This document shows, one piece after another, positions 1 to 44,947 of a DNA stretch of 44,947 nt (its first letter is position 1; each line of letters starts with the position of its first letter). This DNA comes from Erysipelotrichaceae bacterium (GTDB taxonomy: Bacteria > Bacillota_I > Bacilli_A > Erysipelotrichales > Erysipelotrichaceae). The notes beneath the pieces are model-generated. The model ran no database searches and was not told the DNA's origin. It was given only the letters and a program-made list of their open reading frames with translations. A program made the position numbers and the translations under genes. The stretch spans positions 1 through 44,947 of the forward strand of contig JALENJ010000022.1 in the NCBI GenBank assembly GCA_022767445.1, given 5' to 3'.

Positions 1-660
1 AACTACAACAGTATGATTGGTAAATGAGGCGGGTAGATGGCAGGAAAGATGTATGTCTTACTCTGGGAGGTCTTATCAGTGTCAAAGATGAGGTAGAGAA
101 CGCTACGCAGTCGATAGGCATAGTAACAACGAATGATAAGAAGTCAGCAGAGGCCATAGTAGTCCGAAAGGATAAAGGGCCAAACAGAACTTAAGTTTTA
201 CGAGTTTCAAAATTGTATGACCGATTCCTCGAAACAGTCTGTGCTGTCCCAAGGGTGGACTTAAGACCGGGAAAGTTCAAGCGAAGGAAAGGGAGCCAGT
301 GGGATTGATGGGATGAAGGTAGATGAGCTCAAAGAATACATATGCAAGTATGGCGAGAGTATCACACAAAAGATACGACAAAGGAAGTATAAGCCACTAG
401 CAGTCAGAAGAGTACAGATACCAAAGTCAGACGGAACCAAAAGAGACCTTGGGATACCTGCGGTAAAAGACCGATGGATACAACAAGCAATCTATCAGGT
501 GCTAAACCCGATATTTGAAGAAGTGTTTTCAGAACATAGTTACGGATTCAGACCAAGAAGAAGTTGTGAACCGCCGTATACCGAACGGTACGTACGGTGG
601 TGTGAGAGGTCGGAAGTTTTAAAACTCTTTAAAACTCTTTAAAACTTCCTCCTACTCGAT
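1..660 (+). mobile_element. Degenerate group II intron (3' part), ORF internally deleted
   Basis: The left end of the window is the remains of a bacterial group II intron; its 5' end lies outside. Bases 1-216 read like intron RNA scaffold with no open frame. A damaged reverse-transcriptase frame follows (217-569). A recognisable domain V then occupies about 570-601: a 9-bp outer stem (570-578 with 593-601), a CG bulge at 591-592, and an inner TACC/GGTA stem closed by a GAAC loop. Domain VI follows (about 605-660). It contains a tandem duplication of AAAACTCTTT (621-640) and ends near CTACTCGAT, a typical 3' end. Most of the reverse transcriptase, including the catalytic YADD motif, is missing between about 565 and 570, so the element cannot move on its own. 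The 3' end runs into the last codons of the AraC gene on the other strand. Group II identity is confident; the exact 3' boundary is estimated. Confidence 0.8.
217..569 (+). pseudogene. ltrA: Truncated group II intron reverse transcriptase/maturase (LtrA-like)
   Basis: An ATG at 217 opens a frame that meets TAA at 262-264. The same frame then continues with the conserved RT0/RT1 stretch (GKGASGIDGMKVDEL, then PLAVRRVQIPKSDGTKRDLGIP) and the RT2/3 start YGFRPRRSC at about 541-567. After that the frame runs directly into intron domain V, so its last residues up to 642 are not protein sequence. Known maturases are about 400-600 residues, so about three quarters is lost: the YADD active site, domain X and the DNA-binding/endonuclease part. 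The early stop and the shortened N-terminus are further damage. This is a remnant with no expected activity. Confidence 0.8.
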
Positions 661-1485
661 TTTTAGGAATTGTTTACGATAGATTCTTGGTGAGCAACCG
701 ATTTCACGCTTGAAGGCGTAGGTGAAGTAGTTTTGGCTTGAAAAGCCAATGATATTGGCGATTTCGTTCATGTTGTGGGTGGTTGTTTCTAACAGGAACT
801 TTGCTTCGTTGATGCGTCTTTTGACTAGATATCGCATTGGAGATATACCTCTGTATTGATTGAATGCATGTACGAGGTAGTATTTGTTTAAAAATGATAT
901 TTCACTGAGTTTATCGAGATCGATATCTTCTTTGAAGTGTGTATTGATATAGTTTTCAATAAAGACACATTCTTTGATTGTCTTTTTGACTGGTGAGACA
1001 TTGAGTGATATATCAGTGCGTCGTATCATGTTGATTAACATGATTTGAAGTAGTGAATTAACGCACTGTTGTGAGTAGTTATCACGGTGCTCCATCTCAT
1101 ATAATAATGTCTTTAAGTAGAATAAAATATCATTTTTATATGCTTTGTAATTATGTACGCTAAAATTACTATTGAAGCGTTGGTCATCACTATCAAAGTG
1201 TAGTCCTTCAATGCCAGCAGCGATATATTCCAGTGGGGAGCTTTCTTTACTGAGTTCGGTATGTTCTGTATAGGCATTTACAATGATAAGATCATCTTCT
1301 TGGATATCGATATATCTGCCTTCTACGTAGAATTTTCCTTTACCAGAAATAACATAAAAGAGTTCGGCACTGGTATGGCTATGAGGGGTTGAATGCCAAT
1401 CTCCTTCATAGCGGGAGTGTGTTACGTAGAGTATTTTACCCAGTAGGCATTGATCATTTGTGTTTTGTGCAATTGCGTTGTTCAT
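652..1485 (-). CDS. AraC family regulator with N-terminal cupin, divergent from the GNB/LNB operon
   Basis: This is a 277-residue transcription regulator. The N-terminal half is an AraC-type cupin sugar-sensing fold, with HSHTSAELFYVISG near residues 36-50. The C-terminal ~100 residues contain the two helix-turn-helix motifs of the AraC/XylS family, ending in the conserved block IANIIGFSSQNYFTYAFKRE followed by GCSPRIYRKQF. It is transcribed away from the sugar operon at 1654, with 168 bases between the two starts, so it most likely activates that operon when galacto-N-biose or a related sugar is present (inference). No strong ribosome site precedes the ATG at 1485. The stop codon (652-654) and last codons lie inside the 3' end of the group II intron, so the extreme C-terminus may have been rewritten by the insertion. 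The length is still normal for the family. Confidence 0.85.
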   Translation of the reverse strand: MNNAIAQNTNDQCLLGKILYVTHSRYEGDWHSTPHSHTSAELFYVISGKGKFYVEGRYIDIQEDDLIIVNAYTEHTELSKESSPLEYIAAGIEGLHFDSDDQRFNSNFSVHNYKAYKNDILFYLKTLLYEMEHRDNYSQQCVNSLLQIMLINMIRRTDISLNVSPVKKTIKECVFIENYINTHFKEDIDLDKLSEISFLNKYYLVHAFNQYRGISPMRYLVKRRINEAKFLLETTTHNMNEIANIIGFSSQNYFTYAFKREIGCSPRIYRKQFLKIE

Positions 1486-1560
1486 ATATGCATTATCATA
1501 TCATGCATTATTACGTTTTGTATAAAATATTGCGGCAGTTTCATGCATGGACAATATTTC

Positions 1561-1566
1561 GATAAT
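1561..1566 (+). promoter_or_regulatory. Candidate -10 box of the GNB/LNB operon
   Basis: GATAAT matches the -10 consensus at five of six positions. A poor -35 (GTTTCA, 1538-1543) sits 17 bases upstream. Transcription would start near 1573, just before the cre site. This is tentative because the -35 is weak, as expected if the AraC protein activates the promoter. Confidence 0.35.
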
Positions 1567-1587
1567 TTATAGCAAGATATCTCTTTA

Positions 1588-1602
1588 TTGAAAGCGTTTT
1601 CA
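1588..1602 (+). promoter_or_regulatory. cre site (CcpA operator)
   Basis: TTGAAAGCGTTTTCA matches the catabolite-responsive element consensus WTGNAANCGNWNNCW at every fixed position. It lies 52 bases before the ATG of the binding-protein gene and downstream of the candidate -10, a position where CcpA bound to HPr-Ser-P would block transcription. This predicts repression of the operon when a preferred sugar is present. The match is seen in the sequence; the regulation is inferred. Confidence 0.8.
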
Positions 1603-1653
1603 CATTTACACTAAAGATATCAAAAATAACTTTTTTGGGAGGGATAATAAATA

Positions 1654-3000
1654 ATGAAAAAGTTAATTTCTTTATCTTTAGCTGGTTTACTTGCGGCTAG
1701 TTTAGTTGGCTGTAAGAAAGCAGATACTGCTACTTCAGAGGGAAGTACTTCTGAAAACACATTAGAGATTTCTGGTCTTGATGGTGGTTATGGCACTAAG
1801 GGCTGGGAAGAAGTAGTCAAAGCTTTTGAAGAGAAGGAAGGTGTGAAGGTTAACCTTCGTCTTGAAAAGAACATCGCTGATACTTTACGTAGTGAAGTAC
1901 AAGCAGGTACGTATCCTGATTTAGTTTATCTATCTGTTGGATCCAAAGGTGGCTTAACAGATACAATGATCGCTGAAAAGATGTTGACTGACATCTCTGA
2001 TGTATTAGATGAAAAGGTTTATGGCGAAGATGAAATGGTGAAGGATAAGCTCATTGGTGGTATCTATGAGGGCTTAGCTACGATGCCTTATGCGGATGGT
2101 AAATTATATCTAGCACCTATCAATTACAGCCCATGTGGACTTTTCTACAATGCAAACCTATTTAAGCAAAAGGGTTGGGAAGTTCCTACAACTTGGGATG
2201 AGATGTGGGAGTTAGGTGAGAAGGCTAAGGCTGAAGGTATCTCCTTATTCACATATCCTACAACTGGTTACTTTGATGCATTCTTCTCTGCATTATTAAA
2301 TGAAACAGCTGGTCCTGAGGTTTACACGAAGTTAATGACTTATGATGTTGATGCTTGGAATATGCCAGAAGTGAAGAAGGCATTTGAGATCGTTGGTAAG
2401 CTAGCACAATATGTTGAACCTACAACAGTAGCTAACGCAAATGGCGATAACTTCAAGAAAAATCAACAATTGGTATTAGATGATAAAGCATTGTTTGTAC
2501 CAAATGGTACATGGTTACCTGAAGAGATGAAGGATGCTCCTCGTGTTGATGGTTTTGAGTGGGGATTCACAGCTCTACCTAAGGTTGACGCCATGGGCGA
2601 TGCTTACGCAACAACATTTACAGAGCAGGTATTCATTCCTAAGGAAGCTAAGAATCCTGAATTAGCTAAGAAGTTCATTACATTCTTATATTCTGATGAA
2701 GCTACAAAGTTATTCTATGAAAATGGTGGTGCAGTTATGCCAGTTAAGAACGCTTCTGAATTCATCGGTGCAGATGATATGAATGCTTTGTATTACACAG
2801 TATATGATAACGGTGCTAAGTCCAACGCTGTTGGATTCCAAGTAATGGATAACATCGTTGAAGGTGTCAGTGTAGCAGATGCGAATTCTGGTGTGCTATA
2901 CGCAACTGTAAACTCAATTGTAAATGGTTCCAAAACTGTAGATGAATGGTATGATGCGACACTTGATGCAGTGAAGCAGATATCTGAAGCAAATAAATAA
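1654..3000 (+). CDS. ABC transporter sugar-binding lipoprotein (probable galacto-N-biose/lacto-N-biose binding)
   Basis: This 448-residue extracellular solute-binding protein (family 1, MalE-like) is the substrate receptor of an ABC importer. The signal peptide ends in the lipobox LVGC with Cys20 as the lipidated residue, followed by a Ser/Thr-rich linker. Conserved family features include VVKAFEEKEGVKVNLR near the N-terminus, YLAPINYSPCGLFYNANLF in the first lobe and FIPKEAKNPELAKKFITFL near the C-terminus. A strong ribosome site (GGGAGGG) precedes ATG 1654. It is the first gene of the operon that ends with a GH112 phosphorylase. The ligand is therefore probably Gal-beta-1,3-GlcNAc/GalNAc, which is inferred from context only. 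Confidence 0.88.
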   Translation: MKKLISLSLAGLLAASLVGCKKADTATSEGSTSENTLEISGLDGGYGTKGWEEVVKAFEEKEGVKVNLRLEKNIADTLRSEVQAGTYPDLVYLSVGSKGGLTDTMIAEKMLTDISDVLDEKVYGEDEMVKDKLIGGIYEGLATMPYADGKLYLAPINYSPCGLFYNANLFKQKGWEVPTTWDEMWELGEKAKAEGISLFTYPTTGYFDAFFSALLNETAGPEVYTKLMTYDVDAWNMPEVKKAFEIVGKLAQYVEPTTVANANGDNFKKNQQLVLDDKALFVPNGTWLPEEMKDAPRVDGFEWGFTALPKVDAMGDAYATTFTEQVFIPKEAKNPELAKKFITFLYSDEATKLFYENGGAVMPVKNASEFIGADDMNALYYTVYDNGAKSNAVGFQVMDNIVEGVSVADANSGVLYATVNSIVNGSKTVDEWYDATLDAVKQISEANK

Positions 3001-3007
3001 ATCAGCA

Positions 3008-3058
3008 TTAGGGATAATTAAAATAACGATGGTGAAAACTGTCGTTATTTTATCCTAA
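3008..3058 (+). terminator. Intercistronic stem-loop between binding protein and permease
   Basis: A 10-bp perfect stem (3020-3029 AAAATAACGA with 3042-3051) is extended by an outer imperfect stem (TTAGGGAT with ATCCTAA). It lies between the binding-protein stop and the permease ribosome site. Such hairpins often protect the upstream mRNA or cause partial termination, giving more binding protein than permease. It has no long T-run, so partial termination or processing is more likely than full termination. Confidence 0.6.
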
Positions 3059-3072
3059 CGGGAGGTAGTGAA

Positions 3073-3969
3073 ATGAAGAAGAGTATCGCTAGAAGACTGT
3101 TTATTACGATATGTCTTGCGCCTGCGATGATATTGTTTACGGTGTTTATGTTATATCCGACTGTAAATGTATTTATGATGTCGATGTTTAAATGGGGTGG
3201 ACTCAGCGATAATCGTACATTTGTTGGCTTGCGTAATTTTGTGAGTCTATTTAAGGATATGAATTTTATTCGGGCATTGCAGAATACAATTTTGATCATT
3301 GTGTTAGTGACGATTATTACGATGGTGGTTGCGATTTTGTTTGCGTCGATATTGGTAAGGGAAAAGATTAAGGGACAGAATTTCTTCCGTATCATTTTCT
3401 ATATTCCTAATATTTTATCGGTTGTTGTCATATCCGCTATATTCAGTGCGATTTATGATCCTTCTGAAAATGGTTTGTTGAATGCATTGGTGTCACTATT
3501 CAATGGTGGTCATGCTGGAACGACAAAGTACTTGGGGGATCCTAACCTTGTTGTATTTGCCTTAATTGCTGCACTGATTTGGCAAGCCATTGGCTATTAC
3601 ATGGTGATGTATATGGCAAGTATGTCGACGATTCCTGAGCATCTTTATGAAGCGGCTGCTTTGGAGGGTTGTGGAAAGGTGAAACAGTTCTTCTCGGTAA
3701 CGATTCCGATGATTTGGGATAACATTCGTACAACTTTGACTTTCTTTGTCATCTCAACGATTAACTTGAGTTTCTTGTTTGTACAAGTTATGACTGGTGG
3801 TGGTCCTGATGGGGCCAGTGAAACGGTGCTGAGTTATATGTACCTGCAAGCATACAATCGCTCTAGTTATGGTTATGGTATGGCAATTGGTGCTGTGGTC
3901 TTTATCCTGTCATTTACGCTATCGTGGGCAATCAATCGCGTGACAAGTCGTGATTCTATTGAGATTTAA
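3073..3969 (+). CDS. Sugar ABC transporter permease (MalF-type)
   Basis: This is a 298-residue inner-membrane permease of the binding-protein-dependent CUT1 class. Hydrophobic segments are visible near residues 12-35, 75-100, 110-130, 160-185, 215-240 and 265-285. The EAA loop that contacts the ATPase is present as YEAAALEGCG followed by FFSVTIPMI. The start is supported by GGGAGGTAG nine bases upstream. It forms a heterodimer with the next permease, whose ATG overlaps this stop codon (TAATG), indicating translational coupling. Its substrate is inferred from the operon to be galacto-N-biose/lacto-N-biose. Confidence 0.88.
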   Translation: MKKSIARRLFITICLAPAMILFTVFMLYPTVNVFMMSMFKWGGLSDNRTFVGLRNFVSLFKDMNFIRALQNTILIIVLVTIITMVVAILFASILVREKIKGQNFFRIIFYIPNILSVVVISAIFSAIYDPSENGLLNALVSLFNGGHAGTTKYLGDPNLVVFALIAALIWQAIGYYMVMYMASMSTIPEHLYEAAALEGCGKVKQFFSVTIPMIWDNIRTTLTFFVISTINLSFLFVQVMTGGGPDGASETVLSYMYLQAYNRSSYGYGMAIGAVVFILSFTLSWAINRVTSRDSIEI

Positions 3970-4850
3970 TGGTGATTCGTATGAGTGAAAAACATTTTAG
4001 CCTATATAAGATATTTATCTATGTTGCGTTGATTACGCTAGCGATATCGATTATCATTCCTGTTTCTTGGGTATTCTTGGCATCTGTGAAAACAAATGCG
4101 GAGTTCTATGGTAATCCATGGGCATTGCCTCAAGGATTCAATTTCCAGAACTTCATCGATGCCTTCAAGATTGCCCAGGTTGGTGATTTTATTATCAACT
4201 CTGCGTTAGTTACTGCGATGGCGTTGATCATCTTGTTGGTGGTATCACTACCTGCAGCGTATGTACTTGCTAGATTTAAATTCAAGGGTAGAAGATTCTT
4301 CAATGGATTGATGATGGCAGGTCTATTTATCAATGTGAATTATATCGTTGTGCCTATCTTCTTAATGTTGAATGGATGGGATAAGGCATTGGCGAAGATG
4401 GGATTGCAGTTTTTTATGAACAATCGTTTTGTGCTTGCGTTAGTCTACGCTTCTACCGCAATTCCATTTACTGTATATCTATTATCGAGTTATTTTAGAT
4501 CACTTCCAAAGGCGTATGAGGAAGCAGCTGAAATCGATGGTTGTGGTTATTTTACAACCATGGTGAGAGTCATGTTCAGAATGGCAAAACCAAGTATTAT
4601 CACGGTTATCTTGTTCAATTTCTTGGCATTCTGGAATGAATATATTATTTCTCTTACACTTGTGCAAACAAAGGCTTTAAAGACTTTGCCTGTCGGTCTT
4701 CAGAATTTGATGTCTGCCCAGAAGGCTGCGACAAATTATGGACCGATGTATGCAGGTTTGGTTATCGTCATGTTGCCAACACTAATCTTATATATCTTAG
4801 TACAAAGACGTTTAACACAAGGTATGACTTTAGGTGGATTAAAGGATTAG
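3969..4850 (+). CDS. Sugar ABC transporter permease (MalG-type)
   Basis: This is a 293-residue partner permease with six predicted membrane segments. Its EAA loop reads YEEAAEIDGCG, and its C-terminus TQGMTLGGLKD is typical of MalG-type subunits. The ATG at 3969 overlaps the previous stop. An in-frame ATG at 3981 (MSEKHFSLYK) is an alternative start that would remove four residues. Together with the upstream permease it forms the membrane channel of the operon's CUT1 importer. Confidence 0.88.
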   Translation: MVIRMSEKHFSLYKIFIYVALITLAISIIIPVSWVFLASVKTNAEFYGNPWALPQGFNFQNFIDAFKIAQVGDFIINSALVTAMALIILLVVSLPAAYVLARFKFKGRRFFNGLMMAGLFINVNYIVVPIFLMLNGWDKALAKMGLQFFMNNRFVLALVYASTAIPFTVYLLSSYFRSLPKAYEEAAEIDGCGYFTTMVRVMFRMAKPSIITVILFNFLAFWNEYIISLTLVQTKALKTLPVGLQNLMSAQKAATNYGPMYAGLVIVMLPTLILYILVQRRLTQGMTLGGLKD

Positions 4851-4859
4851 GGGGACGAA

Positions 4860-5027
4860 ATGAAACATACAAGTGAATCAATATTGATGATTGTTGTATT
4901 TATCATCAGTGTATTGCTGGTGATCATCGGACAAAGAAATGTTGGCTATATTAATTTATGCATGCAGGTAATTGGCTTAGTCGGGATATTATTTGTGATT
5001 GGGCTTTATAACAAGAGATATAAGTAG
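4860..5027 (+). CDS. 55-residue membrane protein in sugar ABC operon (DUF6903-like)
   Basis: This short gene has a strong ribosome site (GGGGGA, ending five bases before ATG 4860) and sits between the permease and ATPase genes with only 9- and 12-base gaps, so it belongs to the operon. The 55-residue product has two hydrophobic helices (about residues 8-23 and 33-50) joined by the turn GQRNVGY, and a basic tail NKRYK. From memory, small proteins with this GQ(R/K)N(V/I)GY turn and NRKY-like end occur beside galacto-N-biose transporters in other Bacillota (DUF6903). Function is unknown; an accessory subunit of the importer is a reasonable guess. Confidence 0.75.
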   Translation: MKHTSESILMIVVFIISVLLVIIGQRNVGYINLCMQVIGLVGILFVIGLYNKRYK

Positions 5028-5039
5028 GAGGGATATCAT

Positions 5040-6137
5040 ATGGCAAATTTATCATTGCGTCATATCAATAAGATTTATGACAATAAAGTACAAGCTGTAT
5101 ATGATTTTAATTTAGAGATTCAAGATAAAGAATTTATTGTATTGGTTGGACCATCTGGTTGTGGTAAGTCTACAACTCTGCGTATGATTGCGGGTTTAGA
5201 GGATATCACCAATGGCGAATTATATATCGATGATAAGTTGGTAAATGATATTGCGCCTAAGAATCGTGAGATTGCGATGGTGTTTCAATCCTATGCATTA
5301 TATCCATTTATGACTGTCTATGAGAATATGGCATTTGGTCTAAAGATTCGCAAGACAAATAAAGATGAAATTGATCGTCGTGTACGTCAAGCTGCTAAGG
5401 CATTGGAGATTGAACAGTATCTAGATCGTAAACCAAAGGCATTATCTGGCGGACAAAGACAAAGAGTTGCCCTTGGTCGAGCAATTGTACGTAACGCAAA
5501 AGTATTCTTGATGGATGAACCATTGAGTAACCTCGATGCGAAGTTACGTGTACAGATGCGCAGTGAGATTATTCGCCTTCATAAGACGATTGGTGCTACA
5601 ACAATCTACGTTACACATGACCAAACAGAAGCTATGACGATGGCAAGTCGTATTGTCATCATGAAGGATGGTTACATTCAACAGATTGGCACACCAAAGG
5701 AAATCTATCAGAATCCAGCAAATATGTTCGTCGCTGGTTTCATCGGATCTCCAGCAACCAACTTCCTAAAAGGTACATATCATGCCAAGGAAGAAGAGTT
5801 CCATATCGGAAACTTAAAAGTACATCTTCCAGGCCAATTTACAGCAGATTTAGCAGGCTATGATGGCAAAGAGGTTGTTATGGGTATTCGTCCAGAGGAT
5901 TTACATAGCGAAGAAATCGTAAAGGAAACCTATCCAAGTGCAGTATTTGATTTTGAAATTGATGTCAATGAGTTATTAGGCAATGAATTCATCTTGCATG
6001 GAAAACTAGCAGATCAAAAACTACAGGCAAGAATTAACGCTCGTTATGATATTGCGGACCATGGTACATTTAAGCTTGCGATGGATTTAGAGAAAGTACA
6101 TTTCTTTGACGTCGAAACGACGAATCGAATTTGTTAG
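5040..6137 (+). CDS. ugpC: MsmX/UgpC-type sugar ABC transporter ATPase
   Basis: This 365-residue cytoplasmic ATPase energises CUT1 importers. Walker A is GPSGCGKST (residues 37-45), the signature is LSGGQRQRVALGRA, Walker B is VFLMDEPLSNLDAK, and the switch histidine lies in YVTHDQTEA. The C-terminal ~120 residues form the OB-fold regulatory domain, including MGIRPEDLH. GGAGGG lies seven bases before the ATG. ATPases of this family often serve several importers, so the symbol is a family-level name. Here the gene sits inside the GNB/LNB operon, and a second member is at 42715. Confidence 0.9.
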   Translation: MANLSLRHINKIYDNKVQAVYDFNLEIQDKEFIVLVGPSGCGKSTTLRMIAGLEDITNGELYIDDKLVNDIAPKNREIAMVFQSYALYPFMTVYENMAFGLKIRKTNKDEIDRRVRQAAKALEIEQYLDRKPKALSGGQRQRVALGRAIVRNAKVFLMDEPLSNLDAKLRVQMRSEIIRLHKTIGATTIYVTHDQTEAMTMASRIVIMKDGYIQQIGTPKEIYQNPANMFVAGFIGSPATNFLKGTYHAKEEEFHIGNLKVHLPGQFTADLAGYDGKEVVMGIRPEDLHSEEIVKETYPSAVFDFEIDVNELLGNEFILHGKLADQKLQARINARYDIADHGTFKLAMDLEKVHFFDVETTNRIC

Positions 6138-6149
6138 GGGAGAGATAGA

Positions 6150-8291
6150 ATGAGTTATGGTAGAGTAACGGTGCCAACCGATATCGATGTAATCGACGAT
6201 ACAATCAAGATTATTAAAAAGTGGAAAGCAGATGCGATTCGTGATTGCGATGGTACAGATATGCCACAGGCTTTACGCCAGATGGATATTAAGCAATATG
6301 CGACATACTACACAACACGCAAAGATAATGAGTGGGCGAAAGCCCATCCAGAACAAATGCAACAGATGTATCTGATGAGTGATTTTATCACCGCAAAAGA
6401 TACCTGCTTGCATGTACGCATCATGGAACACTTTTACAAAGATCAATTCAAAGTCAATCCTACAGATGATATTCATCGTTGGTGGGAAGTTATTGATCGA
6501 ACAACAGATACTGTTGTAACAAACTGGTATTATGATGAGAACGAAGGGGAAGTAGTCATTGAGGAAACAATCCCATACCATGCATACACAGTTAGCTTTT
6601 TAGCATTTGTTATATGGGATCCAGTACACATGTACAACTCATTAACCAATGATTGGTCTGATGAAGAACATCAGATGACATTGGATGTACGCTTACCAGA
6701 AACCCAACAGCACGTCATTGAGAAATTACATAAGTTCTGTCAAGAAAGAACAGATGTAAATGTGGTGCGTTTTACAACATTCTTCCACCAATTTACGTTG
6801 GAGTTTGACGAATTTGCCAGAGAGAAATTTGTAGATTGGTATGGATATAGTGCCTCTGTATCACCATATATCTTAGACAAATTCGAAAAAGAAGTTGGTT
6901 ATCCATTTAGACCGGAATATATTATCAATAAAGGTTTCCAAAACAGTCAGTTCTGTATTCCGACAAAGGAATATAAAGACTTCATTGACTTCCAGCAAAG
7001 AGAAGTCTGCAAACTTGCCAAGCAGATGGTAGATATCTGCCATTCCTATGGAAAAGAAGCCATGATGTTTTTAGGGGACCACTGGATTGGAACAGAGCCA
7101 TTTGGTAAGTACTTTGCGGAAATTGGCTTAGACGCTGTTGTAGGTAGTGTTGGATCAGGTTCTACATTACGTCTAATATCCGATATCAAAGGGGTTAAAT
7201 ATACAGAAGGAAGATTCTTGCCATACTTTTTCCCAGATGTATTCCATGAGGGCGGAGATCCTCTACAAGAAGCGAAAGTCAATTGGGTCACAGCACGTCG
7301 TGCAATCTTACGCAGCCCAGTTGATCGAATTGGCTATGGTGGATATCTAAAACTAGCATTGAAGTTCCCTAAGTTTATTGATTATGTTGAACAGGTATGT
7401 GATGAATTTAGAGAATTGTATAGCCATGTTGGTAAACAAACACCATTAAACTTAATGAAGGTAGCTGTATTAAACAGCTATGGTGAGTTACGCCGTTGGG
7501 GTGCACATCTTGTTCATCACGCAATTCGCTATAAACAGATATATTCCTATACAGGTGTACTAGAAGCACTTAGCGGATTCCCATTCGATGTACGTTTTAT
7601 CAGCTTTGAAGAATTGCGTGAAAATCCAAACTTACTAGATGATATTGATGTTGTATTAAACTACGGTAGTAGTTATACAAGCTTTAGTGGTGGCGAACAA
7701 TTTGATGAGGAAATCATCACTATCTTACGTCGATATGTTGACCAGGGTGGAGGATTCATCGGTGTTGGTGAACCAACCGCTTGTGCCAAGAACGGAAAGT
7801 TCTTTACACTTTATGATGTTTTAGGTGTTGATAAAGAACTAGACTTCACACTCCATACAGATAAATACAACTGGCAAACACACGATCATTTTATCAGTGA
7901 GCAGCTAGAACATGAAGACTGGGGTGAGAATGTTAACAGTGTATATGCATTACCAGGTACAACAGTCATCAAACAAGAAGACTTATCCGTTAAACTAGCA
8001 GTTAACCAATACGGAAAAGGAAGAGCAGTATACATGAATGGCTTACCATTCAGCTTTGAAAATACGAGACTACTGTATCGTGCAATCTTCTATGTAGCAC
8101 ATAAAGAAGACCAAATGAAACAGTGGTACTCTGATAACTACAATGTTGATGTGAATGTATATCCATCTACACAAAGCTATTGCGCAGTCAATAACACCTA
8201 TGAACCACAAGATACAACGATCTACCGTGGGGATGGTTCAAGCTTTACATTGCATTTAGATGAGAATGAAATTCAATGGTTTGATATGTAA
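6150..8291 (+). CDS. gnpA: 1,3-beta-galactosyl-N-acetylhexosamine phosphorylase (GH112)
   Basis: This 713-residue cytoplasmic enzyme splits galacto-N-biose (Gal-beta-1,3-GalNAc) or lacto-N-biose (Gal-beta-1,3-GlcNAc) with phosphate, giving galactose 1-phosphate and the N-acetylhexosamine. The family is recognisable from the start (GRVTVPTDIDV, then ADAIRDCDGTDMP). Other family features are the FTTFFHQFTLEFDEFA segment, FLGDHWIGTEP with Asp310 at the expected catalytic acid position (Asp313 in the Bifidobacterium longum enzyme, from memory), and the C-terminal beta domain ending IQWFDM. Length matches the family (~710-750). It is the last gene of the operon, 12 bases after the ATPase, and is followed by a terminator. 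No galactose 1-phosphate or GalNAc-processing genes are in the window. GNB versus LNB preference cannot be read by eye. Confidence 0.93.
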   Translation: MSYGRVTVPTDIDVIDDTIKIIKKWKADAIRDCDGTDMPQALRQMDIKQYATYYTTRKDNEWAKAHPEQMQQMYLMSDFITAKDTCLHVRIMEHFYKDQFKVNPTDDIHRWWEVIDRTTDTVVTNWYYDENEGEVVIEETIPYHAYTVSFLAFVIWDPVHMYNSLTNDWSDEEHQMTLDVRLPETQQHVIEKLHKFCQERTDVNVVRFTTFFHQFTLEFDEFAREKFVDWYGYSASVSPYILDKFEKEVGYPFRPEYIINKGFQNSQFCIPTKEYKDFIDFQQREVCKLAKQMVDICHSYGKEAMMFLGDHWIGTEPFGKYFAEIGLDAVVGSVGSGSTLRLISDIKGVKYTEGRFLPYFFPDVFHEGGDPLQEAKVNWVTARRAILRSPVDRIGYGGYLKLALKFPKFIDYVEQVCDEFRELYSHVGKQTPLNLMKVAVLNSYGELRRWGAHLVHHAIRYKQIYSYTGVLEALSGFPFDVRFISFEELRENPNLLDDIDVVLNYGSSYTSFSGGEQFDEEIITILRRYVDQGGGFIGVGEPTACAKNGKFFTLYDVLGVDKELDFTLHTDKYNWQTHDHFISEQLEHEDWGENVNSVYALPGTTVIKQEDLSVKLAVNQYGKGRAVYMNGLPFSFENTRLLYRAIFYVAHKEDQMKQWYSDNYNVDVNVYPSTQSYCAVNNTYEPQDTTIYRGDGSSFTLHLDENEIQWFDM

Positions 8292-8293
8292 GG

Positions 8294-8318
8294 ACAGGAG
8301 AGAAATCTCCTGTTTTTT
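8294..8318 (+). terminator. Intrinsic terminator of the GNB/LNB operon
   Basis: An 8-bp perfect stem ACAGGAGA/TCTCCTGT closed by a GAAA tetraloop is followed by six T residues. It starts three bases after the phosphorylase stop codon. Confidence 0.9.
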
Positions 8319-8391
8319 AATCATAATCAATTCATAAAGATTGTTATGGAATGAATGTTATATGCGGTATATAGAAGTGGAGGTATCAGGT

Positions 8392-9540
8392 ATGAGATGT
8401 ATACGTTGTGGAAATACGGATAAGTCTTACTTCTATCAAGGAAAAGCAGGTATGTATTGTCGCAAATGTATCGGTTTTGGTAGAGCGATGATGGAAGAGG
8501 ATCATGAGGGTATTCAGTTGGATCAGGTTCATGAGGATAGTAGTGAATATTGTTTACAATATCCATTAACGAAATATCAAAGGAAGGCATCGGATGAGTG
8601 TAGAGAGTATATTACAAAGATGGATGTGTTGTTGGAGTGTGTCTGTGGTGCTGGTAAGACGGAGATGGTGTTAGGAAGTATTTCTGATGCGTTAAGATGT
8701 GGGAAAAAGGTGTGTTTTGCGATTGCTAGAAGACAGGTTGTGCTGGAGCTTGCACAGCGTTTAAAGCAGTATTTTAGGCAAGCTAAAATTGTGGCTGTAT
8801 GTGGTGGTCATACCGATGAGTTGGATGGTGATTTGATTGTTTGTACGACGCATCAGTTGTATCGTTATCATCATTGTTTTTCTTTGTTGATATTGGATGA
8901 GCCGGATGCTTTTCCTTTTCGTGGTGACGCTGTATTGCATGGGATTGCGATGAATGCATGTATTGGTCATATCATTTATTTAACAGCGACACCAGATGAT
9001 GTTTTGATGAAACGTGTAAATGATGGACTGATGCGTCGTATAGTATTAAACCGTAGACCGCATGGTAAGGATTTACCTGTTCCGATCATTCGTATTCAAC
9101 CAGTATGGATGATGTTTATGACTTTGTTATACTGGTTAAGGAAACATGCATGCAAGCCAAGAATCGTATTTGTGCCTACAATTAAGCAAGCTAGGATTCT
9201 TGGTAGTGTGTTACATATGTTAATGCCCTGTTGTGTATGTACTAGTACCGCTGACAACAGGGATGAAATCATTGAACAATTTAAGAAAGATGAACATGTG
9301 GTTATGGTTGCCACGACGGTATTAGAAAGAGGAGTGACGATACCGAATGTAGATATCTGTATATGGCAAGCGAATCATTCGGTATTTGATGAAGCTGGTT
9401 TAATTCAAATGGCAGGTAGAGCTGGAAGAAGTTTCTTATCGCCAAGTGGAGATGTGCTGTTTTTATGTAATGAGAAAAGTAAACTTGTTGGTATCTGCAA
9501 AGATAAGATTGTGCAGGCGAATCAATCATGCGTTGCTTGA
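8392..9540 (+). CDS. comFA: ComFA, competence DNA-translocation helicase
   Basis: This is a 382-residue DEAD-type ATPase that in known systems helps pull single-stranded DNA through ComEC during transformation. The N-terminus carries the ComFA four-cysteine zinc site (CIRCGN near residue 3, YCRKC near residue 23). Helicase motifs follow: Walker A CGAGKTE, motif II LDEPD, motif III TATPDD and motif VI QMAGRAGRS. ATG 8392 is chosen because GGAGG lies eight bases upstream; an ATG at 8362 and a further in-frame start at 8341 lack a ribosome site. The 3' end overlaps comFC by 13 bases. ComFA motif II is DExx rather than strict DEAD, as in relatives. Confidence 0.88.
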   Translation: MRCIRCGNTDKSYFYQGKAGMYCRKCIGFGRAMMEEDHEGIQLDQVHEDSSEYCLQYPLTKYQRKASDECREYITKMDVLLECVCGAGKTEMVLGSISDALRCGKKVCFAIARRQVVLELAQRLKQYFRQAKIVAVCGGHTDELDGDLIVCTTHQLYRYHHCFSLLILDEPDAFPFRGDAVLHGIAMNACIGHIIYLTATPDDVLMKRVNDGLMRRIVLNRRPHGKDLPVPIIRIQPVWMMFMTLLYWLRKHACKPRIVFVPTIKQARILGSVLHMLMPCCVCTSTADNRDEIIEQFKKDEHVVMVATTVLERGVTIPNVDICIWQANHSVFDEAGLIQMAGRAGRSFLSPSGDVLFLCNEKSKLVGICKDKIVQANQSCVA

Positions 9541-10145
9541 TGTGTCAAAAGGAAAAAGGGGACGGAGATTGGCTGGATATCTTAGAGTGTGAAGATCCTT
9601 TATGTCATGCATGTAGATTGTCACTATCAAGAGTGGACTTTCATATGAAGTTTCATGGGTATCCTTTGTACTCTACGTATTTGTATGATGATGTATTTGC
9701 CAGTATGCTAATCCAGTATAAAGAGTGTTTTGATGAGGCGTTGAAACATGCATTTATCTATCCAATACGTTGGTGGTTAAATATTCGTTTCTTTGGATAT
9801 ACAGTATGTTATTTGCCCAGTTCGAAGGCAAAGGTAGGCAAGCGTGGCTTTCATCATTTAAAAGAGATGTATTCTGGGTTGTGTCTGGAAAGTTTGGATT
9901 TGTTTGAAAAGATAGATGATTATGATCAAAGGGATAAGAGTAAAGAAGAACGGTTGAAGATGGTCGAGAATATCCGATTAAAACAGGGTATAAAAGTACC
10001 TAAGAAGATATTGTTGGTGGATGATACTTTAACCACAGGAGCCTCTATGCTAGGTGCTTTACATGCGTTATCTAAATTCGATGTGAAGATATGTATCTAC
10101 GTTGTTAGTATCAATCGTTATTGGTTGGGGGCACATGGGTCTTAA
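9528..10145 (+). CDS. comFC: ComFC, phosphoribosyltransferase-like competence protein
   Basis: This 205-residue protein starts with a cysteine-rich zinc-ribbon (CLMCQKEK near the start, then CEDPLCHAC). It ends with a phosphoribosyltransferase fold whose PRPP-binding loop is clear: ILLVDDTLTTGAS (about residues 164-176). The segment SSKAKVGKRGFHHL is the usual ComFC RGFNQ-like region. It is translationally coupled to comFA by a 13-base overlap, as in most Bacillota, and ComFC is thought to act with ComFA in DNA uptake. No other uptake genes are in the window, so competence itself is not shown. Confidence 0.85.
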   Translation: MRCLMCQKEKGDGDWLDILECEDPLCHACRLSLSRVDFHMKFHGYPLYSTYLYDDVFASMLIQYKECFDEALKHAFIYPIRWWLNIRFFGYTVCYLPSSKAKVGKRGFHHLKEMYSGLCLESLDLFEKIDDYDQRDKSKEERLKMVENIRLKQGIKVPKKILLVDDTLTTGASMLGALHALSKFDVKICIYVVSINRYWLGAHGS

Positions 10146-10172
10146 GATATGCTTGATACAATGCCTTGTTCA

Positions 10173-10201
10173 TTGCCTTTTATAAGCCAAAACTATATAA
10201 T
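10173..10201 (+). promoter_or_regulatory. SigA promoter of secA
   Basis: TTGCCT (10173-10178) and a perfect TATAAT (10196-10201) are separated by 17 bases. Transcription would begin near 10208, 30 bases before the SecA ATG. This placement argues against the in-frame start at 10166, which would lie before the promoter. Confidence 0.7.
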
Positions 10202-10237
10202 GAAGGAGCTGTTGAGTATAAAAATTATGGAGGCATT

Positions 10238-12589
10238 ATGGCAAATTTTATCAGTAGATTATTTAATGAAGACGCCCGCAAATTAAGACAGATTGAAAGG
10301 AAGATCAAACCTGTTTTAGATTTGGAAGAAGAATATAAAGCAAAGAGTGAGGAAGAGCTGAAAGCGATGACACCTTACTTAAGAGAAAAACTTGCGAATG
10401 GTGCTTCGTTGGATGATATTTTTGTAGAGGCTTTTGCGACTGCTCGTGAGGCGTGTCGTAGAGTCATTGGGGAATTCCCATACCCTGTTCAGTTGATGGG
10501 TGCTGCAGTGATGCAGGGCGGCGATATCGCCGAAATGAAGACTGGTGAAGGTAAGACATTGACATCCGTTATGGCAGTATACCTCAATGCCCTAGAGGGT
10601 AAGGGTGTTCATGTTGTAACTGTCAACGAATATCTTTCTAAGCGTGACTCTGAGTGGATGGGTGAGATTCACCGCTACTTAGGACTAACAGTTGGATTAA
10701 ACCTTCGTCAATTGACGAAGGCACAAAAGCGTGCTGCGTATGCATGTGATATTACATATACAACAAACTCAGAACTTGGTTTTGATTACTTACGTGACAA
10801 CATGGTAACGCGTGTCGAAGATCGCGTATTGCGTGAATTGAATGTTGCGATGGTCGATGAGGTCGACTCTATCTTGATCGATGAATCCCGTACACCATTG
10901 ATTATTTCAGGTGGTAAGAAAGATACTGCTAATCTTTATCTACAAGCAGATCGTTTTGTGAAGCGCTTGGTTAAGGACGAAGATTATGAAGTGGATGTCA
11001 AGTCTCGTACTGTTCAGTTAACGGAAAGTGGTACTGCTAAGGCTGAGAAGACTTTCCGCATCGATAACTTGTTTAATTTAAATCACACACAGCTATTACA
11101 CCATATCAATCAAGCATTGAAGGCTAACTACATCATGTTAAAGGATATTGAGTATGTTGTGGATGAGAAAGAGGATGAGATTGTTATCGTCGATCCAAAT
11201 ACAGGTCGTTTGATGAAGGGTAGACAATGGTCTGATGGTTTACATCAAGCCGTTGAAGCCAAGGAAGGTATCTCCATCAAGCAGGAGACAACAACCCTAG
11301 CTACAATCACATACCAGAATTTCTTCCGTCTATATAACAAGCTTTGTGGTATGACAGGTACTGCTAAGACAGAGGAAGAGGAATTCCTAGAGATTTACAA
11401 CATGTATGTCTTTGAGATTCCCACCAACCGTCCAGTTGCACGTATCGACTATCCAGATGCAGTGTATGGCACAAAGAAGGCAAAGTTCAGTGCACTTGTG
11501 GATGAAGTTGTAGAAAGACATGCGCAGGGTCAACCTGTACTTGTAGGTACGATTGCGGTTGAAACTTCTGAGTTGATTTCTAAATATCTAAAAGAGCGTC
11601 ATATTCCGCATGAAGTATTGAATGCGAAAAACAATGCACGTGAAGCAGAGATTATTGCTAAGGCTGGTCAAAAGGGTGCAGTTACGATTGCCACTAACAT
11701 GGCTGGTCGTGGTACCGATATTAAACTAGGTGAGGGTGTACGTGAACTTGGTGGATTATGTGTACTAGGTTCAGAACGCCATGAGTCCAGACGTATCGAT
11801 AATCAGTTACGTGGTCGTGCTGGTCGTCAAGGCGATCCTGGTATGTCTCGTTTCTATGTATCTGTACAAGATGACTTGATGATCCGTTTCGGTGCAGAGC
11901 ACATGGAATCTCTATTTTCTCGTCTTGGCGATGAAGCGATTGAATCCAAGACAGTTACACGTTCCATTACTGGAGCACAACGTCGTGTTGAGGGTGTTAA
12001 CTATGATGCTCGTAAGCAATTACTACAATACGATGATGTTATGAGACAACAGCGTGAAACGATGTATGAAACAAGAAACTTCATCTTAGAAAATGATGAT
12101 GTTCATGAAGTGATTCATGATATGTTCAAGCGTGTTATCTCAGATGTCGTTGCGTCTCACTTCAATAGTGAGTCTAAGGAACAAGATATCGCTGAACTCA
12201 TCAACGCATTAGATGCATTAGGATTTAAGGGCGTTGTCAGAGTTGAAGATATTGAAGGTCGCAACGAATCTGATGTTGTGGATATCTGCTTAGAGAAGGC
12301 ATGGACTGACTATGAAAACAAGATTGCCAAAGTCATCGAAAAAGTACGTCCAATTGAAAAGGAAGTATCTCTACGTATGATCGACCGTGCTTGGTCAAAT
12401 CATATCGATACGATGTCTAAGCTACGTGATGGTATTGGTTTACGTTCCTATGCCCAAAGCAATCCTCTACAAGCATATGTCACAGAAGGATTTAACTTAT
12501 TCGAAGATATGATGCGTACAGTTTCACGTGAGATTGTCACATTCTGTATGAATATTTGTGTAGTTAACGAAAATAGACAGGAGGCATAA
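10238..12589 (+). CDS. secA: SecA preprotein translocase ATPase
   Basis: This 783-residue motor protein drives secreted proteins through SecYEG. Key features are the Walker A region MKTGEGKT (residues ~100-107), the Walker B/DEAD region MVDEVDSILIDESRTPLIISGG, TMAGRGTDIKLG and ERHESRRIDNQLRGRAGRQGD in the second nucleotide domain, and the helical scaffold near the end. ATG 10238 has GGAGG at the right distance and begins MANFISRLFNED, a typical SecA start. The protein ends at NENRQEA and lacks the C-terminal zinc-binding CxCxSG tail found in many SecAs. It is followed by prfB after two bases. Confidence 0.95.
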   Translation: MANFISRLFNEDARKLRQIERKIKPVLDLEEEYKAKSEEELKAMTPYLREKLANGASLDDIFVEAFATAREACRRVIGEFPYPVQLMGAAVMQGGDIAEMKTGEGKTLTSVMAVYLNALEGKGVHVVTVNEYLSKRDSEWMGEIHRYLGLTVGLNLRQLTKAQKRAAYACDITYTTNSELGFDYLRDNMVTRVEDRVLRELNVAMVDEVDSILIDESRTPLIISGGKKDTANLYLQADRFVKRLVKDEDYEVDVKSRTVQLTESGTAKAEKTFRIDNLFNLNHTQLLHHINQALKANYIMLKDIEYVVDEKEDEIVIVDPNTGRLMKGRQWSDGLHQAVEAKEGISIKQETTTLATITYQNFFRLYNKLCGMTGTAKTEEEEFLEIYNMYVFEIPTNRPVARIDYPDAVYGTKKAKFSALVDEVVERHAQGQPVLVGTIAVETSELISKYLKERHIPHEVLNAKNNAREAEIIAKAGQKGAVTIATNMAGRGTDIKLGEGVRELGGLCVLGSERHESRRIDNQLRGRAGRQGDPGMSRFYVSVQDDLMIRFGAEHMESLFSRLGDEAIESKTVTRSITGAQRRVEGVNYDARKQLLQYDDVMRQQRETMYETRNFILENDDVHEVIHDMFKRVISDVVASHFNSESKEQDIAELINALDALGFKGVVRVEDIEGRNESDVVDICLEKAWTDYENKIAKVIEKVRPIEKEVSLRMIDRAWSNHIDTMSKLRDGIGLRSYAQSNPLQAYVTEGFNLFEDMMRTVSREIVTFCMNICVVNENRQEA

Positions 12590-12591
12590 TC

Positions 12592-13702
12592 ATGGAATTA
12601 TACGAGATGAAACAAAGTGTTTCTCAAAGCCAGGCCAAATTGGAGTCGCTTGGCTACTCCCTTTGACCTAACTGGCAAAGAGAAACACTTACAAGAAAAC
12701 AATGCGTTAATGCAAGAAGCTGACTTCTGGAATGATCAGAAGAAAGCACAGAAGATTATTCGTGAAAGCAATCAACTCAAAGAGTTGATTGAAACACACC
12801 ATGCATTAACATCCGCATTTGCGGAACTCAGTGATGGGATTGCGGAATTATCATCATCCTTTGATGAAGATATGAATGAACTCATCAGTGAGGAATATGC
12901 GGAAACAATGAAGAAGTTCAGTGCATTTGAGATTCAAGTGCTACTATCAGGTCCATATGATGACCACAACGCAATCTTGGAAATTCATCCAGGTGCTGGT
13001 GGAACCGAAGCGATGGACTGGGCTGCGATGTTATATCGCATGTATATGCGATGGGCAGAAAGGAAAGGCTTCAAGATCAACTTAATGGATTATCAAGAAG
13101 GTGAAGAAGCTGGTATGAAGTCCTGTTCTGTAATGATCCAAGGACCAATGGCATATGGCTATCTCAAGGCAGAAAGTGGTGTACATCGTCTAGTGCGCAT
13201 TTCACCATTTGATTCCAACGCAAGAAGACATACCTCGTTTGCGTCTGTTGAAATCATGCCAGAGTTTGAAGATGATTTAGAAATCGAAATTGATGATAAA
13301 GACTTAGAAGTCATTACCATGCGCTCATCAGGTGCAGGTGGTCAACACATCAACAAGACAGACTCTGCGGTACGAATGACACACATTCCAACAGGAATCA
13401 CAGTATTCTGTCAAACACAACGTTCACAGCTTCAAAACCGTGAAGCTTGCTTAAATATGTTGAAGTCTAAGCTATTACAGTTAAAGATTCGTGAAAACGA
13501 AGAACGTGCAGCTGCTGTTCGTGGTGAGGTAAAGGCGAATGAGTGGGGTTCTCAAATACGATCCTATGTCTTTGCGCCATATACCATGGTCAAAGATTTA
13601 CGTACAGGCTATGAAGTTGGAAATATCCAATCTGTTATGGATGGTGATATTGATGGATTTATCGATAGCTATTTACGTAGTATGATTAAAGCAGATGAAT
13701 AA
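12592..13702 (+). CDS. prfB: Peptide chain release factor 2 with programmed +1 frameshift
   Basis: RF2 ends translation at UGA and UAA. The first frame starts at ATG 12592 (AGGAGG upstream, inside the secA end), gives 24 residues ending GYSL, and meets TGA at 12664-12666. A +1 shift at CTT TGA C continues in the frame that starts with GAC at 12665 and runs to 13702, for 369 residues in total. The catalytic GGQ loop is SSGAGGQHINKTDSAVR, and the stop-codon recognition tripeptide SPF lies in RISPFDSNARRHTS. The leader before the shift matches RF2 N-termini. The coordinates span both frames, so a plain single-frame translation would miss the start. The 3' end overlaps the next gene by eight bases. 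Confidence 0.92.
12661..12667 (+). other. prfB programmed +1 frameshift site
   Basis: CTTTGAC is the standard RF2 slip site: the P-site CUU slips to UUU and reading resumes at GAC. The usual internal Shine-Dalgarno stimulator (AGGGGG, three bases before CTT) is absent. The nine bases before CTT are GGCTACTCC, and the nearest GGAG (12642-12645) is 15 bases away, which is too far. Confidence 0.85.
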
Positions 13703-14549
13703 AAAACTAAGTTATCAAATCACACATAGTCAAAACGGTCTTACAGTCAAGACCGTTTTGTTGTCTTTGGGTTTTAGTCGCCATGAGATATCACGCTTCA
13801 AGTTTTCTAATTATAAGTTGTGTTTAAACAACAACTTCATCCGTGTTAATCATGTTGTTCATACGGATGATGTTCTTGTTATTGAGGAGTTAGAAAATGA
13901 GGTGTTTCCTCTAGGACAAGTCACATGTTATCCTGAAATCTTATATGAGGATGAAGATGTTGTTGTAGTCAATAAACCATCTGGTATGCCATCTCATCCA
14001 AGCCACTTACATCTGCAGGATGATATGGGAACAGCACTGCGTAACTACTATCAAGATGAACATTTTGTTATACGTCCTATCGGACGTTTAGACAAAGATG
14101 TCTCAGGGATTATGTTATATGCTAAAAACCAACTAGCAGCTGCTAGATTGACAAAGATGAGACATACAGATGAACTAAAGAAGACCTATATCGCAATTAT
14201 ACAAGGTCAACTTCCAGATAGTGGTGAGTTATCCTTCCATCTTAGCAAAGATAATCATCGAAGAGTACATACCCAGGATGGTCAAGCTTGCAAGATGGAA
14301 TATAAAACATTAAAGAGAAGTGAAAATACAACAATGATTGAAGTACATTTGATAACAGGTAGAACACATCAAATACGTGCTGGTTTTGCTGGACTTGGAC
14401 ACCCGCTGGTGGGTGATCAACTCTATGGTGGTAGTATTGAGCATCTAGATCGACCTGCGCTTCATTGTGTAAGGTTACAGTTTAAACAGCCTTTTTGTCA
14501 TCAAGTGATTGATGTACATGTTGATATTCCCAAGGAAATGATGGTGTAA
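13695..14549 (+). CDS. RluA family 23S rRNA/tRNA pseudouridine synthase
   Basis: This 284-residue enzyme converts uridine to pseudouridine in RNA. It has an N-terminal S4-like region, then the catalytic RluA motif GRLDKDVSG (Asp in RLD) near residue 133, KLTYIAIIQG-type segments (KKTYIAIIQG) and the C-terminal GRTHQIRAGFAGLGHPLVGDQLYGG. ATG 13695 lies inside the prfB end, giving an eight-base overlap and probable coupled translation. The exact RNA target (RluA, RluC or RluD type) cannot be decided from motifs alone. Confidence 0.85.
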   Translation: MNKKLSYQITHSQNGLTVKTVLLSLGFSRHEISRFKFSNYKLCLNNNFIRVNHVVHTDDVLVIEELENEVFPLGQVTCYPEILYEDEDVVVVNKPSGMPSHPSHLHLQDDMGTALRNYYQDEHFVIRPIGRLDKDVSGIMLYAKNQLAAARLTKMRHTDELKKTYIAIIQGQLPDSGELSFHLSKDNHRRVHTQDGQACKMEYKTLKRSENTTMIEVHLITGRTHQIRAGFAGLGHPLVGDQLYGGSIEHLDRPALHCVRLQFKQPFCHQVIDVHVDIPKEMMV

Positions 14550-14554
14550 TGTAT

Positions 14555-14580
14555 AAAGGACGGCATATATACCGTCCTTT
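14555..14580. terminator. Bidirectional terminator between the RluA-type and NudC-like genes
   Basis: A 9-bp perfect stem AAAGGACGG/CCGTCCTTT with an eight-base loop sits between two converging genes. The stop codon of the leftward Nudix gene overlaps its right arm. Confidence 0.8.
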
Positions 14581-15388
14581 ATTGTACATTTCCTTGTTTA
14601 TAATACTGGATCATTTCTGAAGTCAAAGATGAATTGTCTAATGTGTTGATATCTTCATCTTTGTTTGCCCAACGGGCAACACGTAGTTCATTTTCATCCA
14701 TTTTGATGGTTTGGTTTCCATGTGCCTTACCCCAGAAACCAAATAAGATTGTGGATGTAAATGACCAAGGTTGAGATTTATAGTATTTCAAATCCGTGAT
14801 ATCCAGACCAGTTTCTTCTTTAACTTCACGTTTGACAGTCTCTTCAATTGTTTCACCAATCTCACAAAAGCCGGCGACGAGTGCGTAGTTTTGATAGGCA
14901 CCATGTGCGTATTTTGTGACTAGGATTTGTCCTTGGTCGTTGGTAATACCAACGATGACAGCAGGTGATATCTTTGGATATACGATATGGTTGCACTGTG
15001 GACAGCGCATGGCACGTTCTTTCTTGTCGTATTCCATCGTATGACCACATTTACCACAATATTGGTTTTCTTCAATCCAGCGATAGATTTGCCATGCTGT
15101 GATAGCCGCAAAACCTAATGTTGGATTTTCATAGGTACGTAGCTTTTGATAGGATATCGATACATGTGGTAAATCTTGTAAGTCTGCTAGGAAATACTGC
15201 GTTTCATCAATTGTAAATAAGTAATACAGTGATTTTATGGAATCAATCTGTTGGTATGTATAGAAGTGATGGTCATCTTGAAGGATCACTTGGTCGTGAT
15301 CAAAGGAGAAGATGATATCATGACTTACAGGTTTTCTGTCTGTTTGAAATGCGTTTTTATAAATATGTGGATATATATCTTGTATCAT
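14579..15388 (-). CDS. nudC: NudC-like NADH pyrophosphatase/RNA deNADding Nudix hydrolase
   Basis: This is a 269-residue Nudix enzyme. The zinc ribbon has four cysteines (CGKCGHTM, then RCPQCNHIVYPKISP). The Nudix box is GFCEIGETIEETVKREVKEE followed by TGL, containing the GX5EX7REUXEEXG pattern. Downstream, SQPWSF is the NudC hallmark that distinguishes NAD(H)-cleaving enzymes from other Nudix proteins. It would cut NADH, or NAD caps on RNA, to NMN and AMP. The start at 15388 (MIQDIYPH) is preferred because GGAGG lies eight bases upstream; the frame could extend back to 15430, through the ribosome site. A TATAAT box lies on this strand near 15440. Confidence 0.85.
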   Translation of the reverse strand: MIQDIYPHIYKNAFQTDRKPVSHDIIFSFDHDQVILQDDHHFYTYQQIDSIKSLYYLFTIDETQYFLADLQDLPHVSISYQKLRTYENPTLGFAAITAWQIYRWIEENQYCGKCGHTMEYDKKERAMRCPQCNHIVYPKISPAVIVGITNDQGQILVTKYAHGAYQNYALVAGFCEIGETIEETVKREVKEETGLDITDLKYYKSQPWSFTSTILFGFWGKAHGNQTIKMDENELRVARWANKDEDINTLDNSSLTSEMIQYYKQGNVQ

Positions 15389-15754
15389 GTGATTATCCTC
15401 CATAAAAAGAAATGGTCCCTCTTGGACCAATAAGATAATTATACGCCAAATAAATATAAATTAATAGACTTCCAAATTTTTTGTTTGATGTTATAGTATG
15501 AGTGAAAAGAGAAGTACCAATCAGAAAGGAAAAGGAGGTACAGGCTCATGAAGGAAGTGTTACTCAATTACAACAAAAGCATCCAGTTATAAATGGATGA
15601 ACTGTTTTTCCAGAAAGTCGAGGATAGACCGATGGACAGAAAAGGTGAAAATTGAATATCATTAAGAATTTGTAATATACAAATGTTTCTGAAATCCAAA
15701 TTTCAGTAGCGATAGATTCGCAGTTTTGTTTTAAAACATACATTTATAGCATCA
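15389..15754. other. Gene-poor gap with a possible small transcript
   Basis: About 365 bases with no convincing gene. On the plus strand there is an extended -10 (TGTTATAGT, 15489-15497). A very strong ribosome site (AAAGGAGGT, 15532-15540) follows, then ATG 15548 opening a 14-codon frame (MKEVLLNYNKSIQL) that ends at TAA 15590. An ATG follows immediately in the same frame, with 20 more codons to TGA 15653. A CTGAAAT/ATTTCAG hairpin lies near 15690-15707. This could be a small peptide, a leader, or the front of a decayed gene. Another frame over 15560-15642 reads like protein (IDRWTEKVKIEYH), which favours decay. Nothing firm can be assigned. Confidence 0.4.
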
Positions 15755-15815
15755 AAAAAGGTCTCGCCATATAGAAACCGTTGGTAGATTCAGCAGGGTT
15801 TCATCGAGACCTTTT
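15755..15815 (-). terminator. Terminator of the P-type ATPase-like gene
   Basis: On the minus strand, AAAAGGTCTCG pairs with CGAGACCTTTTTT across 61 bases. An inner GAAACC/GGTTTC stem and a T-run at the far side complete it. It overlaps the stop codon of the leftward gene at 15814. Confidence 0.75.
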
Positions 15816-17913
15816 ATTGTTGTGTATGTTTTCTAAATAGGAAGTGAATCATACCGATGGATGAAATACATGGTAAGATCACAGGAAGTGGTAAATCAAA
15901 GAAGATTGGGATGAGGAATCCAAATAGTAGAATGGCGATCACGTGATATACGATAATCAGTATCTGGTCGAACTGGATTCTTTGATTAAGCGTTGCGGAT
16001 ATTTGCATAGCTTGTGCTAGGTCATCCAAACGGTTTCTTGTGATGATGATATCTTTATTACGATCACTTAAATCTGAGCTGATTCCAAAGTGTGTATGGA
16101 TATCGACGTTTGGATGATATGTATTGGCTAGTGTACCTGCATACATGGTTACTTCATCATGCGTGCATGATTGTATAATAGCATCTTTTTCTTCCCTATT
16201 TTTTACTTGATGAATGTAGGTGATATGTGTTTCTTGTTGGATATAATGTTGTTCCTCTTGGGAGGAGTTGGTGAACAGATGAATCTCTGCATTTTGTTTG
16301 ATCTTATCTAGTGCCGGGATACTACTTGTTAGTAGTGGTTTGGCAAATGCGACGATACCAAGCTTATTCTCTTCATTTTGTAGTAGGAAGACTGTTTTAC
16401 CCTGTGCTAATAGTTGTTTGCAGGTATCATCGATTACAGATAGCTCTTTCACGTTTGTTAGCTTGTAGGTATTGTTTTGTGTGTTGTTTTGTAGGCGTGT
16501 GATATCTTCTCGATTCGTCGATGATGTTAGATGTGTCTTTAGATAACGACTTATCGCTAGTGAATATACATCATGTCGTTTGTTAGATAGTTTGTATACG
16601 ATGTAACGCATATAGCTGCTATCTTCTTGTTGAAGTGGTAAGAAGTCGGTGACTTCTGGTTTTGCCTGCATGATAATATCATCTTGTTCTAGGAAGATGG
16701 TCTCTGTTTTGCCTGCCATCTCAAGTGCGTCTACACTGCGGAATAGAATGTGTTTCTTTGCGGCGTATAGAGCACTTGCAAGTACTTCTTTTTCGGATGC
16801 GATTGTTAGTGCGTTCATCGCCACGGAAGCAAGAACTGCTACGACGATACTCAATGTATTAGATAAGGATCTGCCGATGAGTAACCATCCAGCAAATAAA
16901 ACGATAGCAGTAATAATCGCATAGAAGAACAGATATCGACTAAAGTTTTTAAATGGGGAGTCGAACGATTTGTCATTTGCGGTTTCCTTGGCAAGCTTTG
17001 CGAATTGTAATAGCGTTGTTTTTTCGCCGATTTTCTCGGCGCGTATTTGTAGGGAACCGTGAATACAACGTGTACCTGCATAGACATTGGAGCCTTCTGC
17101 TTTGGTGATGGTGGAATCTAGTCCTGTTAGGGTGGATTCATCCACAGCTGCGTATCCATCGATGACGATACCATCGACAGGGATGATTTCATTTGGTCGT
17201 ATAATCAATATCTGATTTTTTTGTATCTTGGTTGTCTTTGAAATTGTCTCTGTATAATTTTTATATACCGATGTGTTTTCTGGTATGTATTGATTAAGAT
17301 GATAAGATTGTTTAGAAATTGCTTGCATGTACTTAAGGTATTTAGTCTTATACATACTGGAAGCTAGAATTGCGATAATTGATAAAATAAATGGATATGC
17401 ACTGACTAGGTTTTGTGTAGCTAAATAGATACCATATATCAATGAAATAATAACTGCTAGACTACTAAGTACTGCGGTCGATGGATTGTGTTTCTTGATT
17501 TCCTCACCAGCATGCATGAATAGAGATCGACCGATATACATTGCGTATACCGACAACAATAATGCAATCCATGGGGTAAGTTTGATTAACCATAGGATGA
17601 GGACAATCACCATCACAATCAATAGGACAAAGACATTGCGATAATTAGGTTCTGGGACTTCAAGATGGTCTTCAACAAATTGGTTGGTGGTGTATTCATG
17701 TGTATATGCGTGATATCCACAGCTTTTTATCTTTTGTGCGATTTGTTCTGGTGTAATGATATCAGGTTGATATTCTACAACGACGTTTCTTTCACTTAAA
17801 GAAACATGTACGGTGATGATTCCTGTTGTATGGATAAGACAGTTGTAGATCGTATCGGCACTTGCTTGTAGATATAAGTTTGCGACTGAAAATGTTTGTG
17901 TAACTGTTTCCAT
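15814..17913 (-). CDS. Catalytically dead P1B-type (heavy-metal) P-type ATPase homologue
   Basis: This 699-residue intact frame has the full architecture of a copper/metal P-type ATPase. There is an HMA-like domain (residues 1-75), then membrane segments near 94-110, 113-127, 147-165 and 172-187. The actuator domain follows (about 200-300, with VDESTLTG), then membrane segments near 327-345 and 352-372, the P/N domains (about 395-620) and two final helices (about 650-690). Every functional motif is changed. The HMA CxxC is absent and TGE is TGL (263-265). The membrane CPC is replaced by AMN (365-367), and DKTGT by EQDDI (409-413). The N-domain HP is HD, TGD is TNS, and GDGxND is replaced by AGTLAN (592-597). 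It therefore cannot form the phosphoenzyme. The absence of stops or frameshifts over 2.1 kb argues that it is still selected. An AAGAGG site precedes the ATG. Its role is unknown; metal sensing, scaffolding or partnering another pump are guesses. Confidence 0.8.
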   Translation of the reverse strand: METVTQTFSVANLYLQASADTIYNCLIHTTGIITVHVSLSERNVVVEYQPDIITPEQIAQKIKSCGYHAYTHEYTTNQFVEDHLEVPEPNYRNVFVLLIVMVIVLILWLIKLTPWIALLLSVYAMYIGRSLFMHAGEEIKKHNPSTAVLSSLAVIISLIYGIYLATQNLVSAYPFILSIIAILASSMYKTKYLKYMQAISKQSYHLNQYIPENTSVYKNYTETISKTTKIQKNQILIIRPNEIIPVDGIVIDGYAAVDESTLTGLDSTITKAEGSNVYAGTRCIHGSLQIRAEKIGEKTTLLQFAKLAKETANDKSFDSPFKNFSRYLFFYAIITAIVLFAGWLLIGRSLSNTLSIVVAVLASVAMNALTIASEKEVLASALYAAKKHILFRSVDALEMAGKTETIFLEQDDIIMQAKPEVTDFLPLQQEDSSYMRYIVYKLSNKRHDVYSLAISRYLKTHLTSSTNREDITRLQNNTQNNTYKLTNVKELSVIDDTCKQLLAQGKTVFLLQNEENKLGIVAFAKPLLTSSIPALDKIKQNAEIHLFTNSSQEEQHYIQQETHITYIHQVKNREEKDAIIQSCTHDEVTMYAGTLANTYHPNVDIHTHFGISSDLSDRNKDIIITRNRLDDLAQAMQISATLNQRIQFDQILIIVYHVIAILLFGFLIPIFFDLPLPVILPCISSIGMIHFLFRKHTQQ

Positions 17914-17929
17914 GTATACCTCTTATTGT

Positions 17930-17950
17930 ATTGTACATAATTTATACAAT
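17930..17950. promoter_or_regulatory. Inverted repeat upstream of the dead P-type ATPase
   Basis: ATTGTA-N9-TACAAT is a perfect 6-bp dyad, 17 bases before the ATG at 17913 and overlapping the expected promoter. A related dyad GATTGT-N8-ACAATC lies at 17984-18003, on the side of the divergent peptidase gene. Both could bind one regulator. The TACA/TGTA half-sites resemble metal-regulator (CopY-type) boxes only loosely. Confidence 0.45.
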
Positions 17951-18063
17951 AATAGAAACTTTATTCCTAGAATTATTCATTGGGATTGTGTTTATCTACA
18001 ATCTTTTAGTTAGTTATTTCTAACAAAGTGAAGCGCTATATCGCTTGTTTTCAAAAATATGAG

Positions 18064-18069
18064 TATAAT
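18064..18069 (+). promoter_or_regulatory. Candidate -10 box of the aminopeptidase gene
   Basis: A perfect TATAAT lies 18 bases before ATG 18088, with GAGGTG in between. The -35 is poor. If used, it rules out the in-frame start at 18028, because that codon would precede the transcript. Confidence 0.45.
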
Positions 18070-18087
18070 AAATACGAGGTGAAAAAT

Positions 18088-19887
18088 ATGATGATACAAG
18101 ATAGAATTCAAAAATTAAGAGAGTTGATGGCAGAACGTAAAATCAATGTTTACTATATTCCGAATGAAGATGATCATCTTTCTGATGAATATACAGCAGA
18201 CTATTTTAAGAGTAAGTCATACATGTCCGGCTTCAGTGGTGAATCTGGATGCACGATTGTCACAAAAGATTTCGCTGGTCTTTGGACAGATGGAAGATTC
18301 TTTACACAGGCGGAAGATGAATTAAAGGGAACTGGTGTTACTCTGATGAGACTTCGTCAAGAAGGTGTACCTAATCCAATTGATTTCTTGATTGATAACA
18401 CACCAAAAAATGGTGTATTAGGATTTGATGGTTCTGTTGTTTCTGCTAAGAATTATCTACATCTAGAAAGTGCTTTAAAACAAAAGAAAGCAACTCTTTA
18501 CACAAGTGAAGATCTAGTAGATGTTGTTTGGGGTAAAGATAGACCAGCAATGCCTATGGAACCATTGTATGTATTACCTAAGAAGTATACAGGTGAAGAG
18601 GCTAGCGATAGAATTGCTCGTGTACGTCAAGCTATGAAGAACAGCGGTGCTGATGTGTTGTTGTTAACAGCGCTTGAAGATCCATGCTGGACTTTAAATA
18701 TCCGTGGTAATGATATTGCATGCACACCAGTAAGCTATGCATTCATGATGGTTACGGATAAGAAGATTAACTACTATATAGATAAGAAGAAGTTAACAGC
18801 CAAGGTTGAAAAACACTTCAAGGATAACAAGGTAACGGTTCGTCCTTATACTGCACTTCTCAAGGATCTAACGAAGTTAACAGGCAAGAAGGTATGGGCT
18901 GATATGTCTCACTTAAATGCCAACTTCTATGCGGCACTTGAAGGCAATCAGATCATCGATGCGATTTCTCCAGTTGTGTATTTCCGTGCAATCAAGAATA
19001 AGACAGAAATCAAGAATACACGTAACGCACACGTTAAGGATGCGGTTGCGATGATTCAGTTCTTAAACTGGGTAAAGACAAATGTTGTAAAAGGCAAAAT
19101 GACTGAAGTTAGTGCACAAGATCATCTATATACATTACGTGCAAAACAGAAGGATTATATCGAACCATCATTTGAAACAATTTGTGCTTATCAAGAAAAC
19201 GCTGCGATGATGCACTATACAGCTACCCAAGAAAAACATGCGAATGTTAAGGCAAGAGGTTTCTTGTTGGTAGACTCTGGTGGAACATATAAAGATGGTA
19301 CAACAGATATCACTCGTACCATTGCCCTAGGCAACTTAACGAGTGAAGAAAAGAAGTTATATACAAAAGTACTAAAGGGACATCTTGATCTATTACATGC
19401 TAAGTTCTTGTATGGAACAACAGGTAATAACTTAGATATCTTAGCAAGAAATCCTCTATGGAATGATTGCATAGATTACCAATGCGGTACTGGTCATGGT
19501 GTTGGTCATGTACTATCCGTACATGAAGGCCCACAGGGTATCCGTTGGGGTATGCCAGTGAATGGTAGAGCTGTTGCTTTACAAGAGGGTATGGTTGTTA
19601 CTGATGAACCAGGTGTATATCTACCACATAAGTTAGGTATTCGTATTGAGAATGAGATGATTGTTCAAAAGGAAGAGAAGAACTTCTACGGACAATTCTT
19701 ATCCTTTGAGAATATTACATATGTACCATATGATCGCGATGCGATTGATCCACAATATCTCAGTGATGAAGAGTTAAATTGGATTAATGCATATCACAAG
19801 ATGATTTGGGAGAAGATTGGACCATTACTGACTGGTAAGGATAAGACCTTCCTCAAGAAGGCAACTGGAAAGATTACTCGCGCATGA
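18088..19887 (+). CDS. Xaa-Pro aminopeptidase (aminopeptidase P, M24B family)
   Basis: This 599-residue cytoplasmic metallopeptidase removes N-terminal residues before proline. It has the three-domain form: two creatinase-like N-terminal domains (about 1-300), the pita-bread catalytic domain (about 305-540) and a short C-terminal extension. Metal ligands are visible in DSGGTYKDGTTDITRT (two Asp), GTGHGVGHVLSVHEGP (His), TDEPGVYL (Glu) and GIRIENEM (Glu). ATG 18088 has GAGGTG six bases upstream; ATG 18091 is equally possible. The next gene starts inside its stop codon (ATGA), so the two are co-translated. Confidence 0.88.
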   Translation: MMIQDRIQKLRELMAERKINVYYIPNEDDHLSDEYTADYFKSKSYMSGFSGESGCTIVTKDFAGLWTDGRFFTQAEDELKGTGVTLMRLRQEGVPNPIDFLIDNTPKNGVLGFDGSVVSAKNYLHLESALKQKKATLYTSEDLVDVVWGKDRPAMPMEPLYVLPKKYTGEEASDRIARVRQAMKNSGADVLLLTALEDPCWTLNIRGNDIACTPVSYAFMMVTDKKINYYIDKKKLTAKVEKHFKDNKVTVRPYTALLKDLTKLTGKKVWADMSHLNANFYAALEGNQIIDAISPVVYFRAIKNKTEIKNTRNAHVKDAVAMIQFLNWVKTNVVKGKMTEVSAQDHLYTLRAKQKDYIEPSFETICAYQENAAMMHYTATQEKHANVKARGFLLVDSGGTYKDGTTDITRTIALGNLTSEEKKLYTKVLKGHLDLLHAKFLYGTTGNNLDILARNPLWNDCIDYQCGTGHGVGHVLSVHEGPQGIRWGMPVNGRAVALQEGMVVTDEPGVYLPHKLGIRIENEMIVQKEEKNFYGQFLSFENITYVPYDRDAIDPQYLSDEELNWINAYHKMIWEKIGPLLTGKDKTFLKKATGKITRA

Positions 19888-20639
19888 AATTTATCTCGTG
19901 GAATGTAAATGGTTTACGTGCAGCGATGAAGAAGGGTTTCGCAGATTTCTTCAAGGAACAGGATGCGGATTTCTTCGCTCTACAAGAGACGAAGATGCAG
20001 CCAGAACAACTTGAGGATGCGATGAGATTCGAGGGCTATCATATGTATATGAATAGCGCTGAAAGAAAAGGATACTCCGGAACTCTTATCTACGCCAAAC
20101 AAGAGGCAATCAGTGTACAGTATGAAATTGAAGGGGATACAACCAAAGAGGGTAGAGTCATCACCCTTGAGTATCCAAACTTCTATTTCGTATGTGCGTA
20201 TGTACCAAACTCAAAAGATGGTTTATTGCGTTTGCCATTCCGTATGGAATGGGAAAAGATGTTACAAGCGCATCTTGTAAAATTAGATCAAAAGAAACCA
20301 GTGATTTATACAGGTGATTTAAATGTTGCACATCAAGAGATTGATCTAAAAAATCCAGCAACCAATCACAAGAATCCAGGTTTCTCAGATGAAGAACGTG
20401 CTGCGATGACTTCACTATTATCTGCCGGATTTAGCGATACATTTAGAGAGCTATATCCAGATCAACAGAAATTCTCTTGGTGGAGCTATCGTATGCAAGC
20501 ACGTCAAAGAGGTGTTGGTTGGCGTATTGACTATTTCCTAGTCAGTCAAAGATTGATGCCAGAAGTACAGGATTCATTGATATTTGATCAAACAGAAGGT
20601 TCAGATCACTGCCCAGTTGGTTTAAATATCAATCTGTAA
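19884..20639 (+). CDS. xth: Exodeoxyribonuclease III (AP endonuclease)
   Basis: This 251-residue DNA-repair nuclease cuts at abasic sites and removes 3' blocking groups. ExoIII motifs are in order: ISWNVNGLRA at the N-terminus, FFALQETK with the metal-binding Glu, GYSGTLIY, YTGDLNVAHQEIDL (Asp and Asn of the active site), GWRIDYFLVS and the final GSDHCPVGL with the catalytic Asp-His pair. ATG overlaps the peptidase stop by four bases, and the family length (~250) is matched. The pairing with aminopeptidase P looks like simple operon convenience. Confidence 0.93.
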   Translation: MKFISWNVNGLRAAMKKGFADFFKEQDADFFALQETKMQPEQLEDAMRFEGYHMYMNSAERKGYSGTLIYAKQEAISVQYEIEGDTTKEGRVITLEYPNFYFVCAYVPNSKDGLLRLPFRMEWEKMLQAHLVKLDQKKPVIYTGDLNVAHQEIDLKNPATNHKNPGFSDEERAAMTSLLSAGFSDTFRELYPDQQKFSWWSYRMQARQRGVGWRIDYFLVSQRLMPEVQDSLIFDQTEGSDHCPVGLNINL

Positions 20640-20673
20640 TAAAATATACATATCGAATTACGGAGGGATAATC

Positions 20674-22038
20674 ATGGACGTTAAATCTATGGTAAATGGA
20701 TACCGTGAAGAACTTTTAAAACGTTTGGATCAATTGGTATCGATTAATAGTGTTGAAGGAAAACCAGAAGCAGATGCGCCATTTGGACAAGGTCCAAAGA
20801 AAGCATTAGAAGCTGCTTTAGAAATGATGAAGGAAGATGGTTTTAAAACTGTTAACCTGGATAACTACATCGGCTATGCAGAGATGGGTGAAGGGGAAAA
20901 GCTCATCGGTGTTGTAGGACATCTAGATGTTGTACCAGCACATAAAGAAGATGGCTGGGATACAGATCCATTTACAATGGTAGAAAAAGATGGTGTTCTA
21001 TATGGTCGCGGTGTCAGTGATGATAAGGGTGCGATGGTCGCAAGCATGATTGCACTTAAAGTCATTAAAGACATGCATGTACCACTGACAAAGCGTATCC
21101 GTCTAATCTTTGGTACAAATGAAGAAACAGGTTCAAAGGGTCTCAAGTACTACGTAGAAAAAGAAGGCTCAGTGGATTATGGCTTTACACCAGATGGAGA
21201 TTTCCCAGGTGTACATGGTGAAAAGGGTATGATTGGCATGCGCTATCTATCCAAGGCAACCAACATCAAGGATATTCAAGGTGGTACAGCTAAGAACATC
21301 GTATGTCGTAACTGCTATGTTGTCATTGACAAGAATAGTTTCTCACGCAAAGCATTAGAAGATTACTTCAATAACGAAAATCTAGAATTTAACATTGAGA
21401 ATATCAATGATACAGATGTCAAGATTTCCGTACAGGGTATTGCGGCTCATGCAAGTTTACCACATCTTGGTAAGAATGCGATCTCATACCTAATGGAAGG
21501 TCTAAAACAAGCAGGTTTCCAAGATCCATTTGTTGAGTTCTATGACAAGCACTTTGGTCTAGCTACAGATGGTAGTGGCTTTGGTGCGAAGTGTGAAGAT
21601 GAATATGGTGCACTAACACAGAACAACGGTATCATCAACATGCATGAAGGTGTGATTGAAGGAACGATTGATGTTCGCTTTCCAGTGACTTTAACATCAC
21701 GTAAAGTGTTGAAGTTAATGGAAGGCAAGCTTGAAGATGAAAATGGTGTCATTGAAGTTCTAAGCACACATGAACCATTGTTCTTCCCAGTGGATTCTCC
21801 ACTTGTTAGTGCATTATGCTCTGCATACCGTGAGGTAACAGGCGATAGTGAAGCACAACCAATTACCTTAGGTGGTGGAACATATGCGAAGGGAATTGAT
21901 AATACTATTGCGTTTGGATGTGCATTCCAAGGCAAGGATTATCACATTCATGATGCCAATGAATATGTAGAGATTGATGAGTTATTACTACAAGCAGAAA
22001 TCTACGTTGCTGGTATCTTAAAATTATTAGAAATCTAG
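20674..22038 (+). CDS. pepV: Dipeptidase PepV (M20 family)
   Basis: This 454-residue zinc dipeptidase completes peptide breakdown in the cytoplasm. M20 motifs are VVGHLDVVPAHKEDGWDTDPF in part (metal His and catalytic Asp), GRGVSDDKGAM (bridging Asp), GTNEETGSKG (general base Glu and metal Glu) and TPDGDFP. The lid domain lies between about 190 and 330, including VQGIAAHASLPHLGKNA. The C-terminal GGGTYAKGI and HDANEYV supply the remaining ligands. GGAGGG lies seven bases before ATG 20674. It follows the aminopeptidase/exonuclease pair by 34 bases and ends at a strong terminator. Confidence 0.92.
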   Translation: MDVKSMVNGYREELLKRLDQLVSINSVEGKPEADAPFGQGPKKALEAALEMMKEDGFKTVNLDNYIGYAEMGEGEKLIGVVGHLDVVPAHKEDGWDTDPFTMVEKDGVLYGRGVSDDKGAMVASMIALKVIKDMHVPLTKRIRLIFGTNEETGSKGLKYYVEKEGSVDYGFTPDGDFPGVHGEKGMIGMRYLSKATNIKDIQGGTAKNIVCRNCYVVIDKNSFSRKALEDYFNNENLEFNIENINDTDVKISVQGIAAHASLPHLGKNAISYLMEGLKQAGFQDPFVEFYDKHFGLATDGSGFGAKCEDEYGALTQNNGIINMHEGVIEGTIDVRFPVTLTSRKVLKLMEGKLEDENGVIEVLSTHEPLFFPVDSPLVSALCSAYREVTGDSEAQPITLGGGTYAKGIDNTIAFGCAFQGKDYHIHDANEYVEIDELLLQAEIYVAGILKLLEI

Positions 22039-22046
22039 AGTATACA

Positions 22047-22074
22047 AAAGGGAGTGAGTCATCTCACTCCCTTT
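22047..22074. terminator. Strong hairpin terminator after pepV, shared with the leftward pseudogene
   Basis: A 12-bp perfect stem AAAGGGAGTGAG/CTCACTCCCTTT with a TCAT loop lies between two converging genes, with the pseudogene's stop codon at its edge. Confidence 0.85.
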
Positions 22075-22761
22075 AATAACCAATTGCGTATACACTCGCT
22101 TCCTCACCAGAAGGTGGGAATAAACGAACCCAGTCTTCATACGTTAGATTTGGATCATTACGCCAATCATACGATGATGAAGAGGAAGCACTATATGATG
22201 AATTGTTACTGTAGTTATAGGAAGAAGATTGTGCTTGTGCATCAGCTGCAGCTTGAGCATCAGCTTCTTGCTTGGCTTGAATACTTGCGTTAGCAGAACT
22301 GTTTGCACTATCAATGGAAGCTTGTAGGCTCGCCTTTGCGTCATTGAGCTTCTTTTCCTCTACACTAGAGGATACCTTTTCCATCGCATCTTTGATTGCT
22401 TTGATATCGTTATTGGCTGTGTCTTTATCCTGTTGTATCGCTTTGATTGCAGGATTGATTTGAAAGAAGAATATCTTGCCTTAGGCAATATCATCTACAC
22501 CCTTATCGTTGGAGGCTGTAGAGATTGCTTGATTTAAAGTATCCAAAGTTGATGAATCTGTTACAGTATCAGCTGGTGTTACACTCATTAAGTCATTGGC
22601 TTTCTCAATCGTATCAGTTAATGTTTGATCTACCTCTTTAGCAGATTGATATTCCGTATCATATTTCTTACGTGCATGATTGTTGGCAACAACAATACCA
22701 ACAAAAGAGTATCACTACTGCAATCACAATGGCGATAGGTATCATTTTCTTATTTTTTCAT
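22073..22761 (-). pseudogene. Broken membrane-anchored protein with coiled-coil and Ser/Ala-rich tail
   Basis: Reading leftward, ATG 22761 has an excellent ribosome site (AGGAAGGTG), but TAA follows after three codons in an A-run. One frame over, a transmembrane helix begins (MIPIAIVIAVVIL), and a second shift inside it leads to VGIVVANNHARKKYDTEYQ. This runs on through a helical region (LNQAISTASNDKGVDDIA) to an in-frame TAA at 22481-22483. The same frame resumes (INPAIKAIQQDKDTANND) and continues to the end with an Ala/Gln/Ser-rich stretch and the tail DPNLTYEDWVRLFPPSGEE. The original product was about 225 residues, with one N-terminal membrane anchor and an outside helical domain. Three separate lesions make it a pseudogene unless the sequence has errors. 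I do not recognise the family. Confidence 0.65.
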
Positions 22762-22840
22762 ACGATCACCTTCCTGTTTTTACCATGGAATTGTTAAGCA
22801 CTATTTGTGTGGATTGTAAAGTATTCATCATACAGAACTC

Positions 22841-22870
22841 TAGACTCTATTCACCATCCTGACTTATAAT
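22841..22870 (+). promoter_or_regulatory. Promoter of the HAD phosphatase gene (predicts a leaderless mRNA)
   Basis: TAGACT (22841-22846) and a perfect TATAAT (22865-22870) are separated by 18 bases. The ATG starts at 22877, seven bases after the -10, so transcription should begin at the start codon itself. No ribosome site is present between them. Confidence 0.65.
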
Positions 22871-22876
22871 GAACAC

Positions 22877-23713
22877 ATGACAAAAATAGCGATTTTATAT
22901 GATTTTGATAAAACATTATGTGGTAAAGATATGCAAGAGTACAGCCTCATTCCATCCCTAGGATATACGAATCCTAAGCAGTTTTGGCAAGAGGTAACGA
23001 AGCTCTCTGTAGAGAATCACATGGATTCTATCAGTGCTTATCTTTATTTATTACAAAAGAAGTTTGAAGAGATTCATCAACCACTGACAAAACAACAATT
23101 CGAAGGTGTTGGAAAGGGCATTGTTTTGTATAAAGGGGTAGATACTTGGTTTAAGCGCATCAATGCATATGGTAAAAAGTTAGGCTTAGAAGTAGAACAT
23201 TACATCATCTCCAGTGGAATGAAAGAGATTATTGAGAATGTATCAGTAGCTGGTGAGTTTAAGTATATCTATGCATGTAGTTATTACTATGATGAAAATG
23301 GATTGGCAAGATGGCCAGCTCAAATTGTGAACTACACAACCAAAACGCAGTACATCTTCCGTATTAACAAACAAGTTTTGGATGAAAATGATGCGGAAGA
23401 CCTCAACACATATATCGACCCAAGAAAAAGACCAATCCCACTTACAAAGATGGTATATGTCGCAGATGGAATTACCGATGTACCATGCATGCGCTTGGTG
23501 AAAGAATATGGTGGTCGATCCATTGCGGTATACAACGAAGAATCCACACGTGCTAAAGCTACTGCAGAAAAACTCATCAACGAAGGACGTGCGAACTACA
23601 TGGTAAAAGCAGACTACAGTGAAGGCTCACAAATGGAGAAGCTGATGAAGATGGTTTTAGACCATATGAGTGCAGATAGTGCATTAGAGAAACTAGAAGG
23701 GGTTATTGACTAA
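22877..23713 (+). CDS. HAD family phosphatase (phosphoserine phosphatase-like)
   Basis: This is a 278-residue cytoplasmic haloacid-dehalogenase fold hydrolase. Motif I is LYDFDKTLCG with the nucleophile Asp9 and acid Asp11. Motif II is IISSGMKE. A motif III lysine lies in the region before motif IV, and motif IV is YVADGITDVPCM. The helical cap lies between about 30 and 100, as in phosphoserine phosphatase-like proteins. The substrate is not evident. The gene has no Shine-Dalgarno sequence, and its -10 box ends seven bases before the ATG. The next gene follows after three bases, so they form an operon. Confidence 0.8.
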   Translation: MTKIAILYDFDKTLCGKDMQEYSLIPSLGYTNPKQFWQEVTKLSVENHMDSISAYLYLLQKKFEEIHQPLTKQQFEGVGKGIVLYKGVDTWFKRINAYGKKLGLEVEHYIISSGMKEIIENVSVAGEFKYIYACSYYYDENGLARWPAQIVNYTTKTQYIFRINKQVLDENDAEDLNTYIDPRKRPIPLTKMVYVADGITDVPCMRLVKEYGGRSIAVYNEESTRAKATAEKLINEGRANYMVKADYSEGSQMEKLMKMVLDHMSADSALEKLEGVID

Positions 23714-23716
23714 GTT

Positions 23717-24406
23717 ATGACAAACGCTACAAGATTTCTTAATGCCTATGCAAAGTGCGAAAACCAACTGACGAAGATGCTGGATAATCCAAGTTATATA
23801 CCATTCTCACAACTCATTTCCAGATGTGCGAAAAGAAGTAAAGTTGTCTCATTAAATCAACAAGCACTACGCGAATATAACGAGTTAAGAAATGCGATTG
23901 TCCACAACCGTGGCAAAGAAGAAGAGATCATCGCAGAACCATGCGATAGTGTAACAGAGGATATTGAACGTATCGCAAAACTATTATGTGAACCAAGCGA
24001 TATATTGAAGTATGCAAGCATGCCAGTTAAAGTGATTGACATGCATACAAGATTACGAGATGCATTCAATCTAATGCAATCCATGCATACTTCAAAGATA
24101 CCAGTTTACCAAGATGGCAGATATGTTGGTATTCTCACGCTTGAACAACTCGCCAAAGTCGCAGTCAACGGAAATCTAGATACGACGAAGATTGAAGATA
24201 TCTTATCTGACGATAAAAACACACAAATACTATTCGTCAGTAAGAGTCAACATGTGGATGTTGTATTTCAATACTTTGATCAACTAAGAGATCAAGGATT
24301 ATCTCTACTAGCAATTCTCATTACAGAAAATGGTAAACAAAGTGAAAAGCCGCTAGGTATTATTACCATTGCGGATTTACCAAAAATCTTGAAGTACTAT
24401 AAATAA
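23717..24406 (+). CDS. HEPN-like domain fused to a CBS pair
   Basis: This 229-residue protein has two parts. The N-terminal ~95 residues are helical and contain NELRNAIVHNRG, with R58-NAIV-H63 matching the RX4-6H motif of HEPN domains. Many HEPN domains are RNases or nucleotide-transfer partners. The remaining ~130 residues form two CBS motifs (VIDMHTRLRDAFNLM with YVGILTLEQLAK, and ILFVSKSQHVDVVFQYF with LGIITIADLPKIL) that usually bind adenine nucleotides. It follows the HAD phosphatase gene by three bases and is followed by a terminator. An adenine-nucleotide-gated RNA-binding or RNase protein is possible but unproved. The CBS assignment is confident, the HEPN assignment less so. Confidence 0.65.
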   Translation: MTNATRFLNAYAKCENQLTKMLDNPSYIPFSQLISRCAKRSKVVSLNQQALREYNELRNAIVHNRGKEEEIIAEPCDSVTEDIERIAKLLCEPSDILKYASMPVKVIDMHTRLRDAFNLMQSMHTSKIPVYQDGRYVGILTLEQLAKVAVNGNLDTTKIEDILSDDKNTQILFVSKSQHVDVVFQYFDQLRDQGLSLLAILITENGKQSEKPLGIITIADLPKILKYYK

Positions 24407-24417
24407 TGATGCTTGTT

Positions 24418-24450
24418 ATCGAAGACTTAAATGCTAAGTCTTCGATATTT
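24418..24450 (+). terminator. Terminator of the HAD-CBS operon
   Basis: A 12-bp perfect stem ATCGAAGACTTA/TAAGTCTTCGAT with a five-base loop is followed by ATTTT, 12 bases after the CBS gene stop. Confidence 0.85.
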
Positions 24451-24778
24451 TATCATTAATCATTACTGGAATACATGATTCAAGCTGGTATGGATAAGTA
24501 CATCTTTATCAAAAGGGATTGTGCAACGTATATAGTTGTCTGGTACATTTATTCTAATGAATATATGATTTTTGAAAATACAAACCGCCAAAATAGATGA
24601 CTAATCACATTAAAAAAATAACCATCACGGGGAATGATGGTTACCTAATTCATTTATAAATTGGGGGGATTTATGAATTGAAGAAATGTTTTGTACTACT
24701 CTTTAGTTGTATGAATCTTTGTCCTCCTTTCTGTTTACAGTTATTACTATAATAGGGATTTGTTAAAAATATACGAAC
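24451..24778. other. Intergenic stretch with a minus-strand terminator and possible gene remnant
   Basis: About 330 bases without a clear gene. On the minus strand, bases 24598-24450 hold an open 49-codon stretch with no ATG; its end reads like protein (INVPDNYIRCTIPFDKDVL), so it may be the tail of a lost gene. Further right, a minus-strand terminator (24612-24642) has a strong GGAGG (24720-24724) about 80 bases upstream of it on that strand. The ATG-less frame there is only six codons long. A small RNA or decayed short gene is possible. A plus-strand 36-codon frame at 24490 has no ribosome site. Confidence 0.35.
24612..24642 (-). terminator. Orphan minus-strand intrinsic terminator
   Basis: On the minus strand an 8-bp perfect stem AACCATCA/TGATGGTT with a seven-base loop is followed by A and seven T residues. 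No gene long enough to recognise lies upstream of it on that strand before 24856. Confidence 0.65.
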
Positions 24779-24794
24779 GTAATGTGAACATTAC
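24779..24794. promoter_or_regulatory. Dyad operator candidate upstream of the flavoprotein gene
   Basis: GTAATGT-GA-ACATTAC is a 7-bp perfect inverted repeat with a two-base centre, 63 bases before the ATG. It is well placed for an activator or repressor; the regulator is not identified. Confidence 0.45.
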
Positions 24795-24805
24795 ATGAAG
24801 AAATG

Positions 24806-24821
24806 ATGTGTTGAATCACAT
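24806..24821. promoter_or_regulatory. Crp/Fnr-like dyad upstream of the flavoprotein gene
   Basis: ATGTG-TTGAAT-CACAT is a perfect 5-bp dyad with a six-base spacer, the geometry of Crp/Fnr family sites. Its centre lies about 43 bases before the predicted transcription start (about 24857), the classic class II activation distance. This fits control of a redox gene, but the regulator is inferred. Confidence 0.5.
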
Positions 24822-24841
24822 ATTTTGTTATATCGTTTCAA

Positions 24842-24850
24842 TGGTATAAT
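24842..24850 (+). promoter_or_regulatory. Extended -10 promoter of the flavoprotein gene (predicts a leaderless mRNA)
   Basis: TGGTATAAT is a perfect extended -10. The ATG begins at 24857, seven bases downstream, so transcription should begin at or next to the start codon. There is no good -35 and no ribosome site, consistent with activator dependence. Confidence 0.6.
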
Positions 24851-24856
24851 GTTTGC

Positions 24857-26665
24857 ATGAATACAATAGAAAAGTTATTAAAGAAAAGTATGATTGCCAT
24901 GACGGTACTATCTCTAGCAGGTTGTACGTTAGGTAAGAAGGATGAGAGTGTTCATCAGGTTAATGATGGAACCTATACTGGTATTGGAACAGGTTATAAC
25001 GGCTATATTACGGTATCTGTTGGCTTCCGTGATGGAAAGTTAACGAATGTATCGGTGTTTGATCAAACTGAAACGAAGTCTGTATCACAAGCAGCTTTAG
25101 AGAAGATACCTGAATATGTAGTGAATAACCAGTCATTGAATGTGGATGTTTCGACTGGTGCGACAGTTACTTCTAGAGGTGTTTTAGAAGCGATTGGCAA
25201 TGCGATCACTGCCGCAAATGGTAATGTGGATGATTGGCAGAAAGATTGTATTGGTCAAAATGAAGAGAAAGTGATCCAAGAAAAGTCTGATGTGACGGTT
25301 GTTGGCGGTGGTGTTGCGGGAATTGCGACCGTACTTCGTTTACAACAACAGGGTTATAAGACAACGTTGATTGAAAAGGATAGTGAACTTGGTGGTTCAT
25401 TGCGTTATCAAGCAAATGGTGGTCAGATTGTGGCTGGATCAACGAGTATTGAGGATACTGTATCTAGTGCAGATCTATTGGCACAGGATATTACCACTTT
25501 AAGTGGAGAGACAAACAATCCTGCATTAACGCAACTATTGACAGAAAATATTGGTGAGACTGTCGATTGGGAATCGAAGATACTTGGTATTACCTTTGAT
25601 AAGAAGCAGGGATTTATCCAAACAGAGGGTATTTCTGGAAGTGCGGTACTTGGCTTTGATGAAACCAGTGGTAAGATTGATGAACTCTTACGTAAGGAAG
25701 TCCAGGTATCTGGCTCTAATGTATATACAAATACAGGTATTGTTGGTTTACGTTACAATTCTGATGGAAAAATTACTGGTGTGACTGCGAAGAAGGCTAA
25801 TGGGGATATTGTTGAGACCTATTCCGATTATGTTGTATTGGCGACGGGATCTTCTGCGGGCAATCTAAATCTGGTAGCGGAATCAGATCGTACTTCTCAC
25901 TACCTTGGTCTAACAACCAATACAGGTGATTCTTTAATTCTAGCAAATAACGAGGAACATCCTTATCAGATAGAGGAGAATAATGCGGCTGTATATAACT
26001 ACTTAGGATTTAATGTGCGTGATATTACGTTGGATACCTTCGCGGCGAATACGTCTATCTTGAGTAAGGGATTGATGTTAGTCAACAATAGTGGTCAACG
26101 TTTTGTGGATGAGTCACTAGCATATAATGAGATTTCAGATGCGATTCAAAATCAAAATAATGCGAGTGCATATCTTGTAATGAATGCGTCAAATTTTGAA
26201 ACTTGGAAGAAGACGTTGTTATCGATGGCGTTATTGACCGAGCCAGAAGAGAAGTTTTTGGAAGGTGAGTATGCGATATTGCCATATCGTGGGGATAATC
26301 TTCTAGAGGCTGCGGAATCTGCTGATTTGGATCCAGAGGCAGTCCTTGGTAGTGTTGCGATACGCAATGATGAAATTAACGCATTAGATTCTACTTCTAA
26401 GCTAGGTACCTTAAATCCAGGCGAACCTGTATGTATCATTCCGTTAAGCAAATATCGTTATGAAACTACAGGTGGTTTAAAAGTCAATGAACAGTTAAAT
26501 CTATTAGATGGTTCTGGCAATCCTATTACAAATATCTATGCGGCTGGCAGTGTTGCTGGTAATGTATTTGGCGATCGTATGCCAAGTGGAGCTGGTCTTG
26601 CGTGGGCATTTGTGTCTGGAAAGTACGTAGCAGATCAAATCATCGCTGATAAGAGTGCTGAGTGA
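24857..26665 (+). CDS. FMN-binding, FAD-dependent lipoprotein dehydrogenase (flavocytochrome/fumarate reductase-like)
   Basis: This 602-residue exported redox protein has a signal peptide ending at lipobox LAGC (Cys23). Residues ~35-122 are an FMN_bind domain with VSTGATVTS (98-106), where ApbE would attach FMN through a threonine phosphoester. From ~143 a FAD_binding_2 domain starts with the dinucleotide motif VVGGGVAGIATVL and ELGGSLRYQANGG. It ends with IYAAGSVAGNVFGDRMPSGAGLAWAF. Classic fumarate reductases have HTMGG and an ANRLGGNA arginine in this region; here the equivalents are YETTGG and GDRMPSGAG, so the substrate is probably not fumarate. It is likely an outer-face electron acceptor reductase. 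The gene lies before glutaredoxin-like and CydDC-type genes. Confidence 0.82.
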   Translation: MNTIEKLLKKSMIAMTVLSLAGCTLGKKDESVHQVNDGTYTGIGTGYNGYITVSVGFRDGKLTNVSVFDQTETKSVSQAALEKIPEYVVNNQSLNVDVSTGATVTSRGVLEAIGNAITAANGNVDDWQKDCIGQNEEKVIQEKSDVTVVGGGVAGIATVLRLQQQGYKTTLIEKDSELGGSLRYQANGGQIVAGSTSIEDTVSSADLLAQDITTLSGETNNPALTQLLTENIGETVDWESKILGITFDKKQGFIQTEGISGSAVLGFDETSGKIDELLRKEVQVSGSNVYTNTGIVGLRYNSDGKITGVTAKKANGDIVETYSDYVVLATGSSAGNLNLVAESDRTSHYLGLTTNTGDSLILANNEEHPYQIEENNAAVYNYLGFNVRDITLDTFAANTSILSKGLMLVNNSGQRFVDESLAYNEISDAIQNQNNASAYLVMNASNFETWKKTLLSMALLTEPEEKFLEGEYAILPYRGDNLLEAAESADLDPEAVLGSVAIRNDEINALDSTSKLGTLNPGEPVCIIPLSKYRYETTGGLKVNEQLNLLDGSGNPITNIYAAGSVAGNVFGDRMPSGAGLAWAFVSGKYVADQIIADKSAE

Positions 26666-26722
26666 GCATATCAATATTCTTTTTGATTAAAACTCAGTAG
26701 AATAAATGCAGAGGTAAATACT

Positions 26723-27001
26723 ATGAAGAAAATTACATATTTCCATTTAAATACTTGTCCATATTGTGCACAAGCAAATAAGGCAATTGAAGAGTTAAAG
26801 TCTGAAAATGAAGCCTACAAGGACATCGAGATTGATATGATTGAAGAAAACGAGCATCCTGATATCATTGATCAATATGATTATCACGCTGTTCCATGTA
26901 TGTGGATTGGTGATCAGAAGATTTATGAATCACACTTGTTTGAAAAGTATGATGAATGCAAGGAACAAGTACGTAAAGTATTTGAAGCTGCTTTAGCATA
27001 G
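26723..27001 (+). CDS. Glutaredoxin/thioredoxin-like protein (CPYC)
   Basis: This 92-residue single-domain thiol oxidoreductase carries the glutaredoxin active site TCPYCAQA (CPYC, Cys13-Cys16) near the N-terminus and the cis-proline region YHAVPCMWIGDQKIYE. It has no signal peptide, so it is cytoplasmic. AGAGG lies nine bases upstream of the ATG. It sits between the flavoprotein and a CydD/CydC-type exporter of thiols, so a role in cytoplasmic thiol balance is reasonable. It ends directly at a terminator. Confidence 0.8.
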   Translation: MKKITYFHLNTCPYCAQANKAIEELKSENEAYKDIEIDMIEENEHPDIIDQYDYHAVPCMWIGDQKIYESHLFEKYDECKEQVRKVFEAALA

Positions 27002-27027
27002 GGAATCTTTCTGAGATTCCCTTTTTT
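27001..27027 (+). terminator. Terminator after the glutaredoxin-like gene
   Basis: An 8-bp perfect stem GGGAATCT/AGATTCCC with a five-base loop is followed by six T residues, starting at the last base of the stop codon. Confidence 0.88.
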
Positions 27028-27038
27028 AGGGGGTATTT

Positions 27039-28769
27039 ATGTTGTTGTTAGATAAAACATTGTTGAAAATGACAAAGGGTCTTTGGCATTGGATACTTTC
27101 TCTTGTTGTGATACGCATCTGTTCATTGGTGATGATGACTTGGTTTATTGGTAGTATCTCCTATTTCCTAGGAAATATGACAAATCCAACATTCATAACT
27201 ACAGATATTAGAAATGTGATTGTACAAATTGTTTTTATCTCCTTGATGACATTGGTATTTCAACTCGTTCAAGGAGAATTAGAATATCGTACACAAGCAG
27301 CTGCTAGAACATCATTGAGATTGAAGATGTTTTCTAAAGTGATGGCTTTAGATGCAGGATATATTGAGAAGATTGGGCCAAACGCAACCATAACATCAGT
27401 TGTGGATGGTATTGAGCAGATGCAAGTCTACTACAGTGTATACTTACCAAGCTTGATATTTAGTATGGTAGCGCCTATCTATATGTTTACACAGATCTAT
27501 CAAAGATCACTGTTGGTAGCTTGTTTATTGTTGGTTGTATCGTTTGTATTATTGCCATTACATAATGTTTTCCGCTATCGTATCGAGAATCTACGTCGAA
27601 CCTATTGGGTATCATTGGAGGATATGACAGGATATTATTTGGATAGTATCCGTGGACTATCCACCTTAAAATTATTTGATCAATCCAAAAGACATGCCGA
27701 TACGTTAGCACAAAAAGCGGATTACCTAAACAAACAGATCAATGCGTTTATGAAGGTGAATTTTACATCCTTTTTAGTCACGGAAGGTATCATCTACCTG
27801 ACATTATTTGGTTGTGTGTTGATTGCGGTAATCGGTTTAAGTGCAGGTACGATAGAACTAGGTAGTGCGCTTATGATTTTGTTGTTTGGTTACAGTTATT
27901 TCGCATCCATTCGTCAATTGATGTCTGCTACACATGATGCTTTAACTGCAGTGAGTGTCGCAAGTAAAGCAGAAGACATCTTAAATACAGAAGTACAGAC
28001 ATCAACAACAAAATCACAACACATCGATGAAACAGGAATTACCTTCCGTGATATATCATTCCAATACGATGGAAGAAAAGAAGTGTTACATGATATCAAT
28101 CTACAGATTGATCAATCAAAGGTAACTGCTCTTGTGGGTCTATCTGGATCAGGTAAGAGTACGATCGCTTCACTATTGATGAAGTTTATATATCCAAAAA
28201 AGGGAGAAATCTATCTAAATGGTAATGATTATGCAAGCATGGATAGTGCTGATATACGTAAACAGATTGTGATGGTACCACAAACAGTGAATCTATTCCA
28301 AGATACGATACGTAATAATCTGTTGTTTGCTAATCATAACGCTAGTGATGACCAGATTTGGGAAGTATTGAAGGAAGTTAGTTTAGCGAGTCATATCCAA
28401 AAGATGGAAGATGGCTTGGATACGGTCATCAGTGAGTCTGGTGCCAATCTTTCTGGTGGACAGAAACAGATGATTGGCATTGCTAGAGCATTACTAACAG
28501 ATGCAGAGTATATCATCTTTGATGAGGCAACCTCAGCAGTAGATCCTGAAAGTGAGAAGATTATCTGGGATTGTATACAACGATTATCAAAGAAGAAAAC
28601 ACTGATTATTATTTCGCATCGCTTATCGGCGATAAAAAATGCAGATCAAATCGTTGTATTAAATCATGGAGTTATTGAAGAGAGTGGAAATCATGAAGCC
28701 TTGATGGCAAATAATGGTCTATATAAACAGTTGGTTGAACAACAGGCAAGAATGGAGGAATTGTCATGA
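27039..28769 (+). CDS. cydD: CydD-type ABC exporter half-transporter (thiol/cysteine export)
   Basis: This 576-residue protein fuses six membrane helices (about 1-300) to an ATPase domain (about 330-576). Walker A is GLSGSGKST, the signature is LSGGQKQMIGIARALL, Walker B is YIIFDEATSAVD, and the switch histidine is in ISHRLSAI. In the CydDC family the heterodimer exports cysteine or glutathione and is needed for cytochrome bd assembly. No cydAB genes are in the window, so the physiological link is open. The membrane region resembles CydD rather than lipid A or peptide exporters. GGGGGT precedes the ATG, and the stop overlaps the next start by four bases. Confidence 0.72.
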   Translation: MLLLDKTLLKMTKGLWHWILSLVVIRICSLVMMTWFIGSISYFLGNMTNPTFITTDIRNVIVQIVFISLMTLVFQLVQGELEYRTQAAARTSLRLKMFSKVMALDAGYIEKIGPNATITSVVDGIEQMQVYYSVYLPSLIFSMVAPIYMFTQIYQRSLLVACLLLVVSFVLLPLHNVFRYRIENLRRTYWVSLEDMTGYYLDSIRGLSTLKLFDQSKRHADTLAQKADYLNKQINAFMKVNFTSFLVTEGIIYLTLFGCVLIAVIGLSAGTIELGSALMILLFGYSYFASIRQLMSATHDALTAVSVASKAEDILNTEVQTSTTKSQHIDETGITFRDISFQYDGRKEVLHDINLQIDQSKVTALVGLSGSGKSTIASLLMKFIYPKKGEIYLNGNDYASMDSADIRKQIVMVPQTVNLFQDTIRNNLLFANHNASDDQIWEVLKEVSLASHIQKMEDGLDTVISESGANLSGGQKQMIGIARALLTDAEYIIFDEATSAVDPESEKIIWDCIQRLSKKKTLIIISHRLSAIKNADQIVVLNHGVIEESGNHEALMANNGLYKQLVEQQARMEELS

Positions 28770-30448
28770 GAAAATATCTGTATTCAATTCCTACATTAAC
28801 TCTACGTTTAATTAAGGAGGCAAAGCCAATTGCTGGATACTTGGTCGTATCTACACTAGCAAGTATCATCGGTAATATATCACACCTTGGTGTAATGGGT
28901 TTTGGTGCATTATGGATATTGCGTATTATTGGTATATTAAACAATGGTAGTGCGTGGTTATATGCATGCATGATGCTGGTATCTGGTATCTTGATTGCAG
29001 TATGTCGATATTTAGAGGGTGTTTTTTCGCACCTAGGTGCGTATGGTATACTTGCTAAAATGAGAGTAGATTTGTTTCAATCGATAGATCGATTGGCACC
29101 TGCCTACTTAATCGATAAACAGATAGGTGATGTAATCAACATTGCAGTTGGTGATATTGAAACATTGGAGTATTTCTTCGCACATACAATAGGACCGATG
29201 TTTACGGTAATCTTACTACCAGTTACGACAGTATTTATCGCATTGTTATATCATCCACTCTTTGCGTATGTATTAATTCCAATCTACATCATGATCAGTA
29301 TTGTGATTCCATTGTTGGGTTTACGTTTTGGTCGCCATATTGGAAGTGTGTATCGCAAGGATTTAGGTACTTTAAAAGCTAGTATTTTAGAGAATGTCTA
29401 TGCGATTAAAGATATACAGATCTTCAATGGGGCACAAGAAAGAATTGAGAAGGTCATGGCATACAATGAACAGGTGAATCAGGATATGCATGCGATGACC
29501 ATGCATAAGCAGATATTATCTGCTTTACCAAATTTCTTTGTATATCTTGGTAGAGTCATGATTTTGGTTGTGGCAGGATACTTGGTCAGTCAACAACATG
29601 CTAGTCCTATCGGAACTGTTGTGGTATCGATGATAGCGGCTGCTTCCTTTTCATCAACGTTTTCTTTGACGTTTGTGGTATCGCATCTATTAGAGGCATA
29701 TGGAGCAGCTGAAAGAATCTTCTTGATAGAAGATGCGAAACCACTCACTTCTAATCCACAACAGTTAATACCTTTGGATACAATTCATGAAATCACTTGG
29801 AAGGATGTATCTTTTACATATCCAAGTGTAAATCATCGTGTATTAGATGGTTTTGATTTAACCATTCATGCAGGTGATCATATCGGTATCATTGGTCAAA
29901 GTGGATCTGGTAAGTCTACGATACTGAGATTGTTGTTGAGATATTATCCATTGGACCGTGGTGAGATATTGATCAATGGTAGTTCTGCTGATCGATATTC
30001 ATTTGAGCAATTACATGAACATATTGCCGTACTAGAACAGGATACGTATCTATTTGATGATACAATTGCCAACAACATTGCGATTGCCAAGATGGACTCT
30101 TCATTGGATGAGATTCGTAGTGCAGCTAAGAATGCTGGAATAGATGATTTTATTATGAGTCTACCGGATGGTTATCAAACACCAATGGGGCAGATGAGTT
30201 CTCGTGTATCTGGTGGTGAAAGACAGCGTATTGGTTTGGCTAGAATCATGTTAAAACAACCGGATGTTATCATCTTGGATGAGCCAACCAGTGCGTTAGA
30301 TGTCATGCATGAAAAAGAGTTGTTATATACAATTCAAAAGTATTTTAAAGATAAGATTGTGATTACGATTTCTCATCGTATGTCTACGTTGACCAATGCG
30401 AATCGCATCATCGAAATTGTAGATGGGAAGTGTCAAGAAAAGGGCTGA
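28766..30448 (+). CDS. cydC: CydC-type ABC exporter half-transporter
   Basis: This is the 560-residue partner of the preceding protein, with the same layout. The membrane part contains LDRLAP-like IDRLAPAYLIDKQIGDVIN, a segment typical of CydC. The ATPase has Walker A GQSGSGKST, signature VSGGERQRIGLARIML, Walker B VIILDEPTSALD and ISHRMSTL. The ATG overlaps the upstream stop (ATGA), so the two subunits are made together as a heterodimer. Its stop codon lies within the converging terminator with the DD-carboxypeptidase gene. The export substrate is inferred from family and from the glutaredoxin-like neighbour. Confidence 0.72.
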   Translation: MRKYLYSIPTLTLRLIKEAKPIAGYLVVSTLASIIGNISHLGVMGFGALWILRIIGILNNGSAWLYACMMLVSGILIAVCRYLEGVFSHLGAYGILAKMRVDLFQSIDRLAPAYLIDKQIGDVINIAVGDIETLEYFFAHTIGPMFTVILLPVTTVFIALLYHPLFAYVLIPIYIMISIVIPLLGLRFGRHIGSVYRKDLGTLKASILENVYAIKDIQIFNGAQERIEKVMAYNEQVNQDMHAMTMHKQILSALPNFFVYLGRVMILVVAGYLVSQQHASPIGTVVVSMIAAASFSSTFSLTFVVSHLLEAYGAAERIFLIEDAKPLTSNPQQLIPLDTIHEITWKDVSFTYPSVNHRVLDGFDLTIHAGDHIGIIGQSGSGKSTILRLLLRYYPLDRGEILINGSSADRYSFEQLHEHIAVLEQDTYLFDDTIANNIAIAKMDSSLDEIRSAAKNAGIDDFIMSLPDGYQTPMGQMSSRVSGGERQRIGLARIMLKQPDVIILDEPTSALDVMHEKELLYTIQKYFKDKIVITISHRMSTLTNANRIIEIVDGKCQEKG

Positions 30449-30462
30449 GTAATCAGCCCTTT
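30439..30462. terminator. Bidirectional terminator between cydC and the DD-carboxypeptidase gene
   Basis: A 10-bp perfect stem AAAGGGCTGA/TCAGCCCTTT with a GTAA loop contains the stop codons of both converging genes, one in each arm. Confidence 0.85.
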
Positions 30463-31649
30463 AAAAAGTTCTTTAAGTGTAAGATGATGCGACCAAAGAA
30501 GTTGGATTCCTTCGGCAGAGTGATTGTGATCGTACGATTATAAATCTGCGTATCATTGACGAGGAATGATATATTTGCCTGTATGTTTTGATCATATAGT
30601 TTCGCTTCATAACTCTTCGCTAGATCATTTGTGATTGTGACTTCTACATCATCTGGTAAATCTAATGTAATATCTTTATCAATCTTGATAGCGATATTGG
30701 ATGTATGCATGAATGACTTGTATGTGATATTCGTTATTGCTTGGCTTGTGGTAAGTACTGCTTTAGGATGCCAAGCAGACAGGTTTATGAGTGCTGTTTC
30801 GGCATCTTTGATATTGGAGGATGGGAATCCTGGAATGGATGGAGCACCTTGGGTAACGCCTATAATGTTCATATCGTTGATATTTGCCCAATAGGCAAGG
30901 CATCTGCCAGCATCACCTGTATATCCTGTCTTACCACCAAGTAGACCGTTAATTTGATATCCGTTGACATCAGCGGATGACCAGATCGTATGTTCTAGTT
31001 GGATACCTGATGGGAAGTTAATTGTAGGTGAGGTTGTGTATTCATGTGCAGAGAAGATCTCTTTGAATGTGGCATTTTGTAATCCGTAACGCAATAGGGT
31101 AGCCATATCACGGACTGTAGAGTGTTGACCATCTCGATCGAGTCCATGTGCACTTTGGAATACACTATTATTCATTCCAATGGAACTTGCTTTAGCATTC
31201 ATCATTGCATAGAATGCTTCATAACTTCCAGCAACGTGGATGGCTAGGGCATTGGCCGCATCTGCGGCAGATGGTAATGCGGTTGCGTAACATAGATCAA
31301 GGATGGTTGGTGTATCTCCTACGGTATATCCTGCAACACTGGCTTCCTCTTCATATAATCCATCTAACATATCATCTGTGATTGTGATTCTATCATTCAG
31401 TGATGAACTGTTTTCTATCGCAAGTAGGACTGTCATCATCTTGGTGAGAGATGCGACACTGATCTGTTCATCTGCGTCCTTTTGGGATAATACTTGTCCA
31501 CTATCGGCATCCATAAAAATGTAGTGTGTACTGTATAAACCCTTTGCGATATCGGAATTTTCTGTATATGCATATGTTGGAGTACAGAAAGAAAATACTA
31601 ATAGGAGACAAGTTACTAGTGTGAATATTTTTTTTGTTAAGTTTTTCAT
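30453..31649 (-). CDS. D-alanyl-D-alanine carboxypeptidase (S11 family, PBP5-like)
   Basis: This 398-residue exported peptidoglycan enzyme trims the last D-alanine from stem peptides. The signal peptide covers about residues 1-27 (ending PTYA). The active-site serine is in SLTK (Ser67-Lys70) and the KTG box in LGGKTGYTGDAG (Lys240). The second motif, usually SxN, reads SAAD (127-130), so the Asn is replaced by Ala. Similar SGAD-type variants occur in Bacillota relatives (from memory), so activity is not excluded. A C-terminal beta domain and the amphipathic end FFGRIILHLKNFLKG suggest membrane association. It is transcribed alone, opposite to its neighbours. Confidence 0.87.
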   Translation of the reverse strand: MKNLTKKIFTLVTCLLLVFSFCTPTYAYTENSDIAKGLYSTHYIFMDADSGQVLSQKDADEQISVASLTKMMTVLLAIENSSSLNDRITITDDMLDGLYEEEASVAGYTVGDTPTILDLCYATALPSAADAANALAIHVAGSYEAFYAMMNAKASSIGMNNSVFQSAHGLDRDGQHSTVRDMATLLRYGLQNATFKEIFSAHEYTTSPTINFPSGIQLEHTIWSSADVNGYQINGLLGGKTGYTGDAGRCLAYWANINDMNIIGVTQGAPSIPGFPSSNIKDAETALINLSAWHPKAVLTTSQAITNITYKSFMHTSNIAIKIDKDITLDLPDDVEVTITNDLAKSYEAKLYDQNIQANISFLVNDTQIYNRTITITLPKESNFFGRIILHLKNFLKG

Positions 31650-31697
31650 AAAACTATTATATTAGAGTATTGAAAGTTTCCAAATATTTTTTTAATA

Positions 31698-31706
31698 TGC
31701 TATAAA
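31698..31706 (+). promoter_or_regulatory. Extended -10 promoter of luxS-mtnN
   Basis: TGCTATAAA is an extended -10 with five of six core matches, 25 bases before the luxS ATG. A weak TTCCAA (31678-31683) sits at the -35 distance (17 bases). A ribosome site (AGAGGGG) lies between promoter and ATG. Confidence 0.5.
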
Positions 31707-31731
31707 AGTAATAGTAGAAAAGAGGGGCATT

Positions 31732-32208
31732 ATGGAAAAGATAGCAAGTTTTAATGTGAATCATCTTGTGTTAAATCCTGGTGTATATGTATCTCGTAAA
31801 GATCATTTTGAGAATGTGACAATTACGACTTTTGATTTGCGTATGACAGCACCGAATCATGAGCCTGTTATGAATACTGCAGAAATGCATACGATTGAAC
31901 ATTTAGGGGCGACATATTTACGCAATCAACCAGAGTGGAAAGATAGAGTGATCTACTTTGGACCGATGGGATGTCGTACAGGATTCTATCTGTTGTTAGA
32001 GGGTGATTTGGAGTCCAAACAAATCGTACCGTTAATTCAAGAATTATTTGTGTTTATTCGTGATTATGAAGGTGAAATTCCTGGTGCGACTGCTTCGGAT
32101 TGTGGTAATTACCAAGATCAAAATCTAGCCATGGCAAAGTATCTGGCAAATCGCTATCTAGAAAATACATTGTGGAATATCAAAGAGGAGAATTTAGTTT
32201 ACGCATGA
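31732..32208 (+). CDS. luxS: S-ribosylhomocysteine lyase LuxS
   Basis: This 158-residue metalloenzyme cleaves S-ribosylhomocysteine to homocysteine and DPD, the precursor of autoinducer 2. The signature HTIEHLGATYLR supplies two metal-binding histidines and the catalytic Glu. The cysteine in GPMGCRTGFYLL is the catalytic base, and ATASDCGNYQDQNL supplies the third metal ligand. Length matches the family. AGAGGGG precedes ATG 31732. Its stop codon overlaps the mtnN start, so the two consecutive steps of S-adenosylhomocysteine recycling (Pfs then LuxS) are encoded together. Confidence 0.95.
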   Translation: MEKIASFNVNHLVLNPGVYVSRKDHFENVTITTFDLRMTAPNHEPVMNTAEMHTIEHLGATYLRNQPEWKDRVIYFGPMGCRTGFYLLLEGDLESKQIVPLIQELFVFIRDYEGEIPGATASDCGNYQDQNLAMAKYLANRYLENTLWNIKEENLVYA

Positions 32209-32903
32209 TGAGAGTAGGAATTATCGGTGCGATGGATGTGGAAGTCGCAACCATCAAAGAACGCATGACAATTGAGAGTGTAGAAACAATTGGTGAAAAT
32301 GTATTCCATATCGGTAAGATTGGAAAGACAGATGTCGTAGTTGCTAAATGTGGTATTGGTAAGGTCAATGCGGCCATCTGTGCAACAACCATGTGTGTCA
32401 AATTCCAAGTCAGTCATATCCTAAATACAGGCATTGCGGGGTCATTAGATAACATAATCAATATCGGAGATATTGTCGTTTCAACCGATGCCATCTATCA
32501 TGATTTTGTTGTGTCAGAATTTAATTATCCACTTGGGCTAATCCCTGGCAGAAAGAGTGTTGAATTCCAAGCAGATCCAAAGCTTCGCCAATTGGTGATA
32601 GATAGCATACATGAGGTGGCACCTGAAATTCAAGTATTTGAGGGCAGAGTTGCCAGTGGGGATATTTTTGTCAGTCAAAAAGAAAAGAAAGAATGGATTA
32701 TCCAATCCTTTGGTGCAAAGTGTTGTGAAATGGAAGGATGTGCAATCGCACATGTTGCAAGTGACTTCCATATTCCATTTGTGATTGTACGTGCGATATC
32801 TGATAAAGCAGATGAAGAAAGTGCAATCACCTATGATGAATTTGAAGCGAAAGTAGCACAACATTGTGCAGACTTAGTCTTCAAAGTTGTAGAGAGTCTA
32901 TAA
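32205..32903 (+). CDS. mtnN: 5'-methylthioadenosine/S-adenosylhomocysteine nucleosidase
   Basis: This 232-residue enzyme removes adenine from S-adenosylhomocysteine and methylthioadenosine. The start MRVGIIGAMDVEVATIKERM is typical, with the catalytic Glu in the early AMDVEV region. NTGIAGSLDNIINIGDIVVS and the nucleoside-binding EMEGCAIAHVA, then VRAISDKAD with the catalytic Asp, complete the family pattern. ATG 32205 overlaps the luxS stop; ATG 32208 immediately after is an equally good start. Extension to 32172 is unlikely because it would lie deep in luxS. It supplies the substrate for LuxS and ends at a terminator. Confidence 0.93.
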   Translation: MMRVGIIGAMDVEVATIKERMTIESVETIGENVFHIGKIGKTDVVVAKCGIGKVNAAICATTMCVKFQVSHILNTGIAGSLDNIINIGDIVVSTDAIYHDFVVSEFNYPLGLIPGRKSVEFQADPKLRQLVIDSIHEVAPEIQVFEGRVASGDIFVSQKEKKEWIIQSFGAKCCEMEGCAIAHVASDFHIPFVIVRAISDKADEESAITYDEFEAKVAQHCADLVFKVVESL

Positions 32904-32923
32904 GCGGTATATCCGCTTTTTTT
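32902..32923 (+). terminator. Terminator of luxS-mtnN
   Basis: The stem AAGCGG/CCGCTT with a TATAT loop is followed by five further T residues, overlapping the mtnN stop codon. Confidence 0.85.
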
Positions 32924-32947
32924 CATGGAGTAGAGATATAACTTTTG

Positions 32948-32953
32948 TATAAT
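32948..32953 (+). promoter_or_regulatory. -10 box of the nuclease gene (predicts a leaderless mRNA)
   Basis: A perfect TATAAT ends seven bases before the ATG at 32960. No ribosome site lies between them, and the -35 region is poor. Confidence 0.5.
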
Positions 32954-32959
32954 AGTAGT

Positions 32960-33766
32960 ATGTCAAATCAAGAAATTACAACATATGTATGCATGGGATT
33001 GTTTGTGGTTGTCTTTGTATATCTGATTGTCTATTGCACAAAGAGTACACAACGCAAATCAACCAAACGCTTCCGCAAGAAGATCATATCTGCGATATCC
33101 GTATTGTTCCTGTTGGCTGGTATGATATGGAACAACAACTTCCGACATATCCCAGTCAATGAGAATGCATACTTTAAAATAGAGGATATTGAAGCTTACC
33201 AAGATTCTCCTTATGTTGAAGTTAACAACAATATTCCATTCTTTACACAAGAAGAGCTAAGTGCAGGTGAACATGAGAGTTATAGTCCTTTAGACTATTT
33301 AGGTAGATGTGGACCAGCGATTGCGATGATAGGAATTGATCTGATGCCAACTGAGAAAAGAGGTTCTATCTCAATGGTAAAACCAACAGGTTGGCATCTA
33401 GCAAAATACGACTTCGTCGATGGAAAGTACTTATACAATCGCTGTCATCTGATTGCGTATGAATTAGCTGGTGAAAACGCAAATGTAGAAAATCTGATTA
33501 CCGGTACCAGATATATGAATGTGGTAGGTATGCAGAAATTCGAAGATCGAACAGCTGCTTATATTCTAAAGACTGGTAACCATGTGTTATATCGCAGTAC
33601 ACCAATCTTTGAGGGTGATAACTTAGTAGCCACAGGTGTACTGTTAGAAGCACGTTCGATTGAAGATGATGGTGAGGGTATTTGTTTCAATGTATTCTGT
33701 TATAACGTACAACCAGGTGTAGAGATAGACTATCGTACGGGCGACCATCACATAGTAAATAAATAG
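32960..33766 (+). CDS. Membrane-anchored DNA/RNA non-specific endonuclease (EndA/NUC1-like)
   Basis: This is a 268-residue nuclease. Two hydrophobic segments (about residues 9-26 and 42-57) anchor it, separated by a basic loop (KSTQRKSTKRFRKK). The catalytic region holds LYNRCHLIAYELAGENANVE, in which NRCH stands for the family's DRGH active site, so His is the general base with Asp replaced by Asn as in streptococcal EndA-type enzymes. The metal-binding Asn lies in the following NLITGTRYMN. It probably degrades DNA outside the membrane, for nutrient use or DNA processing during uptake. ATG 32960 (MSNQEITTYV) is preferred over the TTG at 32945, which lies at the -10 box. Confidence 0.8.
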   Translation: MSNQEITTYVCMGLFVVVFVYLIVYCTKSTQRKSTKRFRKKIISAISVLFLLAGMIWNNNFRHIPVNENAYFKIEDIEAYQDSPYVEVNNNIPFFTQEELSAGEHESYSPLDYLGRCGPAIAMIGIDLMPTEKRGSISMVKPTGWHLAKYDFVDGKYLYNRCHLIAYELAGENANVENLITGTRYMNVVGMQKFEDRTAAYILKTGNHVLYRSTPIFEGDNLVATGVLLEARSIEDDGEGICFNVFCYNVQPGVEIDYRTGDHHIVNK

Positions 33767-33769
33767 CAG
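33762..33769. repeat. Left copy of an 8-base direct repeat flanking the second sugar locus
   Basis: AATAGCAG covers the stop codon of the nuclease gene. The same eight bases occur at 43862-43869, covering the stop codon of the last gene of the sugar locus. The region between differs in codon use. This may be chance, since both copies include a TAG stop. Confidence 0.3.
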
Positions 33770-33798
33770 TTGTTTAAAAATCCGAAAGACCGTACAAT
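33770..33798 (+). promoter_or_regulatory. Promoter of the YesN/YesM-type two-component genes
   Basis: TTGTTT (33770-33775) and TACAAT (33793-33798) are 17 bases apart. The ATG is at 33808, so the 5' leader would be at most about three bases, with no ribosome site. Confidence 0.6.
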
Positions 33799-33807
33799 AA
33801 AAATGGT

Positions 33808-35115
33808 ATGAATCTGTTATTGGTTGATGATGATAAATTTGAGCGTGATGGACTACGTTTTCTTTTAGCAAAAATGCATTATCCTTTTCATATTCTTGAA
33901 GCACGTAACGGTGCAATTGCTTTGGAAGTTCTGCAAGCAAATAATATTGATATTGTCATTACGGATATTAAAATGCCGGTATTGAACGGGATGGAATTTC
34001 TGAAACAAGCCAAAGTAATCAAACCGGATACAGTGTATTTGATTTACAGCGGATATGATGATTTTTTATATGCCAAGGAGGCCATCGCTTTGAAAGTGAT
34101 GGATTTTGTGGTAAAACCCGTATCGGAAGATGATTTTTATCGAATCATGAAGAACGCAATCAAAATCATTGAAGCACGTAGGCAGTCAGCATACAAAGAA
34201 ATCATTTCACACGCCTTGTTTGACAATTCTATACATACCGATATGCATATATACGGTTATCTGATATTGATCGAGAGTGAAGAAGAACTTTCAAAGATGC
34301 AGGTGAATACACTTGAGGTATGTGGGCACGCGTTGGAAATATTACATATATCAAATCACCGTTATCTGATTTTGACGGAGAAGTTAACTGAACAGTACTT
34401 AAATCAATTACATGCAGGAATGGAGAAATTGCAATGCCATTATCATTTTGTCATTTCTGATGAATTTAAGAATTTATCGGAGTATCGACAGGAATATGAA
34501 CATATTCTTTCAGTTTCAAAGAAATATCTGTGTTTAAAGAACGGAATTACCATTTATCCTAAGGACTATATGTTAGAGGCAGACGTATTCGAAGAGAGTT
34601 TACTGGACCGGTATGAATTGAAAGATCTGCTGTCAAAGTTGAAGGAGCACTATACGATCCTGCCGCCTTCTTTCCGGTATGCTTTTATTAAAAAGTACAG
34701 TTATCTTTCTAATGCAATTATTGATCGTATATTACAAGCGGATATACATGAATTATCCGCCATTATTGCGCAGATGGATAAACGTCCTAGTGATATGAAT
34801 GTCATCGGCAGCGTGAAAGAATTTATTTACAAGAATTATATGCAGAATATTTCGATTGAAGATATTGCCAATGCGGTATATTTAAGTCCGAGTTATTTAT
34901 GTACGTTATTTAAAAAAGAAACAAATACGACTTTGATTGCATATTTAACACAATTCAGAATTGATAAAGCAAAAGAGTTATTGAAGAAAACCCACATCAA
35001 AAACGTTGAGATTGCAAACATGGTCGGCTACGACAGCCCATCTTATTTCAATATGATTTTTAAGAAGTTTACCGGTGTTACGCCGAGTGAATATCGAAAA
35101 GGGAACTTCAGATGA
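33808..35115 (+). CDS. Response regulator with AraC-type DNA-binding domain (YesN-like)
   Basis: This 435-residue transcription factor has an N-terminal receiver domain (about 1-120) with the acidic pocket DDD (7-9), phosphorylation site Asp53 in VITDIKMP, and a Lys in VVKPVSEDD. A long linker domain follows. Two AraC-type helix-turn-helix motifs lie at the C-terminus (ISIEDIANAVYLSPSYLCTL, then VEIANMVGYDSPSYFNMIFKKF and GVTPSEYRK). It overlaps the kinase gene by four bases (ATGA). It should activate the adjacent sugar transport operon when the kinase senses its substrate. Codon use (CCG for proline, for example) differs from upstream genes. Confidence 0.9.
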   Translation: MNLLLVDDDKFERDGLRFLLAKMHYPFHILEARNGAIALEVLQANNIDIVITDIKMPVLNGMEFLKQAKVIKPDTVYLIYSGYDDFLYAKEAIALKVMDFVVKPVSEDDFYRIMKNAIKIIEARRQSAYKEIISHALFDNSIHTDMHIYGYLILIESEEELSKMQVNTLEVCGHALEILHISNHRYLILTEKLTEQYLNQLHAGMEKLQCHYHFVISDEFKNLSEYRQEYEHILSVSKKYLCLKNGITIYPKDYMLEADVFEESLLDRYELKDLLSKLKEHYTILPPSFRYAFIKKYSYLSNAIIDRILQADIHELSAIIAQMDKRPSDMNVIGSVKEFIYKNYMQNISIEDIANAVYLSPSYLCTLFKKETNTTLIAYLTQFRIDKAKELLKKTHIKNVEIANMVGYDSPSYFNMIFKKFTGVTPSEYRKGNFR

Positions 35116-36551
35116 AAATACATGTGAAATCAATATATCAAAAATTATTCATGATCGGACTTGTTGTTATGGTAACGATGCTGGGCATTTTTACATACAT
35201 GCAAGCAAGGTCACAACAATATACGTTATTAAGAAAAGGGTACGAAGATAGTTTATCAGATGTATTGGATAATATTGAGCGAGATTTAAAAGATGTACGA
35301 AAAACAATGCAGTTTATTGCGGGAAATCCTGTGTTGCAGAAAATATTTTTACATAAATATGCATCTGATCTGAAAGCAAATAACGAAGTTGAAGAGAATT
35401 TGGAATTGAGTTTTTGGTATCAGGTAACCAGCCCGAACAGTTTTATTGACGATTTGAAGGTTTTATCCGCAACACCGATAGGATCTTACGGCAACTTTAT
35501 TTCCTATGATGAGAATATCGAAAATTATGCATGGTTTCTGAAATTACAGGATACCAAAGAACCGTTGTTGTATATGCAGGATAATCAGTTATATTACGCA
35601 TACCCGATTTTAGAGAAGAACAGTCTTCATTTGACCGGAGTTATCAATGCAAAACTGGATTCTGCGAAACTGATCGAGGAATTAGAAAATTCTTCCGGCG
35701 AAAAGGGCTGGCAGTTATTTGTGAATCAAGAAAAACTCGGTGAAAAGATACTTCATGTGGATACCTTGGAATTGGTTAAAACAAGCGATCTGTATCCGAT
35801 TACTTTGAAATATCATGTGGAAATATCGTTGATTGAGATTAATCTGGTGACAATGTTGATCGTGATTATCCTCAGTAACAGTATCATTGTGATTTTATTC
35901 CTGTATTATCGACGGGTGATCTCTAAAAATCATGAACAGATGATGTCGGAGGAAAAGAAGCAGGAAGAATTGAAACTGACGGCTTTAAAAGCGCAAATCA
36001 ATCCGCATTTTCTTTACAATATTATGAGCATGATCAACTGGAAGGCAAAATACAGCGGACAAAAGGAAATCAGCGAAATTGCGGTCGAATTATCCAACTT
36101 CTATCGGACAGCCCTTAATAAAGGGGAAGAGATGATCACAATAGGAGAAGAACTCTCCAATATCGAAAGTTATATCAAACTGAAACAAAAACTGGTGGAA
36201 ACACCCTTCACCTATGAAATAATCTGTCCGGAAATATATCGGAACGATAAGATCTTGGGATTTATCTTGCAACCGATCGTGGAAAACGGAATATTACATG
36301 GAATCGGTTCATTGGAAAAAGGCGGACATTTAAAAATTGAAGTTACTTCCCAAGGAGATGAACTGTTTTTGATTGTCAGTGATAACGGCAAAGGGATGGC
36401 ACACCCGGAGGAACTGTATACTTTGCCTACAAAAGGGTACGGTATAAAAAATGTTCATCAGCGCATTGCTTTAAAATATGGCAATCAGTATGGTGTTTCA
36501 CTAAAAAGTAATGAAGACGGTACAAAAGTGGTCATTCATCTGACGCGATGA
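35112..36551 (+). CDS. Sensor histidine kinase (YesM/LytS-like)
   Basis: This 479-residue membrane kinase has a first helix (about 13-30) and a second (about 243-266) that bracket an extracellular sensor domain of ~210 residues. The histidine kinase core follows without an obvious HAMP. The phosphoacceptor is His299 in LKAQINPHFLYNIM, the HisKA_7TM/YesM type. The ATP-binding domain has an N box (QPIVENGILHGIG), a G1 box (VSDNGKGM) and GYGIKNVHQRIALKYG. It pairs with the overlapping response regulator. The genes directly downstream encode a carbohydrate importer, so an oligosaccharide is the probable signal. Confidence 0.9.
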   Translation: MKIHVKSIYQKLFMIGLVVMVTMLGIFTYMQARSQQYTLLRKGYEDSLSDVLDNIERDLKDVRKTMQFIAGNPVLQKIFLHKYASDLKANNEVEENLELSFWYQVTSPNSFIDDLKVLSATPIGSYGNFISYDENIENYAWFLKLQDTKEPLLYMQDNQLYYAYPILEKNSLHLTGVINAKLDSAKLIEELENSSGEKGWQLFVNQEKLGEKILHVDTLELVKTSDLYPITLKYHVEISLIEINLVTMLIVIILSNSIIVILFLYYRRVISKNHEQMMSEEKKQEELKLTALKAQINPHFLYNIMSMINWKAKYSGQKEISEIAVELSNFYRTALNKGEEMITIGEELSNIESYIKLKQKLVETPFTYEIICPEIYRNDKILGFILQPIVENGILHGIGSLEKGGHLKIEVTSQGDELFLIVSDNGKGMAHPEELYTLPTKGYGIKNVHQRIALKYGNQYGVSLKSNEDGTKVVIHLTR

Positions 36552-36663
36552 ATCACCGCTTTTTAAAATGTAAATATTTTTATATAAATCGTAAAATATT
36601 GTCATTTTCATTACATTTTAAATCAGACAAAATATAAGTAAAGAAAAGGGAAGGAATTATATA

Positions 36664-37917
36664 ATGAAAAAATTGATTACGACAATTTTGGCGGCAGCCC
36701 TGTTGGCGGGGTGTTCTCCAACCAAATCTACAAGTACTTCGACCAAAGAAAATAGTAAAACAAAAATCAGAATGATGTATTGGAATAAGGAAGAAACAGT
36801 TAAACCGTTTTTGGAATTGGCGGCCGAGAAATTACCGAACATTGATATTGAATTCCAGTTCGTGGATATCAATCAATTCAACGGTACATTGGACGCACAA
36901 TTACAAGCCGGAGAAGGACCTGACATTATCCCGACCGGAGAAAATCCGGCGCATGTAAAAGCGGGATACTTATTGGAATTGACAGATCAACCGTTTATTA
37001 AGAATTATTCAGACGCATCTATTGCAAGTATTTCCGTCGATAATAAGGTATATGGCGTTCCGGGAATTTCTTGGTTTGAGGGTGTTTTCTACAACAAGAA
37101 GATTTTTGCGGATAACGGAATTACAGTTCCGAAGACATTTGATGAAATGATGAACGTTCATAAGATTCTGAAAGAAAAGGGTATCTTACCGCAAGCGTGG
37201 GGTGCCAAGTCTTGGGAACCATTTGCCAAGAGTGCATTGGGTCTTGCGGTTGTGGATTATTTACAGACTGCTAATGGAAAAGGCTTTGACCAATCTATCA
37301 ATGAAGGAACAGGCAAGTTTGCAAATTCCGAATTGAAACCGATCATTGAAAAATGGTCACAGTACTTTAAAGACGGGTATGTAACACAAGATATGTTACA
37401 GATCGATTATGATACAGCATTGAAGCAATTTGCAACAGGTGAAGCAGCAATGTGGGAGAGCGGACCTTGGGCAATTCAGGCAATTAAGGAAGCCAACCCT
37501 GACTTAGACTTTGATATGATGCCTTTTGTCGGAACAAAAGAAGGCAACAATTATCTGATTGGCGGTCCGGGCGTTACATTCGGTGTAAATGCGAAGAGCG
37601 AACATCAGGAAGAAGCACTGAAAGTATTGGAATTGATGGCAACTCCGGAAGGACAACAAGCATTGTGCGCCGGTTCACCGGGCAGCGGATCATTCCTGAA
37701 AGGTGCGGATATTCCATTGCCAGAACAGTTTACAGGGGTTATGGAAGTCCTCAACAGCGGACATGTATATTGCCCATGGTTTGTATGGAAGGGATCCGAT
37801 GCATACAATACCGCTTTAGGCAAAGGATTACAGGAAGTATTACAGGGCAACATGACAATCGATAAAGTTCTTGAAGATATGGATCAGAAAGTTGCTGAAC
37901 AACAAGCATTAAAATAA
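36664..37917 (+). CDS. ABC transporter sugar-binding lipoprotein (second sugar locus)
   Basis: This 417-residue family 1 solute-binding protein has a signal peptide with lipobox LAGC (Cys17) and a Ser/Thr-rich linker. Typical stretches are QLQAGEGPDIIPTG, GVFYNKKIFADNG and ATGEAAMWESGPWAIQ. GGAAGG precedes the ATG. The 112-base gap before it contains a weak promoter-like TTACAT/TATAAG pair that may need the response regulator. A 12-bp stem-loop follows the stop. It delivers the sugar to the two permeases at 37983 and 38885. The ligand cannot be told from sequence; the downstream GH31 and GH123-like enzymes point to an N-acetylhexosamine-containing or alpha-linked host glycan. Confidence 0.88.
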   Translation: MKKLITTILAAALLAGCSPTKSTSTSTKENSKTKIRMMYWNKEETVKPFLELAAEKLPNIDIEFQFVDINQFNGTLDAQLQAGEGPDIIPTGENPAHVKAGYLLELTDQPFIKNYSDASIASISVDNKVYGVPGISWFEGVFYNKKIFADNGITVPKTFDEMMNVHKILKEKGILPQAWGAKSWEPFAKSALGLAVVDYLQTANGKGFDQSINEGTGKFANSELKPIIEKWSQYFKDGYVTQDMLQIDYDTALKQFATGEAAMWESGPWAIQAIKEANPDLDFDMMPFVGTKEGNNYLIGGPGVTFGVNAKSEHQEEALKVLELMATPEGQQALCAGSPGSGSFLKGADIPLPEQFTGVMEVLNSGHVYCPWFVWKGSDAYNTALGKGLQEVLQGNMTIDKVLEDMDQKVAEQQALK

Positions 37918-37930
37918 TTATTCATCAGTC

Positions 37931-37958
37931 ATCAGGAAGGCAAATGTGCCTTCCTGAT
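37931..37958 (+). terminator. Intercistronic stem-loop after the second binding-protein gene
   Basis: A 12-bp perfect stem ATCAGGAAGGCA/TGCCTTCCTGAT with an AATG loop lies between the binding-protein and permease genes, with no T-run. This is the same position as the hairpin in the first sugar operon (3008-3058), so it probably serves mRNA stabilisation or partial termination. Confidence 0.7.
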
Positions 37959-37982
37959 ATATTCAATACCTAAGGAGGTCAA

Positions 37983-38885
37983 ATGAACTTTCTAAAAAAA
38001 TCATTAAAAAAATATAAAGAAACAATACAATTTCAAAGCATGGTAATTCCGGCGTTGGTTTTGTATTGTATTTTTGTTGCATTACCGATCATCACAACTT
38101 TCTATTTCAGTATTACAAATTATAATAAATTTCATATTATTGATTATATCATCGTCGGTTTAAAAAATTATGGGCAGATCTTTAAGATCGAAATGTTGAA
38201 GACCGCATTGGTCAATTCCGGAAAATATGCAATTTTCATGACGTTGTTTCAGTCTTTGATTGCAATTCCACTTGCGGTTTTTTTGAATAAGAAGATTCGG
38301 TTTTCAAATTTATACAGAGTTTTGTTTTTTTTGCCGGCAATGTTTTCACCGCTGGTCATGGGATATCTTTGGCAGGTAATGCTGTCGCCGGGGAATATCG
38401 GTATCGTGAATCAGTTTTTGATGAAATTCGGTTTTGAACCGGTGCAATTCTTAAATAGTCAGAACGGATTGAACTCAGTTATCTTTTCGCAGGTATGGCA
38501 ATGGGTAGGTTGGGCTGTCGTTATTTATTTGGCTAATCTGCAGACTATTCCGGAGGATATGATAGAGGCCGCAAAAATTGACGGTGCAAGTGATACAAAG
38601 ATTTTCTTTCATTTGATTTTACCGTTGCTTTATCCCGGAGCGACTGTTGTATTGGTCAGTTCTCTTGTCGGCGGTTTGAAGGTGTACGACATTATACAGG
38701 CGATGACCGGTGGCGGTCCGGGTTATGCAACAGAAACAATTATCAGTTCCATGATCAAGATCGGATTCAATGAAGGAAACTATGCGTTGTCTGCCGCGTA
38801 TGGTGTTATTTTCTTTATCATTGTGATGGTCTTTACACTGATATTGATGTATTTGTTGCGTGCATGGGAAAGGAAGGTAAGTTGA
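37983..38885 (+). CDS. Sugar ABC transporter permease (second locus, MalF-type)
   Basis: This is a 300-residue inner-membrane permease of the CUT1 class, with six hydrophobic segments from about residue 20 onwards. The EAA loop IEAAKIDGASDTKIFFHLIL is present, followed by the TGGGPGYATETI segment typical of MalF-like subunits. TAAGGAGGT ends three bases before the ATG, a tight but strong ribosome site. The stop overlaps the next ATG (TGATG). It forms a heterodimer with the next gene product. Confidence 0.88.
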   Translation: MNFLKKSLKKYKETIQFQSMVIPALVLYCIFVALPIITTFYFSITNYNKFHIIDYIIVGLKNYGQIFKIEMLKTALVNSGKYAIFMTLFQSLIAIPLAVFLNKKIRFSNLYRVLFFLPAMFSPLVMGYLWQVMLSPGNIGIVNQFLMKFGFEPVQFLNSQNGLNSVIFSQVWQWVGWAVVIYLANLQTIPEDMIEAAKIDGASDTKIFFHLILPLLYPGATVVLVSSLVGGLKVYDIIQAMTGGGPGYATETIISSMIKIGFNEGNYALSAAYGVIFFIIVMVFTLILMYLLRAWERKVS

Positions 38886-39715
38886 TGAAAAAAGAGAAAA
38901 TCAAAAATCGAATAATCTCTATTTGCATTTTCCTGTTAGTGTGCGTATGGATGATACCTGTATATTACATGGTTGTTTCTACATTTAAGACAGGAGCGGA
39001 AGTTGCGACTTCACCATTAGCGCTTCCTTCACATTTCAGTTTTGATGCATATATGGATTCATTTGTTAAAATGCAATATCCAAAGGCACTTTTTAATACT
39101 GCATTTATTTCCGTGATGACAGTTTTAATCAATGTGACGGTAAGTACTTTTGCGGCATACACATTGGCTAGACGTGATAATCGTATAAATCGCTTTATCT
39201 ATATGTTCTTTATCGTCGGAATGATGGTTCCAGTACAGATGGGCTTATCCAGTCTGTATAAAATTATGAGTGGACTAAAACTGGTAGATAATTTATTTTC
39301 CGTTGTTTTGATCAACGCGGCCGCAAGTACGATCAGTTCGATTTTCCTGATTAAGTCTTTTATTAAATCCGCGATACCAGTTGAGTTGGAAGAAGCCGCT
39401 AAAGTTGACGGCTGCAGTGTATTCGGTGTTTTCTTCAGAATCGTATTACCGTTATTAAAACCTGTACTTGCGACAGTAACGATTATTGTTATGCTTGGCA
39501 CATGGAACGATTATCTGAATCCGTCTTTATTTCTACAATCCAGACAAAATAACGTTATTCTGCAAGAGTTATATCGTAATGTAGGACAGTTTTCAACGGA
39601 TTGGGCAAGTATGTTTCCGATGCTTGTGTTAGGAATCTTACCGCTTACAATCGTTTATGTATTGTTGCAGAAATTTATCATCAGTGGTGTAACGCAAGGA
39701 TCTATAAAGGGATAG
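38885..39715 (+). CDS. Sugar ABC transporter permease (second locus, MalG-type)
   Basis: This 276-residue partner permease has six membrane segments and the EAA loop ELEEAAKVDGCSVFGVFFRI. The C-terminus ISGVTQGSIKG is typical of MalG-type subunits. ATG 38885 is chosen because it overlaps the preceding stop (TGATG) and has GGAAGGT just upstream; an in-frame ATG at 38864 lies inside the previous gene and is unlikely. The GH31 gene follows after two bases, so all are in one transcript. Confidence 0.88.
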   Translation: MKKEKIKNRIISICIFLLVCVWMIPVYYMVVSTFKTGAEVATSPLALPSHFSFDAYMDSFVKMQYPKALFNTAFISVMTVLINVTVSTFAAYTLARRDNRINRFIYMFFIVGMMVPVQMGLSSLYKIMSGLKLVDNLFSVVLINAAASTISSIFLIKSFIKSAIPVELEEAAKVDGCSVFGVFFRIVLPLLKPVLATVTIIVMLGTWNDYLNPSLFLQSRQNNVILQELYRNVGQFSTDWASMFPMLVLGILPLTIVYVLLQKFIISGVTQGSIKG

Positions 39716-39717
39716 TT

Positions 39718-41196
39718 ATGCTGGTGAAATTTCTTGAAAGGGAGGTATTCTATCCTGCCGTCAGTGAGTATGGCAATCAAATGCCGTATGATATAAATAC
39801 AAATGCCGTTATACAGTTTAAGAGTAATCCTACTTATAATCAGATGATGCCGTTACTTCTGAGTAATATGGGTAGAGTTATCTATCGAAAAGATGGATTT
39901 ATCGCAAACTTTTCATCCGGAGTGATTGTATTTGACAGCGAAGTGGAAGTGATCGAAGCAGGGATTGATTTAAAAAGCGCATACCGCTATTGTACAAAAC
40001 ATATTTTTGCAAAAGACAACTATCATATCCATTCTGACCTGATCATGAAACCCGTTTATAATACATGGATGTTTTGTCCATACAAAATTCAGCAGGAGGA
40101 AGTTTTGCGTTATGCAAGAGAGATACAAAATCTCTCATTAGAGAATGGGACAATCATCATTGATGATAAATGGGAAAAAAATTATGGCGATTATTGCTTT
40201 GATAAAGAAAAATTTCCGAATGTCAAAGCAATGGTCATGCAGTTAAAACAACTTGGTTTTCGTGTGATGGTTTGGATTTCACCGTATATCAGTTTTGACT
40301 CAAAGAATTATTTATATGCGAAAGATAATGATCTGTTGTTGAAATGCAAAGGAGAGGTATATCCCTTACAATGGTGGAATGGGATATCTGCTTGCTTGGA
40401 TTTAAGAAAATCAGAGGCGAGAGAATATATCAGTACATGCTTATCTCGATTAATGGAAATCGGTATTGATGGTTTTAAAATGGACGGTGGAGACAGTATG
40501 TACTATCTTGTTGAACATGAACCGGATCTGCAGTCACACTTATGGGCAAGCATGGCTAGTCAATATGATTTTAATGAAATTCGCAGCAGTTATTATAACG
40601 GCGGTATGTCGATATACAATCGTTTGAGTGATAAACAACATACATGGGATGGGAAAGGAATTATAAGTTTGGTTCCAAGTACATTAGCCCTTTCATTGAT
40701 GGGACAGCCCTTCAGTTCGCCGGATATGATCGGCGGCGGCGAGGTGAAGGATTTATTAAAGGGGAGAGCGCTGAATCGGGATATTTATCTGGCACATTTA
40801 CAGACAGCCGTATTATTGCCGAGTATGCAGTTTTCCATTTTACCGAATACAGTGTTAAAGGATATGCATGAATGTTATCAATTACTTTCCTATCGCAAAA
40901 AATATAGTCAGTATATTTATGATGTATTAACTCGATCTATGTGTGATAAATCACCGATGGCAAGATTGCTGGAGTATGTATTTCCTCATCAGGGATTTGA
41001 AAAGGAAATCCATCAGTTTATGCTTGGCGATAAGTTGTTGGTTGCGCCGATCTATCAAGAAAATCAAACAGAGATGCAGATTCGTTTACCGAAAGGACGA
41101 TGGAAATATCAACAGTGTGTTTTCGACGGTGATCAAACAATCAAACTTTCCTGTTGTCTGCATCAATTGATCGTATTGGAGAGACAGGACGTATGA
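39718..41196 (+). CDS. GH31 family glycoside hydrolase (intracellular, specificity unknown)
   Basis: This 492-residue enzyme has no signal peptide, so it acts on imported sugar. GH31 landmarks are WMFCPYK, IIIDDKWEKNYGDY, GFRVMVWISPYISFDS, the nucleophile motif DGFKMDGGD (Asp256), the acid/base region QHTWDGKG (Asp311) and the substrate-binding SPDMIGGGE (Asp336). GH31 enzymes cleave alpha-glucosides, alpha-xylosides, alpha-galactosides, sulfoquinovosides or, in one recently found branch, alpha-N-acetylgalactosaminides. The PDMIGGG form is not that of classic alpha-glucosidases. ATG 39718 has AAAGGG eight bases upstream; an upstream in-frame ATG at 39601 is inside the permease gene. It is shorter than most GH31 proteins and lacks C-terminal extras. 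Confidence 0.8.
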   Translation: MLVKFLEREVFYPAVSEYGNQMPYDINTNAVIQFKSNPTYNQMMPLLLSNMGRVIYRKDGFIANFSSGVIVFDSEVEVIEAGIDLKSAYRYCTKHIFAKDNYHIHSDLIMKPVYNTWMFCPYKIQQEEVLRYAREIQNLSLENGTIIIDDKWEKNYGDYCFDKEKFPNVKAMVMQLKQLGFRVMVWISPYISFDSKNYLYAKDNDLLLKCKGEVYPLQWWNGISACLDLRKSEAREYISTCLSRLMEIGIDGFKMDGGDSMYYLVEHEPDLQSHLWASMASQYDFNEIRSSYYNGGMSIYNRLSDKQHTWDGKGIISLVPSTLALSLMGQPFSSPDMIGGGEVKDLLKGRALNRDIYLAHLQTAVLLPSMQFSILPNTVLKDMHECYQLLSYRKKYSQYIYDVLTRSMCDKSPMARLLEYVFPHQGFEKEIHQFMLGDKLLVAPIYQENQTEMQIRLPKGRWKYQQCVFDGDQTIKLSCCLHQLIVLERQDV

Positions 41197-42713
41197 AATT
41201 ATTGAATGAATGCTATCGTCATGGACTCAACGAGCCGGATTCATTTATATTACATGAACTGGATTACTATGAAGGTTCTTATGTCGCCTTTCAGATATAC
41301 ATGAAAGCACCATGTGATTGTGTTGTAAATACAGGAAAGCATTTTGCATATACGCCGGAATCCTTCAATAATTTATGGGTTGTATGTGATGCGCAGTTAT
41401 CTTTTGTTGAAGCGGTAATGACAGAAAAAGGAATGATGTACGATCGCTTGGAAGATAACAGTCAGAAAGTATATCGACAAGGGGAAGATATCATTTTGTG
41501 GGCATACGGTACGTCTTTCAAGGATTTTATTGAAGTATCAATCTATATGCAGGCATGTGGCATGAAAGCAAATATGATTGAACAGCAAAAGATTATCGTA
41601 AATAACTGCGGCAAAATAAATCTGCGAAAACAATATTTAGACTTATGGATGCATCCGACAACACTGGCAAGATATTACAACGTGGAACCGTATAGTGATC
41701 GACATTTTGCAATCTTAAAAAGATATTTGGAAACTTTGATTCCTGTCGGTGTAAGAACGATTACCGTGATTGCAAGTGATGCGCCATGGCATGGACAAAG
41801 TAAGTTATTTCATGATAACCATATTGCGAATATATTTGAAAATAATATGGTGACAGTGCACCGAGATCCGCTGTGCTTTGATTTCAGTAATTTATGGCGG
41901 TATATTCAATTGTGCATGCATGTGGGTTTAGGACCTACAATTGAAGTTTTCGGTTTGGCAGGTGTTTGGAATAAACAGATTCAGGTTTACAGCAATTTAA
42001 ATTACTTAAACGAAGATGAAATCGAGGAATACATGCATGCATTATATGATTTCTTTGTTGAGAAACAATGTGTAGACGATGTTATTGTTGCCATTGATGA
42101 ACCGGAGAATAAAGAACTGCTGTATGAAGAGATTGCGGAATTAAAACGAAAATATCCGCGCTATCGTGTGCAGTGTGCAATTGATAAGTCTGATTTTATA
42201 AAAGACGGTAGGGGCGCTATCGATCGTTTAGTGACGAGTTTTTTTACGGCATGTCAATGCAGCGCCGAATTTGATGGCTGGTATATATGTTGTGGACCGG
42301 ATGAACCGAACACTTTTATCAGCAGTGATTTAATTGATATACGCTATCTTGCCTATTTGACGAAATATTTCCACGCTGAAAAATTACTGCGCTGGGCATA
42401 TGTTGCATTCCCCGAAAAACCAAATGAAGACGGTCGTTTCTTGGATTTTCGAGCCGGCGATTCCTATTTGATATATCCGGGTAATGACGGGTATCCGCGT
42501 TTGAGTTTGCGCTATTATCAATTGATTCGCTTTTACGAAGAAATGAATTTATTGGCACAAGATACCGCGTTATACAAGCAAGTATTTTGTTTCAAAGATA
42601 TCCGTGAAATCTTGCAGGATCAGTATGGCGTTAAGGAACATGCATACATCAAAGATTATGAGTTTTACAGAAAATTACGAAGAAAATTAGTTCGATTACA
42701 GAAAGGATCATAA
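41193..42713 (+). CDS. GH123/DUF4091-like glycoside hydrolase
   Basis: This 506-residue cytoplasmic protein resembles the GH123/DUF4091 family, whose founding enzymes are beta-N-acetylgalactosaminidases using the substrate N-acetyl group with an Asp-Glu pair. Here the pair is in VIVAIDEPENK (Asp302-Glu303). The C-terminal half shows the DUF4091 pattern: WYICCGPDEPN, LLRWAYVAFPEKP, GDSYLIYPGNDGYPRLSLR and a final helix with FYEEMN. The N-terminal ~140 residues form a beta-sandwich-like region. ATG 41193 overlaps the GH31 stop (ATGA). The activity is inferred, and a non-enzymatic relative is possible. Paired with GH31 it suggests stepwise breakdown of a GalNAc-containing oligosaccharide. Confidence 0.65.
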   Translation: MKLLNECYRHGLNEPDSFILHELDYYEGSYVAFQIYMKAPCDCVVNTGKHFAYTPESFNNLWVVCDAQLSFVEAVMTEKGMMYDRLEDNSQKVYRQGEDIILWAYGTSFKDFIEVSIYMQACGMKANMIEQQKIIVNNCGKINLRKQYLDLWMHPTTLARYYNVEPYSDRHFAILKRYLETLIPVGVRTITVIASDAPWHGQSKLFHDNHIANIFENNMVTVHRDPLCFDFSNLWRYIQLCMHVGLGPTIEVFGLAGVWNKQIQVYSNLNYLNEDEIEEYMHALYDFFVEKQCVDDVIVAIDEPENKELLYEEIAELKRKYPRYRVQCAIDKSDFIKDGRGAIDRLVTSFFTACQCSAEFDGWYICCGPDEPNTFISSDLIDIRYLAYLTKYFHAEKLLRWAYVAFPEKPNEDGRFLDFRAGDSYLIYPGNDGYPRLSLRYYQLIRFYEEMNLLAQDTALYKQVFCFKDIREILQDQYGVKEHAYIKDYEFYRKLRRKLVRLQKGS

Positions 42714-42714
42714 A

Positions 42715-43866
42715 ATGTCATCGGTTTGTTTAAAACATATTCAGAAAATCTATCCTAACACAAGTCACACCAAAAAAACGAATTTGAAGGTGACAGATGC
42801 AGGTGTTGTTGCAGTAGAGGATTTTAATTTAGAAATTCAGGATAATGAATTTATTGTGCTGGTCGGACCGTCAGGTTGCGGGAAATCAACAACATTGCGT
42901 ATGGTTGCAGGATTGGAAACAATTACGCAAGGAGAATTGTTCATTGATCATAAACTTGTCAATGATATCGCGCCAAAGGACAGAGATATTGCCATGGTAT
43001 TTCAAAACTATGCATTATATCCGCATTTAACGGTACGACAGAATATTGGCTTTCCGCTGAAGGTAAGAAAATATCCGAAGCATGAGATACAGGAAAGAGT
43101 TGAAGAAGTCGCAAGAATTTTGGACATCACGGAATATTTAGACCGTAAGCCAAAGGCTTTATCTGGCGGACAAAGACAACGCGTTGCGATTGGCAGAGCG
43201 ATCATTCGTGAGCCGAAAGTATTATTGATGGATGAACCGTTGAGCAACTTGGATGCGAAACTTCGCAATCAGATGCGGGCGGAAATCATCAAACTCAGAC
43301 AACGGATTCAAACGACATTTATTTATGTGACCCATGATCAAACCGAAGCGATGACTTTAGGGGATCGTATCGTAATCATGAAAGATGGTGTTGTTCAGCA
43401 AGTGGGGACACCGCAAGATGTATATAATCGTCCGAAGAATTTGTTTGTGGCAGAGTTTATCGGTGTTCCAAAGATGAATATTCTTGATGGTACTTTGGTG
43501 AATGAGAACGGACAATATGTTGTTTATATCGGAGAAAAAGCAATTTTGTTAGATCGTGAAAAGCAGGCAATTCTAAATGCCAAAAAATGTGCAGATCAGG
43601 CAATCAAAGTGGGCTTCAGACCGGAACATGTAACAATCGGTAATGACAATCATTTACAGGGAACAATCGAGGTAACGGAGTTGATGGGATCTACGATCCA
43701 TCTGCACTTACAGGTGCAAAATAAGGACTGTATTGTGGTATTGCCGGTTCATCATGGGGAAGATGGAAGAAGTTATCATACCAAAGAGGTATTCTCTTTT
43801 GAAATTCCTTCTGCATGTATGCATTTGTTTGACAAAGAAACCGGTGTAAGTTTGCTTACGGAATAG
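42715..43866 (+). CDS. ugpC: MsmX/UgpC-type sugar ABC transporter ATPase (second locus)
   Basis: This 383-residue ATPase is closely related to the one at 5040. Walker A is GPSGCGKST, the signature is LSGGQRQRVAIGRA, Walker B is VLLMDEPLSNLDAK and the switch histidine is in YVTHDQTEA. The C-terminal regulatory domain includes VGFRPEHVT. Compared with the first ATPase it has an insertion of ~15 residues after KIYPN (SHTKKTNLKVTD), and its codons are richer in CCG and GCG, so it is not a recent duplicate. It is the last gene of the locus. Having its own ATPase makes the locus self-sufficient as an importer. Confidence 0.9.
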   Translation: MSSVCLKHIQKIYPNTSHTKKTNLKVTDAGVVAVEDFNLEIQDNEFIVLVGPSGCGKSTTLRMVAGLETITQGELFIDHKLVNDIAPKDRDIAMVFQNYALYPHLTVRQNIGFPLKVRKYPKHEIQERVEEVARILDITEYLDRKPKALSGGQRQRVAIGRAIIREPKVLLMDEPLSNLDAKLRNQMRAEIIKLRQRIQTTFIYVTHDQTEAMTLGDRIVIMKDGVVQQVGTPQDVYNRPKNLFVAEFIGVPKMNILDGTLVNENGQYVVYIGEKAILLDREKQAILNAKKCADQAIKVGFRPEHVTIGNDNHLQGTIEVTELMGSTIHLHLQVQNKDCIVVLPVHHGEDGRSYHTKEVFSFEIPSACMHLFDKETGVSLLTE

Positions 43867-43869
43867 CAG
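43862..43869. repeat. Right copy of the 8-base direct repeat
   Basis: AATAGCAG again covers a TAG stop codon, here of the ATPase gene. It matches 33762-33769 and may mark the edge of an inserted segment. Confidence 0.3.
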
Positions 43870-43949
43870 AAAACATCTTTATCCAATTCGTTTTTTGCAA
43901 ACGAAAATATGTTATACAGCCTTGGATTTGTTACAAAATAAGCAAATCA

Positions 43950-43979
43950 TTGCCCAAAGTGATATGAATTTTGTATAAT
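43950..43979 (+). promoter_or_regulatory. Promoter of the FMN-binding lipoprotein gene
   Basis: TTGCCC (43950-43955) and a perfect TATAAT (43974-43979) are separated by 18 bases. The ATG is 26 bases downstream, with a normal ribosome site (AAAGGAG). Confidence 0.65.
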
Positions 43980-44005
43980 ACGTATATCCAAAGGAGAAAA
44001 TAAAA

Positions 44006-44350
44006 ATGAAATTAGTTAAAGGTATTTTAGCACTCGCTGCTTCTGCAGCATTAGTTGGTTGCAACTCTGGTGCAAAGCCTATCTACAACGCAGGTACATA
44101 TGAAGGTGTAGCTGAGGGACGTAATGGTGACGTCAAGGTTTCTGTTACTGTTGATGAATCCAAGATTACAGCTGTAGAAGTTACAGAAAACAAGGAAACA
44201 GAAGGAATCGCTGATGGCGCATTAAAGGATGTTCCAGCTGCTATTGTTAAGGAAAACAAGGCTGATGTAGATACAGTATCTGGTGCTACATTAACATCTA
44301 ACGCTATTATCGAAGCTACAAAAGAAGCTTTAAGTAAAGCAGCTAAGTAA
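44006..44350 (+). CDS. Small FMN-binding lipoprotein (PplA-like)
   Basis: This 114-residue extracytoplasmic electron carrier has a signal peptide with lipobox LVGC (Cys19). A single FMN_bind domain follows (YNAGTYEGVAEGRNGDVKV near the start), and the flavinylation motif is VSGATLTS (residues 91-98), where ApbE would attach FMN to a threonine. Related lipoproteins such as PplA of Listeria shuttle electrons to outside acceptors. The domain resembles the N-terminal part of the dehydrogenase at 24857, which suggests a donor-acceptor pair, although the genes are 17 kb apart and no ApbE gene is present. It has its own promoter and terminator. Confidence 0.85.
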   Translation: MKLVKGILALAASAALVGCNSGAKPIYNAGTYEGVAEGRNGDVKVSVTVDESKITAVEVTENKETEGIADGALKDVPAAIVKENKADVDTVSGATLTSNAIIEATKEALSKAAK

Positions 44351-44356
44351 CAAATA

Positions 44357-44377
44357 AGAGGTGAAAACCTCTTTTTT
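44357..44377 (+). terminator. Terminator after the FMN-binding lipoprotein gene
   Basis: The stem AGAGGT/ACCTCT with a GAAA tetraloop is followed by a T-run. Confidence 0.88.
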
Positions 44378-44432
44378 ATATGATTTTGGGGTAAATACTT
44401 GATAAATAGGCACTTTTTTTCTATATGAAGTG

Positions 44433-44460
44433 TTGAAAACCAAAGAAAATCATATAAAAT
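44433..44460 (+). promoter_or_regulatory. Promoter of the HU gene
   Basis: TTGAAA (44433-44438) and TAAAAT (44455-44460) are separated by 16 bases. AAAGGAGG lies between this and ATG 44493. Confidence 0.5.
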
Positions 44461-44492
44461 AAAATTATCAAAAGAAAAAGGAGGCCATCGAC

Positions 44493-44783
44493 ATGGCAAC
44501 AGTAAAAGTCGTTACAAAGAAGACATTAGCAGAAGATTTAGCAGAAAAATATGGTTTAACAAAGAAGGCTGCTGGCGAAGCAGTAAACTATATTTTTGAT
44601 GAAATCTCAACAACTATTAAAAAGGGTGGAGAGGTTTCATTAAATGGCTTTGGTAAGTTTACAGTAGTTAAGAAGAAGGCTCGTACAGGTCTAAACCCAG
44701 CAACTGGTGAAAAGATTAAGATTAAAGCTACAAAGGCTCCAAAGTTCAAAGCTAGTAAGACTTTAAAAGATTTAGTTAAGTAA
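44493..44783 (+). CDS. hup: HU family DNA-binding protein
   Basis: This 96-residue histone-like protein bends and compacts DNA as a dimer. The N-terminal helical part (KKTLAEDLAEKYGLTKKAAG) is followed by VSLNGFGKFTVVKKKARTG, the HU/IHF signature. The DNA-intercalating arm has NPATGEKIKI, and the end is the usual APKFKASKTLKDLVK. A strong ribosome site AAAGGAGG precedes the ATG. It is a single-gene unit between its own promoter and terminator. HU rather than IHF is expected in Bacillota. Confidence 0.95.
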   Translation: MATVKVVTKKTLAEDLAEKYGLTKKAAGEAVNYIFDEISTTIKKGGEVSLNGFGKFTVVKKKARTGLNPATGEKIKIKATKAPKFKASKTLKDLVK

Positions 44784-44790
44784 TTTATTT

Positions 44791-44813
44791 GAGCGGTGAT
44801 ACCGCTCTTTTTT
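44791..44813 (+). terminator. Terminator of the HU gene
   Basis: The stem GAGCGGT/ACCGCTC with a three-base loop is followed by six T residues. Confidence 0.9.
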
Positions 44814-44823
44814 AGTACCATAA

Positions 44824-44874
44824 AAGTGTAGTTGTTAGAGAGTAATTAACTCTGACATCTGCACTTATTTTTTT
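44824..44874 (+). terminator. Second stem-loop with T-run right after the HU terminator
   Basis: GTTAGAG (44834-44840) pairs with CTCTGAC (44850-44856), with outer AAGTG/CACTT arms and seven T residues at 44868-44874. It lies just downstream of the HU terminator, so it may be a backup terminator or the leader of something beyond the window. Confidence 0.5.
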
Positions 44875-44902
44875 ATAATAAGGGGAGTAATTGGTATGGC
44901 GA

Positions 44903-44947
44903 GGCTCTTTTTGGATTATCACATCCGGCATTAAAAACTGTCAGCCA
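44903..44947 (+). mobile_element. Possible left end of an ISL3-type insertion sequence
   Basis: From 44903 the sequence starts GGCTCTTTTTGGATTATCAC, which resembles the GGCTCTT-type terminal repeats of ISL3 family elements. The window ends 45 bases in, so no transposase is visible. The short frame at 44896 (ATG, 12 codons) is not considered a gene. The call is weak, from memory of terminal repeat style. Confidence 0.25.

Follow-up and report, generated by a model that had tools for sequence, protein, structure and literature searches.

Among kinases and proteases, pseudoenzymes are a familiar phenomenon. A described family of catalytically dead P-type ATPases in bacteria was not found in the open literature, a search that leaves subscription papers largely uncovered, and this agrees with the original prediction, which knew of no characterised bacterial family like the protein described here. 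The closest described systems are the CopA-type P1B-1 ATPases (A. fulgidus 3j09, 7r0g and human ATP7B), which have domain order, fold and descent in common with this pseudo-ATPase and occupy the same locus in other genera. In contrast to them, the pseudo-ATPase lacks all six catalytic or metal-binding motifs as well as the C-terminal HMA domain. By description, the nearest analogue is human TMEM94 (ERMA), which has a P-type ATPase-like architecture. It has been reported to lack both TGES and ATPase activity (PMC12134183), whereas it is called a Mg2+-ATPase in the abstract of PMC13322241, so that its activity is disputed. TMEM94 differs in that it resides in the eukaryotic ER, has ten membrane helices and is most like SPCA; it is likened by description only, whereas copper P1B-ATPases are the closest relatives of the window protein in both sequence and fold.

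Gene, fold and motif losses

The window is the whole stretch of 44,947 nucleotides that was analysed. The pseudo-ATPase gene and its parts lie at the following positions:

15814..17913, minus strand: pseudo-P1B-ATPase gene, 699 aa, ATG at 17913, with Pfam, NCBIfam and PDB sequence matches
17710..17895, minus strand: HMA-like N-terminal domain, residues 7-68, predicted ferredoxin-like beta-alpha-beta-beta-alpha-beta, CxxC replaced
16984..17286, minus strand: actuator domain, about residues 210-310, most conserved part, TGE changed to TGL
17119-17127, minus strand: former TGE, now TGL 263-265, in the catalytic loop of the actuator domain
16813..16821, minus strand: former membrane CPC site, now Ala-Met-Asn 365-367 (motif alignment)
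16675..16689, minus strand: former DKTGT phosphorylation site, now EQDDI 409-413 (motif alignment)
15943..15948, minus strand: Tyr656-His657 of the long penultimate helix; canonical CopA has Tyr-Asn here, 23/23 genus copies have Tyr-His

The frame is read from 17913 to 15814 without any internal stop, and the plus strand across the same interval contains many stops. The intact frame of 699 residues with the domain order of a P1B ATPase had been recognised in the original prediction, which did not state its strand. Homology to P1B ATPases spans nearly the whole protein, with Pfam matches to E1-E2_ATPase (2.6e-29) and HMA (1.1e-6), a match to A. fulgidus CopA 3j09 that covers residues 24-674 (1.3e-41, PDB sequence search) and an NCBIfam match to ATPase-IB_hvy (3e-53) that stays, with 181 bits, under the cutoff of 346 bits. 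Furthermore, the structural comparison with copper pumps that had been proposed bears this out, as the AlphaFold2 model (pLDDT 83.4, pTM 0.74) is confident and shows the full P1B fold, comprising the A, P and N domains and the membrane domain, along with a ferredoxin-like HMA domain and all membrane helices predicted. The best structural match is 7r0g (Z 33.5, rmsd 4.9, 596 residues), followed by ATP7B and HMA4. The top matches are copper P1B-ATPases and several are E1-type structures; an E1-like arrangement of the pseudo-ATPase is hinted at, in a predicted model that cannot fix the state.

All motif losses named in the original prediction are correct. In detail, the window protein reads LQASAD for CxxC, HD for HP, TNS for TGD and AGTLAN for GDGxND, so that the nucleotide and Mg motifs GDGxND and HP are missing, and the phosphorylatable Asp of DKTGT is absent as well. 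Because of these losses, the protein is probably unable to run the cycle of a P-type pump. An annotation based on the fold would name the gene a copper exporter, which is almost certainly wrong.

Orthologues and purifying selection

Full-length homologues in the genus were found by a search of relatives followed by a profile search. Orthologues are present in 23 of the 70 genomes of the genus, the window genome included, at identities of about 23-57%; with the window protein, most copies share about 23-33% and the copy of G061 57%. In 22 genomes the profile scores amount to 590-1075 bits, compared with about 250-340 bits for ordinary CopAs, and the 23rd copy (G034, 714 aa) is more divergent, with EQDDI and the same locus. 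All genus copies fall into one clade (support 100/100). In a wider contig scan, the 80 best among the matching loci were at most 28% identical and look, by score alone, like ordinary P1B ATPases; it has to be considered that many of the relatives are draft assemblies and that sampling beyond the family is thin.

Six motifs were scored (CxxC, TGE, CPC, DKTGT, HP and GDGxND), and all 23 genus copies have 0/6, whereas 20 canonical CopAs have 6/6. The Glu of TGE in the dephosphorylation loop, the membrane CPC/CPx metal site, the Cys ligands of the HMA domain and both the GDGxND acidic pair and TGD are gone from every copy (23/23), and the second Cys of the HMA domain is always Ser18. The only motif intermediate in the genus is a YPC remnant at the CPC site of G034. 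Sequencing error, chance or a chimera can be ruled out, as the same six losses recur in 22 further genus genomes. Orthologues that keep DKTGT, which had been put forward as a sign of recent decay, do not occur in the genus; among the copies at this locus, DKTGT persists in other genera alone, where it is the ancestral state.

At the former phosphorylation site the relatives read E-Q or D-Q. Five copies (G032, G026, G074, G016 and G083) keep the Asp as DQD, in a HAD-like DxD context, which would fit a re-tooled enzyme, its P domain acting either as a phosphatase of the HAD type or as an unusual ATPase. However, most copies have Glu at this site, and because the GDGxND acidic pair and TGD are lost throughout, there are no evident ligands for Mg2+ binding or for acid-base steps. 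We therefore regard such an enzyme as very unlikely.

Nei-Gojobori dN/dS in the closest pairs is 0.106 (G084/G062), 0.099 (G087/G067), 0.065 (G026/G074), 0.194 (G011/G017) and 0.155 (G079/G085). Over all pairs it ranges from 0.06 to 0.39 and is thus not near 1, the value named beforehand as a mark of decay; the upper values belong to the more distant pairs, whose synonymous sites are near saturation and whose ratios are rough. Wherever synonymous sites are unsaturated, the closest pairs stay below 0.3 in each domain, the cytosolic domains included, and the actuator domain is the best-conserved part despite the loss of its catalytic Glu. A dead copA, from which the catalytic residues are gone in all orthologues, has thus been kept under purifying selection on its frame. 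This is in line with the original prediction, which had assumed a pseudo-ATPase under selection as opposed to recent decay, and a recent pseudogene is ruled out by dN/dS, the open frames and a neutral simulation.

Constraint is weaker than in CopA. In six matched pairs, dN/dS is 0.05-0.16 for the canonical CopA and 0.16-0.39 for the dead copy, so that the two differ by a factor of about 1.4 in the window pair (G000/G061) and of 2-5 in the remaining matched pairs. This faster evolution, about seven losses of the gene and further-decayed copies in other genera (see below) would suit a functionless relic that decays slowly after a second copA had made the old copy redundant. In contrast, dN/dS is 0.06-0.19 in close pairs, and none of the 22 scored genus copies contains an internal stop, where at least 20 would be expected for a neutral pair (mean of 21-32 in the simulation at the synonymous divergence of close pairs). 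New invariant residues also speak against decay: at 15 positions a conserved CopA residue has given way to a different one that the dead copies conserve in turn, examples being Cys18 (now Ser), Gly388 (now His), Lys410 (now Gln) and Asn657 (now His). Within the genus the relic reading is largely refuted, and we consider it highly improbable.

The new His657 belongs to the Tyr-His pair of the long M5 helix. This invariant pair and the prediction of every membrane helix are what could be expected of a transporter or channel, passive or powered in another way, that retains the membrane path only. But the 23-copy alignment reveals no conserved new charged residues or Cys/Met set in place of CPC, and the cytosolic domains, for which a simple channel would have no use, are under purifying selection, too. 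Such a transport function is unlikely.

The ancestral copA locus

Two neighbouring genes define the locus in the window:

18028..19887, plus strand: Xaa-Pro aminopeptidase gene, marker of the ancestral locus and divergent from the pseudo-ATPase gene, with homology starting near 18088
14579..15430, minus strand: NUDIX hydrolase gene, downstream, in the conserved neighbourhood

In all but one of the carriers checked (the exception is G077), the pseudo-ATPase gene is divergent from the Xaa-Pro aminopeptidase gene, which is followed by exonuclease III and dipeptidase genes; on the other side lie NUDIX, an RluD-type synthase, prfB and secA. The gene is absent without remnant from about two thirds of the genus, with flanks mostly kept in those genomes, and because of this clean absence it is dispensable. 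In the aminopeptidase tree the carriers are dispersed and about 8 changes are counted (G010 was left out of the second tree), and the sister genus g74 also has dead copies; the pseudo-ATPase gene has undergone about seven clean losses. Horizontal acquisition by scattered species was rejected, since the gene occupies one and the same site in nearly all carriers and most of the absences are clean.

In other genera of the family, the same locus holds a canonical copA with 6/6 motifs (G121, 876 aa; G136, 843 aa; G260, 820 aa), adjoined by csoR in two of the three (G136 and G260). G250 (L211) has a near-canonical copA there, with DKTNT for DKTGT and SGES for TGES and with csoR present, and it is possible that this copy is an intermediate toward the loss of catalysis. 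Further dead copies at this locus were detected in two other genera (G314, L204; G313, L205; G135, L213). The copy of G314 is shortened to 567 aa on a contig that ends soon afterwards, and that of G135 is highly diverged, its homology resting on a weak score and on position. Synteny and homology show that the pseudo-ATPase descends from a copA beside the Xaa-Pro aminopeptidase gene that predates the genus. Across related genera, one locus thus holds the gene in its canonical, its near-canonical and its dead form, so that the conversion of a functional ion pump into a protein that no longer pumps can be traced and tested.

The genus also has a separate intact csoR-copA operon at another place, which in the window genome lies on contig G000:C30 (copA 6503-9013 and csoR 9024-9314, minus strand). 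The CopA proteins of the genus form a well-supported clade distinct from the dead clade, in a tree whose long branches leave the exact root unsure. An origin of the pseudo-ATPase from the current CopA of the genus is unsupported, as the CopA clade does not include the dead clade and an older copy is indicated by synteny.

The original prediction had also suggested a metal sensor or a chaperone. A sensor or chaperone for copper or another metal that acts through the HMA and membrane domains would be consistent with the retained HMA fold and the clear descent from CopA. However, the metal ligands of both HMA and CPC are gone, which makes a copper sensor or chaperone unlikely; furthermore, no csoR adjoins the pseudo-ATPase gene at the genus loci, and no consistent CopY/CsoR-like operator was found upstream (one chance-like match in 22). 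We consider this part of the prediction quite improbable.

Possible role and nearby elements

We think it fairly probable that the protein, which derives from an ancestral copA, cannot pump and serves in the membrane as a non-catalytic scaffold or regulator, the role of scaffold or regulator itself being our best guess. The ancestral copA was the neighbour of the Xaa-Pro aminopeptidase gene already before the genus emerged, and in the simplest history a second, phylogenetically distinct csoR-copA operon, judged by its sequence, took over copper export. The old copy has lost its csoR neighbour, the C-terminal HMA domain and all residues for phosphoryl transfer and copper binding, whereas purifying selection has preserved the fold and the open frame. 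In its most likely role, the pseudo-ATPase would be fixed near one conformation and would bind another protein via its conserved cytosolic domains; candidate partners might be CopA or a membrane protein without a link to copper. It is possible that the pseudo-ATPase holds another pump, as suggested at the outset, but three carriers (G084, G085 and G083) have no detectable canonical CopA orthologue, one of these assemblies being 94% complete and two only 80-86%. For this reason, an obligatory or fixed partnership with CopA appears weakened. Whether the protein stands for a new bacterial class of pseudo-pumps, in which a P-type ATPase turned into a non-pumping regulator or scaffold at its original locus, with canonical, near-canonical and dead forms in related genera, seems to us evenly balanced.

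Just downstream of the pseudo-ATPase gene, on the opposite strand, lies a conserved intergenic element (15431-15813, plus strand) with a strong Shine-Dalgarno sequence, a micro-ORF (MKEVLLNY...) at 15548, a terminator stem and hairpins that show compensatory changes. An Rfam search of this element gave no credible match. It occurs as a tandem duplicate in G011, G017, G067 and G087. Its start pattern was found in 20 of the 70 genus genomes, 17 of which carry the dead pump (Fisher p 1e-8, a value not independent of the tree). At the left edge of the window (112-660, plus strand), Rfam matches to group II introns were detected, namely RF01998 at 112-180 and RF00029 at 569-660.
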